In this document: piece after piece, positions 1 through 49,197 of the stretch | Layout: the number at the start of each line of letters is the position of its first letter | How positions within the stretch are numbered: the stretch's first letter is position 1 | Assembly: GCA_947447265.1 (NCBI GenBank) | Contig: CANFKC010000038.1 | Coordinates: 1-49,197, forward strand | Direction of reading: 5' to 3' | Length of the DNA stretch: 49,197 nucleotides | Source: Chitinophagaceae bacterium | GTDB lineage: Bacteria > Bacteroidota > Bacteroidia > Chitinophagales > Chitinophagaceae | Program-made: the position numbers and the translations under genes | The notes under the pieces: generated by a model | Told to the model about the DNA's origin: nothing | The model's input: the letters and a program-made list of their open reading frames with translations, nothing else | Databases searched by the model: none

Positions 1-2583
1 ACCTGTACTGATGGTTGCAATACTTGTGGATACTGAACTCCATGTACCGCCGGAAGCAACATCACTCAATGTAGTTGTAGCACCAGCACAAACGGTTGTT
101 GTTCCTGCTATAGTTCCTGCAACCGGTAAAGGACTAACTGTTACTGTAGTTGTCGCAACGTCTGTGCCGCAACTATTGGTTACTGTATAAGATATGATTG
201 ATGTGCCTACTGAAACTCCTGTAACAATACCACCTGTACTGATGGTTGCAATACTTGTGGATACTGAACTCCATGTGCCGCCGGAAGCAACATCACTCAA
301 TGTTGTTGTAGAACCCGCACAAACAGTTGTTGTGCCTGTTATGGTACCTGCAACCGGTAGCGGGCTAACTGTTACTGTTGCTGTTGCAACGTCTGTACCA
401 CAGCTATTGGTTACTGTATACGATATAATTGATGTGCCTGCTGAAACACCTGTGACAATGCCGCCTGTACTGATTGTTGCAACGCCTGTAGAAACTGAAG
501 TCCAGGTACCGCCAAAAGCAACATCGCTTAATGTAGTTGTAGCACCCACACAAACAGTTGTTGTACCTGTTATAGTACCTGCATTGGGTAATGGGTTAAT
601 TGTAATAATAGTGGCCGCTGTATCAATCCCGCATGAATTCGTAACTACGTACCTGATGGTATCTATACCTGCGGTAACACCCGTAACAATCCCTCCGGCA
701 ACCGTAGCTGTCCCATTGCTGCTGCTCCATGTGCCACCGGTTATTACATCAGTTAGTGTAAGCGTTGCGCCAACACAAACCTGAGAAACTCCGTTAACTA
801 TTACTGTTTTGATAGCAGTGTCTGATCCGCAGGCGTTTGTGACGATATACATTATTGTGTCTGTACCAGGTGTAACACCGGTTACTACGCCACCAGAAAC
901 GGTCGCAATGCCGTTGGTCGCAAGCCAGGTACCACCTGTTGCAGTATCAGTTAATGTAACGGTTGAGCCGATGAACAGTCTTCTTTCTCCTACAATACAT
1001 CCGGCGAAGGGCAATGGGGTTATCGTTATTATTTTTATTGCAGTATCAGAGCCACACGCATTGGTAACTATATACCTTATGGTATCTATTCCTGCTATAA
1101 CTCCTGTTACAACACCGCCTGAGACTGTAGCATTTGTGTTAGTACTGCTCCACGCTCCGCCAGTAACAGTATTAGTCAATGAAATTGTAGCGCCAGCACA
1201 CACATTTGGCAGCCCGGTTATATTGCCGGGATCGGGAAGTACATTCGCAATAACAGTCATGGCCGTTGTAGTGATGGCGCCATTGGTCGCGAGCGCCCTT
1301 CCATTGAGTATAACGCCACTGGCCAGGATGATTGCATCATTGTTCGCAACAACTGTACCATTAAAAATGGAGCCATCATGTATATCAACTGCACCTTCAA
1401 CCAACCAAAATATGTTTTTTACTTGTGCACCATTCTGCAATATCACCCTTGAATTGTTGGAGGTGGAAAAAGCACCATTCACCTTGATCACAAATACTGC
1501 ATTGGAATTACCCTGTGCATCCAGGTACAGCGTATCCGTAAACGTTGTCGCAGCGTTTAACAGGTATGTATGTGGTGTGAGCAATAAGTTATGCCCAAAC
1601 AAAGAAGGAAATAGCAATGTAACGTCAGGAGTCAGCGAGCTTAGATAAGTGTAAACATTGCCTAAATCAGTTGCAGCGGTTCCTGTTGACCCATCCGCAG
1701 TGGCATGAATAGTACCAGTGACCAATGACGTTGTGAAACCTGATGCTCCGCCGGAATTGGAGCCGATATCTCCGGTAACCGTTGTAGCCCCTGTATTTGT
1801 AACTGCTCCACTTGCCGAAAATATAGCATAACAATTCGTCGTCGCTAAAGTCGGAGCCGTTGGACCTGTCAATGCTCCCGGAGTAAATGGAATATAAGCG
1901 ACAGTATTATTTATTGTAACCGCACCCGCTGTAGATAGTGCCCTTCCTTCAAGATTGGCGCCAGAACTTATGCTGATTGCACCAGCATGAGCTATCACAG
2001 TTCCCTTCATTGTAGTTCCGGCGGCAATGCTTACGGCTCCCTCTACCTTCCAGAACACATTGGCTGCCTTTGCGCCGTTTATTAAACTGATACGCGACGC
2101 TGCATGTGCACTAAAGGTTCCCTGTATCTGAAATATAAATACGGCATTAGTATTGCCCTGCGCATCTAAGACAAGTACCGAGTCCAGTGTGGCCGATGTT
2201 GAAATGTGGTACACACCAGCAATAAGTGTATCGCCATTACCGAGCGAAGCGGAAAGCGTGGATGTTGGCGTTGTCGTATCTAGTTGATTATAGGCAATCA
2301 GCAAATCAGAAGCACAAAGAGCACTTACCGAATTATTATCCTGCATGGCGCCATTTACATTGCTAAACCCGGTACTGGAGGTACTATTGGAACCCACATT
2401 CCCGGTTAGCTGCGAGCTGCCGCTATTGCTCATAGCCCCAGTGGTAGTAAACAGAACAAAATTGGCAGCACTACCTAAATTTGGCGCCTGTCCGAAACCG
2501 ATACCTGGCAATAAAAAAAGAACAATTGACGCAAAACTACCCAGTAACTTTTTCAATCCTTTTACTTTGTGTTGCGATAGCAT
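1..2583 (-). CDS. Ice-binding-like (DUF3494) surface protein with Ig-like repeats, 3' end cut by window edge
   Basis: The minus-strand frame is open from an ATG at 2583 to base 1 (861 residues) with no stop, so the C-terminus lies outside the window. Residues 1-32 form a signal peptide (basic start, hydrophobic core, ending FGQA). Residues about 32-240 and about 250-445 are two copies of the ice-binding/DUF3494 fold; each has the 'FxLFTTTGAM..TGNVGSN' type opening, a 'LDAQGNxNAVFIF' core and the 'GRAL...GAI' closing motif. From about residue 455 onward come at least six Ig-like repeats of 66-78 residues, each marked by 'GGTWSS' and 'VTNxCG'; the first carries A in place of T (GGAWSS). DUF3494 proteins bind ice or act as adhesins; several Bacteroidota members are large T9SS cargo. 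The lost C-terminus may hold a T9SS sorting domain, which is inference. Exact substrate (ice or another surface) cannot be told from sequence. Confidence 0.88.
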   Translation of the reverse strand, partial: MLSQHKVKGLKKLLGSFASIVLFLLPGIGFGQAPNLGSAANFVLFTTTGAMSNSGSSQLTGNVGSNSTSSTGFSNVNGAMQDNNSVSALCASDLLIAYNQLDTTTPTSTLSASLGNGDTLIAGVYHISTSATLDSVLVLDAQGNTNAVFIFQIQGTFSAHAASRISLINGAKAANVFWKVEGAVSIAAGTTMKGTVIAHAGAISISSGANLEGRALSTAGAVTINNTVAYIPFTPGALTGPTAPTLATTNCYAIFSASGAVTNTGATTVTGDIGSNSGGASGFTTSLVTGTIHATADGSTGTAATDLGNVYTYLSSLTPDVTLLFPSLFGHNLLLTPHTYLLNAATTFTDTLYLDAQGNSNAVFVIKVNGAFSTSNNSRVILQNGAQVKNIFWLVEGAVDIHDGSIFNGTVVANNDAIILASGVILNGRALATNGAITTTAMTVIANVLPDPGNITGLPNVCAGATISLTNTVTGGAWSSTNTNATVSGGVVTGVIAGIDTIRYIVTNACGSDTAIKIITITPLPFAGCIVGERRLFIGSTVTLTDTATGGTWLATNGIATVSGGVVTGVTPGTDTIMYIVTNACGSDTAIKTVIVNGVSQVCVGATLTLTDVITGGTWSSSNGTATVAGGIVTGVTAGIDTIRYVVTNSCGIDTAATIITINPLPNAGTITGTTTVCVGATTTLSDVAFGGTWTSVSTGVATISTGGIVTGVSAGTSIISYTVTNSCGTDVATATVTVSPLPVAGTITGTTTVCAGSTTTLSDVASGGTWSSVSTSIATISTGGIVTGVSVGTSIISYTVTNSCGTDVATTTVTVSPLPVAGTIAGTTTVCAGATTTLSDVASGGTWSSVSTSIATISTG

Positions 2584-2767
2584 TATCGCAAGTTGCAAAA
2601 GTAGACGAGTGCATTGCCCCAGTTATTATACAAACCTGTCGATAAATTACATCATTCACATAATGTTGAATTTTACGCCGTATTTTTAAATTATACCGAG
2701 TCTCACGCAGGTATGGTTGGGTCCTCTTTTTCGATTGCAGTCTAAATTTCGTGCGCAGTCTATTGGG

Positions 2768-2789
2768 TTGTTGGTCGGAAGACCAACAA
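2768..2789 (+). repeat. Dispersed hairpin repeat, copy A
   Basis: A 9-bp perfect stem (TTGTTGGTC / GACCAACAA) around a GGAA loop, followed by GCGAAAA. It is the shortest and most diverged of three copies in the window (others at 5386-5409 and 6401-6424). It lies in the 259-bp gap between the divergent ice-binding gene and the secreted protein at 2843. Apart from this hairpin and a weak -7-like box (TAGCTTTC, 2823-2830) nothing else was seen in the gap. Confidence 0.75.
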
Positions 2790-2842
2790 GTGCGAAAAGG
2801 CGAAAAATTACTAAATAAATTGTAGCTTTCTCTTTTAACACC

Positions 2843-3913
2843 ATGCGCAATATTTTTGTCCTTATCACATTTTTAGTGGGATTCATTGAACCTGTGTCAG
2901 GCCAGCATTACATCATGCGCCACGGACATAAGGTGTATCGCACATCGATCGGTTTCGGGAATGATGGCATTGATGATACATGGAATGATGCAGGTTTTAA
3001 ACTACCCAGGCATTCCCCTTTAGATTTTGGTGTAATTGGCACTGAAATTCCGGGCAAGTTCAATGCTACCGAGGCTCTCTTCAAGTTATTCCCAGGCAGG
3101 CACTTCTATTTGACTGACGAAGATGATGCCAAACGTTATTACAGCGCAGCGGTGTGGATGTCGCCTAAAATGCCACGGCATTGGGTGAAGAGTGAGGGTA
3201 TTGACCATTGGTTTCCTGGCAAAGAGGGTAACTTCACTAAAGTTTACAAGGCTGTTCCATTTAAAAATGACAGTGGCCGGCAGTTTGTATATGTAATATT
3301 CGAGCATAACCCACGTACATCAATGGATGCACTCTACGTCGGGGTCGGTTGCGGTGCTGATATGGCACTGGCTTTATTCGCCCAACAGAAGGAAAAATGG
3401 GTCCTGACTCATTTTTCTATCTACGCCGGATCCTCTGGCAACTATACCAGGTTGACCGCCGAACCTTCAATTAAAAAATTAGGCAAAAACAATTACGCTC
3501 TGGAACTTTTCTCGCCTGTTAATGGACCTGGTGGCCCAAGTTATGGGGAAAGTTATTTGTACGCACCCATGGGTCATACCATAAACCTGGTGTATAGCAG
3601 TCAACCATCGGCGGTATGGGATTTTAATGGAAGATGCTCCCGGTGGTATTCTAAACTGCAGCCAATGCCGGGTAGTGGTACTTTTAACGACCTGAAAGTA
3701 ATTACTTCGGGTGATTATTGCCTGCCCTCTATGGCTGGAGGTATTTACGAGGATGATACTATTGGGTACACTCCAGAGGAAGTTTTCTTTAAAACCAGCT
3801 ATGCAGATAGCTTCGGATATAAGATCACTAAGTTGTACCATTTTGATGGAAAAAAATATAAATGGCAACACACTTTTTTTAAAACCTTTGCTGTGAAATT
3901 AAAAAAGAGGTAA
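2843..3913 (+). CDS. Secreted protein of unknown family
   Basis: 356 residues starting at ATG 2843. A clear signal peptide (MRNIFVLITFLVGFIEPVSG) precedes a mature part beginning QHYIMRHGHK. The rest is rich in aromatic residues, Gly and Pro, without transmembrane segments, Cys clusters or a recognisable catalytic motif. It carries no T9SS tail that I can see. The gene stands alone: divergent to the adhesin upstream and followed by a 235-bp gap. I do not recognise the family. Aromatic-rich beta-type composition suggests a folded periplasmic or extracellular protein; nothing more can be claimed. Confidence 0.8.
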   Translation: MRNIFVLITFLVGFIEPVSGQHYIMRHGHKVYRTSIGFGNDGIDDTWNDAGFKLPRHSPLDFGVIGTEIPGKFNATEALFKLFPGRHFYLTDEDDAKRYYSAAVWMSPKMPRHWVKSEGIDHWFPGKEGNFTKVYKAVPFKNDSGRQFVYVIFEHNPRTSMDALYVGVGCGADMALALFAQQKEKWVLTHFSIYAGSSGNYTRLTAEPSIKKLGKNNYALELFSPVNGPGGPSYGESYLYAPMGHTINLVYSSQPSAVWDFNGRCSRWYSKLQPMPGSGTFNDLKVITSGDYCLPSMAGGIYEDDTIGYTPEEVFFKTSYADSFGYKITKLYHFDGKKYKWQHTFFKTFAVKLKKR

Positions 3914-3938
3914 CGAAAGAGCCTACCGGGACATCGAT

Positions 3939-4019
3939 TTATTTGTCCAACGCAAAACCTTCATAGATCATCTTGATTTCTGTATCAAGAGGTGTGATAA
4001 TTACACCGTAGTATCTGCA
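3939..4019 (-). pseudogene. Possible C-terminal remnant of a lost gene
   Basis: On the minus strand a 26-codon stretch with protein-like composition (contains ITPLDTEIKMIYEGF) ends in a TAA at 3939-3941 and is closed upstream by another TAA at 4020-4022. It has no start codon. Its codon use resembles the neighbouring genes, so it may be the last few residues of a deleted gene. It is too short for family assignment and could be chance. Confidence 0.25.
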
Positions 4020-4124
4020 TTAGTAGCAAACTCTTTTCAGAATAAAGTTGAGCAGTTGTGGGCAGTTTACAAAACAACTGCTTACTGGTATAAAACAACT
4101 ACGAAATTGAAATCATTTCAGAAC

Positions 4125-4132
4125 TAACTTTG
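4125..4132 (+). promoter_or_regulatory. Bacteroidetes -7 box (TAACTTTG)
   Basis: A perfect match to the TAnnTTTG -7 element recognised by the Bacteroidetes primary sigma factor, 16 nt before the start codon of the AraC-type gene at 4149. No convincing -33 element is visible at normal spacing. Confidence 0.55.
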
Positions 4133-4148
4133 GTTGTAAATTGAAATT

Positions 4149-4964
4149 GTGATAACGACATTTCTACCTGAACACCCGGCACTACAACGTTATGTTGACT
4201 TCTTCTATTTTTTCAGAGCAGAACAAACTGAAAAGTGGAATCACATTGCATTTCCTCATGTTAATACGGGGCTTTCTTTCTTTAGTGGTGTGTCTATTGA
4301 CAGAAACGAATATCGGATAGCAATAAAAGGTCAGGCAGGAAATAAGCCATGCATAGAGATGCTGGGGAAATATACCCGTCCTGTATTTGTGAGTTGTGAG
4401 GGTTTAATAGATGAAGTCGCAATTGTATTTAAGCCTTTGGGGGGTAATAGATTTATAAGGGAAGATTTTGTGCAGGCGGCTCCCGAATATTCGCAAGCTT
4501 ATAATAATGCACTTTGGTTGAAAGCAGCTGATGCTTTATTCCGTTCTGACGATAGGATAAAATTTCTAGAGGAATTTTTGATTTCCGTTTTAATTGAAAA
4601 TGAGCAATTCAGTAAGATGGAAAAAGCCCTCGCCATGTTTGAAACTAACGAAGCTGACCATAGCGTTGTGGATGTGGCCGATAAATTAGATGTTAACCTG
4701 AAAACTTTTCAAAGAAATTTCAGGAAGCTGATGGCCTGTTCGCCATCCGACTATAAGCGAATTGCCAGGTTCCGGAATGCCTTACGATCAAAATTTCAAT
4801 CAGGTGAAATCAAGTCACTGACGAGTATAACCTACGAACAAAATTATACGGACCAATCTTACTTTATAAAGGAGTTCAGGAAATTGACCAATCAAAATCC
4901 GAAAGCATTTTTTAAAGAGGCAAGCCTTGTAGATGGCGACAAAATTATCTGGGAAATTCTATAG
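4149..4964 (+). CDS. AraC-family transcriptional regulator
   Basis: 271 residues. The start is a GTG at 4149; a TAA at 4137-4139 closes the frame just upstream, leaving no other good start. The N-terminal half begins with 'HPALQRYVDFFYFFR', the pattern of the DUF6597-type sensing domain of AraC regulators. The C-terminal ~100 residues hold two helix-turn-helix units: 'VVDVADKLDVNLKTFQRNF' and 'TYEQNYTDQSYFIKEFRK', followed by the typical PxxF ending (QNPKAFFKE). It should bind DNA and respond to an unknown ligand. Downstream is a small membrane protein that might be a target, but no operator was identified. The gene is visibly AT-richer than the operon at 13.7-19.9 kb. Confidence 0.88.
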   Translation: MITTFLPEHPALQRYVDFFYFFRAEQTEKWNHIAFPHVNTGLSFFSGVSIDRNEYRIAIKGQAGNKPCIEMLGKYTRPVFVSCEGLIDEVAIVFKPLGGNRFIREDFVQAAPEYSQAYNNALWLKAADALFRSDDRIKFLEEFLISVLIENEQFSKMEKALAMFETNEADHSVVDVADKLDVNLKTFQRNFRKLMACSPSDYKRIARFRNALRSKFQSGEIKSLTSITYEQNYTDQSYFIKEFRKLTNQNPKAFFKEASLVDGDKIIWEIL

Positions 4965-5023
4965 CTGTCTTAATAGTACAATTTCGTGGTGATTTGTTCT
5001 CGTTCTTTTGTATAAAAAAAGAA

Positions 5024-5266
5024 ATGAAAACACCAATCAACAAGGTTCTCTACATCGGATTTCTGGCGCTGGGTGCGTACCAGTGTCTTCTATTAAAAGA
5101 TTACATGCAGGCTGCGGCATCACTGGGCATAGGCATGGCATTTGACCCTTTCGATGTAAAGCAGCAATGGAATGACAGACCGAAATGGCAAAAGATTGTA
5201 CTCGTTGCAAACCTGGCATTGGTTGCAGCAATGTTTGGATTCGGAATAGGGTTGAATGATCGCTAG
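5024..5266 (+). CDS. Small membrane protein, unknown function
   Basis: 80 residues from ATG 5024 (MKTPINKVLYIGF). Two hydrophobic segments (about residues 8-38, partly interrupted, and 60-77) flank a polar stretch 'FDPFDVKQQWNDRPKWQK', giving a two-helix hairpin in the inner membrane. A longer reading from a TTG at 4994 adds ten residues, but the ATG fits better because it is preceded by an A-rich leader (AAAAAAAGAA). It lies 59 bp after the AraC gene on the same strand, so co-transcription is possible. I do not recognise a characterised family. Confidence 0.75.
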   Translation: MKTPINKVLYIGFLALGAYQCLLLKDYMQAAASLGIGMAFDPFDVKQQWNDRPKWQKIVLVANLALVAAMFGFGIGLNDR

Positions 5267-5319
5267 GTTTTGGTCTGGCGATTTTAGAGAGTTTCGTTTT
5301 GTCTGCTATGGCTCGCAGA

Positions 5320-5416
5320 GAGATAGTTGCGGGGGAAGTTTTAATAATAACCGCTTTTACTGATGCAAAACGATTAGGTCGTTTGGTTGTTGGTCAGAAG
5401 ACCAACAACGGCGAAA
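5320..5416 (+). repeat. Dispersed hairpin repeat, copy B
   Basis: About 97 bp that aligns with 6334-6430 along its full length: a 'GTTGYSGGGGAA' type start, then 'GCAAAACGA.TAGGTC', then a 10-bp stem GTTGTTGGTC / GACCAACAAC with AGAA loop at 5386-5409, then GGCGAAA. It ends 28 bp before the DUF4262 gene. The 178-bp gap 5267-5444 contains nothing else apart from a near -7 box (TATCTTTA, 5423-5430). Confidence 0.8.
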
Positions 5417-5444
5417 TTTTTATATCTTTATTATCAAAACTCAT

Positions 5445-6197
5445 ATGGGTGATCTACAGTCGCATGACTGCAATGAAGTAGAGAGTAGGATAATAAATAA
5501 TATTAAAACGATAGGCTGGTCGGTCGTGATGATTGAAGCGACACCATACTTTCCTTCATTTGCGTATACAATTGGCTTATGGAAGAATTATAAACACCCT
5601 GAGATTATTGCATTTGGATTATCCGTTAAAACACTTCACTCCGTCTTAAATATTGCAGGAGAAAATATCAAAAATGGAAAAAGTTATTTAGTAAATACAG
5701 TCTATTCCGATTTTTTCGACGAAGGAAGTTCCCAATTGATTTCCGTAGACGCACGTAGCATACAGGACTATTTTGGTTATGCAATCTGGTTCAATAATGG
5801 ACCGGGATTTCCAGCACTACAATTAGTGTGGCCCGACAGGAATAACAAGCTCCCATGGCAAAATGGTTTTGACGAAGCATTCATTGATCGTCAGCCCTTA
5901 TTGGATAGGAATGCTGACTTCAAATTTCGGGAAGTAAAAAACCTTGCTGTCTTTACGACTCGTCAATGGTTGGAACAGAATAAACCGATTCTTCATGTTG
6001 TACATGACGAGGAGGGTGATTGGCAATTTCTGACTGGCGACCAAATGCCTGAAGATGCCAAAATTGTAGCTTTAGAACAGATGGTTTTAAGAGACAACTC
6101 ACTTAATGAGATCTTTAATTTAGACTACGGGGAACAAGCAGAGCGAGATAGTATTAATGGGAAATGGAAGCGAAGTAAATCAGTTCTCGAAGAATGA
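5445..6197 (+). CDS. DUF4262 domain-containing protein
   Basis: 250 residues from ATG 5445. Residues about 15-150 match the DUF4262 pattern: 'GWSVVMIEATPYFPSFAYT', 'GLWKNYKHPEIIAFGL' and later 'PALQLVWPD..NKLPW'. The C-terminal part (about 175-235) contains 'ILHVVHDEEGDWQFLTG', a segment found attached to DUF4262 or in separate DUF2185-like proteins with the 'H.DGDWQFL' motif. No signal peptide, so cytoplasmic. The biochemical function of the family is not known; it occurs sporadically, often near toxin-immunity or mobile genes. The gene is AT-rich and followed directly by a strong terminator at 6247-6278. Confidence 0.85.
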   Translation: MGDLQSHDCNEVESRIINNIKTIGWSVVMIEATPYFPSFAYTIGLWKNYKHPEIIAFGLSVKTLHSVLNIAGENIKNGKSYLVNTVYSDFFDEGSSQLISVDARSIQDYFGYAIWFNNGPGFPALQLVWPDRNNKLPWQNGFDEAFIDRQPLLDRNADFKFREVKNLAVFTTRQWLEQNKPILHVVHDEEGDWQFLTGDQMPEDAKIVALEQMVLRDNSLNEIFNLDYGEQAERDSINGKWKRSKSVLEE

Positions 6198-6246
6198 TTA
6201 TCTAGCCTGCATCTTAAGCTTGTTTACAACTTTCAATTTCACAATG

Positions 6247-6278
6247 AAGAGGCCAATCATTTATTTGATTGGCCTCTT
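6247..6278. terminator. Intrinsic terminator after DUF4262 gene
   Basis: 13-bp perfect stem (AAGAGGCCAATCA / TGATTGGCCTCTT) with a TTTATT loop and a short T-run, 49 bp after the stop codon at 6197. The symmetrical A/T flanks would let it work in both directions. Confidence 0.85.
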
Positions 6279-6333
6279 TATACCCACCAACGGGGTAAGT
6301 GTTGTACGTTTTAGGTATTTTTATGAAGCAGGT

Positions 6334-6430
6334 TGAGAAGTTGTCGGGGAAAGATTAAAGGACAAACGCTGTTACTGCTACAAAACGAGTAGGTCCCGTG
6401 GTTGTTGGTCAGAAGACCAACAACGGCGAA
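6334..6430 (+). repeat. Dispersed hairpin repeat, copy C
   Basis: Aligns with copy B at 5320-5416 throughout and shares the identical 10-bp stem and AGAA loop (6401-6424), followed by GGCGAAAA. It lies 211 bp before the lipoprotein at 6641. All three copies have the same orientation relative to the next plus-strand gene. The 210 bp between this repeat and 6641 show no gene or clear promoter. Confidence 0.8.
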
Positions 6431-6640
6431 AAGGTTCAATAATGGTGCAGTGGTGTCTGCTCAGTAAACGGCAATCGGAAATGATTGTCCAACTTTCTTT
6501 TCCGTCAATTATTCAAGATAAACATACCCGGCCAACACTTTATAAAAGACGATAACATATATGCGTGTTTTCGGTATAAAAACTGGGTCACCTTTTCGTT
6601 TTTAAGGCATCAAGGGTATAACAAATTAAAAACGATTTTT

Positions 6641-6880
6641 ATGAAACTAGTAAAATTGAGCGTATTCGCACTTTCAATGGGTTTATTTTTGGCTTCTTGC
6701 GCTAACAATGAGAAAGCTACAACTACAGAAGGTGGAGCAACAACTACCACTATGGAGACAGCTGCACCTGCAACAACTGCTACCGTAACTACAGTTGACA
6801 GTAACAAGAACCAGACCACTACAACTACTACCGCTCCAGGCGAAACTAAAGTGGAAACAAAGAAAGAAGAAAAGAAATAG
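6641..6880 (+). CDS. Small Thr-rich lipoprotein
   Basis: 79 residues from ATG 6641. 'MKLVKLSVFALSMGLFLASC' is a lipoprotein signal peptide with lipobox LASC, acylated Cys at position 20. The mature part is low complexity: runs of Thr and Ala, then a Lys/Glu tail (KVETKKEEKK). Such composition suggests an unfolded, possibly surface-exposed linker-like peptide anchored in a membrane. An in-frame extension upstream exists but would bury the signal peptide, so the ATG at 6641 is preferred. It has its own strong terminator (6904-6939). Function unknown. Confidence 0.8.
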   Translation: MKLVKLSVFALSMGLFLASCANNEKATTTEGGATTTTMETAAPATTATVTTVDSNKNQTTTTTTAPGETKVETKKEEKK

Positions 6881-6903
6881 TTTTTCAGCAATCCTGAAAA
6901 GTT

Positions 6904-6939
6904 AAAGAGGCTGTCTCCTATTGGTGAGACAGCCTCTTT
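6904..6939. terminator. Intrinsic terminator after lipoprotein
   Basis: 14-bp perfect stem (AAAGAGGCTGTCTC / GAGACAGCCTCTTT) with an 8-nt loop, 24 bp after the lipoprotein stop codon, followed by a short T-rich tract. Confidence 0.88.
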
Positions 6940-7011
6940 CTATTAAAAACCAATGAGATAAATCGCATATAATACCAATTCAACATCAAAAGGCGGCACA
7001 GAGAAGAAGTT

Positions 7012-7093
7012 CAACCCTTTCAGGGTTGGCTCAGTAATATCCATATCCCGTGGGTTTTCACCCACGGCTATTCCTATTTAAGTCCTTCGGACT
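7012..7093. repeat. Multi-hairpin REP-like intergenic repeat
   Basis: Three hairpins in a row: CAACCCT-TTC-AGGGTTG (7012-7028), CCGTGGGT-TTTC-ACCCACGG (7048-7067) and AGTCC-TTC-GGACT (7081-7093). This arrangement resembles a dispersed non-coding repeat common in Bacteroidota genomes (recall, not a search). It lies between the lipoprotein terminator and a gene remnant. Confidence 0.7.
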
Positions 7094-7119
7094 ATGCTAA
7101 ATTTTGCAACTATGCGTTC

Positions 7120-7353
7120 CTACAAATTCACCTGCGGTTCATTGGCATCAAATGTGCCCGTAACGGTTTTTGCACCTACGGCCCCGGAAAGATTGAGCGT
7201 AAATGTGCCGGTAACTTTATTAGCCTGTAGCGCCGTTACATTAATGCTACCGCCTGTACATTTCCAGGCTTCGCTTGTGGGCTTGTTCTGGAAATAGAGA
7301 TTGTGGTCAGCGCAAGGGTCAACAATACGGCCAAAATTCCTTATTTTGTCGCA
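7120..7353 (-). pseudogene. C-terminal remnant of a secreted/lipoprotein gene
   Basis: The minus strand reads without stops for 77 codons ending in TAG at 7120-7122. It contains 'DPCADHNLYFQNKPTSEAW' and two beta-strand-like lines 'VTGTFTLNLSGAVGA' and 'TVTGTFDANEP'. A TAA at 7354-7356 closes it upstream and there is no start codon, so the 5' part is missing. Repeated 'VTGTF' strands recall the DUF6252-like lipoproteins of Bacteroidota; this link is only suggestive. The M16 peptidase gene now begins where the missing part should be. Confidence 0.5.
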
Positions 7354-7370
7354 TTAAACATTAAGTAAAA

Positions 7371-10301
7371 ATGAAAAATCTTAAAATTGCATCAATGGCG
7401 CTTGGCCTCCTGGTGGCTGGCTCTGCGGCAGCAAAGGAGGAGCATGTATGGAAAGACGCCAAAGCGGCGGGCTATAAATACAGGTATGTTACCAACGACC
7501 CTATGCAGACCAGGTTCTACACCCTCGGCAACGGCATGACGGTAATACTGAGCCCTACTACTAAAGAGCCACGTATGCAGGTGTATATAGCCACTAAGGC
7601 GGGCAGCAAAACTGACCCGGCTGACCATACCGGCCTTGCACACTACCTGGAGCACATGATGTTTAAAGGCACTGAAAACTATGGTGCACTTGACCGTGCT
7701 AAAGAAAGGCCATTGCTCGATGCCATTGACAATCTTTACGAAGAATACAACCATACCAAGGACGAAACAAAGCGTGCCGCCATCTATCACCGTATTGACT
7801 CGGTGTCAGGTGTGGCATCAAAATTCGCCATCGCCAATGAGTATGATAAACTGATGAGTGCGATGGGTGCACAAGGCACCAACGCCTTTACATCTTTCGA
7901 GCAAACTGTGTATACCGAAGATATACCAGCCAATGCAGCAGATAAATTCTTCAAGGTGCAGTACGATCGTTTCCATGCACCTGTATTCCGTATTTTCCAT
8001 ACCGAACTGGAAGCAGTTTACGAAGAAAAGAACCGCACGCTCGATAATGATGGCCGTAAGGTATCGGAACTGATGCTTGCTGAACTATTCAAGAACCATA
8101 ACTATGGTAAACAAACAACCATAGGCACCATTGAGCACCTGAAGAACCCTTCTATGCTTGAGATAAAGAAGTACTTCAAAACTTACTATGTACCCAACAA
8201 TATGGGCATTATAGTAGCCGGTGATTTTGAACCTGACCAACTGATAAAAGTGATTGATAACTATTTCTCTCACCTGGAATCGGCTAAAGTACCTAAATAT
8301 ACTTTTACCCCGGAAGCACCTATTACTGCTCCTATTGAAAAAGAAGTATTTGGTCCGGATGCTGAAAATGTTGCGATAGGTTACCGTATGCCGGGCGTAC
8401 ATGAAAAAGACGCCATACTGGCAGACATTGTTAGCCAGATATTGACCAATGGCCGTGCCGGCTTAATAGATCTTAACCTGGTTAAAAAGCAAAAGCTGCT
8501 GCGCGCTTCAGCCGGCACTGATATACTTATTGACTATGGCTACATGGAGCTGAGGGGCAACCCGACACAGGGCCAGAGCCTTGAAGATGTTAAGAAGCTG
8601 ATGCTGGGTGAAATTGACAATCTGAAGGCAGGCAATTTTGATGATGACCTGGTGGTATCTATCATCAACAATAACAAAAAGGCGATGATGCAGCTGAGCG
8701 AAAAGTACGGCTCGCGCGCAAGGGCTTTGATGAGCGCCTTTACATCAGAAGAAGATTGGGCTGAAGATGTTGATTACATTGAGCGCCTTTCAAAAATAAC
8801 CAAGAGTGATATTACCGCTTTTGCTAAAAAATATTTCGCCAATAACTATGTGGTAGTATACAAGCGCAAAGGCGAAGACAAGAATGTAGTTAAGGTGATT
8901 AAACCTGCTATTACGGCTGTGGAAACCAATGCAGGCAAACAATCGAACTTTGTTAAGACGGTGAATGGCATGCCAGTTGAGCCGCTGAAACCAGTTTGGC
9001 TGGACTATAACAAAGATCTGCAAAGAGCTAACCTTGGCCCGGCAGAAGTATTGTATGTACACAATAACGAGAATGGATTGTTCCGTATGGCTTACCGTTA
9101 CAAAATGGGTACCTGGAATGATAAGCGCCTCGCTATTGCAGCGCAATACCTCCAGTTCCTGGGTACAGAAACTAAAACATCAGAACAGATTTCTAAAGAG
9201 TTTTATAAACTGGCATGCAGCTTTAATGTAAATACCAGCGGTGAATTTACTACCGTGAGCATTGAAGGCCTGCAGGAGAACTTCGATAAGGCTACCGCAT
9301 TATTTGAAGACCTGGTTTCCAACTGTGTTGCGAATGAAGACGCGCTTACTTCGCTGAAGGCACGCCTCAACAAATCTCGCACCGATGCTAAGAACAATAA
9401 AGGCGCTATTATGCAGGGCCTTACCAACTACGCACGCTACGGATCGGATAACCCATTCAATAATGTGCTCACCAATGCTGAACTTGGTGGTATTACCAGT
9501 GCAGATCTTGTTGATATGCTGCATAGCATGAATAACTACAGCCACAGAGTATTGTACTATGGTCCGTCATCTTTAACCGCACTAACAACAGCCTTAGGCA
9601 ATGTGCATAAAATGCCGGTAATGTTCAAACCATTTACAGCGGCTAAGGTGTTCAACTATACTACACAAACCAAAAACCAGGTATTATTTGCCAACTACGA
9701 CATGGTACAAAGCGAAATACGCTGGGTGCGCAACATAGCTGGGTACGATGCCACCAAACAACCGGTTATTGATATGTTCAACAGCTACTTTGGTGGTGGT
9801 ATGGGTAGCCTGGTTTTCCAGACGATAAGGGAAAGCAAGGCACTGGCTTATTCCACCTATGCTAACTACAGCACACCAGAGAAAAAAGAAGACCCTTATG
9901 CAATACTGGCCTATGTAGGTTGCCAGGCAGATAAGTTCAACGAATCGATAAAAGCGATGAACGAACTGCTGAACGAACTGCCGAATGTAGAGATCAACTT
10001 TAATACCGCTAAATCGGCTATTAAGAAGGACATTGAAACCGAGCGCATAACGCAGGATGCTGTTATTTATAACTACCTGGCAGCAGAGCGCCGCGGCCTT
10101 AACGAAGACGTTCGCAAGCGCATATATGATAAGATGGATAAAATGGCATTCAATGACATTAAGCAATTCCATGCCGATAATATTGCCAGCAAGCCATACA
10201 CTTACTGCATTGTAGCATCTGACAAAAAGATAGCTGCCGACGACCTTAAAAAAGTTGGCGAAGTAAAAGTGCTTTCGCTTGATGAGATCTTCGGATATTA
10301 A
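7371..10301 (+). CDS. M16 family zinc metallopeptidase (insulinase/pitrilysin type)
   Basis: 976 residues from ATG 7371, with a signal peptide (MKNLKIASMALGLLVAGSAA) so it acts in the periplasm or outside. The inverted zinc motif HYLEH is at residues 91-95 and the downstream Glu ligand lies in 'HTELEAVYEEKNR' (about residue 214). The first ~490 residues are the active M16 pair of domains ('GIIVAGDFEPDQL'). The second half is a second, zinc-motif-free M16 pair with the 'RESKALAYSTYANYS' substrate-side motif, giving the usual clam-shell of ~950 residues. Substrates are probably peptides in the periplasm. It is a single-gene unit with a long terminator at 10321-10358. Confidence 0.93.
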   Translation: MKNLKIASMALGLLVAGSAAAKEEHVWKDAKAAGYKYRYVTNDPMQTRFYTLGNGMTVILSPTTKEPRMQVYIATKAGSKTDPADHTGLAHYLEHMMFKGTENYGALDRAKERPLLDAIDNLYEEYNHTKDETKRAAIYHRIDSVSGVASKFAIANEYDKLMSAMGAQGTNAFTSFEQTVYTEDIPANAADKFFKVQYDRFHAPVFRIFHTELEAVYEEKNRTLDNDGRKVSELMLAELFKNHNYGKQTTIGTIEHLKNPSMLEIKKYFKTYYVPNNMGIIVAGDFEPDQLIKVIDNYFSHLESAKVPKYTFTPEAPITAPIEKEVFGPDAENVAIGYRMPGVHEKDAILADIVSQILTNGRAGLIDLNLVKKQKLLRASAGTDILIDYGYMELRGNPTQGQSLEDVKKLMLGEIDNLKAGNFDDDLVVSIINNNKKAMMQLSEKYGSRARALMSAFTSEEDWAEDVDYIERLSKITKSDITAFAKKYFANNYVVVYKRKGEDKNVVKVIKPAITAVETNAGKQSNFVKTVNGMPVEPLKPVWLDYNKDLQRANLGPAEVLYVHNNENGLFRMAYRYKMGTWNDKRLAIAAQYLQFLGTETKTSEQISKEFYKLACSFNVNTSGEFTTVSIEGLQENFDKATALFEDLVSNCVANEDALTSLKARLNKSRTDAKNNKGAIMQGLTNYARYGSDNPFNNVLTNAELGGITSADLVDMLHSMNNYSHRVLYYGPSSLTALTTALGNVHKMPVMFKPFTAAKVFNYTTQTKNQVLFANYDMVQSEIRWVRNIAGYDATKQPVIDMFNSYFGGGMGSLVFQTIRESKALAYSTYANYSTPEKKEDPYAILAYVGCQADKFNESIKAMNELLNELPNVEINFNTAKSAIKKDIETERITQDAVIYNYLAAERRGLNEDVRKRIYDKMDKMAFNDIKQFHADNIASKPYTYCIVASDKKIAADDLKKVGEVKVLSLDEIFGY

Positions 10302-10320
10302 TTTTTCAGTAACAATTTCT

Positions 10321-10358
10321 ATAAATACAAAAGCCCCATGCGGGGCTTTTGTATTTAT
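10321..10358. terminator. Long intrinsic terminator after M16 gene
   Basis: 17-bp perfect stem with GC core (AAAAGCCCC / GGGGCTTTT) and a 4-nt loop, flanked by A/T tracts on both sides, 20 bp after the stop codon. It could work for either strand. Confidence 0.9.
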
Positions 10359-10379
10359 AGGGAATGAGTAAATTTATAG

Positions 10380-10469
10380 CTATGACCTTGCGTATTTGTT
10401 GCTGTAGAAGTAGGTAAGAAACATTGACGAAATAAAGTTTACCATAAGGCGGAGGTATTTTTCTTTCAT
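10380..10469 (-). CDS. Possible 29-residue small protein
   Basis: A short frame from ATG 10469 to TAG 10380, encoding a peptide with a basic N-terminus (MKEKYLRLMVNF), a hydrophobic middle (ISSMFLTYFY) and a basic tail. It could be a small membrane peptide. It sits between the M16 terminator and the cold-shock gene terminator, on the same strand as the cold-shock gene and beyond its terminator. The AGGAG-like sequence upstream is too far for a normal ribosome site. Codon use looks natural, but at this length chance is a real possibility. Confidence 0.25.
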   Translation of the reverse strand: MKEKYLRLMVNFISSMFLTYFYSNKYARS

Positions 10470-10540
10470 GCGAAGCAGACAATGGGGACGGTGTGGTGCT
10501 CCTTAAGAACTATAAAAGACAACTACTACAAAATAAAGAA

Positions 10541-10557
10541 GCCCCGCATTGCGGGGC
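10541..10557 (-). terminator. Intrinsic terminator of the cold-shock gene
   Basis: GC-rich stem (GCCCCGC / GCGGGGC) with a short loop, followed on the minus strand by a T-rich tract (TTCTTTATTTT), 28 bp after the cold-shock stop codon. Confidence 0.85.
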
Positions 10558-10585
10558 TCTGAAAATGATAAAATTCTGAATAATA

Positions 10586-10777
10586 TTAATTAACGCGAAC
10601 GTTAATTGCATTTAAACCTTTCTGACCATTTTGTACTTCATAAGACACTGAACTGTTCTCACGAATCTCGTCAACGAGACCTGAAACATGAACGAAGATG
10701 TCTGCACCACCTGCTGATGGTGTAATGAAACCGAAACCCTTGGTTTCATTGAAAAATTTTACTGTACCTTGTTGCAC
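10586..10777 (-). CDS. Cold-shock domain protein (CspA family)
   Basis: 63 residues; a complete single cold-shock domain. RNP1 motif 'KGFGFITP' and RNP2 motif 'DIFVHVSGL' are both present, as is the GTVKFFN start strand. The proposed start is GTG at 10777, giving VQQGTVKFF as in family members that begin MQQGTVKFF. A longer reading from ATG 10831 would add 18 hydrophobic residues not found in the family and would overlap the promoter. It binds single-stranded RNA/DNA as an RNA chaperone. A perfect -7 box sits 30 nt upstream and a terminator follows. Confidence 0.92.
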   Translation of the reverse strand: MQQGTVKFFNETKGFGFITPSAGGADIFVHVSGLVDEIRENSSVSYEVQNGQKGLNAINVRVN

Positions 10778-10806
10778 TTTACTTTGTATTAAAAATGAAT
10801 AATACA

Positions 10807-10814
10807 CAAATATA
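10807..10814 (-). promoter_or_regulatory. Bacteroidetes -7 box (TATATTTG) for cold-shock gene
   Basis: A perfect TAnnTTTG on the minus strand, 29 bp upstream of the GTG at 10777. The remaining divergent gap up to 11046 shows no other feature I can support. Confidence 0.55.
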
Positions 10815-11046
10815 CATAAAAATATTTTCATTTCGCGCTAAAATACCTGACTTTATGCTTTTATTAGGGATTTTAGTATGCTTTAAGTTATCCCGATAGG
10901 CTTTATATAGTACAACAGAAATAGCACGACATGGCCCCTATTGAGCCAAATAAAAGTCAACCACTACGCAATAAAAGAACAATTCGCTGTTCTACTTTAT
11001 TGCGTCAATGTTCCTTACTTTAGCAATCGCTTAAAGCAATAGAAAT

Positions 11047-12507
11047 ATGAATGAACAGATTCGCCAATTAGCGCCCACGGCTTTGTGGAACCATTTTGCT
11101 GACCTTAACGCTGTGCCTCGCCCATCAAAAAAAGAAGGGAGAGTAATTGCCTTTATAAAAGCCTTCGGCGAAAGCCTGAACCTGCCAACTATGGTTGACG
11201 AAGTAGGCAATGTAATTATTAAAAAGCCGGCAACGGCAGGTATGGAAGACCGCCAGACGGTAGTATTGCAGAGCCACCTGGATATGGTGCACCAGAAAAA
11301 CAGCGATACCGAATTTGACTTTGATACACAAGGTATAGCCATGTATGTAGATGGCGATTGGGTAAAAGCAAAGGGTACTACATTGGGTGCTGACAATGGC
11401 ATCGGTGTTGCAGCTATTATGTCGTTACTCTCAGCGACCGACATTGCACACCCGGCGCTGGAAGCACTATTTACTATTGATGAAGAAACCGGCATGACGG
11501 GCGCACTATCGTTAAAAGGCGGACTGCTGGATGGTAAAATAATGCTGAACCTTGATACGGAAGAAGACAACGAATTAACCATTGGTTGCGCTGGCGGTAT
11601 TGATATAACTGCTACCGGCAGTTACGCCCAGACTAAGCCACAAGGTGGTGCGGCACTTCAGGTAAGCGTTAAGGGTTTAACCGGCGGCCACTCCGGCGGA
11701 GATATACACCTGGGTCGCGGTAACGCTAACAAGCTGATGAACCGCATACTGCTTAAATTAACCAAAGAGCACAACATCAGTATAGCTTCTATAAATGGAG
11801 GCAGTTTACGCAATGCTATTCCACGCGAATCAGTTGCGGTAATTGTTGTAGCCGAAGGTGATGTTGCTGCGGTTACGGCTGCTGTAAATGCATTGGGCGC
11901 CATATTAAAAGAAGAGTATAAAGTAACGGATGCTGCGCTAACCATAAATGTAGCAACTGCGGCATTGCCTGCAAGTGTTATGGATGCCGCATTCCAGCAG
12001 CAACTGCTGCGTGCTCTATATGCCTGCCCTAATGGTATTTACAGAATGAGCCCCGAAATAAAGGGTTTAGTGCAAAGTTCTAATAATCTGGCGCGCATAC
12101 AGGTACAGGACGGCACCTACAATATTCAGTGCCTCACACGCAGTTCAGTAGATAGTGAGAAAGATGACCTTGCAGATGCTATTACCAGCAGTTTTGAGCT
12201 GATGAACGCTTCGGTAAACCTGAGCGGTGGCTACCCGGGCTGGGCGCCGCGCCCTGATGCTGCAATCATTAAACTGATGAGCAATCTGTACCAGGAAATG
12301 TTTAATGAACCTGCTCACGTAAACGCAGTTCATGCGGGACTGGAGTGTGGTATATTAGGTAAGAATTATCCCGATATACAAATGATATCTTTCGGTCCGA
12401 ATATCTATGGTGCGCACTCCCCTGACGAACGCACGCAGATATCTTCGGTGCAGAAATTCTGGAAGTATTTGCTGGAAACGTTGAAGCGCATACCGGTAAA
12501 CGGCTGA
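11047..12507 (+). CDS. pepD: Aminoacyl-histidine dipeptidase (PepD, M20C family)
   Basis: 486 residues, the normal length for PepD. It is a cytosolic di-zinc peptidase hydrolysing dipeptides such as carnosine or Xaa-His. Metal and catalytic residues are visible: 'SHLDMV' (His77, Asp79), 'LGADNGIG' (bridging Asp116), 'DEETGM' (Glu146/147), 'NLDTEE' and the late 'HAGLECG'. The lid domain inserted in the middle carries 'TGGHSGGDIHLGRGNANKL'. The start is the ATG at 11047. It is a single-gene unit, divergent from the cold-shock gene, with a terminator at 12523-12560. Confidence 0.94.
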   Translation: MNEQIRQLAPTALWNHFADLNAVPRPSKKEGRVIAFIKAFGESLNLPTMVDEVGNVIIKKPATAGMEDRQTVVLQSHLDMVHQKNSDTEFDFDTQGIAMYVDGDWVKAKGTTLGADNGIGVAAIMSLLSATDIAHPALEALFTIDEETGMTGALSLKGGLLDGKIMLNLDTEEDNELTIGCAGGIDITATGSYAQTKPQGGAALQVSVKGLTGGHSGGDIHLGRGNANKLMNRILLKLTKEHNISIASINGGSLRNAIPRESVAVIVVAEGDVAAVTAAVNALGAILKEEYKVTDAALTINVATAALPASVMDAAFQQQLLRALYACPNGIYRMSPEIKGLVQSSNNLARIQVQDGTYNIQCLTRSSVDSEKDDLADAITSSFELMNASVNLSGGYPGWAPRPDAAIIKLMSNLYQEMFNEPAHVNAVHAGLECGILGKNYPDIQMISFGPNIYGAHSPDERTQISSVQKFWKYLLETLKRIPVNG

Positions 12508-12522
12508 TAAATACTACAATTA

Positions 12523-12560
12523 AAAAGAGGTTGCCTCCGTTCGCTGGGGCAACCTCTTTT
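12523..12560. terminator. Intrinsic terminator after pepD
   Basis: 13-bp stem (AAAAGAGGTTGCC / GGCAACCTCTTTT) with a 12-nt loop, 16 bp after the pepD stop. The A- and T-rich flanks suggest it serves both pepD and the convergent cyclophilin gene. Confidence 0.85.
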
Positions 12561-12668
12561 CGTTTATAGAATAACATCTTTCAGTTTGACTGGATGGTAT
12601 CGTGTATGCCTGGTTTAGACGAGACTAATGAAATAGCTGATGAACAAGCTTCCAGGCAGTGCAGCAAA

Positions 12669-13448
12669 CTACTGCACTACTACCTTTCTTTCAAAGCTGC
12701 CGTTTGCATTGCTGCCGCGTACCATGTATAAGCCGGCAGGTTGGTTTTTAAGATCAATTTTCAGCACTCCCTTCGCTGATGCAGTATATACTACCTGCCC
12801 GCTCACGCTGAGTACTTCTACCCTGGTTGCTACTTCGGGCAGCTCCACATTAAATGAGCCGCGGCACGGGTTTGGGTAAACAGCTACGTTCAACTCATTA
12901 GCTATGTTCGCAACTGCTGCCGGGTATTTTGTTATCCTTATGCTATCAATAACAACATCGGTAAGTGGTTTGCTTGCGCTGTTTACCGCCACAAGGCCTA
13001 TATTCTGCACTACAGAAAGGCCGGAAGTAACCATACCAAATACAGTGTACCCGCCATTAAGCGAGGCATTGTTCACCAGGTTAAAATAAAACTGGCTGCC
13101 ATTGGTATTTGCGCCTGAATTAGCCATAGCTATGGAACCGGTTACATTCTTTAAAGAAGTATCAAATTCGTCGGGCGTGTAATAACCCGGGCCGCCATAA
13201 CCGGTACCCAGTGGGTCGCCGCCCTGAATAACAAAACCAGCTATAACCCGGTGAAATATCAGGCCATCATAAAATTTATGCAGCACGCGGGCTTTAAAGC
13301 TATCTACCGTTCTTGGTGTTTTGGTATCGGTGAGGGTAACTTTAAAGGTGCCCATGCTTGTGTAATAGGTTAGTTCTGTTTGCGCACTGGCTTTGTAGCC
13401 ACCTGCCAGCAGCGCTCCGAGCGCTAATACTTTTACGAGGTTTTTCAT
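12669..13448 (-). CDS. Cyclophilin-type peptidyl-prolyl isomerase with T9SS sorting domain
   Basis: 259 residues. A signal peptide (ending YKASAQ, residue 23) precedes a cyclophilin domain (about 24-170) with 'FHRVIAGFVIQGGDP', 'GSIAMANSGANTNGSQFYFN' and 'VFGMVTSGLSVV', keeping the catalytic Arg and the Gln/Phe pocket. Residues about 185-259 are a type-A T9SS C-terminal domain: 'VAVYPNPCRGSFNVEL', 'VLSVSGQVVY', 'LKNQPAGLYMVR', ending in KVVVQ. The enzyme should catalyse proline cis-trans isomerisation and, because of the tail, be secreted or anchored at the cell surface. Periplasmic cyclophilins normally lack this tail. Confidence 0.93.
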   Translation of the reverse strand: MKNLVKVLALGALLAGGYKASAQTELTYYTSMGTFKVTLTDTKTPRTVDSFKARVLHKFYDGLIFHRVIAGFVIQGGDPLGTGYGGPGYYTPDEFDTSLKNVTGSIAMANSGANTNGSQFYFNLVNNASLNGGYTVFGMVTSGLSVVQNIGLVAVNSASKPLTDVVIDSIRITKYPAAVANIANELNVAVYPNPCRGSFNVELPEVATRVEVLSVSGQVVYTASAKGVLKIDLKNQPAGLYMVRGSNANGSFERKVVVQ

Positions 13449-13666
13449 GTGTGTGATTTTTATGTTTACTAAATGTACATAAAATATTTACAAACTGTTT
13501 TTTCTCCGGCATAAACCTGCCGGTAAGTGCAGGCAGGTTTATGCACTTCTACCAGTCAGCTATTTACATAGCCCAACAACATGATGAAAATCATTTTTTT
13601 TTCTGCTCCCGGTCATCATTCCGCGGGAAGGTGATAATTACGTTTGCATATCCAAAATATTCTCTA

Positions 13667-14824
13667 ATGCCTTTTTATCATAGTTTGGGATTAGTTCCCG
13701 ATAAGCGCCATACCGTTAGCCGCCAGCTAAATGGCAAATTGTTCCAGGAAGAGTTAGTTGGCACGCAAGGTTTTGGTGGCCTTTCTTCGCTGGTATATCA
13801 TTTGCACCCACCAACCCGCGTAAAACAAAAAGGTGATCCTTATTCGGTAAAACCTGCTATTGCGATAGATAATGGCCTCAATGCCATGAGCTTTATGGGA
13901 TTAAATGTAAAACCGGAGCATGACTATTTAAGGAGCCGTAAAGTATTGCTGGTGAATGCCGCAATGCAAATTGGCCTGGCCGCTCCGATGAATTCCACTG
14001 AATACTTTTATAAGAATGCCGACGCTGACGAAATGCTGTTTATCCATAAGGGCAGCGGCACTTTGCGCACGATGTACGGCTCACTCAAGTTTGCTTACGG
14101 CGACTACCTTATTATACCCCGTGGAACTGTTTACAAGATAGAATTTGACGGTAAAGACAACCGCATTCTGTTTGTAGAATCAGCTGACCCTATTTTTACG
14201 CCACGCCGCTACAGGAATGACTTTGGCCAATTGCTGGAACATTCACCTTTCTGCGAGCGCGACATTAAACGCCCGGAAAATCTTGAAATATTCGATGAGC
14301 AGGGCGAGTTTGACATCTTTATTAAAAAGAAAGGGATGATGTTCCCTTATGTATATGCCAACCATCCTTTTGATGTGGCAGGTTGGGATGGTTACCATTA
14401 TCCTTACAAATTTTCCATTTTTAATTTTGAGCCGATAACAGGCCGCATACACATGCCGCCGCCCGTGCACCAGACTTTTGAGAGCAAAAACTTCGTGGTT
14501 TGTTCCTTTGTCCCAAGGCTGTACGACTATCATCCTAATGCTATACCTGCACCATACCACCACAGTAATATTGACAGCGACGAGATACTGTATTACGTTG
14601 ACGGCGACTTTATGAGCCGCAACGACATAAAAGCAGGCCAACTGACCCTGCACCCGGGTGGCATACCACACGGGCCACATCCGGGAGCTATTGAGCGCAG
14701 CATAGGTAAAACGGCAACAAACGAACTGGCTGTGATGATTGATCCTTTTCAGCCAATGATGGTTACAGAAGAGGCAATGAAAATCGATGTTCCGGACTAT
14801 TACAAATCATGGTTAACAGAATAA
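13667..14824 (+). CDS. hmgA: Homogentisate 1,2-dioxygenase
   Basis: 385 residues from ATG 13667 (MPFYHSLGLVPDKRHT); a longer reading from 13541 adds 42 residues not expected in the family. The enzyme opens the ring of homogentisate to maleylacetoacetate in tyrosine and phenylalanine catabolism, in the cytosol. Iron-ligand motifs are present: 'YHHSNIDSDEILYYVDG' (His and Glu) and 'HPGGIPHGPHPGA' (His). It is the first gene of a seven-gene run on the plus strand; hppD follows after 10 bp and supplies its substrate. Length is slightly below the eukaryotic ~445 residues but normal for this bacterial subgroup. Confidence 0.93.
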   Translation: MPFYHSLGLVPDKRHTVSRQLNGKLFQEELVGTQGFGGLSSLVYHLHPPTRVKQKGDPYSVKPAIAIDNGLNAMSFMGLNVKPEHDYLRSRKVLLVNAAMQIGLAAPMNSTEYFYKNADADEMLFIHKGSGTLRTMYGSLKFAYGDYLIIPRGTVYKIEFDGKDNRILFVESADPIFTPRRYRNDFGQLLEHSPFCERDIKRPENLEIFDEQGEFDIFIKKKGMMFPYVYANHPFDVAGWDGYHYPYKFSIFNFEPITGRIHMPPPVHQTFESKNFVVCSFVPRLYDYHPNAIPAPYHHSNIDSDEILYYVDGDFMSRNDIKAGQLTLHPGGIPHGPHPGAIERSIGKTATNELAVMIDPFQPMMVTEEAMKIDVPDYYKSWLTE

Positions 14825-14834
14825 CTTTTTTAGC

Positions 14835-15986
14835 ATGAAAAATTTGACAGAAGTAGCTAACTACAACTACGGCATAGAAAAGATTTTCAGCGAAGCTGCT
14901 GACTTTCTCCCTATCAATGGCACTGACTATGTAGAATTATATGTAGGGAATGCCAAGCAGGCTGCCCACTACTATAAAACAGCATTTGGCTTTCAGTCGG
15001 TAGCTTATGCCGGCCTTGAAACCGGGGTTAAAGACAGGGTTTCTTATGTGTTGCAGCAAGATAAAATAAGGTTGGTACTAACCACTCCGCTTACTGATAC
15101 CGGCGATGTTGCCGAGCATGTGAAAAAGCATGGCGATGGTATTAAAGTGATAGCCCTTTGGGTTGATGACGCTCGGGATGCCTTTCTGCAAACTACATCG
15201 AGGGGTGCAAAACCATATTTTGAGCCACAGACACATGGCGATGAAAATGGCGAGGTAATTACAGCAGGCATACACACCTACGGAGATACCGTACATGTTT
15301 TTGTAGAAAGGAAAAATTACAAAGGCATATTCCTGCCGGGTTTTGAGGCATGGAAGTCAGAATACAACCCTGAACCTACCCGCTTAAAATACATTGACCA
15401 CATGGTGGGTAATGTAGAGCTGGGCGCAATGAACCAATGGTCGCAGTTCTACGAAAAAGTAATGGGCTTTGCCAACCTGGTAACGTTTGATGACAAAGAC
15501 ATTTCAACATCTTACACCGCGCTCATGAGTAAGGTGATGACCAACGGAAATGGCCGCATCAAATTCCCTATTAACGAGCCAGCTATAGGGCTGAAGAAGT
15601 CGCAGATAGAAGAGTACCTCGATTTTTATAAAGGTCCGGGTTGCCAGCATATAGCCGTGGCGACTGACGATATTGTATTTAGCGTATCTAAAATGAAAAG
15701 CCGCGGTGTTGAATTTTTACATGTACCGGGAGCATACTATGACACTGTTGGTGACAGGGTTGGTACGATAGCCGAAGACATGGAGATATTAAAAAGCCTT
15801 GGCATTATGGTTGACCGCGATGAAGAAGGTTACCTGCTGCAGATATTTACCAAGCCGGTAGAAGACAGGCCTACCCTGTTCTTTGAGATCATTCAGCGTA
15901 AAGGTGCAAGGTCGTTCGGTAAAGGAAATTTCCAGGCGCTATTTGAATCGATAGAAGCGGAGCAGGCTCGCCGTGGTACATTATAA
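14835..15986 (+). CDS. hppD: 4-hydroxyphenylpyruvate dioxygenase
   Basis: 383 residues from ATG 14835. Converts 4-hydroxyphenylpyruvate to homogentisate, the substrate of the upstream gene product. Two VOC-fold halves: an N-terminal half starting 'INGTDYVELYVGNAKQA' and a catalytic half with the three iron ligands in 'IDHMVGNVE' (His), 'GCQHIAVATDDI' (His) and 'LFFEIIQRKG' (Glu). The C-terminal gate helix 'GKGNFQALFESIEAEQ' is intact. It is spaced 10 bp from hmgA and 30 bp from paaA, so translation of all three is probably from one mRNA. Confidence 0.95.
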   Translation: MKNLTEVANYNYGIEKIFSEAADFLPINGTDYVELYVGNAKQAAHYYKTAFGFQSVAYAGLETGVKDRVSYVLQQDKIRLVLTTPLTDTGDVAEHVKKHGDGIKVIALWVDDARDAFLQTTSRGAKPYFEPQTHGDENGEVITAGIHTYGDTVHVFVERKNYKGIFLPGFEAWKSEYNPEPTRLKYIDHMVGNVELGAMNQWSQFYEKVMGFANLVTFDDKDISTSYTALMSKVMTNGNGRIKFPINEPAIGLKKSQIEEYLDFYKGPGCQHIAVATDDIVFSVSKMKSRGVEFLHVPGAYYDTVGDRVGTIAEDMEILKSLGIMVDRDEEGYLLQIFTKPVEDRPTLFFEIIQRKGARSFGKGNFQALFESIEAEQARRGTL

Positions 15987-16016
15987 AAACACTATGCTTA
16001 TCTTAAAAAATCAGTA

Positions 16017-16973
16017 ATGATGGAACACAACGAAAATACAGCTGTTCAGGAAGTTGCCCTGAGCGCTTTCGACTATAAGATGGAAAATGACCAGGCGATT
16101 GAGCCGCGCGACGAGATGCCGGAAGGCTATCGGAAGCATCTTATCCGCCAGATGTCGCAACATGCCCATTCTGAAGTGATAGGCATGCAGCCTGAAGGCA
16201 ACTGGATAACCCGCGCGCCATCATTGCGCGCCAAGCAAATATTACTGGCCAAGATACAAGATGAGTGCGGCCATGGTTTATACCTCTACAGCGCTGCGGA
16301 AACGCTTGGTATTTCAAGATCGGAAATGATAGCTCAGCTGCATTCGGGTAAAGCGAAATATTCCAGCGTATTTAATTATCCTACGCTCAACTGGGCTGAT
16401 GTTGGTGCAATAGGTTGGCTGGTAGATGGCGCTGCCATTGTGAACCAGGTATCATTACAACGCACTTCATACGGCCCATACAGCAGGGCAATGGTGCGCA
16501 TCTGCAAAGAAGAAAGTTTCCACCAGCGCCAGGGCTACGAGATAATGGCCAATATGATGCGGGGCACGGCTGACCAGCGCGAAATGGCGCAGGACGCAAT
16601 GAACAGATGGTGGTGGCCATCGCTCATGATGTTCGGCCCACACGATAGCAGCTCACCGCATACAGGAGATGCCTTCAAGTGGAAAATAAAACGCCAGTCG
16701 AACGACGAGTTGCGCGCGAAATTTATAGATAAGACCGTACAGCAGGCTGAAGTGATTGGCCTTACCATTCCTGACCCTGAATTAAAGTGGAACGAAGAAA
16801 AAGGTCATTACGACCATGGCCCTATTAACTGGGCTGAGTTTCAAAGGGTGATAGGCGGACATGGCCCATGCAATACCCAACGCATTGCACACCATAAAAA
16901 GACGCATGAAAATGGTGCATGGGTTAGAGCAGCTGCGGCGGCATATAGTGCGAAACAAAAATCAATTGCATAA
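16017..16973 (+). CDS. paaA: Phenylacetyl-CoA epoxidase catalytic subunit PaaA
   Basis: 318 residues; start at ATG 16017 or the next ATG at 16020. PaaA is the di-iron oxygenase subunit that epoxidises the ring of phenylacetyl-CoA. Iron-binding motifs: '[10 protein letters not shown]' (ExxH type) and '[11 protein letters not shown]'. The N-terminal '[20 protein letters not shown]' and '[20 protein letters not shown]' are family signatures. paaB follows after 18 bp. Its presence behind hppD links tyrosine and phenylacetate breakdown in one transcript. Confidence 0.95.
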
Positions 16974-16991
16974 TTTATAAAACCTTCAACA

Positions 16992-17282
16992 ATGACCAAC
17001 GAAGTTGATTTTCCTAGCTGGGAAGTATTTACACAAGTAAAACCCGGTGCGAATTATGTGCATGCCGGAGCCATACACGCTGCTGACAAGAAGATGGCGC
17101 TGCAGAATGCCCGCGACACCTATACGCGCAGGGGCGAAGGAACAAGTATCTGGGTAGTGCCGTCTGAATCGATAGTGGCATCCAACCCAGGCGATAAAGA
17201 AATGCTCTTTGATCCATCTAACGATAAGATATACCGTTTGCCAACATTTTATACCATGCCGGAGGGCGCAAAGGCGATTTAA
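16992..17282 (+). CDS. paaB: Phenylacetyl-CoA epoxidase subunit PaaB
   Basis: 96 residues, the usual size. PaaB is a small structural subunit that bridges PaaAC heterodimers. Family signatures: 'WEVFTQVKPGANYVHAGAIHA' in part (positions 7-27), 'ALQNARDTYTRRGEG' and 'IWVVPSESI'. The C-terminal 'KIYRLPTFYTMPEGAK' is typical. It lies between paaA (18 bp) and paaC (12 bp). Confidence 0.94.
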   Translation: MTNEVDFPSWEVFTQVKPGANYVHAGAIHAADKKMALQNARDTYTRRGEGTSIWVVPSESIVASNPGDKEMLFDPSNDKIYRLPTFYTMPEGAKAI

Positions 17283-17294
17283 AAAACTCATGCT

Positions 17295-18053
17295 ATGACA
17301 AAAGAACAAGCATTATATAACTATTGTGTGCGCCTGGGCGATAATGCCCTGGTACAATCGTACCGGTTGTCAGAATGGTGCAGCAATGCCCCGATACTGG
17401 AGGAAGACCTGGCGCTTACTAATATGGCGCTGGATATGACCGGCAGGGCGCAACTGTTACTGCAATATGCAGGCAAGGTAGCCGGCCACGGTAAAACCGC
17501 CGATGATATGGCGTATCGCAGGGCAGAGCGCGAATACAGGAATGACCTTATTTCAGAATTGCCAGACGCTGATTTCGCGTTTACAATGGTAAGGCAGATG
17601 TTGGTTTCAACATTTGAATGTTTCCTTTATGCCGCGCTGGTATCAAGCTCCGATAAAGAAATCGCTGCAATTGCCGCTAAGGCAGTTAAGGAGGCACGTT
17701 ACCATATGGCACATACGTCAGAATGGGTAATAAGGCTGGGCGATGGCACAGAAGAAAGTAACCGCAGGGCACAAAGTGCATTGAATATACTCTGGTCTTA
17801 TACTGGTGGCCTTTTTGAAACAACTGATGCCGATGCATTGCTGCTTAGTGAAGGAATGGCTGCTGATGTAAGCCAGATAAAAACGAAGTGGCAAGAAAAT
17901 ATCGAAGCAATTTTGCGTGAAGCAAAACTCATTTTGCCTGCGGACGATTATCAGCAAACAGGTGGCCGCCAGGGGCTCCATACAGAATACCTTGGCCACA
18001 TGTTGACAGAAATGCAGTACCTGCATCGCACTTATCCTGAAGCAATATGGTAA
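17295..18053 (+). CDS. paaC: Phenylacetyl-CoA epoxidase structural subunit PaaC
   Basis: 252 residues from ATG 17295. PaaC has the same ferritin-like four-helix fold as PaaA but works as the non-catalytic partner. Signatures: 'LGDNALVQSYRLSEWC', 'DMTGRAQLLLQYA', 'EYRNDLISELPDADFAFTM' and 'EARYHMAHTSEWVIRLGDGT'. The stop overlaps the start of paaD by 7 nt (ATGGTAA), which indicates coupled translation. Confidence 0.94.
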   Translation: MTKEQALYNYCVRLGDNALVQSYRLSEWCSNAPILEEDLALTNMALDMTGRAQLLLQYAGKVAGHGKTADDMAYRRAEREYRNDLISELPDADFAFTMVRQMLVSTFECFLYAALVSSSDKEIAAIAAKAVKEARYHMAHTSEWVIRLGDGTEESNRRAQSALNILWSYTGGLFETTDADALLLSEGMAADVSQIKTKWQENIEAILREAKLILPADDYQQTGGRQGLHTEYLGHMLTEMQYLHRTYPEAIW

Positions 18054-18538
18054 ACACAACCTACACCAAATCGCAGATCATTGATCTGCTGGCTGGTATT
18101 CCCGACCCGGAAATACCGGTAGTGAGTATACAGGAAATGGGTATGTTGCGCGATGTTGTCATTACTGAGGAAGGCTACGATATCATTATTACACCGACCT
18201 ATACCGGCTGCCCTGCGATGGGCAGGATAGAGCAGGATATCCTCGGGATGATGGAGCAACATGATATTGCACCTGCGAAAGTGACCCTTACACTAGACCC
18301 CGCCTGGTCAACCGACTGGATGAGCGATGAAGCAAGGGAGAAACTACGCAAGTACGGTATAGCCCCACCACTGCATTCTTCCTGCAATAAAGCCAGGTTC
18401 GGAGACAATGTAATTCATTGCCCGATCTGCAATAGCGAACACACCAGCATGGTAAGCCGTTTTGGCTCTACCGCCTGCAAATCGTTATACCGCTGCAACA
18501 GCTGCCTGGAATCGTTTGAATATTTTAAGTGTCATTAA
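18047..18538 (+). CDS. paaD: PaaD-type Fe-S/metal assembly factor of the epoxidase
   Basis: 163 residues from ATG 18047, overlapping paaC. The N-terminal ~95 residues are a DUF59/MIP18 domain ('LLAGIPDPEIPVVSIQEMG', 'YTGCPAMGRIE'). The C-terminus is a four-Cys zinc-ribbon-like tail: 'CPICNSEH' and 'CNSCLESFEYFKCH'. PaaD is required for maturation of the PaaABC(E) monooxygenase, probably of the PaaE iron-sulphur cluster. No paaE reductase follows in this window, although its maturation factor is present. Confidence 0.93.
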   Translation: MVNTTYTKSQIIDLLAGIPDPEIPVVSIQEMGMLRDVVITEEGYDIIITPTYTGCPAMGRIEQDILGMMEQHDIAPAKVTLTLDPAWSTDWMSDEAREKLRKYGIAPPLHSSCNKARFGDNVIHCPICNSEHTSMVSRFGSTACKSLYRCNSCLESFEYFKCH

Positions 18539-18549
18539 AAGATCGTTTT

Positions 18550-19941
18550 ATGCACATACAACAGATTTATACGAACTGCCTTGCGCAGGCGGCATATTAT
18601 ATCGAATCTGCCGGCGAAGCCGCTATTGTTGATCCGCTCCGGAACCCGGAACCGTACATAGCACTTGCTAAGGAAAGAGGCGCTGTAATTAAGTATGTTT
18701 TAGAAACGCATTTTCATGCTGATTTTGTTTCGGGCCATATTGATCTCGCGAACAAAACCGGTGCTGTTATTGTTTTTGGGCCGGATGCGAACCCTGCCTA
18801 TAAAGCCTTTATAGCGAAAGATGGTGAGTTGCTGGCACTGGGTAATATGCACATAGAAATTCTGCACACCCCTGGTCACACTATAGAATCAACATGCTAT
18901 TTACTCCGCGATAAAACGGGCAAGGCTGAATCCATATTTACCGGCGATACGCTGTTTATAGGTGATGTTGGCCGCCCCGACCTGTTGAGTGGTAACCTGA
19001 GTAAAGAAGAGCTGGCGGCAATTATGTTTGACTCGCTTAAGAATAAGATAAAGCCTTTGGCTGACGATATTGTAGTGTTCCCCGGCCATGGTGCAGGGTC
19101 AGCCTGCGGAAAGAACATCAGCACTGATTCGCAGTCTACAATAGGTAAGGAGAAACTGTTTAACTATGCCCTGAAGCTGACAGAAAAAGATGACTTCATT
19201 AAAGCTATTACTACTGACCAACCCGTTATACCGGGTTACTTCTTTAGTGATGCTACAATAAATAAAACCGGCTGTGCCAATTTTGACGAAGTATTGGAGA
19301 AAGGCATGAAGGGTCTAACTGTTGATGGCTTTAAGGAACTGCAGTTGAATGGCGCAGTAGTAGTAGATACCAGAAGCGCTACCAATTTTGCCGGCGGGTT
19401 TATTCCCGGCGCACTGAACATTGGCCTTACAGGAGATTTTGCCGTTTGGGTGGGCACATTTGTAAAACCCGGTGCAGCATTATTACTGGTAACAGAGCCC
19501 GGAAAAGAGCATGAGGCTGTAGAGCGTTTAGCGCGCATTGGTTACGACAATGTTCTGGGGCACCTGGAAGGTGGCATGGCAGCATGGTTTGCAGCCAAAC
19601 AGGAATGCGGTAATATCCCGATAGTGGATAGCATTGATTTGCAGGATGCATTTGCAGGTGGCGCCTACGAATTGCTGGATGTAAGAAACCGCAGGGAAGT
19701 AGCTAAAGACCGCATTGCAGGTTCTGTACACATACCGTTGAATCAACTGGCTGATGCATATACTGCGCTGGATATAAAGGGCAATTGGCTTATTTACTGT
19801 GCCGGTGGCTACCGCTCTATGATAGCGGCATCGTTCCTGGCTGCAAAGGGCTACCATTTTGTAGCCAGTGTTGATGGCGGCATTAATAAAATAAAAGTTA
19901 ACCGCCCCGAACTTGTCGAGTTGGGTATGGAAACTGAATAG
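18550..19941 (+). CDS. CstB-like persulfide dioxygenase with two rhodanese domains
   Basis: 463 residues from ATG 18550, 11 bp after paaD; a GTG at 18529 would overlap paaD and is less likely. Residues about 1-240 are an ETHE1-type metallo-beta-lactamase domain: 'ETHFHADFVSGH', 'HTPGHTIES', 'FTGDTLFIGDVGRPDLL' and 'VFPGHGAGSACG'. Two rhodanese domains follow. The first ('VVDTRSATNFAGGFIPGALN') has no catalytic Cys; the second has an active-site loop 'IYCAGGYRS' with Cys. That order is the one known for CstB, which oxidises protein or glutathione persulfide to sulfite and on to thiosulfate. Its place at the end of the aromatic operon is unusual; it may detoxify sulfide or persulfide that would damage the iron enzymes (inference). 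Confidence 0.9.
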   Translation: MHIQQIYTNCLAQAAYYIESAGEAAIVDPLRNPEPYIALAKERGAVIKYVLETHFHADFVSGHIDLANKTGAVIVFGPDANPAYKAFIAKDGELLALGNMHIEILHTPGHTIESTCYLLRDKTGKAESIFTGDTLFIGDVGRPDLLSGNLSKEELAAIMFDSLKNKIKPLADDIVVFPGHGAGSACGKNISTDSQSTIGKEKLFNYALKLTEKDDFIKAITTDQPVIPGYFFSDATINKTGCANFDEVLEKGMKGLTVDGFKELQLNGAVVVDTRSATNFAGGFIPGALNIGLTGDFAVWVGTFVKPGAALLLVTEPGKEHEAVERLARIGYDNVLGHLEGGMAAWFAAKQECGNIPIVDSIDLQDAFAGGAYELLDVRNRREVAKDRIAGSVHIPLNQLADAYTALDIKGNWLIYCAGGYRSMIAASFLAAKGYHFVASVDGGINKIKVNRPELVELGMETE

Positions 19942-19984
19942 GTGTAAATTGAAGGTTAATCAACGTCACTTCTAATAAAAATTT

Positions 19985-20014
19985 ACAAGGGCAATCATTT
20001 CTGATTGCCCTTGT
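19985..20014. terminator. Intrinsic terminator of the aromatic operon
   Basis: 13-bp perfect stem (ACAAGGGCAATCA / TGATTGCCCTTGT) with a TTTC loop, 43 bp after the last stop codon of the operon. Confidence 0.87.
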
Positions 20015-20100
20015 TTGATGCAGTAAAGTGATGCGCGTCTAATAATAAGCTGCTGTCAATTTTATTAATTTATCCGGCGATAAACAGACCCAAAGCTGCA

Positions 20101-20122
20101 GAGACGCAAGATTTTGCGTCTC
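20101..20122. repeat. Short palindromic repeat GAGACGCAA...TTGCGTCTC
   Basis: 9-bp perfect arms with a GATT loop. The type 'AGAGACGCAA..TTGCGTCTCT' is a widespread bacterial intergenic palindrome (recall). It lies between the operon terminator and the convergent SRAP gene; the rest of 19942-20197 shows nothing else. Confidence 0.65.
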
Positions 20123-20197
20123 TACCTAAACCGTGAAAAATAATTTTGATGACGGTCCATCATAAGAAGTTTAATGGGCTGTGTTGATGAGCTAATT

Positions 20198-20932
20198 CTA
20201 CGGTAAAATAAAACCAGGATAGTCAACTCTTTCTAATGCCTGTGGCGTATTCTTTTCTACGCCGCGTTTGTTTAAATAATTACCAACGGGCCACCCCTGC
20301 AGATCGTCGCCACCGTATACTGTAAACAACTGCGTAACTTCTTCGCGGGTTCGGGCATTAAACCATTGGTCGCGCTTATCGGGTGTAATAATCAGCGGCA
20401 TGCGCAACCCATCATTGTGTATCTTGGCCAAAAACGGATTGGCGTCAGTGGTAATTATTGATACTGTTCTTATCACTTCACCGGTGCTCTGGTCCGTCCA
20501 GTTGTTGTAAACACAACCCAATGGTATCGGGAGGCCGTCTTTACGGCTTACAAAATACGGTATAGATACTTTCGCCTTCGGATGGTGTGGTTCAAAATAA
20601 CCGGCCACCCACATTATACCCCGGCTTTTAAGAATGCTGTTTCTGTATGTCGGCTTGTCAAATATCTCTTCACTGCGGGCATTCAATGTATTGGCGTACT
20701 TATACCCTTCTTCCAGTGTCTTTACCCAATTGGGTAAAAGCTTCCACATTGCAGGCTCAATTTGGCATGGGTTTTCCCCGGCTTCAAAAGGCACCATCGG
20801 CATATCAAACCCATCGGCATAGAAATAATGTTTTGACGGGGTTATTTTAACCAGGTGCCTGCTGTTAGGTACTTCCTTATCAAAGTAACCACGAATTTGA
20901 TCTTCTTTGGGAGTTGCAACTCTGTTGCACAT
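20198..20932 (-). CDS. SRAP (SOS response-associated peptidase, YedK/HMCES family)
   Basis: 244 residues from ATG 20932. SRAP proteins crosslink through Cys2 to abasic sites in single-stranded DNA and later release. Here Met1 is followed by Cys2 (MCNRVA; most members read MCGR). Other catalytic positions are visible: Asn in 'LNARSEEI', Glu in 'MWVAGYFEPHHPK' and His in 'AKIHNDGLRMPLII'. It is a single gene, convergent with the aromatic operon. Confidence 0.92.
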   Translation of the reverse strand: MCNRVATPKEDQIRGYFDKEVPNSRHLVKITPSKHYFYADGFDMPMVPFEAGENPCQIEPAMWKLLPNWVKTLEEGYKYANTLNARSEEIFDKPTYRNSILKSRGIMWVAGYFEPHHPKAKVSIPYFVSRKDGLPIPLGCVYNNWTDQSTGEVIRTVSIITTDANPFLAKIHNDGLRMPLIITPDKRDQWFNARTREEVTQLFTVYGGDDLQGWPVGNYLNKRGVEKNTPQALERVDYPGFILP

Positions 20933-21044
20933 AATGCATAGTTTTCGTTACCGATAAAGATAAACTAAAATAGGTTTGTGAGTCACCAACAGCACCTTCA
21001 TAGTACTTTGTGCAGCCGCGGCAAATTGCAGACATTACACTGCC

Positions 21045-21635
21045 CTACCGATTTTTTATATACTGCCCGAAGTCAACTTTGTCCGCTGAATAAAACTGGT
21101 GCTGCTTCAAGAGTTGCTTGTTCTTGAATTTGAGAAAGATATAACAAAACCCTACTGGTGTTGGAGGGTTCATTGACAAAATGTTGGCTTCAATCAGCAG
21201 GTACACAAAGCCGCCAGTTAAACGATAATGCAGGCGCGCTGGCAGGCTTTGATGCGGTAAAGTAATGTCTGTTTTAAGAGGGTAATATTGTCCGTTGTAC
21301 CTTATCAGCACTGGTTCCGCACTATTAAGTTTCGCAGTCTGGTTATTTTGCAGGGGTTGAAAGGAGGCCTCGCCCCGGAAAAATTCAAAAATATCTTTGC
21401 TAAAAAGCGCATAGTACTCCAGGTCTATAGCTGAATCCTTCTGCTTAAAGTAAAGGAAGTTGTCATATTCAAAAGTCATAGTATCCCTGGCACTGCGCGG
21501 CGGCGTACGATAAGGTTTATCCAAATCGGCATAGAAGGCTTTTACCGGGTATTCCTTCGTTACTATATTGCGCTTGCTAAACCCTGAAGCTGATAGGGCA
21601 ACCAGTACTAAAATCGGGAATATTAGTTTATTCAT
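21045..21635 (-). CDS. Secreted protein of unknown family
   Basis: 196 residues from ATG 21635. The first ~20 residues (MNKLIFPILVLVALSASGFS) are a signal peptide. The mature part is rich in aromatic and charged residues ('YDNFLYFKQKDSAIDLEYYALF') with no membrane segment, no Cys pair and no known motif. It lies 112 bp upstream (in gene sense) of the SRAP gene on the same strand. No family recognised. Confidence 0.72.
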   Translation of the reverse strand: MNKLIFPILVLVALSASGFSKRNIVTKEYPVKAFYADLDKPYRTPPRSARDTMTFEYDNFLYFKQKDSAIDLEYYALFSKDIFEFFRGEASFQPLQNNQTAKLNSAEPVLIRYNGQYYPLKTDITLPHQSLPARLHYRLTGGFVYLLIEANILSMNPPTPVGFCYIFLKFKNKQLLKQHQFYSADKVDFGQYIKNR

Positions 21636-21776
21636 TTTTGCGAGGGTGTTTACTGCTATGACCTGTCCACTGTGTAATTTAATTCCGTTACGCCGATGGT
21701 GAATCCGTACCCGACTAGTTTAAATTGTGTGCAGATTTATGGCAAGCGCAATGCATTGCTAACTCCATAAAAATTT

Positions 21777-21865
21777 TCATGCGCGATAGTCAAGGTGTAA
21801 CCCAGTAGAGTGTTCAATTTCCATAACAGCAGGCATTTTCCAAATGTTTTATGATCAGAATCCGG
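21777..21865 (-). pseudogene. Relic of a restriction-endonuclease-like domain
   Basis: A minus-strand segment reads MPAVMEIEHSTGLHLDY from ATG 21836 before a TGA at 21777-21779. 'xPAVxEIEHSTG' is the core strand of a PD-(D/E)xK-type domain seen at the end of many restriction-associated proteins, where it continues 'xxxSGLxRM'. Immediately upstream, in another frame, 'DSDHKTFGK' continues the likely protein, implying a frameshift. It lies in the 303-bp gap 21636-21938, which holds nothing else, right next to the living gene at 21939 that carries a similar motif. Confidence 0.4.
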
Positions 21866-21938
21866 GGGAATTCAGAATCTATTGAGTTGCTAAAGATTTC
21901 AATTTGACATGATTGGTCTCACACTCATCTATAGAACT

Positions 21939-22361
21939 TTAACCAAGCTGCTTAACCAGATAACTATGATTCTCTAATTTAGAGAGTGGAATAATTATAG
22001 GTTCAAAATTTCTGAAAACTGGCTTCTTTAATTCTAACGAAATTTCTTTTTCTAAGGAATCGGAGGCAATCAAAAAATAGGAAGTATCGTAGGGCGGTAT
22101 CAACTTCTTGAACGTCAATAATCGGTAGATTGCCTCAATAAAGTTGCCACCTTCACATATTTTAAAGACAGCAGGAATATTTCTATTTCCTTCAAACCAA
22201 ATGCAGTCTAAATAATTAGCTTCGTTAATAGCATCATCAAAAGCAGAAATCATTTTTTCTTGTTCAATTGAAATCCATGTAGAATAATTATGCTTTCTAG
22301 AAATCCATACTCTGCACGAATTTTCAATTGCCTGTTCCGATAAAATTCTTACTATATCCAT
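21939..22361 (-). CDS. Small restriction-endonuclease-like protein next to Mrr
   Basis: 140 residues from ATG 22361, only 6 bp after the Mrr gene, so co-transcribed. The order 'SCRVWISRKHNYSTW', then 'LDCIWFEGNRNIPAVFKICEGG', then 'IYRLLTFKKL' and 'FLIASDSLEKEI' parallels a nuclease-type domain common in restriction systems ('CxVWIAxND', 'IDVLWL...AFEVExTTSIYSGLLRM'). The acidic E-x-E of that motif is changed here to K-I-C-E, so catalytic activity is doubtful. It may be a specificity or accessory partner of Mrr. AT-rich. Confidence 0.6.
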   Translation of the reverse strand: MDIVRILSEQAIENSCRVWISRKHNYSTWISIEQEKMISAFDDAINEANYLDCIWFEGNRNIPAVFKICEGGNFIEAIYRLLTFKKLIPPYDTSYFLIASDSLEKEISLELKKPVFRNFEPIIIPLSKLENHSYLVKQLG

Positions 22362-22367
22362 AAAGAT

Positions 22368-23174
22368 CTAGATTCCTTCAAACCATTTTTCGTCAATCGA
22401 GATATTTTCTATTAATTTTATATTAACACCAAGACCTAGCTCCTTTAATTTTTCTGCTAACTTTTCTCCGTCAATTAAGTCTATCGTTGGTGTGCCGTCT
22501 CTATTGGCCTCCTTGATTGCGTCACGAGTAAAATATCCGGTGGTAATAAATAGACCTTTATCTGTTCTCCCAACCATTGCGCCTCGAAAATCTCTGATAT
22601 GCCCTGCAGAAACAGCACCTTGATATTTCTTACACTGGAAAACAATATGAAAACTAAGTATCCCGTTGATTTTAGCTATTCCTTTGCCATCTATTCCTCC
22701 ATCTCCTGTCCGTCCCGTAACCTCTACCTGAGAAAAGCCTTTTTCCCTTAAAAATCTTTGAATTAACCTTTCAAAAGCAGAAGGATCCAGCTTGTCAATA
22801 AGGATTTTTAAGAGTTTAGCTTTCCAACTTTCTTCAATTTCTTCCTTTATTTCTGTCGAGGAGTTTATTGTCGATAAGCTAATTTCAGAAATACTTGTTT
22901 GCTTATTGTCTAATAAAGCCCAGACACCTCTTTTAGAATTTTCTATATAATCGTTCTGTCGTAGCATTGTTCTAGCCCAGGCTAATTCATACTCTAGCTC
23001 GGTTTGTCCTCCTTCTTTTCCTTTTAGGTGAGGAATTGTCGTTAAGCTTTCAGGTATGGTTAAGTTAGCAATAACCCTCTCATTTATTTCATCGATAGAT
23101 CCAGAACCGCCCAGTTCAACAAGGGCTTGCAAAACAGGGTTTAATAATTGTTCTCGCGTAGGTAGCTTATTCAT
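22368..23174 (-). CDS. mrr: Mrr-type restriction endonuclease
   Basis: 268 residues from ATG 23174. Residues about 5-90 are the Mrr N-terminal winged helix ('PTREQLLNPVLQALVELGG' and 'ARTMLRQNDYIENSKRGVWAL'). Residues about 128-255 are the catalytic PD-(D/E)xK domain: 'LDPSAFERLIQRFLREKGF', 'VTGRTGDGGIDGKG' (Asp) and 'FHIVFQCKKYQG' (QxK), followed by 'HIRDFRGAMVG' and 'GLFITTGYFTRDA'. Such enzymes cut methylated foreign DNA (type IV restriction). No methyltransferase is nearby, in keeping with that. It forms a unit with the small gene downstream, and the patch is visibly AT-rich compared with ubiD or the paa genes. Confidence 0.9.
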   Translation of the reverse strand: MNKLPTREQLLNPVLQALVELGGSGSIDEINERVIANLTIPESLTTIPHLKGKEGGQTELEYELAWARTMLRQNDYIENSKRGVWALLDNKQTSISEISLSTINSSTEIKEEIEESWKAKLLKILIDKLDPSAFERLIQRFLREKGFSQVEVTGRTGDGGIDGKGIAKINGILSFHIVFQCKKYQGAVSAGHIRDFRGAMVGRTDKGLFITTGYFTRDAIKEANRDGTPTIDLIDGEKLAEKLKELGLGVNIKLIENISIDEKWFEGI

Positions 23175-23323
23175 TGAGATAATTTAAGAAAATAGAGTCG
23201 CAAACTCAGACGGAAAAATAAAAGTATTTTTTGCCTTCAATTACATAGCGAATGTAGCTTATTTTATCACATAGTGATAATTACCCCCTTCTAACATTTA
23301 TATGCATCTTAATTTTTAGATGG

Positions 23324-23331
23324 TACATTTG
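23324..23331 (+). promoter_or_regulatory. Bacteroidetes -7 box (TACATTTG)
   Basis: Perfect TAnnTTTG, 20 nt before the ATG of the ORF6N gene at 23352, in the divergent gap to mrr. No clear -33 element. Confidence 0.55.
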
Positions 23332-23351
23332 CATTAACCAATGTAACATAA

Positions 23352-23885
23352 ATGGAAAAGTCTATTATTATACCCGATGAAATAATTATCAGTAAAATTT
23401 ATGTTGTCAGAGGCCAGAAAGTAATGCTGGACCGAGACCTTGCCGAACTCTATGGAGTCGAACCGAGACGATTAAGGGAGCAGGTTAAAAGAAATAAAAT
23501 GCGATTCCCTGATAATTTCATGTTCCAGCTTACCCAAGAAGAGGTTGAAAACATGGTGTCGCAAAATGCGATACCTTCAAAGCAGCACCTTGGTGGGTAT
23601 CAACCATATGTGTTTACGGAACATGGAGTATTAATGCTCGCAAATATACTTAAGAGTGAAAGTGCTACCCAAATGAGCATTTATATTATTGAAATATTTG
23701 TTCGCCTGCGTGAAATGCTCGTAACACACAAAGACATCCTACTTAAACTGGAACAAATAGAAAAGAAGATAACAGGTCATGATGAGGATATACAGATGAT
23801 TTTCTCGGCATTAAAACAATTGATACACGAACCCAACCCACCTAGGAAACGAATTGGCTTTAAGGCTGGTGATGAAGAAGTGTAA
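23352..23885 (+). CDS. ORF6N domain DNA-binding protein
   Basis: 177 residues. Residues about 8-95 are an ORF6N domain: 'KIYVVRGQKVMLDRDLAELYGV', 'LREQVKRNKMRFPDNFMFQL' and 'YVFTEHGVLMLANIL'. A helical, probably coiled-coil C-terminus follows ('LLKLEQIEKKITGHDEDIQMIF') with a basic end. ORF6N/KilA-N proteins come from phages and plasmids and are also widespread as single chromosomal genes in Bacteroidota. It is divergent from mrr and may regulate it or be an independent acquisition. Confidence 0.9.
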   Translation: MEKSIIIPDEIIISKIYVVRGQKVMLDRDLAELYGVEPRRLREQVKRNKMRFPDNFMFQLTQEEVENMVSQNAIPSKQHLGGYQPYVFTEHGVLMLANILKSESATQMSIYIIEIFVRLREMLVTHKDILLKLEQIEKKITGHDEDIQMIFSALKQLIHEPNPPRKRIGFKAGDEEV

Positions 23886-23981
23886 ACTCCTAAGGTATTT
23901 ATTAATATCCCCAATACCACCCTATCCCAAACCCAATATTGCTGACAGTCAACTGTAAAACGCAAAACTTACCTTTGCGCC

Positions 23982-25892
23982 ATGGCATACAAATCTTTGC
24001 AGGCTTTTGTTGACGCACTGGAACAGGCCGGAGAATTAGTAAGGATCAAGACATTTGTGGACCCGGTTCTGGAGATAGCAGAAATCACCGACAGGGTTTC
24101 GAAAACACCCGATAGAAATAAGGCGCTTTTATTTGAAAATACCGGTACCGACTTCCCGCTGCTCATCAACAGCATGGGTAGCGAACGCCGCATGTGCATC
24201 GCCCTTGGCGTAAACCAACTGGACGATGTAATGCATGAAATTGAGGGCTTGTTCAAAATGCTATCGACCCCTAAAAACGGTATGCTGGAAAAACTGGCTA
24301 TGCTACCTAAGCTGGGTCAGTTCGCTTCATGGATGCCCAAGGTAATCAGTGGCCGTGGCGCCTGCCAGGAAGTAGTAATGGCTACCCCCGACCTCAGCAA
24401 GATACCGATATTAAAATGCTGGCCCGAAGATGGCGGACCTTTCATTACCTTGCCATCTATACATACCAAAGACCCTAATAACGGCATACGTAACATAGGT
24501 ATGTACCGCATGCAGGTTTTCAGTAAAGATATGACGGGTATGCATTGGCATAAACACAAAGTAAGCGCCCGCCATTACAATGAATACAAGAAATTAGGAA
24601 AACGTATGCCGGTGGCGGTTGCGCTGGGTGGCGACCCTGTTTATACCTATGCCGCTACTGCACCATTACCGGAGAATGTGGATGAGTATATGTTAGCCGG
24701 ATTTTTACGCAAAAAGAAGGTAGAGCTGGTACGCTGCATTACCCAACCGGAAATTGAGGTGCCTGCTGATGCCGATTTTATTATTGAAGGCTATGTTGAT
24801 ACTGATGAAGAGCTGATATGGGAAGGTCCGTTTGGCGACCATACGGGTTACTATTCTTTGCCTGACTGGTATCCACGCTTTCATGTTACGGCTATTACGC
24901 ACAAGAAGAATGCAATTTACTCAGCTACTATCGTGGGCATACCGCCTCAGGAAGATGCCTGGATAGGCAAGGCTACGGAGCGTATTTTCCTGGCGCCTAT
25001 CAAAATGACCATGGTTCCGGAAATTACCGATATGCACATGCCGGTTGAAGGCGTATTCCATAACCTGGTAATAGCGACTATTAATAAAGAATATGCGGGC
25101 CAGGGCCAGAAGGTGATGAATGCTATGTGGGGAGCCGGGCAAATGATGTTCAATAAAATATTGGTGCTGGCGGATGGCAAGGTGAAGATAGATGACTACA
25201 AAACGCTGGCACAATACGTTTTCAATAACATTAACCCGGTTACGGATGTTTACTTTAGCCAGGGGCCAATGGATGTGCTGGATCACAGTTGCTCTAAGTT
25301 GGGCTTTGGTGGTAAAATGTGCATTGATGGTACCCATAAATGGGATGAGGAAATAACCGAACCACTGGTGCCTTTTAAACTGGATAGCGCATTTTCAGTA
25401 AAGGACGCTATGGCTAAGTACCCTGAAATTGCCGGCATTAATGAAAAACTGGCCAAAGAATGGGGCATACCTGTGCTGTTTGTAGCGATGGAAAAGAACA
25501 GGGTTGGCCATGTGCGGGAAGTACATGAGGGCATTTGCAGCCTGCCGGGCTTCAAGGGTATAAAAATGATATTGTACGTAGAGCATACCGTTAGGGCTGA
25601 TGATATTGCCGACGTATTATGGAGGTTCTGTAATAATTTAGACCCCCGCCGCGATAACTTTTTTGGTGGCAGCGAAAGAAACATACTGGGGCTGGATGGC
25701 ACCCGTAAGAACAAAAAATTTGACAATTTTGACCGTCCGTGGCCGAATATTATAGCTGCAGACCCAAAAACTATAGAGATAGTTGACAAAAAGTGGCCTG
25801 ATTTAAACCTTGGGTTAAAAATTAATTCGCCATCTTTAAGGTATGCTACCCAACTATACAGGGGGGGTGCTGCTGTCTTAGATGGAGAATAG
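23982..25892 (+). CDS. ubiD: UbiD-family decarboxylase (menaquinone-type)
   Basis: 636 residues, longer than E. coli UbiD (~497) and typical of the Bacteroidota menaquinone-associated form. UbiD enzymes decarboxylate aromatic acids using prenylated FMN. Recognisable segments: 'DFPLLINSMGSERRMCIALG', 'HWHKHKVSARHYNEY', 'PVAVALGGDPVYTYAATAPLP', the active-site 'WEGPFGDHTGYYSLPDWYP' with catalytic Glu, and 'GQKVMNAMWGAGQMMFNKI'. No UbiX is in the window. The gene is monocistronic as far as seen. Confidence 0.92.
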   Translation: MAYKSLQAFVDALEQAGELVRIKTFVDPVLEIAEITDRVSKTPDRNKALLFENTGTDFPLLINSMGSERRMCIALGVNQLDDVMHEIEGLFKMLSTPKNGMLEKLAMLPKLGQFASWMPKVISGRGACQEVVMATPDLSKIPILKCWPEDGGPFITLPSIHTKDPNNGIRNIGMYRMQVFSKDMTGMHWHKHKVSARHYNEYKKLGKRMPVAVALGGDPVYTYAATAPLPENVDEYMLAGFLRKKKVELVRCITQPEIEVPADADFIIEGYVDTDEELIWEGPFGDHTGYYSLPDWYPRFHVTAITHKKNAIYSATIVGIPPQEDAWIGKATERIFLAPIKMTMVPEITDMHMPVEGVFHNLVIATINKEYAGQGQKVMNAMWGAGQMMFNKILVLADGKVKIDDYKTLAQYVFNNINPVTDVYFSQGPMDVLDHSCSKLGFGGKMCIDGTHKWDEEITEPLVPFKLDSAFSVKDAMAKYPEIAGINEKLAKEWGIPVLFVAMEKNRVGHVREVHEGICSLPGFKGIKMILYVEHTVRADDIADVLWRFCNNLDPRRDNFFGGSERNILGLDGTRKNKKFDNFDRPWPNIIAADPKTIEIVDKKWPDLNLGLKINSPSLRYATQLYRGGAAVLDGE

Positions 25893-25950
25893 GGAGTTGT
25901 GATAAAAAATCACAAGCCCCTGCCATGTAGGAATTGATGATTTTTTTACA

Positions 25951-25958
25951 TAACTTTG
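25951..25958 (+). promoter_or_regulatory. Bacteroidetes -7 box (TAACTTTG)
   Basis: Perfect TAnnTTTG in the gap after ubiD, 27 nt before the ATG at 25986; indicates the small exported protein has its own promoter. Confidence 0.55.
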
Positions 25959-25985
25959 TTTAACTTTAATTAAAACAATAAGGTG

Positions 25986-26357
25986 ATGAAACGTATTTTA
26001 ATTGCTTGTTTATTACTTACAGCCGCTGGTTCATTCCAGAAGGCTCATGCGCAGTCTGCGGTATCTGCATCAGTTTTCACAGCCCAGATCAACACATTAG
26101 ATTCTTTAATTTCGGTTGGTGATATAGCTAATGCAACAGTAAGGTGGAATTTTATTCACGACCTAATGATTAATGAGCTTGGCGCTACCAAAGCAAACAT
26201 CGCATCAGCTTCTACTTCAACGGCAGCATCGGCGGCGCTTGCGGTTAATACCAACCAATATACTATTTACAATCAGGTTTGGGCGTTGAAACCAAATCTT
26301 GCGGCAAACCGCGTAGCCCTGCATGCTGCATTGGTTAGCTTTGCCGGAACGTTATAA
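25986..26357 (+). CDS. Small exported protein, unknown function
   Basis: 123 residues from ATG 25986 (a GTG at 25983 is the alternative). A signal peptide (MKRILIACLLLTAAGSFQKAHAQ) precedes an Ala/Ser/Thr-rich, mostly helical mature part with 'TAQINTLDSLISVGDIANATVRWNF' in its first half (given here only as a landmark near residues 33-57). Low complexity 'SASTSTAASAALA' lies near the middle. Own promoter upstream and terminator at 26381-26405. No family recognised. Confidence 0.75.
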   Translation: MKRILIACLLLTAAGSFQKAHAQSAVSASVFTAQINTLDSLISVGDIANATVRWNFIHDLMINELGATKANIASASTSTAASAALAVNTNQYTIYNQVWALKPNLAANRVALHAALVSFAGTL

Positions 26358-26380
26358 ATTGATAAAATTATTTTTACAGA

Positions 26381-26405
26381 AGTCCCGAAATAAACGCTCG
26401 GGACT
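26381..26405. terminator. Intrinsic terminator after small exported protein
   Basis: 8-bp stem (AGTCCCGA / TCGGGACT) with 9-nt loop followed by a T-rich tract (TTTGTTATTTTT). Confidence 0.82.
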
Positions 26406-26455
26406 TTTGTTATTTTTAGCCTGTTGTAATTCACTGTTTGTAACAAATCAAGACC

Positions 26456-26875
26456 ATGCATAAAAGAGTAACGAACCTTGGCGGTATTTTTGTAAAATGC
26501 GATAACCCTGCTGCGACCCGCGAATGGTACGCAAAACACCTTGGCTTTAGTAATAGCCAGTATGGCACCACATTTGAATGGCGGCACATTGATGCACCCG
26601 AAAAAAAAGGTTACAATGTTTGGAGCACGTTCCCGAAAGACACAAAGTATTTTGAACCAAGCAGTAAAGATTTTATGCTGAATCTGCAGGTGGAAAACCT
26701 GGAGTGGTTGCTGGGCGAACTTAAAAATGAAGGCATAGAACAAATTGGTGAAATGCAGGTGCATGAGTACGGTAAATTCGCTTACATAATTGACCCTGAC
26801 GGCAATAAGATAGAGTTGTTTGAGCCGCTTGAGGAAGAGCACGACAAAATGGTGGAAAGTACCGAAGTCAAGTAG
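26456..26875 (+). CDS. VOC superfamily protein (glyoxalase-like)
   Basis: 139 residues from ATG 26456. A single VOC (glyoxalase/bleomycin-resistance) fold: 'GGIFVKCDNPAATREWYAKHLGF' near residues 9-31, 'KDFMLNLQVENL', 'EYGKFAYIIDPDGNKIELFEP' near 103-123. The final 'DPDGNKIELFEP' contains the usual metal-ligand Glu. Such proteins are metal-dependent lyases, isomerases, dioxygenases or resistance proteins; the substrate cannot be told from sequence. It stands alone between a terminator and a repeat-containing gap. Confidence 0.88.
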   Translation: MHKRVTNLGGIFVKCDNPAATREWYAKHLGFSNSQYGTTFEWRHIDAPEKKGYNVWSTFPKDTKYFEPSSKDFMLNLQVENLEWLLGELKNEGIEQIGEMQVHEYGKFAYIIDPDGNKIELFEPLEEEHDKMVESTEVK

Positions 26876-27032
26876 GGACTTTCGGGGCAATGCCATTAAA
26901 AGATCGTGCAAAGCGCAATTAAGATCTGATTCAGGATTTAAGAGGCGCAACAAAAACGCTGCGACATTCCTAAGTCAACGACATTCGACGCTCCGGCACA
27001 TTCCAATACATTTAGGAAACATATTTATAGTA

Positions 27033-27089
27033 CGAAGCAACCTCACAACAACGTTGTTATAATAACACGCGGCATGTGAGGTTGCTTCG
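27033..27089. repeat. Inverted repeat with 15-bp arms
   Basis: Arms CGAAGCAACCTCACA (27033-27047) and TGTGAGGTTGCTTCG (27075-27089) with a 27-nt centre that itself contains the palindrome ACAACGTTGT. It lies 20 bp beyond the stop of the minus-strand receptor gene, so it could act as a terminator, but its size and inner palindrome fit a dispersed repeat. The rest of 26876-27109 shows no gene. Confidence 0.7.
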
Positions 27090-27109
27090 CGAAGCGTGCA
27101 ATGTATAGT

Positions 27110-29296
27110 TTACAGTCTGTTTACTTCTTCTGGGCTTTTGCTGTCGTGCGTGGAATTGTTTGCTGCTTTGGTACCGAAATTCCAGCTGACTGATAGTGTA
27201 GCAATGCGGCTATTGGGTCTTAATTGGCTGTTACTATACAGACCGGGTTGTGTACTTTCATAAGCATTCCTGTATATGTAGAATGGGTCGTCAACGGCCA
27301 GCTTTACAGTTAATGTTTCGTGCCACCATTTACGCGAAGCACCAAAATTCATAAACATATTCTGCAGGTCTTTGGTCACCGGCGAGCTTACCGTATTACT
27401 GTTGTAATTAAGCCAGCAATCCACCATCCATTTACCCAATGTAAATTGGTTATTCATCCATATTCCTATGCCAGGCCCGGCATTAGTTACCGCGTCGCTC
27501 CCGACAAGGCCGGAATAGGTGCTATAACTAGCCTGTGTGTTTACCATGAGGTCCCACCACTTGCGTGGTTTGCCATTATAGCTTAAAACAAGGGACGCCA
27601 TTTTGGTAGTACCAAAATTCACTGGTATGCCATAAGTAGTTTGTGTGCCGGCATCAGGCACTACTATATTGCTGAGGTTATCGGTAACCAAAGTATAATT
27701 AAGCGAAGTAGTAAACTTGCCTTTGTATACGTGCTTCAGCTCAGCATTGTGGCTATACTGTGGCAGTAAACCAGGATTGCCCCGCTGGTAGGTATTGTAG
27801 AAGGTATAGTAGTTAAATGGATTCAGCATACTGTAGTGCGGACGTTCTACGCGGCGGCCATAGTTCAACTCAAAGCTGTTATTTTCGTTCTTTGTATAGC
27901 TCAGATAAGCTGTAGGAAAAAGTGCGGGCATTTCGCGGTGAAAGCCTTCGGCTGTAGCCTGCTGCAGGCCTGTTATCTGCGCCAATTCACCCCTGAGGCC
28001 TACCTGTCCTTCCCACTTGCCTGATGCGCCTATTTTACGGGTGGCATTCACATACAAGGCGCTTATATTTTCGTTATAGAGAAAGTGGTTCGTACGGGTG
28101 TTATCGTATATCCAGTTGCCGTTGGTATAAGTATCGTACAATCCTGAATTATCAACCTGCACATGGCTCAGTTTCGCGCCGCTCTCTATCTTCATGCCGC
28201 TGGCAAGCGTAAGGGAATGATCTGCTTTTGCACTCCATATCTGAATGTTTATGGGTAGCTTGCTGCGCAGTGTAAGCTGGTCGGGCTGCGGTATACCGCC
28301 TTGCGTTGCTTCAGTACTGAGGTATTGGTCCATTATACGGGTAAAGACCAGGTAGTCAAGGTTTATATTCAGTTCAGATGTTTTGCTGAAGCTATGTTTC
28401 AGGTACGCATTTATTCCGCCATTCCTGCGCAGCGACGACTCGTCAGTACTTCGCGTCATCATAGTCAAACCGCCGACTGCATCATTATTGGTGGTGTTAA
28501 TTGTGCTGTGCATTCTGTTAGCGTAGTAGGCGCCTGTTACCCCTATGCCTATCGTTGTATTCGTGTCGTAATAATAGTCGGCACCCATGCGCACGTTCCA
28601 TTTTTCAAACTTTTCAAGCGGCGTTGCCTTCATTGCTGATGTGCTGAGCGCACCACCTGCCGCGTCGGTGAATCTGAAGTCATTTTTCCAATCTACCGTA
28701 CCCTTTGCATCCTGGTAATTTATGCTGCCATACACGTTCAGTTTATTAATGCGGTAGTTGAGCAACAGGGTAGTAAAAGATCCGTAAATTTTACTAAAGG
28801 TGTGTGCGGTAGTAGCTATGCCATTAAAACCCTGTTTCTTTATTTTCCGCATTTTTATGTTTACTATACCTGCATTCCCTTCCGCATCGTAATGGGCTGA
28901 TGGCTGTGTTATCAACTCGACCTGTGCCACATCTTCTGCTGTAATGCTTTGCAAGTAGTTCTTCAGGTCGTCGCCGCTCAAATACGTTTGCCGGCCATCA
29001 ATAGTAACCAGTACGCCCTGCTTGCCCGACATGGAAATATTACCCTGCCCATCAACACTTATGCCGGGCAATTTGCGCAGCAGGTCAATCAGGTTTTTAC
29101 CGGTATTGCCAGCCATTGACTGTACATTTATTATGGTTTTTCCGGGGGCTGTTTCTAACGCATTTTTTTGTGCCTTAACACTTACCTCATTCAGCGCATG
29201 CACTTTGCTTGCAGTGTCCGCTTTCGGGGCTTCCTGCGCAGTAGCCGCACTTGCAGCAACAAAAATGAAACAAGCGGTGTTTAAGAAAATTCGCAT
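27110..29296 (-). CDS. Outer-membrane beta-barrel receptor (TonB-receptor-like, OMP_b-brl_3 type)
   Basis: 728 residues from ATG 29296. Signal peptide (MRIFLNTACFIFVAASAATA), then a plug domain (about 33-155): 'LNEVSVKAQKNALETAPGKT', 'LIDLLRKLPGISVDGQGNI', 'GVLVTIDGRQTYLSGDDL', 'VELITQPSAHYDAEGNAGIV'. The rest is a barrel of the outer-membrane beta-barrel protein family with 'LNPFNYYTFYNTYQRGNPGLLPQ', typical of the group. Unlike many relatives it lacks an N-terminal carboxypeptidase-regulatory-like domain. It probably passes a small nutrient or acts as a receptor; no SusD partner or ECF regulator adjoins it. Confidence 0.9.
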   Translation of the reverse strand: MRIFLNTACFIFVAASAATAQEAPKADTASKVHALNEVSVKAQKNALETAPGKTIINVQSMAGNTGKNLIDLLRKLPGISVDGQGNISMSGKQGVLVTIDGRQTYLSGDDLKNYLQSITAEDVAQVELITQPSAHYDAEGNAGIVNIKMRKIKKQGFNGIATTAHTFSKIYGSFTTLLLNYRINKLNVYGSINYQDAKGTVDWKNDFRFTDAAGGALSTSAMKATPLEKFEKWNVRMGADYYYDTNTTIGIGVTGAYYANRMHSTINTTNNDAVGGLTMMTRSTDESSLRRNGGINAYLKHSFSKTSELNINLDYLVFTRIMDQYLSTEATQGGIPQPDQLTLRSKLPINIQIWSAKADHSLTLASGMKIESGAKLSHVQVDNSGLYDTYTNGNWIYDNTRTNHFLYNENISALYVNATRKIGASGKWEGQVGLRGELAQITGLQQATAEGFHREMPALFPTAYLSYTKNENNSFELNYGRRVERPHYSMLNPFNYYTFYNTYQRGNPGLLPQYSHNAELKHVYKGKFTTSLNYTLVTDNLSNIVVPDAGTQTTYGIPVNFGTTKMASLVLSYNGKPRKWWDLMVNTQASYSTYSGLVGSDAVTNAGPGIGIWMNNQFTLGKWMVDCWLNYNSNTVSSPVTKDLQNMFMNFGASRKWWHETLTVKLAVDDPFYIYRNAYESTQPGLYSNSQLRPNSRIATLSVSWNFGTKAANNSTHDSKSPEEVNRL

Positions 29297-29540
29297 TATA
29301 CAACTGTATTTAGATATGGCACGAAGGTATTGAGCTTGTAATCTTATGATCGTTAATTATGGTTAATCCCCAACCTTAGTAGTTGATACTGGGACGTTTA
29401 TGCGCAATTCGTCATATTATCACTGCCATTGTTTTAAATTTGTTTTTATTCAAGAATTTATCCCTTCAAATTTGAATGCTTATCGCAGTTTTAGTATTTT
29501 TACTAGGCACCGCTTCAACTTTTGCTAAAATATACCTGTC

Positions 29541-31175
29541 ATGGAAAAAGACTCAAACCATAGCTTCATCGATGAGCGGATAGGTGCCATTTACGAAGTA
29601 AAAACTCCCTGTTCCACTATAGGTAATGATCTCAACGGGCTGCTTGAAATTGCCCTGCAATTATCTGGACTGCCACTAGCGTCTATTTCTTTTTTTACCG
29701 ACGAAGGGCTTATACACCAAAGTAAAATTGGCTTTGATGTTACGCATACCTCCGGCGAAATGTCGTTCCTCCTTAAGCACCTTACTGCTGACGGCTGCGC
29801 TACTTTCAACAATATTTTAAATGACGAGCAATGGCAGAATGTGCAGCTTACAGATGATGCACATGCTATTTCGTTTTTTACCTGTGCGGCCATACAAAAT
29901 ATGGATGGTGCGGTAATAGGCTTTATGAGCCTGATGGATACGGCTCCGGGTAGCGGAGGCAACTTCAATTACCTGAAAAAACTGGCCTGCCAGGCTTCCG
30001 CATTGGTAAGCCTGAGCTATAGCCAGCTGGCCAAATCCGATGCCCAAACAAATGGCATTTTCCAGGCTAGCGGCGATATGAAAGCTTTTTATGAAAACAT
30101 ACTTAACAAACTACCTACCGATATAGCAGTTTTCGACCCGAACCACAAATACCTTTTCGTGAATCCGGGTGCCATTAGCGATGAAGACCTGCGTAAGTTC
30201 ATCATTGGCAAAGATGATTTTGAGTATGCCGCTTACCGCAACCGCAGTGTAGATGTGGCCCAGAGAAGAAGAGAGCGCTTTTTGCTTGCAGCAAATTCAA
30301 ACGTGGAAATAAAATGGGAAGATACACTGAACGACCCTGATGGTGTGCCCATTACCCACTTAAGAAGGCTGTTCCCGGTTAGGAATGAGAATGGGGAACT
30401 GCTCATGGTTATTGGTTATGGCATTGATATAACCGAACGAAAAATAATGGAGAATAAGCAGGCTGTGCTGGTGAAACAACTTTCAGTGCAGAATACCCAG
30501 CTTACTGACTTTTGCAATATTGTTTCGCATAACCTGCGGGCACCATTGGTAAACATGTCAATGCTTGTGCAGTATATCGAAGAAAGCGAAGACGATACTG
30601 ACCGCATGGAATTGATTAAGATGCTGAAACCTGTTGTAGAAAACCTGCACGGCACCTTCGGCGAATTGGTTGAATCAATACAAATAAAACAGGACCATGA
30701 GGTGCAGTCAGAAAAAATAAAGCTGACAGATTATGTAGAGCGCACCCTTAAGGAATTGAAATTTGAGGCCAACAAATCGCAGGCGGAATTCGAGATAGAT
30801 TTCAATGAAGCGCCTGTAATACTATTTCCTTCAAAATACATATTCAGCATTATTCACAACCTGCTCAGTAATGCATTGAAATACAGGGCGCCGGAAAGAA
30901 AACCTTTAATAAGAATAGCTACGAAAAAAGAAAATGATAGTGTAATATTGTCGGTAAGCGATAACGGCCTTGGAATAGACCTTGAAAAGCATGGCAAAAG
31001 CTTTTTTAAAATAGGTAAGGTATTTCATAAGAACCCAAATGCGAAGGGTTTTGGTTTGTTCATGACCAAAACACAAGTAGAAGCAATGGGTGGTACTATA
31101 TGGGTGGAAAGTAAACCCAATGAGGGGTCTACTTTCTTTATTGAATTCAAAAACCAGAAACTCCAGTCATTATGA
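29541..31175 (+). CDS. Sensor histidine kinase with GAF and PAS domains
   Basis: 544 residues from ATG 29541, without signal peptide or membrane helices, so a cytoplasmic sensor. Domains in order: GAF (about 20-165; 'LPLASISFFTDEGLIHQSKIG'-type opening), PAS with PAC (about 180-305; 'LPTDIAVFDPNHKYLFVNPG', 'MVIGYGIDITERK'), HisKA-like dimerisation helix with the phospho-acceptor His330 in 'IVSHNLRAPL', and HATPase (about 420-540; N box 'IIHNLLSNALKYR', G1 'VSDNGLGIDL', G2 'KGFGLFMTK'). Its stop overlaps the start of the response regulator by 4 nt, so they form a two-component pair. The signal is unknown. Confidence 0.93.
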   Translation: MEKDSNHSFIDERIGAIYEVKTPCSTIGNDLNGLLEIALQLSGLPLASISFFTDEGLIHQSKIGFDVTHTSGEMSFLLKHLTADGCATFNNILNDEQWQNVQLTDDAHAISFFTCAAIQNMDGAVIGFMSLMDTAPGSGGNFNYLKKLACQASALVSLSYSQLAKSDAQTNGIFQASGDMKAFYENILNKLPTDIAVFDPNHKYLFVNPGAISDEDLRKFIIGKDDFEYAAYRNRSVDVAQRRRERFLLAANSNVEIKWEDTLNDPDGVPITHLRRLFPVRNENGELLMVIGYGIDITERKIMENKQAVLVKQLSVQNTQLTDFCNIVSHNLRAPLVNMSMLVQYIEESEDDTDRMELIKMLKPVVENLHGTFGELVESIQIKQDHEVQSEKIKLTDYVERTLKELKFEANKSQAEFEIDFNEAPVILFPSKYIFSIIHNLLSNALKYRAPERKPLIRIATKKENDSVILSVSDNGLGIDLEKHGKSFFKIGKVFHKNPNAKGFGLFMTKTQVEAMGGTIWVESKPNEGSTFFIEFKNQKLQSL

Positions 31176-31561
31176 AAAGCATTTTTCTTGTTGACGATGA
31201 TAAAATATTGGTCTATCTGACGATGAGAACTATAAAATCGGCTACGACAGAAACAACGTTCAAAGATTTTGGAAATGGCCTTGATGCAATCGATTACCTG
31301 AAGTCGATTGCCGATAATACCGAGTTGCTGCCGGATATTATTTTGCTGGACCTCAGCATGCCAATAATGGATGGCTGGGAATTTCTGGAAGAGTACACAA
31401 AGCTGGAGCCGCACATACAGAAAAAAAATAAGCTATACATTTTCTCCTCCTCCATTTCTCCGCACGATATTGAACGCGCCAAAAGCATAGACCTGGTATC
31501 AGACTTTATAATAAAGCCACTAAAAATGGACAAAATTATGGAGATGGTGAACTTTTGCTAG
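31172..31561 (+). CDS. CheY-like response regulator (receiver domain only)
   Basis: 129 residues, starting in an ATGA overlap with the kinase gene. A stand-alone receiver: acidic pocket Asp8-Asp9-Asp10 ('LVDDD'), phospho-acceptor Asp60 in 'IILLDLSMPIMDGWE', switch Ser in 'FSSS' (about 91-94) and Lys115 in 'FIIKPL'. No output domain, so it acts by protein contact or in a phosphorelay. Confidence 0.95.
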   Translation: MKSIFLVDDDKILVYLTMRTIKSATTETTFKDFGNGLDAIDYLKSIADNTELLPDIILLDLSMPIMDGWEFLEEYTKLEPHIQKKNKLYIFSSSISPHDIERAKSIDLVSDFIIKPLKMDKIMEMVNFC

Positions 31562-31831
31562 GGCTTTCTATTAACTGGCTGTGAATAATTTATTTTTAAT
31601 TTGATTTATATTTCATTTTCAATGAAAATGGCAGGGTTTTTGTGTTAAATATTTTAACATAAAACTGATTTATGAAATTATATCCCTGGTTTGTGACGGG
31701 GCTCCTGATGTACCAATAATTCTGCGAACGGCAGAAACGAAGCTGGTATTGCCCTCTCAAATATCACACAAAATATATGTACCTTTATGCCCGGTTACAT
31801 ACAAAAACAACCGTCGCCCTAAACTGAAGCT

Positions 31832-33226
31832 ATGTGCCTTAAGAAGTCTTTATTCACTTTTGTTCTGCTTATTGGTTGTTTTGCGGGCGCATTGGCTCAA
31901 AGCTGTGATACTGTTTTTCTCGCCGATTCTTTCCGGGTATGCAGGGGCGATGATATTCCCCTGAAAGCAATTGTAAAGGGCTCGATACCTGTTGACAGTG
32001 TTTCCTGGATACCTACTACCGGAATCTCTGACCCGCATTCGCTTACACCTACCCTGCATGCTACCATACCAGGCTATTACAAATGTATTGTTATGAGCCC
32101 CGGCTTTGCTAACCTCGTTGTGAATGGCGACTTCAGTGCGGGTAATACCGGCTTTACAAGTGAATATACCTATGGCGGGCTTACTCCGTGCGCTATTTGC
32201 CCGGAAGGGAATTATACCGTTGGCAACAACCCGGCATCAGTTTATAGCGGTGCAGCATCTTTTGGCGACCATACTACGGGCACCGGAGGCTTTTTACTTG
32301 CTAACGGAGCAATGACGGCTAATACTGCCTTCTGGAAGGAAACTGTGACCGTGAAGCCATTTACCAGTTACAGGATAGACGGTTGGTATGCCTCATGGAA
32401 TAATGATGCAGGGTCTTTACCTCCACCTATTATTAAGTTTGTTGTTGATGGCACCAGTGTTGGGCTCGATACCAATTTCGGCACCGTGGGTGTGTGGAAG
32501 TATTTCACTTTTGTCTGGACAAGCGGCAGCAGCACAACGGCCAATCTATCGCTTATAGACTGGAACCGTTTTGCGACCGGCAATGACTTTGGAGTAGATG
32601 ACCTTACCTTTCGGGAAAAGGATGCCTGTGCGGATACTGACAGTGTGCTGATATCTTTCATCCCATCGCCAACCATTGATGCGGGCCCAGACCGCCGCGT
32701 ACTGCAGGGCGATACTATTTGCATAAATGCCACCGGCACGCTTATTGATTTGCTGGCCTGGACCCCTAACCCGGCACTCAGCTGCGATATCTGCCTCAAC
32801 CCTACCATTACTTCGTCAAAATCTGACAGCTATATTATTACTGTTACCGCCACCACGGGCTGCAAAGCAAGAGATACCGTTAATGTTACCGTATTTTGCG
32901 ATGGCAGCAGGGTGTTCATACCCAATTCATTTTCGCCAAATGGAGATGGGGAAAATGATATTTTCTACCCCAGGGGCAAGGGAGTAGGCATGCTAAAGTC
33001 GTTAATCATTTTTAATCGCCAGGGGCAAAAAGTTTTTGAGCGCAGCAATATAGAGCTCAATGATATTACCGCTGGCTGGAATGGCAATTACAAGGGCGTA
33101 ACCCTGCCTTCGGATGCGGTGAACGGCAAACTGTTGCGGTCAGAAGTGTTTGTTTATGTTATAGAAGCGGAATGCGCTTCGGGCAGCCCTGTGATCATTA
33201 AGGGCGACGTTACGCTTTTCCGATAA
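31832..33226 (+). CDS. T9SS type-B sorted surface protein (gliding-motility-type C-terminal domain)
   Basis: 464 residues from ATG 31832. Signal peptide (MCLKKSLFTFVLLIGCFAGALA). The middle has an Ig/PKD-like segment ('IPVDSVSWIPTTGISD', 'TPTLHATIPGYYKCIV') and, around residues 90-260, a jelly-roll-like part ('NLVVNGDFSAGNTGF', 'GVWKYFTFVWTSGSS', 'FGVDDLTFRE') resembling carbohydrate-binding modules. The last ~95 residues are a CHU_C/type-B sorting domain: 'VFIPNSFSPNGDGENDIF', 'IIFNRQGQKVFERSN', 'GWNGNYKG', ending in 'IKGDVTLFR'. It should be exported by T9SS and exposed or released. Apart from a weak TACCTTTA box near 31780, the 270-bp gap before it shows nothing. Confidence 0.9.
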   Translation: MCLKKSLFTFVLLIGCFAGALAQSCDTVFLADSFRVCRGDDIPLKAIVKGSIPVDSVSWIPTTGISDPHSLTPTLHATIPGYYKCIVMSPGFANLVVNGDFSAGNTGFTSEYTYGGLTPCAICPEGNYTVGNNPASVYSGAASFGDHTTGTGGFLLANGAMTANTAFWKETVTVKPFTSYRIDGWYASWNNDAGSLPPPIIKFVVDGTSVGLDTNFGTVGVWKYFTFVWTSGSSTTANLSLIDWNRFATGNDFGVDDLTFREKDACADTDSVLISFIPSPTIDAGPDRRVLQGDTICINATGTLIDLLAWTPNPALSCDICLNPTITSSKSDSYIITVTATTGCKARDTVNVTVFCDGSRVFIPNSFSPNGDGENDIFYPRGKGVGMLKSLIIFNRQGQKVFERSNIELNDITAGWNGNYKGVTLPSDAVNGKLLRSEVFVYVIEAECASGSPVIIKGDVTLFR

Positions 33227-33318
33227 TGGTGATACTCATCAGTCCATCATAAAAACGAACCTTTGTAAGTGTTTCGCGACAAATATTGGAGTAACTTGTA
33301 AGGGCATATTGATGTATA

Positions 33319-34020
33319 ATGAAGAAGGTTCTGTATAAATTGTTTTTTGGTAGTCCTGCTTACAACATTCCGACAACGCATACCGCATATCAGAATTTCT
33401 CGTTGCATCTTAAGGGAATATGGAATAACGAAAAGCATAACGATGTCGGTTTCGAGAAAGTGTTAAGGCTGATGCTGGTGGCTATCCAGATAATTTTCCC
33501 CGGTATTCATATCCGGAATTACTTCGGAAAGAAAGGAATTATTATACGCAGTGTGGCCATTGAGTTTTATGTCTTGTTTAAAACTATTCTGCCACTTGTT
33601 TTTCTTTTTACTGATTTGTACCGGTACAAACTGGTCGTCTATATTTCGTTCTACCTGTTAACGGAGACTACCTGCTACGTTGCATCCCTCATCTTTGTTT
33701 CTGACATCTTTGTAAAACCACGCTCTTACCGGCGCAACATACTGATGCTGTTTTTTAACTACATTGAAATCAGCTTCAACTTTGCGATCATCTATGGCGG
33801 ACTTAGCTTACTGAATAATAAAGTACTCAGTGTGTGGGATCTCATTTATTTCAGCATCATTACTTCAACCGCAGTAGGATATGGGGATATGTACCCCGTT
33901 AGTAACCTGGGCAAAGTAGTGGTTTGTGTTCACGCGCTTATGATGGTTTCATTCATTGTATTGTTCCTCAATTTTTTCAGCTCGAAGGTAGAAGTGATAC
34001 ATACCAGCGACGAAAACTAA
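33319..34020 (+). CDS. Potassium-channel-like membrane protein (Ion_trans_2)
   Basis: 233 residues from ATG 33319. A cytoplasmic N-terminus (~85 residues) is followed by hydrophobic segments around 89-108, 110-130, 140-160, and then the pore module. Near residue 180 is 'IITSTAVGYGDMYPVS' with the K+ selectivity filter (AVGYGD, residues 185-190; the usual form is TVGYGD), then the inner helix 'VVVCVHALMMVSFIVLFLNFF'. It is probably an inner-membrane K+-selective channel, with no RCK/TrkA-N domain visible. Confidence 0.88.
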   Translation: MKKVLYKLFFGSPAYNIPTTHTAYQNFSLHLKGIWNNEKHNDVGFEKVLRLMLVAIQIIFPGIHIRNYFGKKGIIIRSVAIEFYVLFKTILPLVFLFTDLYRYKLVVYISFYLLTETTCYVASLIFVSDIFVKPRSYRRNILMLFFNYIEISFNFAIIYGGLSLLNNKVLSVWDLIYFSIITSTAVGYGDMYPVSNLGKVVVCVHALMMVSFIVLFLNFFSSKVEVIHTSDEN

Positions 34021-34146
34021 AGCACCAGATTGAGCATCTTTTTTCCCGAATAAAGAGAGACATATAGCAATAAATGCAACAATCTTGCTGCCGAATATGG
34101 CTTCTGCAATATGATTGTGGTCATTTACCAGCACAACAACCGTGGG

Positions 34147-34154
34147 TATGTTTG
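34147..34154 (+). promoter_or_regulatory. Bacteroidetes-type promoter (TATGTTTG)
   Basis: Perfect TAnnTTTG, with TTTA at 34124-34127 exactly 19 nt upstream as a near -33 element (consensus TTTG). 42 bp before the ATG at 34197. Confidence 0.6.
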
Positions 34155-34196
34155 TATGACAATTGACACTCAATTCGTTATTCAAAAAGCGTTTTT

Positions 34197-34730
34197 ATGA
34201 AACTGATCCAACGTTTATTATTTGTTTGCCTTACGCTGCTTACCATATCAGGTTTTGCGCAGCAAAAGAAGTTCACTTCTACCCAGGAAGCGGTTAGCTA
34301 CATTAATGACCAATGCAATAAATACTGGATAATGGAGAAGATGCCCGGTATAGCATCGCATGAAATAATGGTTTACCAGCATGGTTTTCAATTGTTCTTT
34401 AATGAGAAAACGATTTTTAAGGGGAAAATGAATGCGGCAGGTATTGAAGAAAATGAAGTGCATACCACACTTACAAGTATTAACCTGGAGCAGGCAAAAC
34501 GGGCTGGCAATGGAACAACAGTTGGCTTTTCCGGCACCAAGAAGAATATTGTAACGGTTTCCTACCATGGGTTTTCTCAGCTGAATAATAAGGGAGAGTT
34601 CAACAACACCTATGTATTGCCGCTCGACTATACCAACAGGGCCTTAATGCAAACAATTAACGACCTGAATGCAGCCGTAGATTATCTTTTAGCAGAATGC
34701 TACACAAAGGCGTGCAGGTTGAAAAACTGA
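34197..34730 (+). CDS. Secreted protein, paralog 1 of a local pair
   Basis: 177 residues from ATG 34197. Signal peptide (MKLIQRLLFVCLTLLTISGFAQ). The mature part aligns along its length with the protein at 36872: shared 'KKFTS', 'CNKYW', 'YQHGxQLFFNE', 'LDY', 'LxxAVDYLL'. Two Cys near the ends ('NDQCNKYW' and 'AECYTKAC') could form a disulphide. No known domain recognised; probably periplasmic. Own promoter at 34147-34154. Confidence 0.78.
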   Translation: MKLIQRLLFVCLTLLTISGFAQQKKFTSTQEAVSYINDQCNKYWIMEKMPGIASHEIMVYQHGFQLFFNEKTIFKGKMNAAGIEENEVHTTLTSINLEQAKRAGNGTTVGFSGTKKNIVTVSYHGFSQLNNKGEFNNTYVLPLDYTNRALMQTINDLNAAVDYLLAECYTKACRLKN

Positions 34731-34836
34731 TAGCGATGCTATATTCAAGATTATTAGAGAAAATACCAAAGCACTTCATGCATTTATTCGTCTATAAACA
34801 GGTAACGACGTAAATTACGTTTAAATTAAACCGTTT

Positions 34837-35568
34837 ATGGCAAAGTACCCATACCTGCTGATAGCCGTTTTTGTGTTGTTTGGCTGTAAAAAAACAACCA
34901 ATGTGACCAATAATGTTCCTATAACTAATCAACCCGGTTTTACAGTACAGGGGCTAGCTGAGATCAGGCTTTCCCGCATTAATACGTATGCAGAAATGTC
35001 CATGTCCGTTGTTTACCATGATTCCATACAGGAAAAAGTAACACTGGAATTTTCACCCTTACCCTCTGGTATAATTTTAGCTGACAATTGGACGAAATCG
35101 GGATATCCCACATTCAGTAACCGGTTGTTGTTTTTCGATTCCAATAGACTTGATCCGGCCATACCTGGTACTTACCCGATTACGCTTAATGCAACCGGAA
35201 GCCAGACAGGCCTGAAAAAATTCACTTTTAATATAATAGTTGACGATATTCAGTCTGTTAGCGGTCCTTACATTGGCATCTATTCCAACTGCTCTGCAAC
35301 AACGGTGCCTGTTTACCGCGATACAATAGAGCAGGATGCGAGCATAACCAATAAAGTCTGGTTGAAGAACTTTTGCAATACCGGAAAAAATGTAGCGGCC
35401 ATTTTTGAAAAGAACAATTCCGGCAGCATTGTTATATCTATTCCACCTCAAATAATTGATGGCATGTTTTTTTCAGGTTCCGGCACAACTCTAGCAATAT
35501 CAGCCAGCGGATACAAACTAAGGATAACTGCCCAGGTTAATTCAACGTGGAATACCATTAATATGTAA
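34837..35568 (+). CDS. Lipoprotein of unknown function
   Basis: 243 residues from ATG 34837. Lipoprotein signal peptide with lipobox FGC ('LLIAVFVLFGCKKTT'; Cys at 17). The mature part is a beta-rich domain with 'FTVQGLAEIRLSR', 'VTLEFSPLPSGI', 'IPGTYPITLNATGSQTGLKKF', recalling Ig-like or cadherin-like strands. A truncated relative starts 19 bp after its stop. No family recognised. Confidence 0.75.
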   Translation: MAKYPYLLIAVFVLFGCKKTTNVTNNVPITNQPGFTVQGLAEIRLSRINTYAEMSMSVVYHDSIQEKVTLEFSPLPSGIILADNWTKSGYPTFSNRLLFFDSNRLDPAIPGTYPITLNATGSQTGLKKFTFNIIVDDIQSVSGPYIGIYSNCSATTVPVYRDTIEQDASITNKVWLKNFCNTGKNVAAIFEKNNSGSIVISIPPQIIDGMFFSGSGTTLAISASGYKLRITAQVNSTWNTINM

Positions 35569-35586
35569 GACGCCAAACAACCAGAA

Positions 35587-35799
35587 ATGAAAAATCTGCT
35601 ACTGGGTTGTGTCTTATTTTTGGTATTTACGCAATGTAAAAAGACGACGACAACCAATAATTATATCACTACTGAGCACTATGAGGCCTGGACGATCGAG
35701 GGCCTGCAAAATATTACGCTCTCCGCACGCAGTACGAGTGTTGGCCTTGATGTATCCATTAACCCAGATTTTGCAATTGAATGGCCAATATTAAATTAG
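35587..35799 (+). pseudogene. Truncated copy of the upstream lipoprotein
   Basis: 70 codons from ATG 35587. 'MKNLLLGCVLFLVFTQCKKTTTTN' is a lipoprotein signal with the same CKKT start as the upstream gene, and 'WTIEGLQNITLSARSTSVGLDVSI' parallels its 'FTVQGLAEIRLSRINTYAEMSMSV' (each quoted in part). After ~65 residues the frame ends; the last ~170 residues of the full form are missing and the minus-strand CHAD gene begins at the next base. It looks like a tandem duplicate cut by a deletion. It may still make a short lipoprotein. Confidence 0.65.
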
Positions 35800-36603
35800 C
35801 TAATTGATTATCAATGTTAGCACCTGCCGGGCCGAATTGATAAGCTCTTTTTTCTGATGAAGTAAATGGGCAACTTCTTCGCTACAATGCACCGTTAATT
35901 CCTTTCGCTTTTTCCCTTCGGCCATGCTCTGGCTGTAGCTATTAAGCTGCGCCAATCTTATCCGCCCATCGTTATACTTACCTATATCTGTTGCTAACTG
36001 AGCTATTTGCTTTACGGGCCATTGTTTCACCAACTGCTTACCTTCGGGCCATTCCTCTTTCGCAATATCCATTACATACAGCATATCTTTCAGCTGCTTT
36101 CGCAGTTCATGTATGCGCGCATCAGTGAGCATCACGTCGCGGCATATTTTCCGTATCGCTTGTATTTTACTTACCAGGTAGCTGGCTAAAATAGCAACAG
36201 AAAAGTCATCCTGCACTATGCCGTCGTACCGTGTTTTAAAGCGTTCCAGCTTTTTAGGCGAGTAGTTTTCGCACCATTTCTTCTTTTGCTTTTTTATGTT
36301 CTTGTTCAGGATTTCCAGGTATGCAGGCAGGGCTAATTGCTGCTTTGTAAGCGTAGCTAACTGCAAATGGCTATCGCGCATTTTGCCGAGTATTTTATAT
36401 AAGCGCTTCACGTGCCGGGATATTTTCAACCCTTTTTGCCCGGAGATTATTTTTAAAAGGCGGATAAACGCCCTGAGTGACTTAAGCTGCACCCTGAATT
36501 TATGAATGTCTTCTTCTTTAAAATTTTCATGAATAGCCGTGCAGACCTCCGCCATTTTTGTAGCTTTTTTCTGGAGTATGCTTTTAACTTTTGCCGGCTT
36601 CAT
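35800..36603 (-). CDS. CHAD domain protein
   Basis: 267 residues from ATG 36603. A helical CHAD (conserved His alpha-helical) domain fills the protein: first repeat 'IHKFRVQLKSLRAFIRLLK' with 'RHVKRLYKILGKMRDSHLQ', second 'ARIHELRKQLKDMLYVMDI' with 'LATDIGKYNDGRIRLAQL'. Very basic. CHAD domains bind polyphosphate. It lacks the CYTH (ThTPase-like) domain often fused to or next to CHAD. Its stop codon abuts that of the truncated lipoprotein with no bases between. Confidence 0.88.
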   Translation of the reverse strand: MKPAKVKSILQKKATKMAEVCTAIHENFKEEDIHKFRVQLKSLRAFIRLLKIISGQKGLKISRHVKRLYKILGKMRDSHLQLATLTKQQLALPAYLEILNKNIKKQKKKWCENYSPKKLERFKTRYDGIVQDDFSVAILASYLVSKIQAIRKICRDVMLTDARIHELRKQLKDMLYVMDIAKEEWPEGKQLVKQWPVKQIAQLATDIGKYNDGRIRLAQLNSYSQSMAEGKKRKELTVHCSEEVAHLLHQKKELINSARQVLTLIIN

Positions 36604-36871
36604 GTCAGTGTTATTAGTATAGCAAGTTACGGGTTTTTACACTGTAGATGCAGCACCAATAACCCAGGGTACTGCATTGTGGCCCTTATAGCTGCGCTGC
36701 ATTAAAATGCAGCCGATATTACTTACGCAATGCACGCGACACGCTGGCAAATAATTGTTGACCCATACTGCTAACACAGAAATGAAACTTAGCCCAGCCC
36801 ATTTACGTACTTCATCTGTTAACCATCAATGCAACCTGTATTGGTGGTATTGATAAGTAAAAAACTACTCC

Positions 36872-37414
36872 ATGAAAACATTCCTCACTTCCGTAATTGC
36901 CTTGCTGTTGCTTGGTGCCGGTACCACAAAAGCGCAGGATAAAAAATTTACTTCCAGTGCAGCCGCAACAAAATTCATTAACGAGATCTGCAACAAATAC
37001 TGGCTTATTAATACTAAACAAGATGATATATCGCGCGAAATAACTGTTTACCAGCACGGTTGCCAGTTGTTCTTTAATGAGCGGAGTGTGATGCGCTCTA
37101 AAACGGAGCCAGAAGGTGGCGAAGCTTATAATACCCTCATCAGCGTTAACCTGAGGAAAGTAAAACAAATCGGTAATTATAACATGATTGAGTTTGCCGG
37201 TGGCAGGAAAGACATAGTAACCCTCAATACCCGCGGTAATGCGCAATTTAATGCCAAGGGCGAATACAGCAGCCGCTACCGAGTAGCGCTTGACTATGCA
37301 AACCCCGTACTTAAAAATACCCTTTACGACTTAACAACTGCTGTTGACTACCTGCTAAAACAATGCCATGGCAAGGCAGTTAAAAAAGGCAAAAAGAAAG
37401 TGCACCACAAATAG
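36872..37414 (+). CDS. Secreted protein, paralog 2 of a local pair
   Basis: 180 residues from ATG 36872. Signal peptide (MKTFLTSVIALLLLGAGTTKAQ), then a mature part homologous to the protein at 34197 ('KKFTSSAAATKFINEICNKYW', quoted in part; 'ITVYQHGCQLFFNE'; 'LDYANPVLKNTLYDLTTAVDYLL'). The tail is basic (KKGKKKVHHK) and absent in the paralog. Unknown family. The 268-bp gap before it holds no gene. Confidence 0.78.
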   Translation: MKTFLTSVIALLLLGAGTTKAQDKKFTSSAAATKFINEICNKYWLINTKQDDISREITVYQHGCQLFFNERSVMRSKTEPEGGEAYNTLISVNLRKVKQIGNYNMIEFAGGRKDIVTLNTRGNAQFNAKGEYSSRYRVALDYANPVLKNTLYDLTTAVDYLLKQCHGKAVKKGKKKVHHK

Positions 37415-37505
37415 CGCACGATTCAGGCGAAGTCAAAAGAGAAAAGTCAAAACCCAAAAGTGAAAAATGTATTCCATTAACGGACAATTTCAGCTTGACT
37501 CATCA

Positions 37506-37754
37506 CTAGTTTCTCTGCCTACCTAATACGTTTGCTTCACGGATAAGGAGCGGAGCGCCTGAGCGCGTACCCCTGCCAATTAATTCGGCCTTCGATACTA
37601 CCATTAGCGGACCAAAGTCGCTTAGCGACACTTCCTTTTTTGTTTTCAGTGCATCGACCATTATTTTCCTGAATGCATCTATTATGCTGTTCGCATCATC
37701 GTGCGAAATGCCGGCACTCGCTGCCATCCTGCCTATGAGGTCTACCTTATTCAT
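37506..37754 (-). CDS. Divergent HU/IHF-family DNA-binding protein
   Basis: 82 residues from ATG 37754; a longer reading from 37784 adds ten residues before the typical MNKxDLI start. The dimerisation half is canonical: 'MNKVDLIGRMAASAGISHDDANSIIDAF' (positions 1-28, in part) and 'VSLSDFGPLMVV'. The DNA-binding arm and C-terminal helix are unusual: instead of 'RxGRNPxTGExIxI...FKxGKxLK' the sequence reads 'GRGTRSGAPLLIREANVLGRQ'. It may have changed or reduced DNA binding. Function is probably nucleoid-related. Confidence 0.8.
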   Translation of the reverse strand: MNKVDLIGRMAASAGISHDDANSIIDAFRKIMVDALKTKKEVSLSDFGPLMVVSKAELIGRGTRSGAPLLIREANVLGRQRN

Positions 37755-38003
37755 ACCTAAAAATTTCCGGGTCAAAAATTTCAAATTGCTTTTACAACCG
37801 CTTTTATGGTGGTGCGTATTGGTTTAATTGCACCGCATGTTAGCTGATTTTGTAAAAAAATTGTAAAAGTTGTTATCGGTTGAAGGTATGTTGGGGTAAA
37901 AAAATTTGTTATATAAAAAGATAAAGTGTAATCAACTGATAGTTAATATGTCTTAGAAATGTCATTTTATCAGTTATATAGTAGCGTTTTATTGTATTTG
38001 TGA

Positions 38004-38066
38004 GACCTCATCCCCTGCCCTTCTCCTTTGGAGAAGGGCAGGGGATGAGGTCTGCGCCGTGGCGCA
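38004..38066. repeat. Long perfect palindrome plus adjacent hairpin (REP-like)
   Basis: A 23-bp perfect stem with a 3-nt loop (38004-38026 and 38030-38052; core CCCCTGCCCTTCTCC), followed at once by the hairpin TGCGCC-GT-GGCGCA (38053-38066). In the 558-bp gap 37785-38342; the part 37785-38003 is AT-rich and shows no gene. This type of extreme palindrome is a dispersed repeat in Bacteroidota (recall). Confidence 0.8.
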
Positions 38067-38210
38067 GGTGTGCTGGGAGAGTGATTCTATCTATTGCGTA
38101 TGCTGGTGCAGGTTTTTTGAAATCTTTTCCGACTACGTTATTGATTGAACGGGATAGCCAATATCAAAAAAGGTAACTATCATCCCACAAAAACCATCGT
38201 TTTCGTAATC

Positions 38211-38227
38211 CCCCTCCTCCGGAGGGG
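38211..38227. repeat. Short GC hairpin (CCCCTCC/GGAGGGG)
   Basis: 7-bp stem with TCC loop, followed by 'CCAGGGGATATTTTTTT'. The T-run makes it a possible terminator for plus-strand transcription coming from the palindrome side; it also shares the CCCC...GGGGA composition of the repeat at 38004. Confidence 0.5.
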
Positions 38228-38311
38228 CCAGGGGATATTTTTTTCTGTTGGCATAGGGGTATCTCCTTTCTGAGTTGTCTTGTATGGGATGTAAGCATCC
38301 GCAGGAACAAT

Positions 38312-38319
38312 TACATTTG
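38312..38319 (+). promoter_or_regulatory. Bacteroidetes -7 box (TACATTTG) for sigma operon
   Basis: Perfect TAnnTTTG, 23 nt before the sigma factor ATG at 38343. No clear -33 element at the usual spacing. Confidence 0.6.
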
Positions 38320-38342
38320 ACTTTAGATACCAAACCAACACC

Positions 38343-38906
38343 ATGGAAATGGATACCGGGGCCAAAGCACGGCACATAGAAAGTATTGCCAACTATGAGC
38401 ATGCTTTTAAAACCAACTTTAAGGGGCTGCATGCCTATGCCTATACCCTGATAAAAGACGATGTGATGGCGGAGGAAATGGTGCAGAATGTCTTCTATAA
38501 ATTATGGAAGAACCGGGAAAGTATACAGATTACCGAATCCCTCACCGCATACCTCTACAGGTCGGTATACCACGAAAGCCTTAATTATCTGAAGCATCTG
38601 AAAGTAAAAGCAGCCTATCAAACTTATGCAGCCAGGAATATGGAAACGGCGAACAATTCGACAGAAAGAATAAAACTGCGCGACCTGCAGGCAAAACTGG
38701 ATGTGGCACTTAAAGAATTGCCAGAACAATGCCGGACGATTTTCCAGATGAGCCGGTTTGAGGAACTGAAGTATATGGAAATTGCGGAACGGCTCGGCCT
38801 ATCGATTAAAACCGTAGAAAACCAGATGGGTAAAGCGCTGAAGCTGCTGCGCCTGAAACTGGTCGACTTTCTACCTGCCATTCTTCTTTTATTGCTTAAC
38901 ATTTAA
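38343..38906 (+). CDS. ECF RNA polymerase sigma factor (Bacteroidetes family 1)
   Basis: 187 residues from ATG 38343. Region 2 (about 20-90): 'YEHAFKTNFKGLHAYAYTLI', 'AEEMVQNVFYKLWKNRE', 'LTAYLYRSVYHESLNYLK'. Region 4 (about 115-170): 'LKELPEQCRTIFQMSRFEEL' and helix-turn-helix 'MEIAERLGLSIKTVENQMGKAL'. This matches the Bacteroidetes sigma-70 family 1 that pairs with FecR anti-sigma factors. The FecR gene follows after 10 bp. It should direct transcription of the cassette and perhaps other surface genes. Confidence 0.95.
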   Translation: MEMDTGAKARHIESIANYEHAFKTNFKGLHAYAYTLIKDDVMAEEMVQNVFYKLWKNRESIQITESLTAYLYRSVYHESLNYLKHLKVKAAYQTYAARNMETANNSTERIKLRDLQAKLDVALKELPEQCRTIFQMSRFEELKYMEIAERLGLSIKTVENQMGKALKLLRLKLVDFLPAILLLLLNI

Positions 38907-38916
38907 CACAGCAACC

Positions 38917-39903
38917 GTGAATAGAAATTCAAATAACGCCAACGACGACCTACTGGTCAAATATATGCTGGGAGAAGCCACCGGTGCTGAACAAAAAGAG
39001 GTTCAGGATTGGATGGCGGCCGACCCCAACAACCAAAAATATTTTGAGGATTTTAAACTGATATGGGACCAGAGCAAAGACCTAGCCGGCACATCGGATA
39101 TAGATGAAAATGAAGCGTGGCAACGCTTTACCCAACGGGTAGCAAAAGAGGAGGCTGATGCACCATCCACAAGGATAATACCACTACAACGAACTAACTG
39201 GATGCGGGCAGCCGCAATACTTCTAATACTGGCAATTGCCGGTGGTATTGCCAATTACCTTACAGGAAATACCGGAATGGAAATGCGCACAGCAAGATCT
39301 GGCGCCACACCTGTAACTGACACCCTACCCGATGGGTCAATTATAGTACTGAATAAAAATTCTACGCTTACCTACCCTTCAAAATTCACCGGCAGCACCA
39401 GAAAGGTAACACTAGAAGGAGAGGCATTTTTCAGCGTTGTACACAATAAGGCCCAGCCATTTATTATTGATGCTAACAATGCCGCTATAACCGTTGTCGG
39501 CACTACATTCAATGTAAAAACCACAGCCGCCAAAACCGAAGTAATTGTAGAAACAGGTATTGTTGAAGTAGCAAAAAAACAAAATGCCATAAGGGTAATA
39601 CATAACCAGAAAGCAATTGTAACTTACGAGAAGCCGGCACCTGAAATGGAGCGCAACACGGATATGCTGTATAACTACTACCGTACGAAAGAATTTGTTT
39701 GCGATGGCACACCGCTCTGGAAACTGGTGGAAACATTGAATGAAGCTTTCGATGTGCACATCAGCATAGCTAACACAGCCGCGCGGAACTTGCCGCTAAC
39801 AGTAACGTTTCGGGATGAGCCAGAAGATGAAATGCTGAAGGTAGTTTGTGCAACACTAAATTTGCAACAGGAAAAGAAGGGCAACACCATTATTCTAAAA
39901 TAA
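38917..39903 (+). CDS. FecR-family anti-sigma factor
   Basis: 328 residues from GTG 38917. Cytoplasmic N-terminal anti-sigma part ('DDLLVKYMLGEATGAEQKEVQ'-like opening, 'FEDFKLIWDQSK'), one membrane helix near 90-110 ('AAAILLILAIAGGIANYL'), periplasmic FecR domain (about 120-225: 'LPDGSIIVLNKNSTLTYPSKF', 'LEGEAFFSVVHNKAQPFII', 'VVGTTFNVKTT') and a DUF4974 domain at the end ('PLWKLVETLNEAFDVHISIA', 'LTVTFRDEPEDEMLKVVCATL'). It holds the ECF factor and receives a signal from the STN domain of the next gene. Spacing: 12 bp to that gene. Confidence 0.94.
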   Translation: MNRNSNNANDDLLVKYMLGEATGAEQKEVQDWMAADPNNQKYFEDFKLIWDQSKDLAGTSDIDENEAWQRFTQRVAKEEADAPSTRIIPLQRTNWMRAAAILLILAIAGGIANYLTGNTGMEMRTARSGATPVTDTLPDGSIIVLNKNSTLTYPSKFTGSTRKVTLEGEAFFSVVHNKAQPFIIDANNAAITVVGTTFNVKTTAAKTEVIVETGIVEVAKKQNAIRVIHNQKAIVTYEKPAPEMERNTDMLYNYYRTKEFVCDGTPLWKLVETLNEAFDVHISIANTAARNLPLTVTFRDEPEDEMLKVVCATLNLQQEKKGNTIILK

Positions 39904-39915
39904 CGCGACAGCTTC

Positions 39916-41730
39916 ATGAAGCTATTCTATAAATGCCTTTTGACGCTTTTTATATTGCTGCCTGTGTGCCTGATGCACACGGGCAGTTATGCGCAAACGT
40001 TATTAGGCAAAACAGTAACTATTGACGTAAAGAAGCAACCGTTACGCGACGTATTGCTGATGATGGGCAAACAACGCGATCTCAGCTTTTCTTATAACAG
40101 CAACAGCATACCGAACGACAGCCTGGTAACACTTGCCGCCCACAATAAAACTATACAGCAGGTGCTAGACCTTCTGCTGGGCGAAAGATGCCAATACCGG
40201 GAAACCGAAAACCACATTATTATCTTACCCGCGGAAAAAGAAAAATGGTTTACCATAAGCGGTTACCTGGTAGATGGCATAACAGGCGAAAAAGTGCCCG
40301 AAGCAAGTGTGTTTGAAGAGCAACAGCTTGTAGCCACGCTTAGTGATGCGCAGGGGTTTTTCAAATTGCGGATACGCGACCACGACAAATACGCATCGGC
40401 AAGAATAAGGGTGAGCAAGGGCTTTTACCGCGATACCGTTATTACGACAGGCCAGGGGTATGACCAGCAATTACAAATAACTTTCAACCCGGAAGACTAT
40501 ACGCTGCCGGGCATTGAAATAACCCCCTATGCTTCCGTGGAAAGGTCGTGGTTCGGTCGACATTTTTTTTCGTCAAAACTGCGTAAACAGAGTGCTAACC
40601 TCACGCGGTTCTTTGTTGACAAACCCATTCAGTTTTCATTTGTACCTGGCGTAGGTACGCACGGAAAACTCAGCAGCCAGGTAACCAATAAATTCTCGTT
40701 CAACGTATTGGGCGGCTACACGGCAGGCGTAGAAGGCTTTGAATTAGGTGGCCTTTTCAACATCAATAAAAAGGATGCCAAGTATGTGCAGATAGCCGGC
40801 ATATCGAACCTCGTAAGCGGCAATGCCCAAGGGCTGCAGATTGGGGGAATGGTAAATAATGTAGGTGGCTCATCAAGCGGCCTGCAGATTTCTGGCATTG
40901 TGGGCCGTGTTAAGAAAAACATGAACGGACTTAGTATTGCCGGAATATCCGGACATGTAGGCGGCAACATGAAGGGCATGCAGATAGCTGGTATTGCCAA
41001 TTTTGTACGCAGCAAAGACACTGCGCAAAACAATGATAAACCAGCGCCCGATAGTGTGAGGGGTGTGCAGATAGCTGGCATTATGAACATAGCCGAAGCC
41101 AATACCGAAGGTGTGCAGGTAGCGGGCATCGTGAATTTATGCAGGGGCAATATTAACGGTGTGCAGGTTAGCGGTATTGTAAATAAAGCACGTCGGTTAA
41201 GTGGTATGCAGATAGGCATTATTAACATAGCCGACACGGTTGATGGGTATGCCCTCGGCTTCCTGAACATTGTCAGGAAGGGGTACCATAAAATAAGTAT
41301 CTACAGCACAGAGTCATTCGCCATTAATGCAGCCTATAAGGCGGGCAATAGAAAATTGTATAGCGTGCTGTCGTTCAGCACAGCGGTTGCGGCCGGTAAA
41401 AAGGCTTATGCCTATGGTTATGGCATAGGCAACGAAGCTAGCCTGGGAAATCGTTTCGCACTGTGTTCAGAAGTTACGGCAAATAATGTTTACATGGGCA
41501 GCGCTGAGCAGTCGCCCATTTTCATAAGGTTGCAAAGCTCGCTCAATTTTAAAACCGGCAAGAAAGTGGCGATGTATGCGGGACCTGCATTTACGCTATG
41601 CCCCGTTGTACAAACAGCTACTGCAGAAGGCTACGCATCCGGTATACCGAAGGGTGCATTAAGTCCGTTTAAAATTGGCTTACGCACTGCCGGCTGGTTG
41701 GGTTGGCAGGTAGGCGTTTCTATATTTTAG
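39916..41730 (+). CDS. STN / carboxypeptidase-regulatory-like / LA_2272-type repeat outer-membrane protein
   Basis: 604 residues from ATG 39916. Signal peptide ending SYAQ (27). STN domain about 30-105 ('VTIDVKKQPLRDVLLMMG', 'LSFSYNSNSI', 'VLDLLLGERCQYRETENHII'), as in TonB receptors and secretins. Carboxypeptidase-regulatory-like domain about 112-195 ('TISGYLVDGITGEKVPEASV'). Residues about 270-455 contain some eleven repeats of period 15-16 of the form 'GxQIAGIxN' (at 306, 322, 338, 354, then 383, 399, 415, 430, 444), resembling LA_2272-family surface repeats. The last ~150 residues look like beta-strands ending in 'GWQVGVSIF'. No TonB plug or SusC-type barrel is present. With sigma and FecR directly upstream, the STN domain probably talks to FecR. 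Confidence 0.82.
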   Translation: MKLFYKCLLTLFILLPVCLMHTGSYAQTLLGKTVTIDVKKQPLRDVLLMMGKQRDLSFSYNSNSIPNDSLVTLAAHNKTIQQVLDLLLGERCQYRETENHIIILPAEKEKWFTISGYLVDGITGEKVPEASVFEEQQLVATLSDAQGFFKLRIRDHDKYASARIRVSKGFYRDTVITTGQGYDQQLQITFNPEDYTLPGIEITPYASVERSWFGRHFFSSKLRKQSANLTRFFVDKPIQFSFVPGVGTHGKLSSQVTNKFSFNVLGGYTAGVEGFELGGLFNINKKDAKYVQIAGISNLVSGNAQGLQIGGMVNNVGGSSSGLQISGIVGRVKKNMNGLSIAGISGHVGGNMKGMQIAGIANFVRSKDTAQNNDKPAPDSVRGVQIAGIMNIAEANTEGVQVAGIVNLCRGNINGVQVSGIVNKARRLSGMQIGIINIADTVDGYALGFLNIVRKGYHKISIYSTESFAINAAYKAGNRKLYSVLSFSTAVAAGKKAYAYGYGIGNEASLGNRFALCSEVTANNVYMGSAEQSPIFIRLQSSLNFKTGKKVAMYAGPAFTLCPVVQTATAEGYASGIPKGALSPFKIGLRTAGWLGWQVGVSIF

Positions 41731-41760
41731 TGTTGCCTAAATATTACTTGTCATTTTACA

Positions 41761-41897
41761 GGCGTTACAAACGCCGTTCCGGGGCATCCTCGTTGCAAAC
41801 GAGGACGAGTGCAGACTAGTGTGGATTAAAAACAATTCTCTTTACTGGCGTTACAAACGCCGTTCCGGGGCATCCTCGTTACAAACGAGGACGAGTG
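41761..41897. repeat. Direct pair of a two-hairpin repeat
   Basis: Two 51-bp copies (41761-41811 and 41847-41897) that differ at one base. Each holds GGCGTT-ACA-AACGCC and CCTCGTT-RCA-AACGAGG. They lie in the 252-bp gap between the two repeat-barrel genes, separated by a 35-bp spacer. Similar elements are dispersed in related genomes (recall). Confidence 0.85.
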
Positions 41898-41982
41898 TGG
41901 GCCTTCAAAATATTTTGTAGTTTTTCGTATTGCTGATAGGGGTAAATACTTGCTGTGTTGTCTTACTCTAAACGCAGTAATC

Positions 41983-43068
41983 ATGACATCAAAATTTCCG
42001 GTTTTACTCGCAGCTTTTTTATGCTGCAACATTTTATCAAAAGCACAGACTGATACACAACAGACCCAAAACAGCAACGTACATATTGGCTTGGTTTACC
42101 CACTAAGCACTAATGGCTTTCGAGCTGCAACATATACGAATCTGTTTTCGGCACATGCCTTAATAGGGGTATCAAAAAACGAGCGGGCATTTTGCGCAGC
42201 CGGTTTTGGTAATATTGTTAAAGACAGTGCGAAGGGGCTTGTAGCTGCAGGCTTCTTTAACGTAATTGGCCATGGCGCAAGCGGCATGCAGGCAGCAGGG
42301 TTTATAAACTGTATTGGCGGAAAAGCTACCGGCATGCAGGCGGCGGGCTTCACCAATATTACAGACAGCGCGACAGGTGCGCAGTTTGCAGGCTTTGTAA
42401 ATGTAAACCGCCATAACATAGACGGCTTTCAGGCAGCGGGTTTTATCAATACAGCGAAAAAGGTAAACACGCAGATAGCAGGCTTCGTTAACGTAGCCGA
42501 TTCAGTGTCGGGGTCGCAGGTAGCAGGTTTCATTAATGTAGCGGGTAAAGTAAAGGGTGTGCAGATAGCTGGCTTTATTAATGTTGCCGATAGCAGCGAC
42601 TACCCTATTGGCCTCATTAACATTATTAAAAAAGGCCAAAAGGCCATAGGCATTACTATTGATGAAACGGGCACTACGCTGGCCGCCTTCCGCTCAGGTG
42701 GAAAGGTACTCTATGGTATTGTTGGCGCGGGTTTCAACTTTAATTACAACAGCAACCTATTTGCCATGCAGGCCGGACTGGGTGCTCATTTACCACTTAG
42801 CAAATACATTACCCTGAGCGGAGAATTATCCGTCACTTCCCTAACTGATTTCTGGTGGGGCAGTTATATGAATTCAGCTATCCGCATAATGCCCTCTATA
42901 AAAATACGCAAGGTAGAAGCCTTCGCAGGGCCAAGCATTAACTATGCCAATACAACCCATGGAGTGGGCACCGGAATTATCAACAATACCCTCTGGCACG
43001 AACAAATTTTCCCGCGTACACACGATCTCCATATTGGCTTTTTAGCGGGCGTGCAATATCATCTGTAA
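41983..43068 (+). CDS. LA_2272-type repeat outer-membrane protein without STN domain
   Basis: 361 residues from ATG 41983 (MTSKFPVLLAAFLCCNILSKAQ signal peptide; upstream in-frame residues would spoil it). About eight to nine repeats of 14-16 residues of the form 'GMQAAGFIN' / 'GVQIAGFIN' fill residues 75-215. The part after the repeats ('IGLINIIKKGQKAIGI', 'GKVLYGIVGAGFNF') aligns with the same part of the 604-residue protein ('LGFLNIVRKGYHKISI', 'NRKLYSVLSFSTAV'), so the two share repeat region and C-terminal barrel. It has neither STN nor carboxypeptidase-regulatory-like domain. Confidence 0.82.
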   Translation: MTSKFPVLLAAFLCCNILSKAQTDTQQTQNSNVHIGLVYPLSTNGFRAATYTNLFSAHALIGVSKNERAFCAAGFGNIVKDSAKGLVAAGFFNVIGHGASGMQAAGFINCIGGKATGMQAAGFTNITDSATGAQFAGFVNVNRHNIDGFQAAGFINTAKKVNTQIAGFVNVADSVSGSQVAGFINVAGKVKGVQIAGFINVADSSDYPIGLINIIKKGQKAIGITIDETGTTLAAFRSGGKVLYGIVGAGFNFNYNSNLFAMQAGLGAHLPLSKYITLSGELSVTSLTDFWWGSYMNSAIRIMPSIKIRKVEAFAGPSINYANTTHGVGTGIINNTLWHEQIFPRTHDLHIGFLAGVQYHL

Positions 43069-43196
43069 CGCTGTATCGGCAGCCATCTACAAAAAAATCA
43101 CTGGCCTCGTAGGGGTAAACGCGAACACGATTGTCAATTAAGCATAACAATACGAACCAACATTTTAAACCTAAAAAACAAAAACAACACAACATC

Positions 43197-43910
43197 ATGA
43201 GAACAAGCATTTTCACACTATTAAGCCTGGTAATTCTTTTTACAACACCATCATGCCACAAGATATCTGGCGAAGGACCAACAGTGACCCAAACCTATAG
43301 TACTGGTAGTTTTACATCGGTTGATGCCGGCATTGATGCCGACCTATATTATACGCAGAGCAGCAATTATACCCTGGAAATAAGCGGGCAGGCCAATGTG
43401 TTAAGCCGTATAACTACGAATGTTGTAAATGGAGAATTGAGATTACAATTCCGCGACTTTGTATCCGTGTGGCACCATTCCCCAATAACGGTGCGTGTTT
43501 CTGCACCTTACCTCAGCGGTATGGGCATTAACGGTTCGGGTAATTTTTATGCACTGAGCAATGTAAGCACATCTACGCTCAACCTAAAGGTAAATGGTTC
43601 GGGCAGTATTAGCGTAGCAGGCTTTACGGGTCAGAGCCTAACAGGTAATATTTCAGGGTCCGGCGCAATAACGGTAAGCGGCGGAACGGTATCGGCGGAG
43701 AGCCTGCAGATTAGTGGCAGCGGCACAATGGATATGCTGGGTTTAAATGCCGTATCGGCAAGCACACAAACAAGCGGCAGCGGTAAAACAACCGTTAACG
43801 TAAGCAACAGCCTTGATGTGCGTATTTCAGGCAGTGGCGATGTATACTATGCTGGTAACCCGGCTATCTATACCAGCATCTCAGGTTCTGGTAAAGTAAT
43901 GAAGCTCTAG
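43197..43910 (+). CDS. GIN domain lipoprotein (putative auto-transporter adhesin head, DUF2807)
   Basis: 237 residues from ATG 43197. Lipoprotein signal with 'LFTTPSC' lipobox, Cys at 19. The mature part is a DUF2807/GIN right-handed beta-helix: 'FTSVDAGIDADLYYTQSSNY', 'GELRLQFRD', 'ITVRVSAPYLSGMGINGSGNF', then repeated 'GSGxxxV' turns to the end ('ISGSGKVMKL'). Such domains are surface or periplasmic and of unsettled role, possibly adhesive. Positioned 128 bp after the second repeat-barrel gene on the same strand, with a terminator following, so it may be the last gene of the cassette. Confidence 0.9.
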   Translation: MRTSIFTLLSLVILFTTPSCHKISGEGPTVTQTYSTGSFTSVDAGIDADLYYTQSSNYTLEISGQANVLSRITTNVVNGELRLQFRDFVSVWHHSPITVRVSAPYLSGMGINGSGNFYALSNVSTSTLNLKVNGSGSISVAGFTGQSLTGNISGSGAITVSGGTVSAESLQISGSGTMDMLGLNAVSASTQTSGSGKTTVNVSNSLDVRISGSGDVYYAGNPAIYTSISGSGKVMKL

Positions 43911-43932
43911 CACAGTCGATATTCAGGAATTT

Positions 43933-43959
43933 AGCAGTACCGCCTTTGGCGGTACTGCT
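43933..43959. terminator. Intrinsic terminator after GIN gene
   Basis: 12-bp perfect stem (AGCAGTACCGCC / GGCGGTACTGCT) with TTT loop and a TTTTTT run, 22 bp after the stop codon. Confidence 0.92.
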
Positions 43960-44022
43960 TTTTTATGTTGTACGCGCTATAATATCAACTGGCTTTTTGT
44001 ATGTTTATTGCAAAATCATCCT

Positions 44023-44820
44023 ATGATAATCAGATACTTACCCCTAGTTGCTTTCCTGATGTTTGCACAAATAACTACTGCAAAAACAACCTTCAGCGAT
44101 AAAACGGAACAGCCGAAATTTGTTGCGATGGCAACTAATAGTACTGTTGCGAATACCTTCAATCAACACCAGGAATCTTTCTCAGTAAAACCAATGTTAC
44201 CGTTTACCGGCGGTGGCGGCGGGTCAGACAAGAACTTTTGCCTTTCCATCAATCTCGGCGCCAGTAACATAATGGGGACAATTAATAATTATGCTACAAA
44301 GGTGACCCCGGAATTAGCCTACCAGTTTGCAGCTGGCCTCTCTATTGCCAAAGACGGACAAACCGATGGGCATAAAAGTGTCATTTCCATTATGGGCTCC
44401 ATTACCGGTCTTGCATCAGTACTGAAGTATACCGACAAAACAAACAAGGAGACCATGCTTCGATACACGCTAACGAGTTTTGGACTTCCGGTTTCTTATA
44501 CCGGTATCATTACCAATAATTCAGATATTGGCTTCTTTTACCAGGGCGGGCTTGACATAGAATATAACAGCAAGGACTATGATGACCGTAGGTTAGCGAC
44601 AAAAGAATTCAATACTATTTTTGTTTCCCCTTTTGCCAGCCTCGGTTTTACCTTTCCAACTAAGGGAGGAGATTACAATGGCATCCACTTTAAACCCGAA
44701 CAGGTAATGATAGGGCCATTCGTTTCTTACCTTGCCAACAACATGAGCGCACTCAACAGCAGCAGCCTCAACTGCCTTACTTTTGGTATAAGAATGTATG
44801 TAATGCAGGTTAATGATTAG
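44023..44820 (+). CDS. Putative outer-membrane beta-barrel protein
   Basis: 265 residues from ATG 44023 (a TTG at 44008 would add five residues). Signal peptide (MIIRYLPLVAFLMFAQITTA). After a Gly-rich linker (FTGGGGGS) the rest shows alternating hydrophobic strands: 'FCLSINLGASNIMGTI', 'AYQFAAGLSIAKDG', 'SFGLPVSYTGII', 'IGFFYQGGLDIEYNS', 'FVSPFASLGFTF', 'FGIRMYVMQV'. That fits an 8- to 10-strand outer-membrane barrel. No named family recognised. Confidence 0.72.
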   Translation: MIIRYLPLVAFLMFAQITTAKTTFSDKTEQPKFVAMATNSTVANTFNQHQESFSVKPMLPFTGGGGGSDKNFCLSINLGASNIMGTINNYATKVTPELAYQFAAGLSIAKDGQTDGHKSVISIMGSITGLASVLKYTDKTNKETMLRYTLTSFGLPVSYTGIITNNSDIGFFYQGGLDIEYNSKDYDDRRLATKEFNTIFVSPFASLGFTFPTKGGDYNGIHFKPEQVMIGPFVSYLANNMSALNSSSLNCLTFGIRMYVMQVND

Positions 44821-44901
44821 AAGTCGGGTACTGCTGCAATTAAGGTTGGTAACAATTTAGTAATTTCAGTGCCTTAAGTTCACACTGGTAAAATTCATCG
44901 G

Positions 44902-47301
44902 GTGAAAAAAGCTATTCTATTTATTGCCGCAATATTGGTTGCATGCTTTGCCAGCGCACAAACAACAACCTTGCCTAATGGCTGGCGGTTAGATCCAGCA
45001 GGTAAAACTATAGCACTTAATAGTGACCTTCCTCTGAATATTGCCCTTAGCCGGAATGGAAAGTATGCCGCAGTTACCAATAATGGTGTGGGGAAGCAAT
45101 TCATACAGTTGGTAGATGTGCGCAAACAAAAAGTACTGTTTTCCACAACAATAAAAAAAAGCTGGCTCGGGCTTAAATTCAGTGATGACGGTAAGCGCTT
45201 GTTTGCTTCGGCTGGCAATGATAACCAGGTGCTCATTTATTCTGTTGCACACGACTCTTTAAGACTGAGTGATAGCATCGTTTTAGGAAAACCGTGGCCC
45301 GTAAAAATAAGCCCGACCGGCATTGACATTGATGAGACCAACCAAAGGCTTTATGTGGTTACCAAGGAAAATAATTCGCTTTACGTTATCAATCTCGCAA
45401 CAAAAAAAACACTGAGGAGGATACAGCTGAGTGCTGAAGCTTATACCTGTGTGTTAGCGCCAGACAAGCACAAGCTGTATATTTCATTGTGGGGTGGCAG
45501 GCAGGTTGTTTGCTATAATACAATAGCTCAGAAAATTACCGACTCAGTAACAACCGGACAGAACACCAACGATATTTGCCTTACCCGGACAGGCAGTTAT
45601 CTTTTTGCGGCTAATGCCGTTGATAATTCTGTATCGGTTATTGATACCCGTACCTTCAGGGTAATTGAGGTGCTGAATGCGGCTATGTATCCTGATGCTC
45701 CGGCCGGCTCAACCACCAATAGTGTGGCGCTAAGCAGGGATGAAAAACAACTTTTTATAGCTAATGCCGATAATAACTGTCTTGCGGTATTTGATGTGAG
45801 CCATCCCGGAAAAAGTTTTTCTTTGGGTTTTATCCCGACGGGCTGGTACCCCACCTGCGTTCGTACGGACAAACGACATGTATATGTTGTAAACGGTAAA
45901 GGTAGTACATCATTGCCCGATCCGCAGGGGCCACAGCCGGTTGCCAGGGGATCAAAAGACTACTACAAAAAAGCCGATAAAGGTAACAGCCAATATATTG
46001 GCAGCCTTTTTAAGGGTACGATGAATATTATTAACGTACGCAGGAAAACAGACTTCGATGAATGGACTGCCCGGACTTATGCTAACACCCCTTATACCAA
46101 GGAGAAGGAAACGGCGCCTGAAGGTGAAACCGGAAACCCCATACCCATGAAGCAGGGAGCAACATCGCCAATAAAACATGTGTTTTATATTATTAAGGAG
46201 AACCGCACCTACGACCAGGTACTATCTGATATACCGGGCGGGAATGGAGACACCTCACTGTTGCTTTTTGGTAAACAAATAACACCTAATGAGCATGCGC
46301 TGGCAACACAGTTTGTGTTGCTTGATAATTTTTATGTTGATGCCGAAGTAAGCGCCGATGGTCATAACTGGAGCATGGCTGCATATGCCAATGACTTTAT
46401 TGAAAAGACCTGGCCCACCAACTACGGTGGCAGGGGTGGTAATTATGATTTCGCCGCAAATAAAAAGATCGCGCTTCCCCGCAACGGATTCCTGTGGGAT
46501 TACGCCTTACGCAAAGGTCTCGGCTTCCGCGACTATGGCGAGTTTTTTGATGATGATGGAACTGTTTACCTGCCTGAACTTTCAAAACATATGTGCCCTG
46601 GCTATGTGGGTTGGAATATGAAATACAAAGACATCGATCGTGAAAAAACGTGGGAGCATGATTTTGATTCGTTGCTTACACAAAATGCGGTTCCAGCACT
46701 TAATATACTGTACTTCCCTAATGACCATACTGCAGGTTTGAATAAAAAGGACCGCACACCCTATGCTTGTGTTGCCGACAATGATCTTGCCCTCGGTAGG
46801 ATGATCGATCATCTGTCACAGTCGGCAGTATGGAAAGAAAGCGTTGTATTTGTGCTGGAAGATGATGCGCAAAATGGCCCCGACCATGTGGACGCACACC
46901 GCAGTATTGCTTTTGTAGCAGGCCCCTACGTAAGGCGCAATTATATTGACCATACCATGTACTCCACGTCTTCCATGTTGCGTACAATTGAGCTTATACT
47001 TGGCTTGCCGCCAATGAGCCAGTATGATGCTGCAGCTGCACCCATGTACCGTTGCTTTACTGCACAGCCCGACAATACATCGTATGCGCATAAGCCATCT
47101 GAAGTGGACCTTGAAGAACATAATACTGCATCGGCGGAACTGAACCGGGAGAGCGAGCTCATGGACTTTTCAGCACCCGACCGGGCGCCAGACCTTGAGC
47201 TGAATATGCTGGTATGGAATAGCATTAAACCCACTATCCCTTATCCGGGACTCAGGCGGGCCGCCTTCGTAAAGGTGACGAAAGATGGTGATGACGATTA
47301 G
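44902..47301 (+). CDS. Beta-propeller / phosphoesterase fusion protein
   Basis: 799 residues from GTG 44902. Signal peptide (MKKAILFIAAILVACFASA). Residues about 35-340 are a YncE/YVTN-type seven-bladed beta-propeller ('GKYAAVTNNG', 'LYVVTKENNSLYVIN', 'YLFAANAVDNSVSVIDT', 'LFIANADNNCLAVFDV'). Residues about 420-760 are a phosphoesterase (PF04185-type, acid phosphatase/phospholipase C superfamily): 'FYIIKENRTYDQVLSDIPGG', 'NFYVDAEVSADGHNWSMAAY', 'LYFPNDHTAGL' and 'VLEDDAQNGPDHVDAHRS', with the metal-binding Asp/His positions in place. It is an exported phosphatase or phospholipase; substrate unknown. Confidence 0.9.
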   Translation: MKKAILFIAAILVACFASAQTTTLPNGWRLDPAGKTIALNSDLPLNIALSRNGKYAAVTNNGVGKQFIQLVDVRKQKVLFSTTIKKSWLGLKFSDDGKRLFASAGNDNQVLIYSVAHDSLRLSDSIVLGKPWPVKISPTGIDIDETNQRLYVVTKENNSLYVINLATKKTLRRIQLSAEAYTCVLAPDKHKLYISLWGGRQVVCYNTIAQKITDSVTTGQNTNDICLTRTGSYLFAANAVDNSVSVIDTRTFRVIEVLNAAMYPDAPAGSTTNSVALSRDEKQLFIANADNNCLAVFDVSHPGKSFSLGFIPTGWYPTCVRTDKRHVYVVNGKGSTSLPDPQGPQPVARGSKDYYKKADKGNSQYIGSLFKGTMNIINVRRKTDFDEWTARTYANTPYTKEKETAPEGETGNPIPMKQGATSPIKHVFYIIKENRTYDQVLSDIPGGNGDTSLLLFGKQITPNEHALATQFVLLDNFYVDAEVSADGHNWSMAAYANDFIEKTWPTNYGGRGGNYDFAANKKIALPRNGFLWDYALRKGLGFRDYGEFFDDDGTVYLPELSKHMCPGYVGWNMKYKDIDREKTWEHDFDSLLTQNAVPALNILYFPNDHTAGLNKKDRTPYACVADNDLALGRMIDHLSQSAVWKESVVFVLEDDAQNGPDHVDAHRSIAFVAGPYVRRNYIDHTMYSTSSMLRTIELILGLPPMSQYDAAAAPMYRCFTAQPDNTSYAHKPSEVDLEEHNTASAELNRESELMDFSAPDRAPDLELNMLVWNSIKPTIPYPGLRRAAFVKVTKDGDDD

Positions 47302-47321
47302 CGAAGTAATTGGAGGCAATA

Positions 47322-47486
47322 CTAAATTTTGTAGCCGATGCCTAGTTTGATAGCGCTTAGGTTTAATGGCACTGTAACATCATTCGCTAAGTATACGCTA
47401 TCGAATGCCACGGGTAAAAGCAACAGACTGCCGGCTGTGTGCATAATTTCAATAAATATATGTACATTCGTTAGGCGTTTATCAAG
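47322..47486 (-). pseudogene. C-terminal remnant of an outer-membrane protein gene
   Basis: The minus strand reads open for about 55 codons down to TAG at 47322-47324. It includes 'LLLLPVAFDSVYLANDV' and ends in 'LSAIKLGIGYKI', a typical final beta-strand with aromatic near-terminus of an outer-membrane barrel. There is no proper start, and the segment runs into the start of the oppositely oriented gene at 47487. Its 5' part is therefore missing. The upper limit is approximate. Confidence 0.45.
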
Positions 47487-47795
47487 ATGAAAAATTGCTA
47501 CTTCATACTGTTTTTATTATCATGTCTTTGTCCGAGGTGTGCGCTGGCGGGCGACAAAAACTACACGCTTCCTAATGGAACTATGAAGTTGTTCATTGAG
47601 CCTGCGGCACTTATTGACCTCGTAAATGATCCGAGCATACGCCTGGGCATTGAAGCGCCCGTTTACAAGCATTTTTCCGCGTTTGTAGTTGGCGGCATTT
47701 ACTCTAGTGGCAACTATGGCAAGGCAGGTGTAAAATTTTATGGGTTTAGTAAAAAGGACCCTGAGCTATTTTTTGCGCTGAGTGCCTCCTATAAG
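47487..47795 (+). pseudogene. Outer-membrane-type gene interrupted by the insertion sequence
   Basis: 103 codons from ATG 47487 to the first base of the insertion sequence at 47796; the frame then runs 15 codons into the IS and stops at 47841-47843. Signal peptide (MKNCYFILFLLSCLCPRCALA), then strands 'MKLFIEPAALIDLVNDPSIRLG', 'FSAFVVGGIYSSGNYGKAGVKFYG' (each in part) and 'ELFFALSASYK', in keeping with an outer-membrane barrel of DUF3575-like type. The 3' part should lie beyond the IS, outside the window. Confidence 0.7.
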
Positions 47796-47812
47796 CCCAG
47801 ATTACGCATTAG
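47796..47812 (+). repeat. IS terminal inverted repeat (left)
   Basis: CCCAGATTACGCATTAG. The transposase stop codon (TAA on the minus strand, 47802-47804) lies inside this repeat. Confidence 0.9.
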
Positions 47813-49121
47813 ACAAAATAAAAGGATACTCAAATTCTTTTGAGTAATTCCATAAGCCGGAGAACCAGGCTCGTCTTTTTTTGCTTAATGCAATTTTGAG
47901 GACAAGTTTTCCGTTGATTTTTTCAAAATAAGCACCTATGGCAAATGCCCGGTAGCGTAGTGTGGAGAGTGTTTTTTGTGTGTTTTCCTGCATTACAAAA
48001 GTCCTGAACAACGCCATGAGATTATATGCGATCATTGCAAACATCAATGCAGCTTCAGTAGCGTAGAAGTTATTAAGGTTAAAACTGTCGAAGCCAAAAT
48101 CATACTTCAGTTCTTTAATCCTATTTTCGGCTTCGGCGCGACCTCGGTACAATCGCCATACATCAGATGCCGCAAACGTAAGGTTGGTCACATAGGCAGA
48201 GTACCTATAGCCCTGATACTCTTCTTCATCTTTGAACAGCTTTAATTGTCTTCCTGTTGCTTGAGGCCGATCTTTGATTTTTTGTCTTACAATAACAATC
48301 CTTCTTGGCTTTTGCCAAACTGAAGCCTGATGAGTTTGTTCGCAAATTTCTATGCCATTATCTAAGGACAACCACCCTCTTTTGCCTGCTATTAGTCGCT
48401 GTATGGGGTGAGTAAACTTTGCGGAAACAATATAATTGATCTGTTTGTGTTCGAGGTGGTCAAAAATATCTGATTGACAAAACCCGCTGTCAAGGCGGAT
48501 CAGACCTACTGTCTTGTTCTTCAGCTTCGACAAAGTATCCTCAAGGAAAGCGAGGAAATTATTGGCTGATGAAGTGTCGCCGCTTCGCAGCCACATATTG
48601 GCTACCAACTTCACATCATCAATAAACGCGATTAGTGGATGGTGCGAGTTGCGCCCTTTCTTTTTTGGATTGTAGCCTTTCTTCGCTCCTTCCTGCTGTC
48701 CATACCGGGTCATTACAGACGAGTCTATATCTAGTGTAAAGTTGTCAAACTTGAGGTTGTCGAATATCCAGGGATAAAAACAATCACTTATGGATTGATT
48801 AGTTGATTGCGTGAATTTACCAAAGAACCTTTTATAAGTATCCTGCCCGGGAGTGCGCTGCCAGCCAAATATCTTGCCTAAAGCGGCATCGTGTCGGGTC
48901 ACTTCCGTATGCAGGAAACGATTTGCCCCGCACCAAATACTGGTTATAAATCCTTCTATAATAGTTGACGTTTTATAGCCCCGGTTAGATCCAGAAACAG
49001 GAAGGTCATCATTGCCGTCAATAAGTTCACGGAAGCCTGTTTTTTGCAACATTTGACTCAAAAACGCCATTCCGCCCCAGGGCGTAATCTCTTTACTGGT
49101 ATAGCTTATGTCGAATTCCAT
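47802..49121 (-). CDS. IS1380-family transposase (DDE type)
   Basis: 439 residues from ATG 49121 to a TAA inside the left terminal repeat. RNase H-type DDE transposase: first Asp in 'LDIDSSVMTRYGQQEGAKKG', second in 'LIRLDSGFCQSDIF', Glu in 'YRGRAEAENRIKELKYDFGF'. The run 'GYNPKKKGRNSHHPLIAF' and the terminal 'FYATEAALMFAMIAYNLMALF' are typical of IS1380/DDE_Tnp_1-type enzymes. Full length, no internal stop or frameshift. Confidence 0.93.
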   Translation of the reverse strand: MEFDISYTSKEITPWGGMAFLSQMLQKTGFRELIDGNDDLPVSGSNRGYKTSTIIEGFITSIWCGANRFLHTEVTRHDAALGKIFGWQRTPGQDTYKRFFGKFTQSTNQSISDCFYPWIFDNLKFDNFTLDIDSSVMTRYGQQEGAKKGYNPKKKGRNSHHPLIAFIDDVKLVANMWLRSGDTSSANNFLAFLEDTLSKLKNKTVGLIRLDSGFCQSDIFDHLEHKQINYIVSAKFTHPIQRLIAGKRGWLSLDNGIEICEQTHQASVWQKPRRIVIVRQKIKDRPQATGRQLKLFKDEEEYQGYRYSAYVTNLTFAASDVWRLYRGRAEAENRIKELKYDFGFDSFNLNNFYATEAALMFAMIAYNLMALFRTFVMQENTQKTLSTLRYRAFAIGAYFEKINGKLVLKIALSKKRRAWFSGLWNYSKEFEYPFILSNA

Positions 49122-49180
49122 CGGCTAATTTCTCTATTGCTACGCATTAGGATTTGAACCTCAATTTACTCATTTTAATC

Positions 49181-49197
49181 CTAATGCGTAATCTGGG
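49181..49197 (-). repeat. IS terminal inverted repeat (right)
   Basis: Exact complement of the left 17-bp repeat, ending at the last base of the window. Confidence 0.9.

Follow-up and report, generated by a model that had tools for sequence, protein, structure and literature searches.

In most accounts of cell-surface signaling, a transporter reports on the substrate that it carries. FecIRA-type systems (FecA, FpvA, FoxA, PupB) are described as combining an ECF sigma factor, a FecR anti-sigma factor with an STN-like C-terminal domain and a partner carrying an STN domain, the sigma factor activating the partner genes (PMC11637429, PMC7186176, PMC9249621). The contact reported for PupR/PupB and FoxR/FoxA is made through STN domains (PMC7186176, PMC11637429), and SusC proteins are depicted with the NTE placed before STN (PMC7782687). 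An STN domain outside a transporter has been described in the PUMA3 (VreA-VreI-VreR) system of P. aeruginosa, where VreA is an STN “receptor” without a transporter barrel, encoded in one operon with its sigma and anti-sigma factors and proposed to act in signaling only (PMC2729926, PMC4971064). VreA is described as a small, largely soluble protein whose C-terminal domain is TolA/TonB-like, and its operon as PhoB dependent and not controlled by its own sigma factor; deletion of VreA left the PUMA3 regulon unchanged in low phosphate.

We analyzed 49,197 nucleotides of Chitinophagaceae DNA (assembly GCA_947447265.1, contig CANFKC010000038.1; here, the window). As in FecIRA systems, an ECF sigma factor and a FecR-type anti-sigma factor are encoded side by side, and they are followed by a protein with a signal peptide, STN and CarboxypepD domains and 16-residue repeats that we call STN-REP; its stand-alone repeat paralog is called solo REP. 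The ORF coordinates agree with the spacing given in the original prediction, with gaps of 10 bp between sigma and FecR and 12 bp between FecR and the third gene. Solo REP, the fourth gene within the interval reaching to 43068, was absent from that account. The features are as follows.

38254..38279, forward strand: predicted ECF-type promoter site of the sigma-FecR-sensor operon, TAGGGGTA-N12-GTTGTC, exact
38343..38906, forward strand: ECF sigma factor, 187 aa (Sig70_bacteroi1, TIGR02985)
38917..39903, forward strand: FecR-type anti-sigma factor, 328 aa (FecR and FecR_C domains)
39916..41730, forward strand: STN-REP, 604 aa (signal peptide, STN, CarboxypepD_reg, 16-residue repeats, barrel-like C terminus; no plug found)
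40012..40227, forward strand: STN domain of STN-REP, residues about 33-104 from the structural model (Pfam match, 56-106)
40246..40485, forward strand: CarboxypepD_reg-like (transthyretin-like) domain of STN-REP, residues about 111-190
40687..41280, forward strand: 16-residue “GxQIAGIxN” repeat region of STN-REP, residues about 258-455
41281..41727, forward strand: beta strands at the C-terminal end of STN-REP, with Phe as last residue and weak structural matches to outer-membrane barrels
41937..41962, forward strand: second predicted promoter site, before solo REP, exact
41983..43068, forward strand: solo REP, repeat/barrel paralog of the sensor without STN, from its likely ATG start (ORF listed from TTG 41950)
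43110..43135, forward strand: third predicted promoter site, before the DUF2807 gene, one mismatch
43197..43910, forward strand: probable lipoprotein with DUF2807 (head GIN domain), from its likely ATG start at 43197 (ORF listed from TTG 43131)

The sigma factor scored 161.8 bits against TIGR02985 (cutoff, 126.4). The anti-sigma factor matched PF04773 FecR (E = 7.5e-17) and PF16344 FecR_C (E = 4e-10), the latter corresponding to the STN-like C-terminal periplasmic domain of FecIRA-type anti-sigma factors, with the STN-likeness of this region taken from the description in PMC7186176. The cassette FecR is the one PF04773 match found in the window genome, and STN-REP is the one STN gene found there, although others may go unseen because the STN model is weak and misses the sensor of genome G171.

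In STN-REP, STN was matched with an E value of 1.8e-7 (31.3 bits; cutoff, 28.4) and CarbopepD_reg_2 with one of 2.3e-5, its 24.8 bits being under the cutoff of 32.2. The 16-residue period is far above chance: residues 276-470 contain 51 identities at lag 16, against a maximum of 32 in 1,000 shuffles over lags 2 to 39. An AlphaFold model built with 11 sequences was of middling quality (pLDDT 75.2, pTM 0.51). The STN and CarboxypepD regions are folded, the linker is poorly predicted (pLDDT < 50 in 194-236 and 242-255), each repeat forms a 7-residue and a 4-residue strand (pLDDT of at least 90 across most of 301-440), and longer strands lie C-terminal of the repeat region. Foldseek gave five matches at E ≤ 1e-3, with weak matches to barrels, and Phe is the final residue of 68 of 81 STN-REP proteins. 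These results agree with the original prediction of a signal peptide, an STN domain, a carboxypeptidase-regulatory-like domain, 16-residue repeats and a barrel-like C terminus.

Its further claim that the 604-residue protein lacks a TonB plug also stood, as a Pfam search covering residues 200-604 found none. Among the window protein and 10 relatives scanned with Pfam, none had a Plug match at E ≤ 0.01; 10 of the 11 had the periplasmic STN domain expected of a FecIRA partner. With neither a Plug domain nor a SusC barrel found, STN-REP has the makeup neither of a SusC/RagA transporter nor of the plug-and-barrel, TonB-dependent transporter that is the FecIRA partner. VVVT-like stretches in the linker behind CarboxypepD (L040, L069) were considered as a TonB box and rejected, the linker being poorly conserved over 80 sequences. 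As read from these domain matches, STN-REP carries STN and CarboxypepD domains like those of the phylum's TonB-linked transducers, with repeats and a predicted barrel-like end in place of the plug and transporter barrel.

Solo REP has the same repeats and is 31 to 44% identical to STN-REP, in three pieces; Foldseek found no match for it at E ≤ 1e-3. Its likely start is ATG 41983, because the listed TTG start overlaps the promoter site. Solo REP genes were found within 4 genes of STN-REP in 28 of 68 loci and within 6 genes in 31 of 81.

The original prediction had also proposed a survey of ECF/FecR neighbors, and this ties STN-REP to an ECF/FecR pair of its own by strong synteny. Sigma and FecR genes lie directly upstream of STN-REP in 64 of 68 loci, with a FecR-sensor gap of at most 100 bp in 62 of these 64, and the triad is kept in 11 of 13 loci picked from other families; it is complete in four further families, five in all. 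Both genes are missing beside the sensor in four of the 68 loci (L038, L041, L055, L087), and one or both in two of the 13 (L115, L122). Duplicate loci L034-L036 were dropped before synteny, partner and motif counts, and L043, L045 and L046 are without STN-REP. Nineteen of 81 STN-REP loci have no partner gene (solo REP, DUF2807, receptor) within 6 genes. In locus L190 the sigma gene and the promoter are retained, as is the anti-sigma factor's N-terminal part, and both the FecR periplasmic domains and the sensor gene are absent; the gene content marks this as one case of co-loss of the sensor with these domains. A single FecR match was found in 33 of 195 genomes, eight of which have the cassette, FecR included (match position listed for G000, G166 and G099 and inferred for the other five); per-genome FecR and STN counts refer to the best 24 and best 32 candidates scored, respectively.

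The motif TAGGGGTA-N12-GTTGTC is found upstream of the sigma, solo REP and DUF2807 lipoprotein genes of the window, and in relatives it also precedes an STN-less TonB-dependent receptor. In the upstream sets from which the motif was itself derived, at least 11 of 14 positions were matched before 60 of 75 sigma genes (15 being without the motif), 30 of 31 solo REP genes, 34 of 41 receptor genes, 12 of 43 DUF2807 genes and 26 of 616 other genes of the same loci; the site table extends to sites with at least 10 of 14. Single-base shuffles gave 1, 1, 0, 0 and 7, respectively, against real counts at fixed spacing of 60, 30, 33, 12 and 17. Unscored columns are conserved too: over 123 sites, T (73%) and A (70%) stand two and three bases past GTTGTC, and the ninth and tenth bases are each A in 82%.

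Independent support came from a genome-wide search, which found exact sites in 39 of the 195 genomes, 72 altogether, compared with four for the reversed pattern. The 64 STN-REP genomes were hand-picked by best E ≤ 2e-42, leaving out G067 (1.5e-23) and G153 (6.1e-28); 35 of them have at least one exact site and 29 have none, versus 4 of the 131 other genomes with a site. No exact site was found in the FecR-rich genomes G028, G106, G030, G124, G145, G036 and G187, which are without a strong STN-REP match as judged among at most 6 scored candidates per genome. A general Bacteroidota ECF motif was rejected on this ground and because sigma genes below 180 bits (6 of 85 in the loci) reach just 8-9 of 14 positions; some cassette-type sigma genes are without the motif as well (L042, 9/14; L120, 7/14), which counts against this rejection. 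Outside cassettes there are 26 exact sites, 14 of them preceding the four families (sigma, solo REP, DUF2807, receptor), and L189, one of the 14, probably represents the cassette of G095 truncated where its contig ends. A putative unlinked regulon is present in G171, where solo REP, DUF2807 and receptor genes cluster on a different contig from the triad, with one exact and one single-mismatch site belonging to the cluster. The exact site L170 (G089) has no fitting gene behind it. In eight genomes, one-mismatch sites numbered 38 versus 15 for the reversed pattern, so that many must be due to chance; hits L167-L169, L174 and L176-L179, within ORFs or with no fitting gene, were discarded as such. 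TAGGGGTA-N12-GTTGTC is probably the promoter used by the cassette's sigma factor, and its presence before the partner genes corresponds, at the level of a sequence motif, to the shared ECF promoter of FecIRA systems.

The STN-less TonB-dependent receptor is encoded within 6 genes in 42 of 81 STN-REP loci, two of which (L041, L049) have distant receptors, and is missing from this neighborhood in 39. In Filimonas zeae (L036/L074), a culturable carrier, a 13/14 site precedes the receptor gene, whose end is 14 bp ahead of the sigma gene. The window organism has no receptor in its cassette, and no transporter gene was seen behind its promoter sites. Its two closest receptor homologs, located elsewhere and without a motif site, were rejected as regulon members; in a tree of 46 receptors, which has long branches and was used solely for grouping, they group with receptors of congeners. 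In L210, from another class, an STN-CarboxypepD-Plug receptor adjoins its own sigma and FecR, and the STN-less receptors align end to end (about 41%) to residues 103-861 of this protein. Solved structures gave no match to the receptor of L082, and NCBIfam gave only partial matches, far under the cutoffs, for six receptors. The original idea of a sensor without a transporter role is thus upheld by the lack of a plug in 11 of 11 members, but independence from a TonB-dependent transporter was too strong a claim, given that 42 of 81 loci have a receptor and that 34 of 41 receptor genes carry the motif upstream.

The genes for sigma, FecR and STN-REP stand in a single conserved row, and an upstream motif is common to the row and its partner genes. 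We consider it likely that this cassette carries out FecIRA-type cell-surface signaling in which sensing and transport reside on separate proteins. STN-REP would be anchored in the outer membrane through its C-terminal barrel, and its periplasmic STN domain would hold FecR by the latter's STN-like C-terminal domain. If the repeats undergo a change, the STN-FecR contact may be altered, leading to cleavage of FecR and release of the sigma factor, which would read TAGGGGTA-N12-GTTGTC as a promoter and amplify itself and its surface partners. The mechanism is drawn by analogy with PupR/PupB and FoxR/FoxA, which make contact via STN domains. The trigger is the weakest step; the likeliest candidate, put forward with considerable doubt, is the state of a surface layer (its assembly or occupancy) in which STN-REP pairs with regulon products, above all solo REP. 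A split-transducer reading, possible but tentative, is that a repeat-barrel protein acquired the STN domain of a TonB-dependent receptor, which itself continued without STN under the same sigma factor. This receptor, the repeat sensor, the solo repeat protein and the GIN-domain lipoprotein would then make up one outer-membrane surface complex that signals its state of assembly to FecR, and loss of the receptor in some lineages, including the window organism, would have left a surface sensor with no part in transport.

STN-REP and the STN-less receptor could instead be one transducer, the receptor importing a nutrient and signaling in trans, with the transported substrate as the trigger. We find this rather unlikely: the nearby receptors, the motif before receptor genes in and off cassettes and the STN-bearing receptor of the L210 relative all speak for it, but 39 loci have no receptor within 6 genes, and the two homologs of the window organism lie elsewhere without a site. 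An envelope-stress device, with STN-REP as a ligand-free structural sensor of faulty outer-membrane repeat/barrel assembly, is unlikely too. Exact sites do precede genes for OMP_b-brl (L182, L192) and PepSY_like (L203) proteins, in addition to solo REP and DUF2807; however, the sites examined were followed by no recognizable folding factor, protease or BAM gene, and each genome has few genes behind sites.

It is very improbable that STN-REP is a plain surface protein with a captured STN domain, merely residing in an ECF/FecR operon while another receptor signals. A different class of the phylum also has stand-alone repeat proteins without STN (family f24), and the four sensor genes without sigma and FecR alongside are orphans, but this reading has to contend with the triad in five families, with a genome in which the search found a single FecR and no STN gene besides STN-REP, and with the co-loss in L190. 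An ordinary SusC/FecA-like transducer with an unrecognized plug is hardly credible. STN is followed by CarboxypepD in the STN receptors of L207, L209 and L210, as in STN-REP, and the SusC/RagA model matches one of 11 members (6.6e-5); set against this are the lack of Plug in all 11, a C-terminal half made of 16-residue repeats and a length of 604 aa versus 861-1121 aa in the five STN-plus-receptor proteins seen.

On the preferred reading of separate sensing and transport, the likely sensor differs from a transporter; several families of one phylum share its gene row. “Surface repeat” and DUF2807 proteins, known so far by hardly more than their names, would gain a role. Since the candidate promoter can be read from sequence, the sigma factor, promoter and targets are testable together, and what a non-transport sensor responds to can be asked in a genome where a single FecR and a single STN gene were found.

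Compared with FecIRA as described, the cassette has the ECF sigma, the FecR-type anti-sigma and an STN partner, but this partner, in which no plug was found, is no transporter and consists C-terminally of repeats followed by barrel-like strands. With the ECF/FecR/SusC systems of Bacteroidota, it shares STN and CarboxypepD (NTE) domains, FecR_C and a Sig70_bacteroi1-type sigma; it differs in a sensor in which neither plug nor SusC barrel was found and in a motif with no exact copy in the FecR-rich genomes without a strong STN-REP match. STN moreover precedes CarboxypepD in STN-REP and the three STN receptors, unlike the order depicted for SusC. The label “LA_2272-like” of the original prediction is borderline, as the repeat model (NF047436) matches 8 of 11 STN-REP members at E ≤ 0.001 but gives the window protein 23.2 bits, just under the cutoff of 25, and does not match solo REP; the family name turned up in just two open-licence papers. 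In the titles and abstract openings of open-licence literature, neither a sensor combining STN with repeats, nor this promoter, nor STN joined to LA_2272 repeats was found as a subject, so that the architecture does not appear there as a signaling family; its principle, STN on a non-transporter alongside an ECF sigma and anti-sigma, does have a precedent in VreA of PUMA3. The reported VreA deletion result counts against the preferred reading. Compared by its published description, VreA has no beta barrel and a TolA/TonB-like C-terminal domain, whereas STN-REP ends in repeats and barrel-like strands and shares a motif with its partner genes. With VreA as the precedent for an STN non-transporter sensor, what appears new here is the repeat-barrel variant with a readable, shared candidate promoter.

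The original prediction, an ECF sigma and FecR pair followed by a repeat-bearing sensor in place of a TonB-dependent transporter, was confirmed in gene order and coordinates, the intergenic gaps being 10 and 12 bp. The same interval contains one more gene, which encodes a free-standing repeat paralog lacking STN (solo REP); a DUF2807 gene comes after it in the window. The TTG starts listed for these last two genes overlap predicted promoter sites, and ATG codons further on are the likely starts.

38254-38279: predicted promoter site before sigma, exact
38343-38906: ECF sigma factor
38917-39903: FecR anti-sigma factor
39916-41730 (+): sensor (STN-REP), 604 aa
41937-41962: predicted promoter site before solo REP, exact
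41950: listed TTG start of solo REP; likely start ATG 41983
43110-43135: predicted promoter site before DUF2807 gene, one mismatch
43131: listed TTG start of DUF2807 gene; likely start ATG 43197
43197-43910: DUF2807 gene, probable lipoprotein

The sigma factor matched Sig70_bacteroi1 above the model cut-off, the second protein matched both FecR and FecR_C, and the sensor matched STN as well as CarbopepD_reg_2, the latter below its cut-off. The 16-residue period of the sensor is genuine, with 51 identities at lag 16 and a maximum of 32 at any lag in 1,000 shuffles. The proposed likeness to LA_2272 repeats holds for 8 of 11 aligned members (E ≤ 0.001), with the window protein itself just under the cut-off (23.2 bits, cut-off 25). 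The predicted lack of a TonB plug was borne out by a Pfam scan in which none of the 11 aligned members matched Plug.

A structure model of the sensor, built from 11 sequences (pLDDT 75, pTM 0.51), shows the STN and CarboxypepD regions, then a linker of low prediction quality, then repeats with one 7-residue and one 4-residue strand per unit; pLDDT is at least 90 across most of residues 301-440, and longer strands follow the repeats. Five solved structures matched it at E ≤ 1e-3, namely a SusC transporter (N-terminal domain), two carboxypeptidase D chains, a cohesin complex, and a porin, with OmpA, NspA, and OprF scoring more weakly. The solo REP model (pLDDT 80) had no match at E ≤ 1e-3, and its best 12 matches were all outer-membrane barrels, natural or designed. 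A terminal Phe, frequent in outer-membrane barrels, is present in 68 of 81 sensors. On this evidence, the sensor likely ends in an outer-membrane barrel, as originally suspected, and its repeats may be either a solenoid or a continuation of the sheet.

Homologs of the sensor at E ≤ 1e-5, including partial and repeat-only matches, were found in 105 of 195 genomes from the family, and an alignment search at E ≤ 1e-20 gave matches in 71 of 395 from across the phylum. The tie to ECF/FecR neighbors held in the survey: sigma and FecR genes lie directly upstream on the same strand in 64 of 68 sensor loci and in 11 of 13 loci picked from other families (L110-L122), and the triad is present in five families. 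The five loci fetched from f24, a family of another class of Bacteroidota (L123-L127), hold repeat proteins without STN, standing alone. In the window's genome (G000, 98.8% complete), STN and FecR models at E ≤ 0.01 match this cassette only; the STN model is weak and overlooks the G171 sensor, so that the sole STN is a count of what was found and no proof. A single FecR match was found in 33 of the 195 genomes; eight carry the cassette (G000, G089, G166, G031, G042, G099, G125, and G171), and 25 have no strong sensor match.

Of 81 sensors, 42 have within six genes a TonB-dependent receptor with CarboxypepD and Plug but no STN (mostly ~780 aa), 43 have a DUF2807 protein, 31 have a solo REP, and 19 have none of the three. 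Solo REP and DUF2807 genes are present in the window, but no receptor is; the two closest receptor homologs in its genome (42 to 43% identity) are both on other contigs. The repeat/barrel halves of the L037 and L039 sensors are 44% and 40% identical to the window solo REP (other sensors, 25 to 31%), as if sensor and solo REP genes had exchanged ends. In a Treponema MAG of another phylum (L045, 50-4348), a repeat protein lies immediately 5' of a protein with 324 bits to the receptor profile.

Enriched paired 4-mers upstream of cassette and partner genes yielded one candidate promoter motif, TAGGGGTA-N12-GTTGTC. With at least 11 of its 14 positions matching, it precedes 60 of 75 sigma, 30 of 31 solo REP, 34 of 41 receptor, and 12 of 43 DUF2807 genes, compared with 26 of the 616 remaining genes in those loci; these counts are not independent because discovery was made in the same sets. 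At the same fixed spacing, the real sequences gave 60, 30, 33, 12, and 17 and single-base shuffles 1, 1, 0, 0, and 7. Motif columns outside the scoring are conserved as well. Many DUF2807 genes, judged by position, lie closely downstream of another partner gene and may be transcribed from that gene's promoter. A three-mismatch site (43947-43972) lies just 5' of a 270-aa gene at 44008; chance yields about three per window at such stringency. Between sensor and solo REP, a tandem hairpin element, CCTCGTTRCAAACGAGGACGAG, occurs twice (41788-41809 and 41874-41895); the genome has 29 copies at up to two mismatches, 9 of them exact (reversed pattern, 0). Upstream of the cassette, two mutually matching proteins of unknown family are encoded at 34197-34730 and 36872-37414.

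As an independent test, the 195 whole genomes were searched and contain 72 exact sites in 39 genomes (reversed pattern, 4). Of the 64 sensor-bearing genomes, compiled by hand from the homolog search, 35 have an exact site, versus 4 of 131 without the sensor; one of these four, G097, has a cassette-type sigma with the site and no sensor match. No exact site was found in FecR-rich genomes that lack a strong sensor match, which rules out a general FecR/SusC promoter. By coordinates, 46 sites fall inside the cassette regions that were fetched, and the remaining 26 are elsewhere (22 in L180-L201 and 4 in one-FecR genomes). Fourteen of the 26, as a raw tally, are followed by one of four families: receptor (L183, L184, L191, L193, L194, L195, L199, and G089 contig C35), solo REP (L197 and L198), sigma-FecR (L190 and L189, the latter probably the G095 cassette itself, cut at the contig end), or DUF2807 (G000 contig C46 and G171 contig C1). 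The C46 gene (L166, 5596-5976), a second DUF2807 gene in the window's genome and this one behind an exact site, encodes 126 aa, about half of the domain. Of the remaining 12 sites, L181 lies 752 bp before a receptor; L182, L185, L192, and L196 precede other genes, with OMP_b-brl domains in L182 and L192; L180, L186, L188, and L200 look like chance; no fitting gene was found at L170; and L187 and L201 were left unassigned. With up to one mismatch, the eight one-FecR genomes have 38 sites (reversed pattern, 15), with fitting genes in G171 (solo REP), G099 (solo REP and DUF2807), and G166 (receptor and DUF4249) and none at the remaining weaker sites inspected. A PepSY_like lipoprotein behind an exact site in G095 (L203, 1610-2041) is a possible extra regulon member.

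In PupR/PupB and FoxR/FoxA, the transducer STN is described as touching the STN-like end of the anti-sigma factor, and sigma as freed by signal-dependent proteolysis (PMC7186176 and PMC11637429). By analogy, the STN of the sensor would contact the STN-like end of FecR, signal-dependent proteolysis would free sigma, and sigma would read the promoters upstream of its own gene, of solo REP, of DUF2807, and, if present, of the receptor. Solo REP is likely a product of the sensor's own regulon, and, since the sensor shares repeats and barrel with it, we tentatively favor the surface repeat layer, its assembly or occupancy, as a possible though doubtful trigger. The rival triggers are the substrate of the receptor and envelope stress.

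L190 (G097, 2049-3649) retains the sigma gene with its promoter and the N-terminal portion of the anti-sigma factor; it lacks both the FecR/FecR_C domains and the sensor gene, and an unrelated Cys-containing periplasmic part stands where FecR would be. This joint absence, a single case, is expected if FecR and sensor meet in the periplasm. L210, of family f24, encodes sigma and FecR together with a receptor of 861 aa built as STN-CarboxypepD-Plug, residues 103-861 of which align end to end with the STN-less receptors of the cassette regulon (~41%). On the simplest reading of these sequences, STN and receptor are one chain in L210 and two in the cassette. In L206 (G289, 351-6301), sigma and FecR are followed by a 495-aa protein that has STN and CarboxypepD, gave no Plug match, and may be a further plug-less STN sensor; a protein matching macroglobulin MG2/MG4 models comes next.

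Such genes have been named before, since the annotation "STN and carboxypeptidase regulatory-like domain-containing protein" appears in PMC12893687; titles and abstract openings retrieved by literature search mention neither this sensor nor this promoter. A CGT box is described as marking predicted ECF promoters of Flavobacterium psychrophilum (PMC9723704), and STN is described on SusC proteins of sigma-controlled loci, with an NTE preceding STN (PMC7782687); in the cassette sensor STN is the first of the two. VreA of PUMA3, as portrayed in PMC2729926 and PMC4971064, is a precedent for STN on a non-transporter; it is barrel-less and mostly soluble, and its deletion left the regulon unaltered at low phosphate. 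The cassette would share its mode of working with FecIRA and, unlike FecIRA, has a non-transporter as STN partner; since this one defining feature differs, it is regarded as a variant of FecIRA-type signaling.
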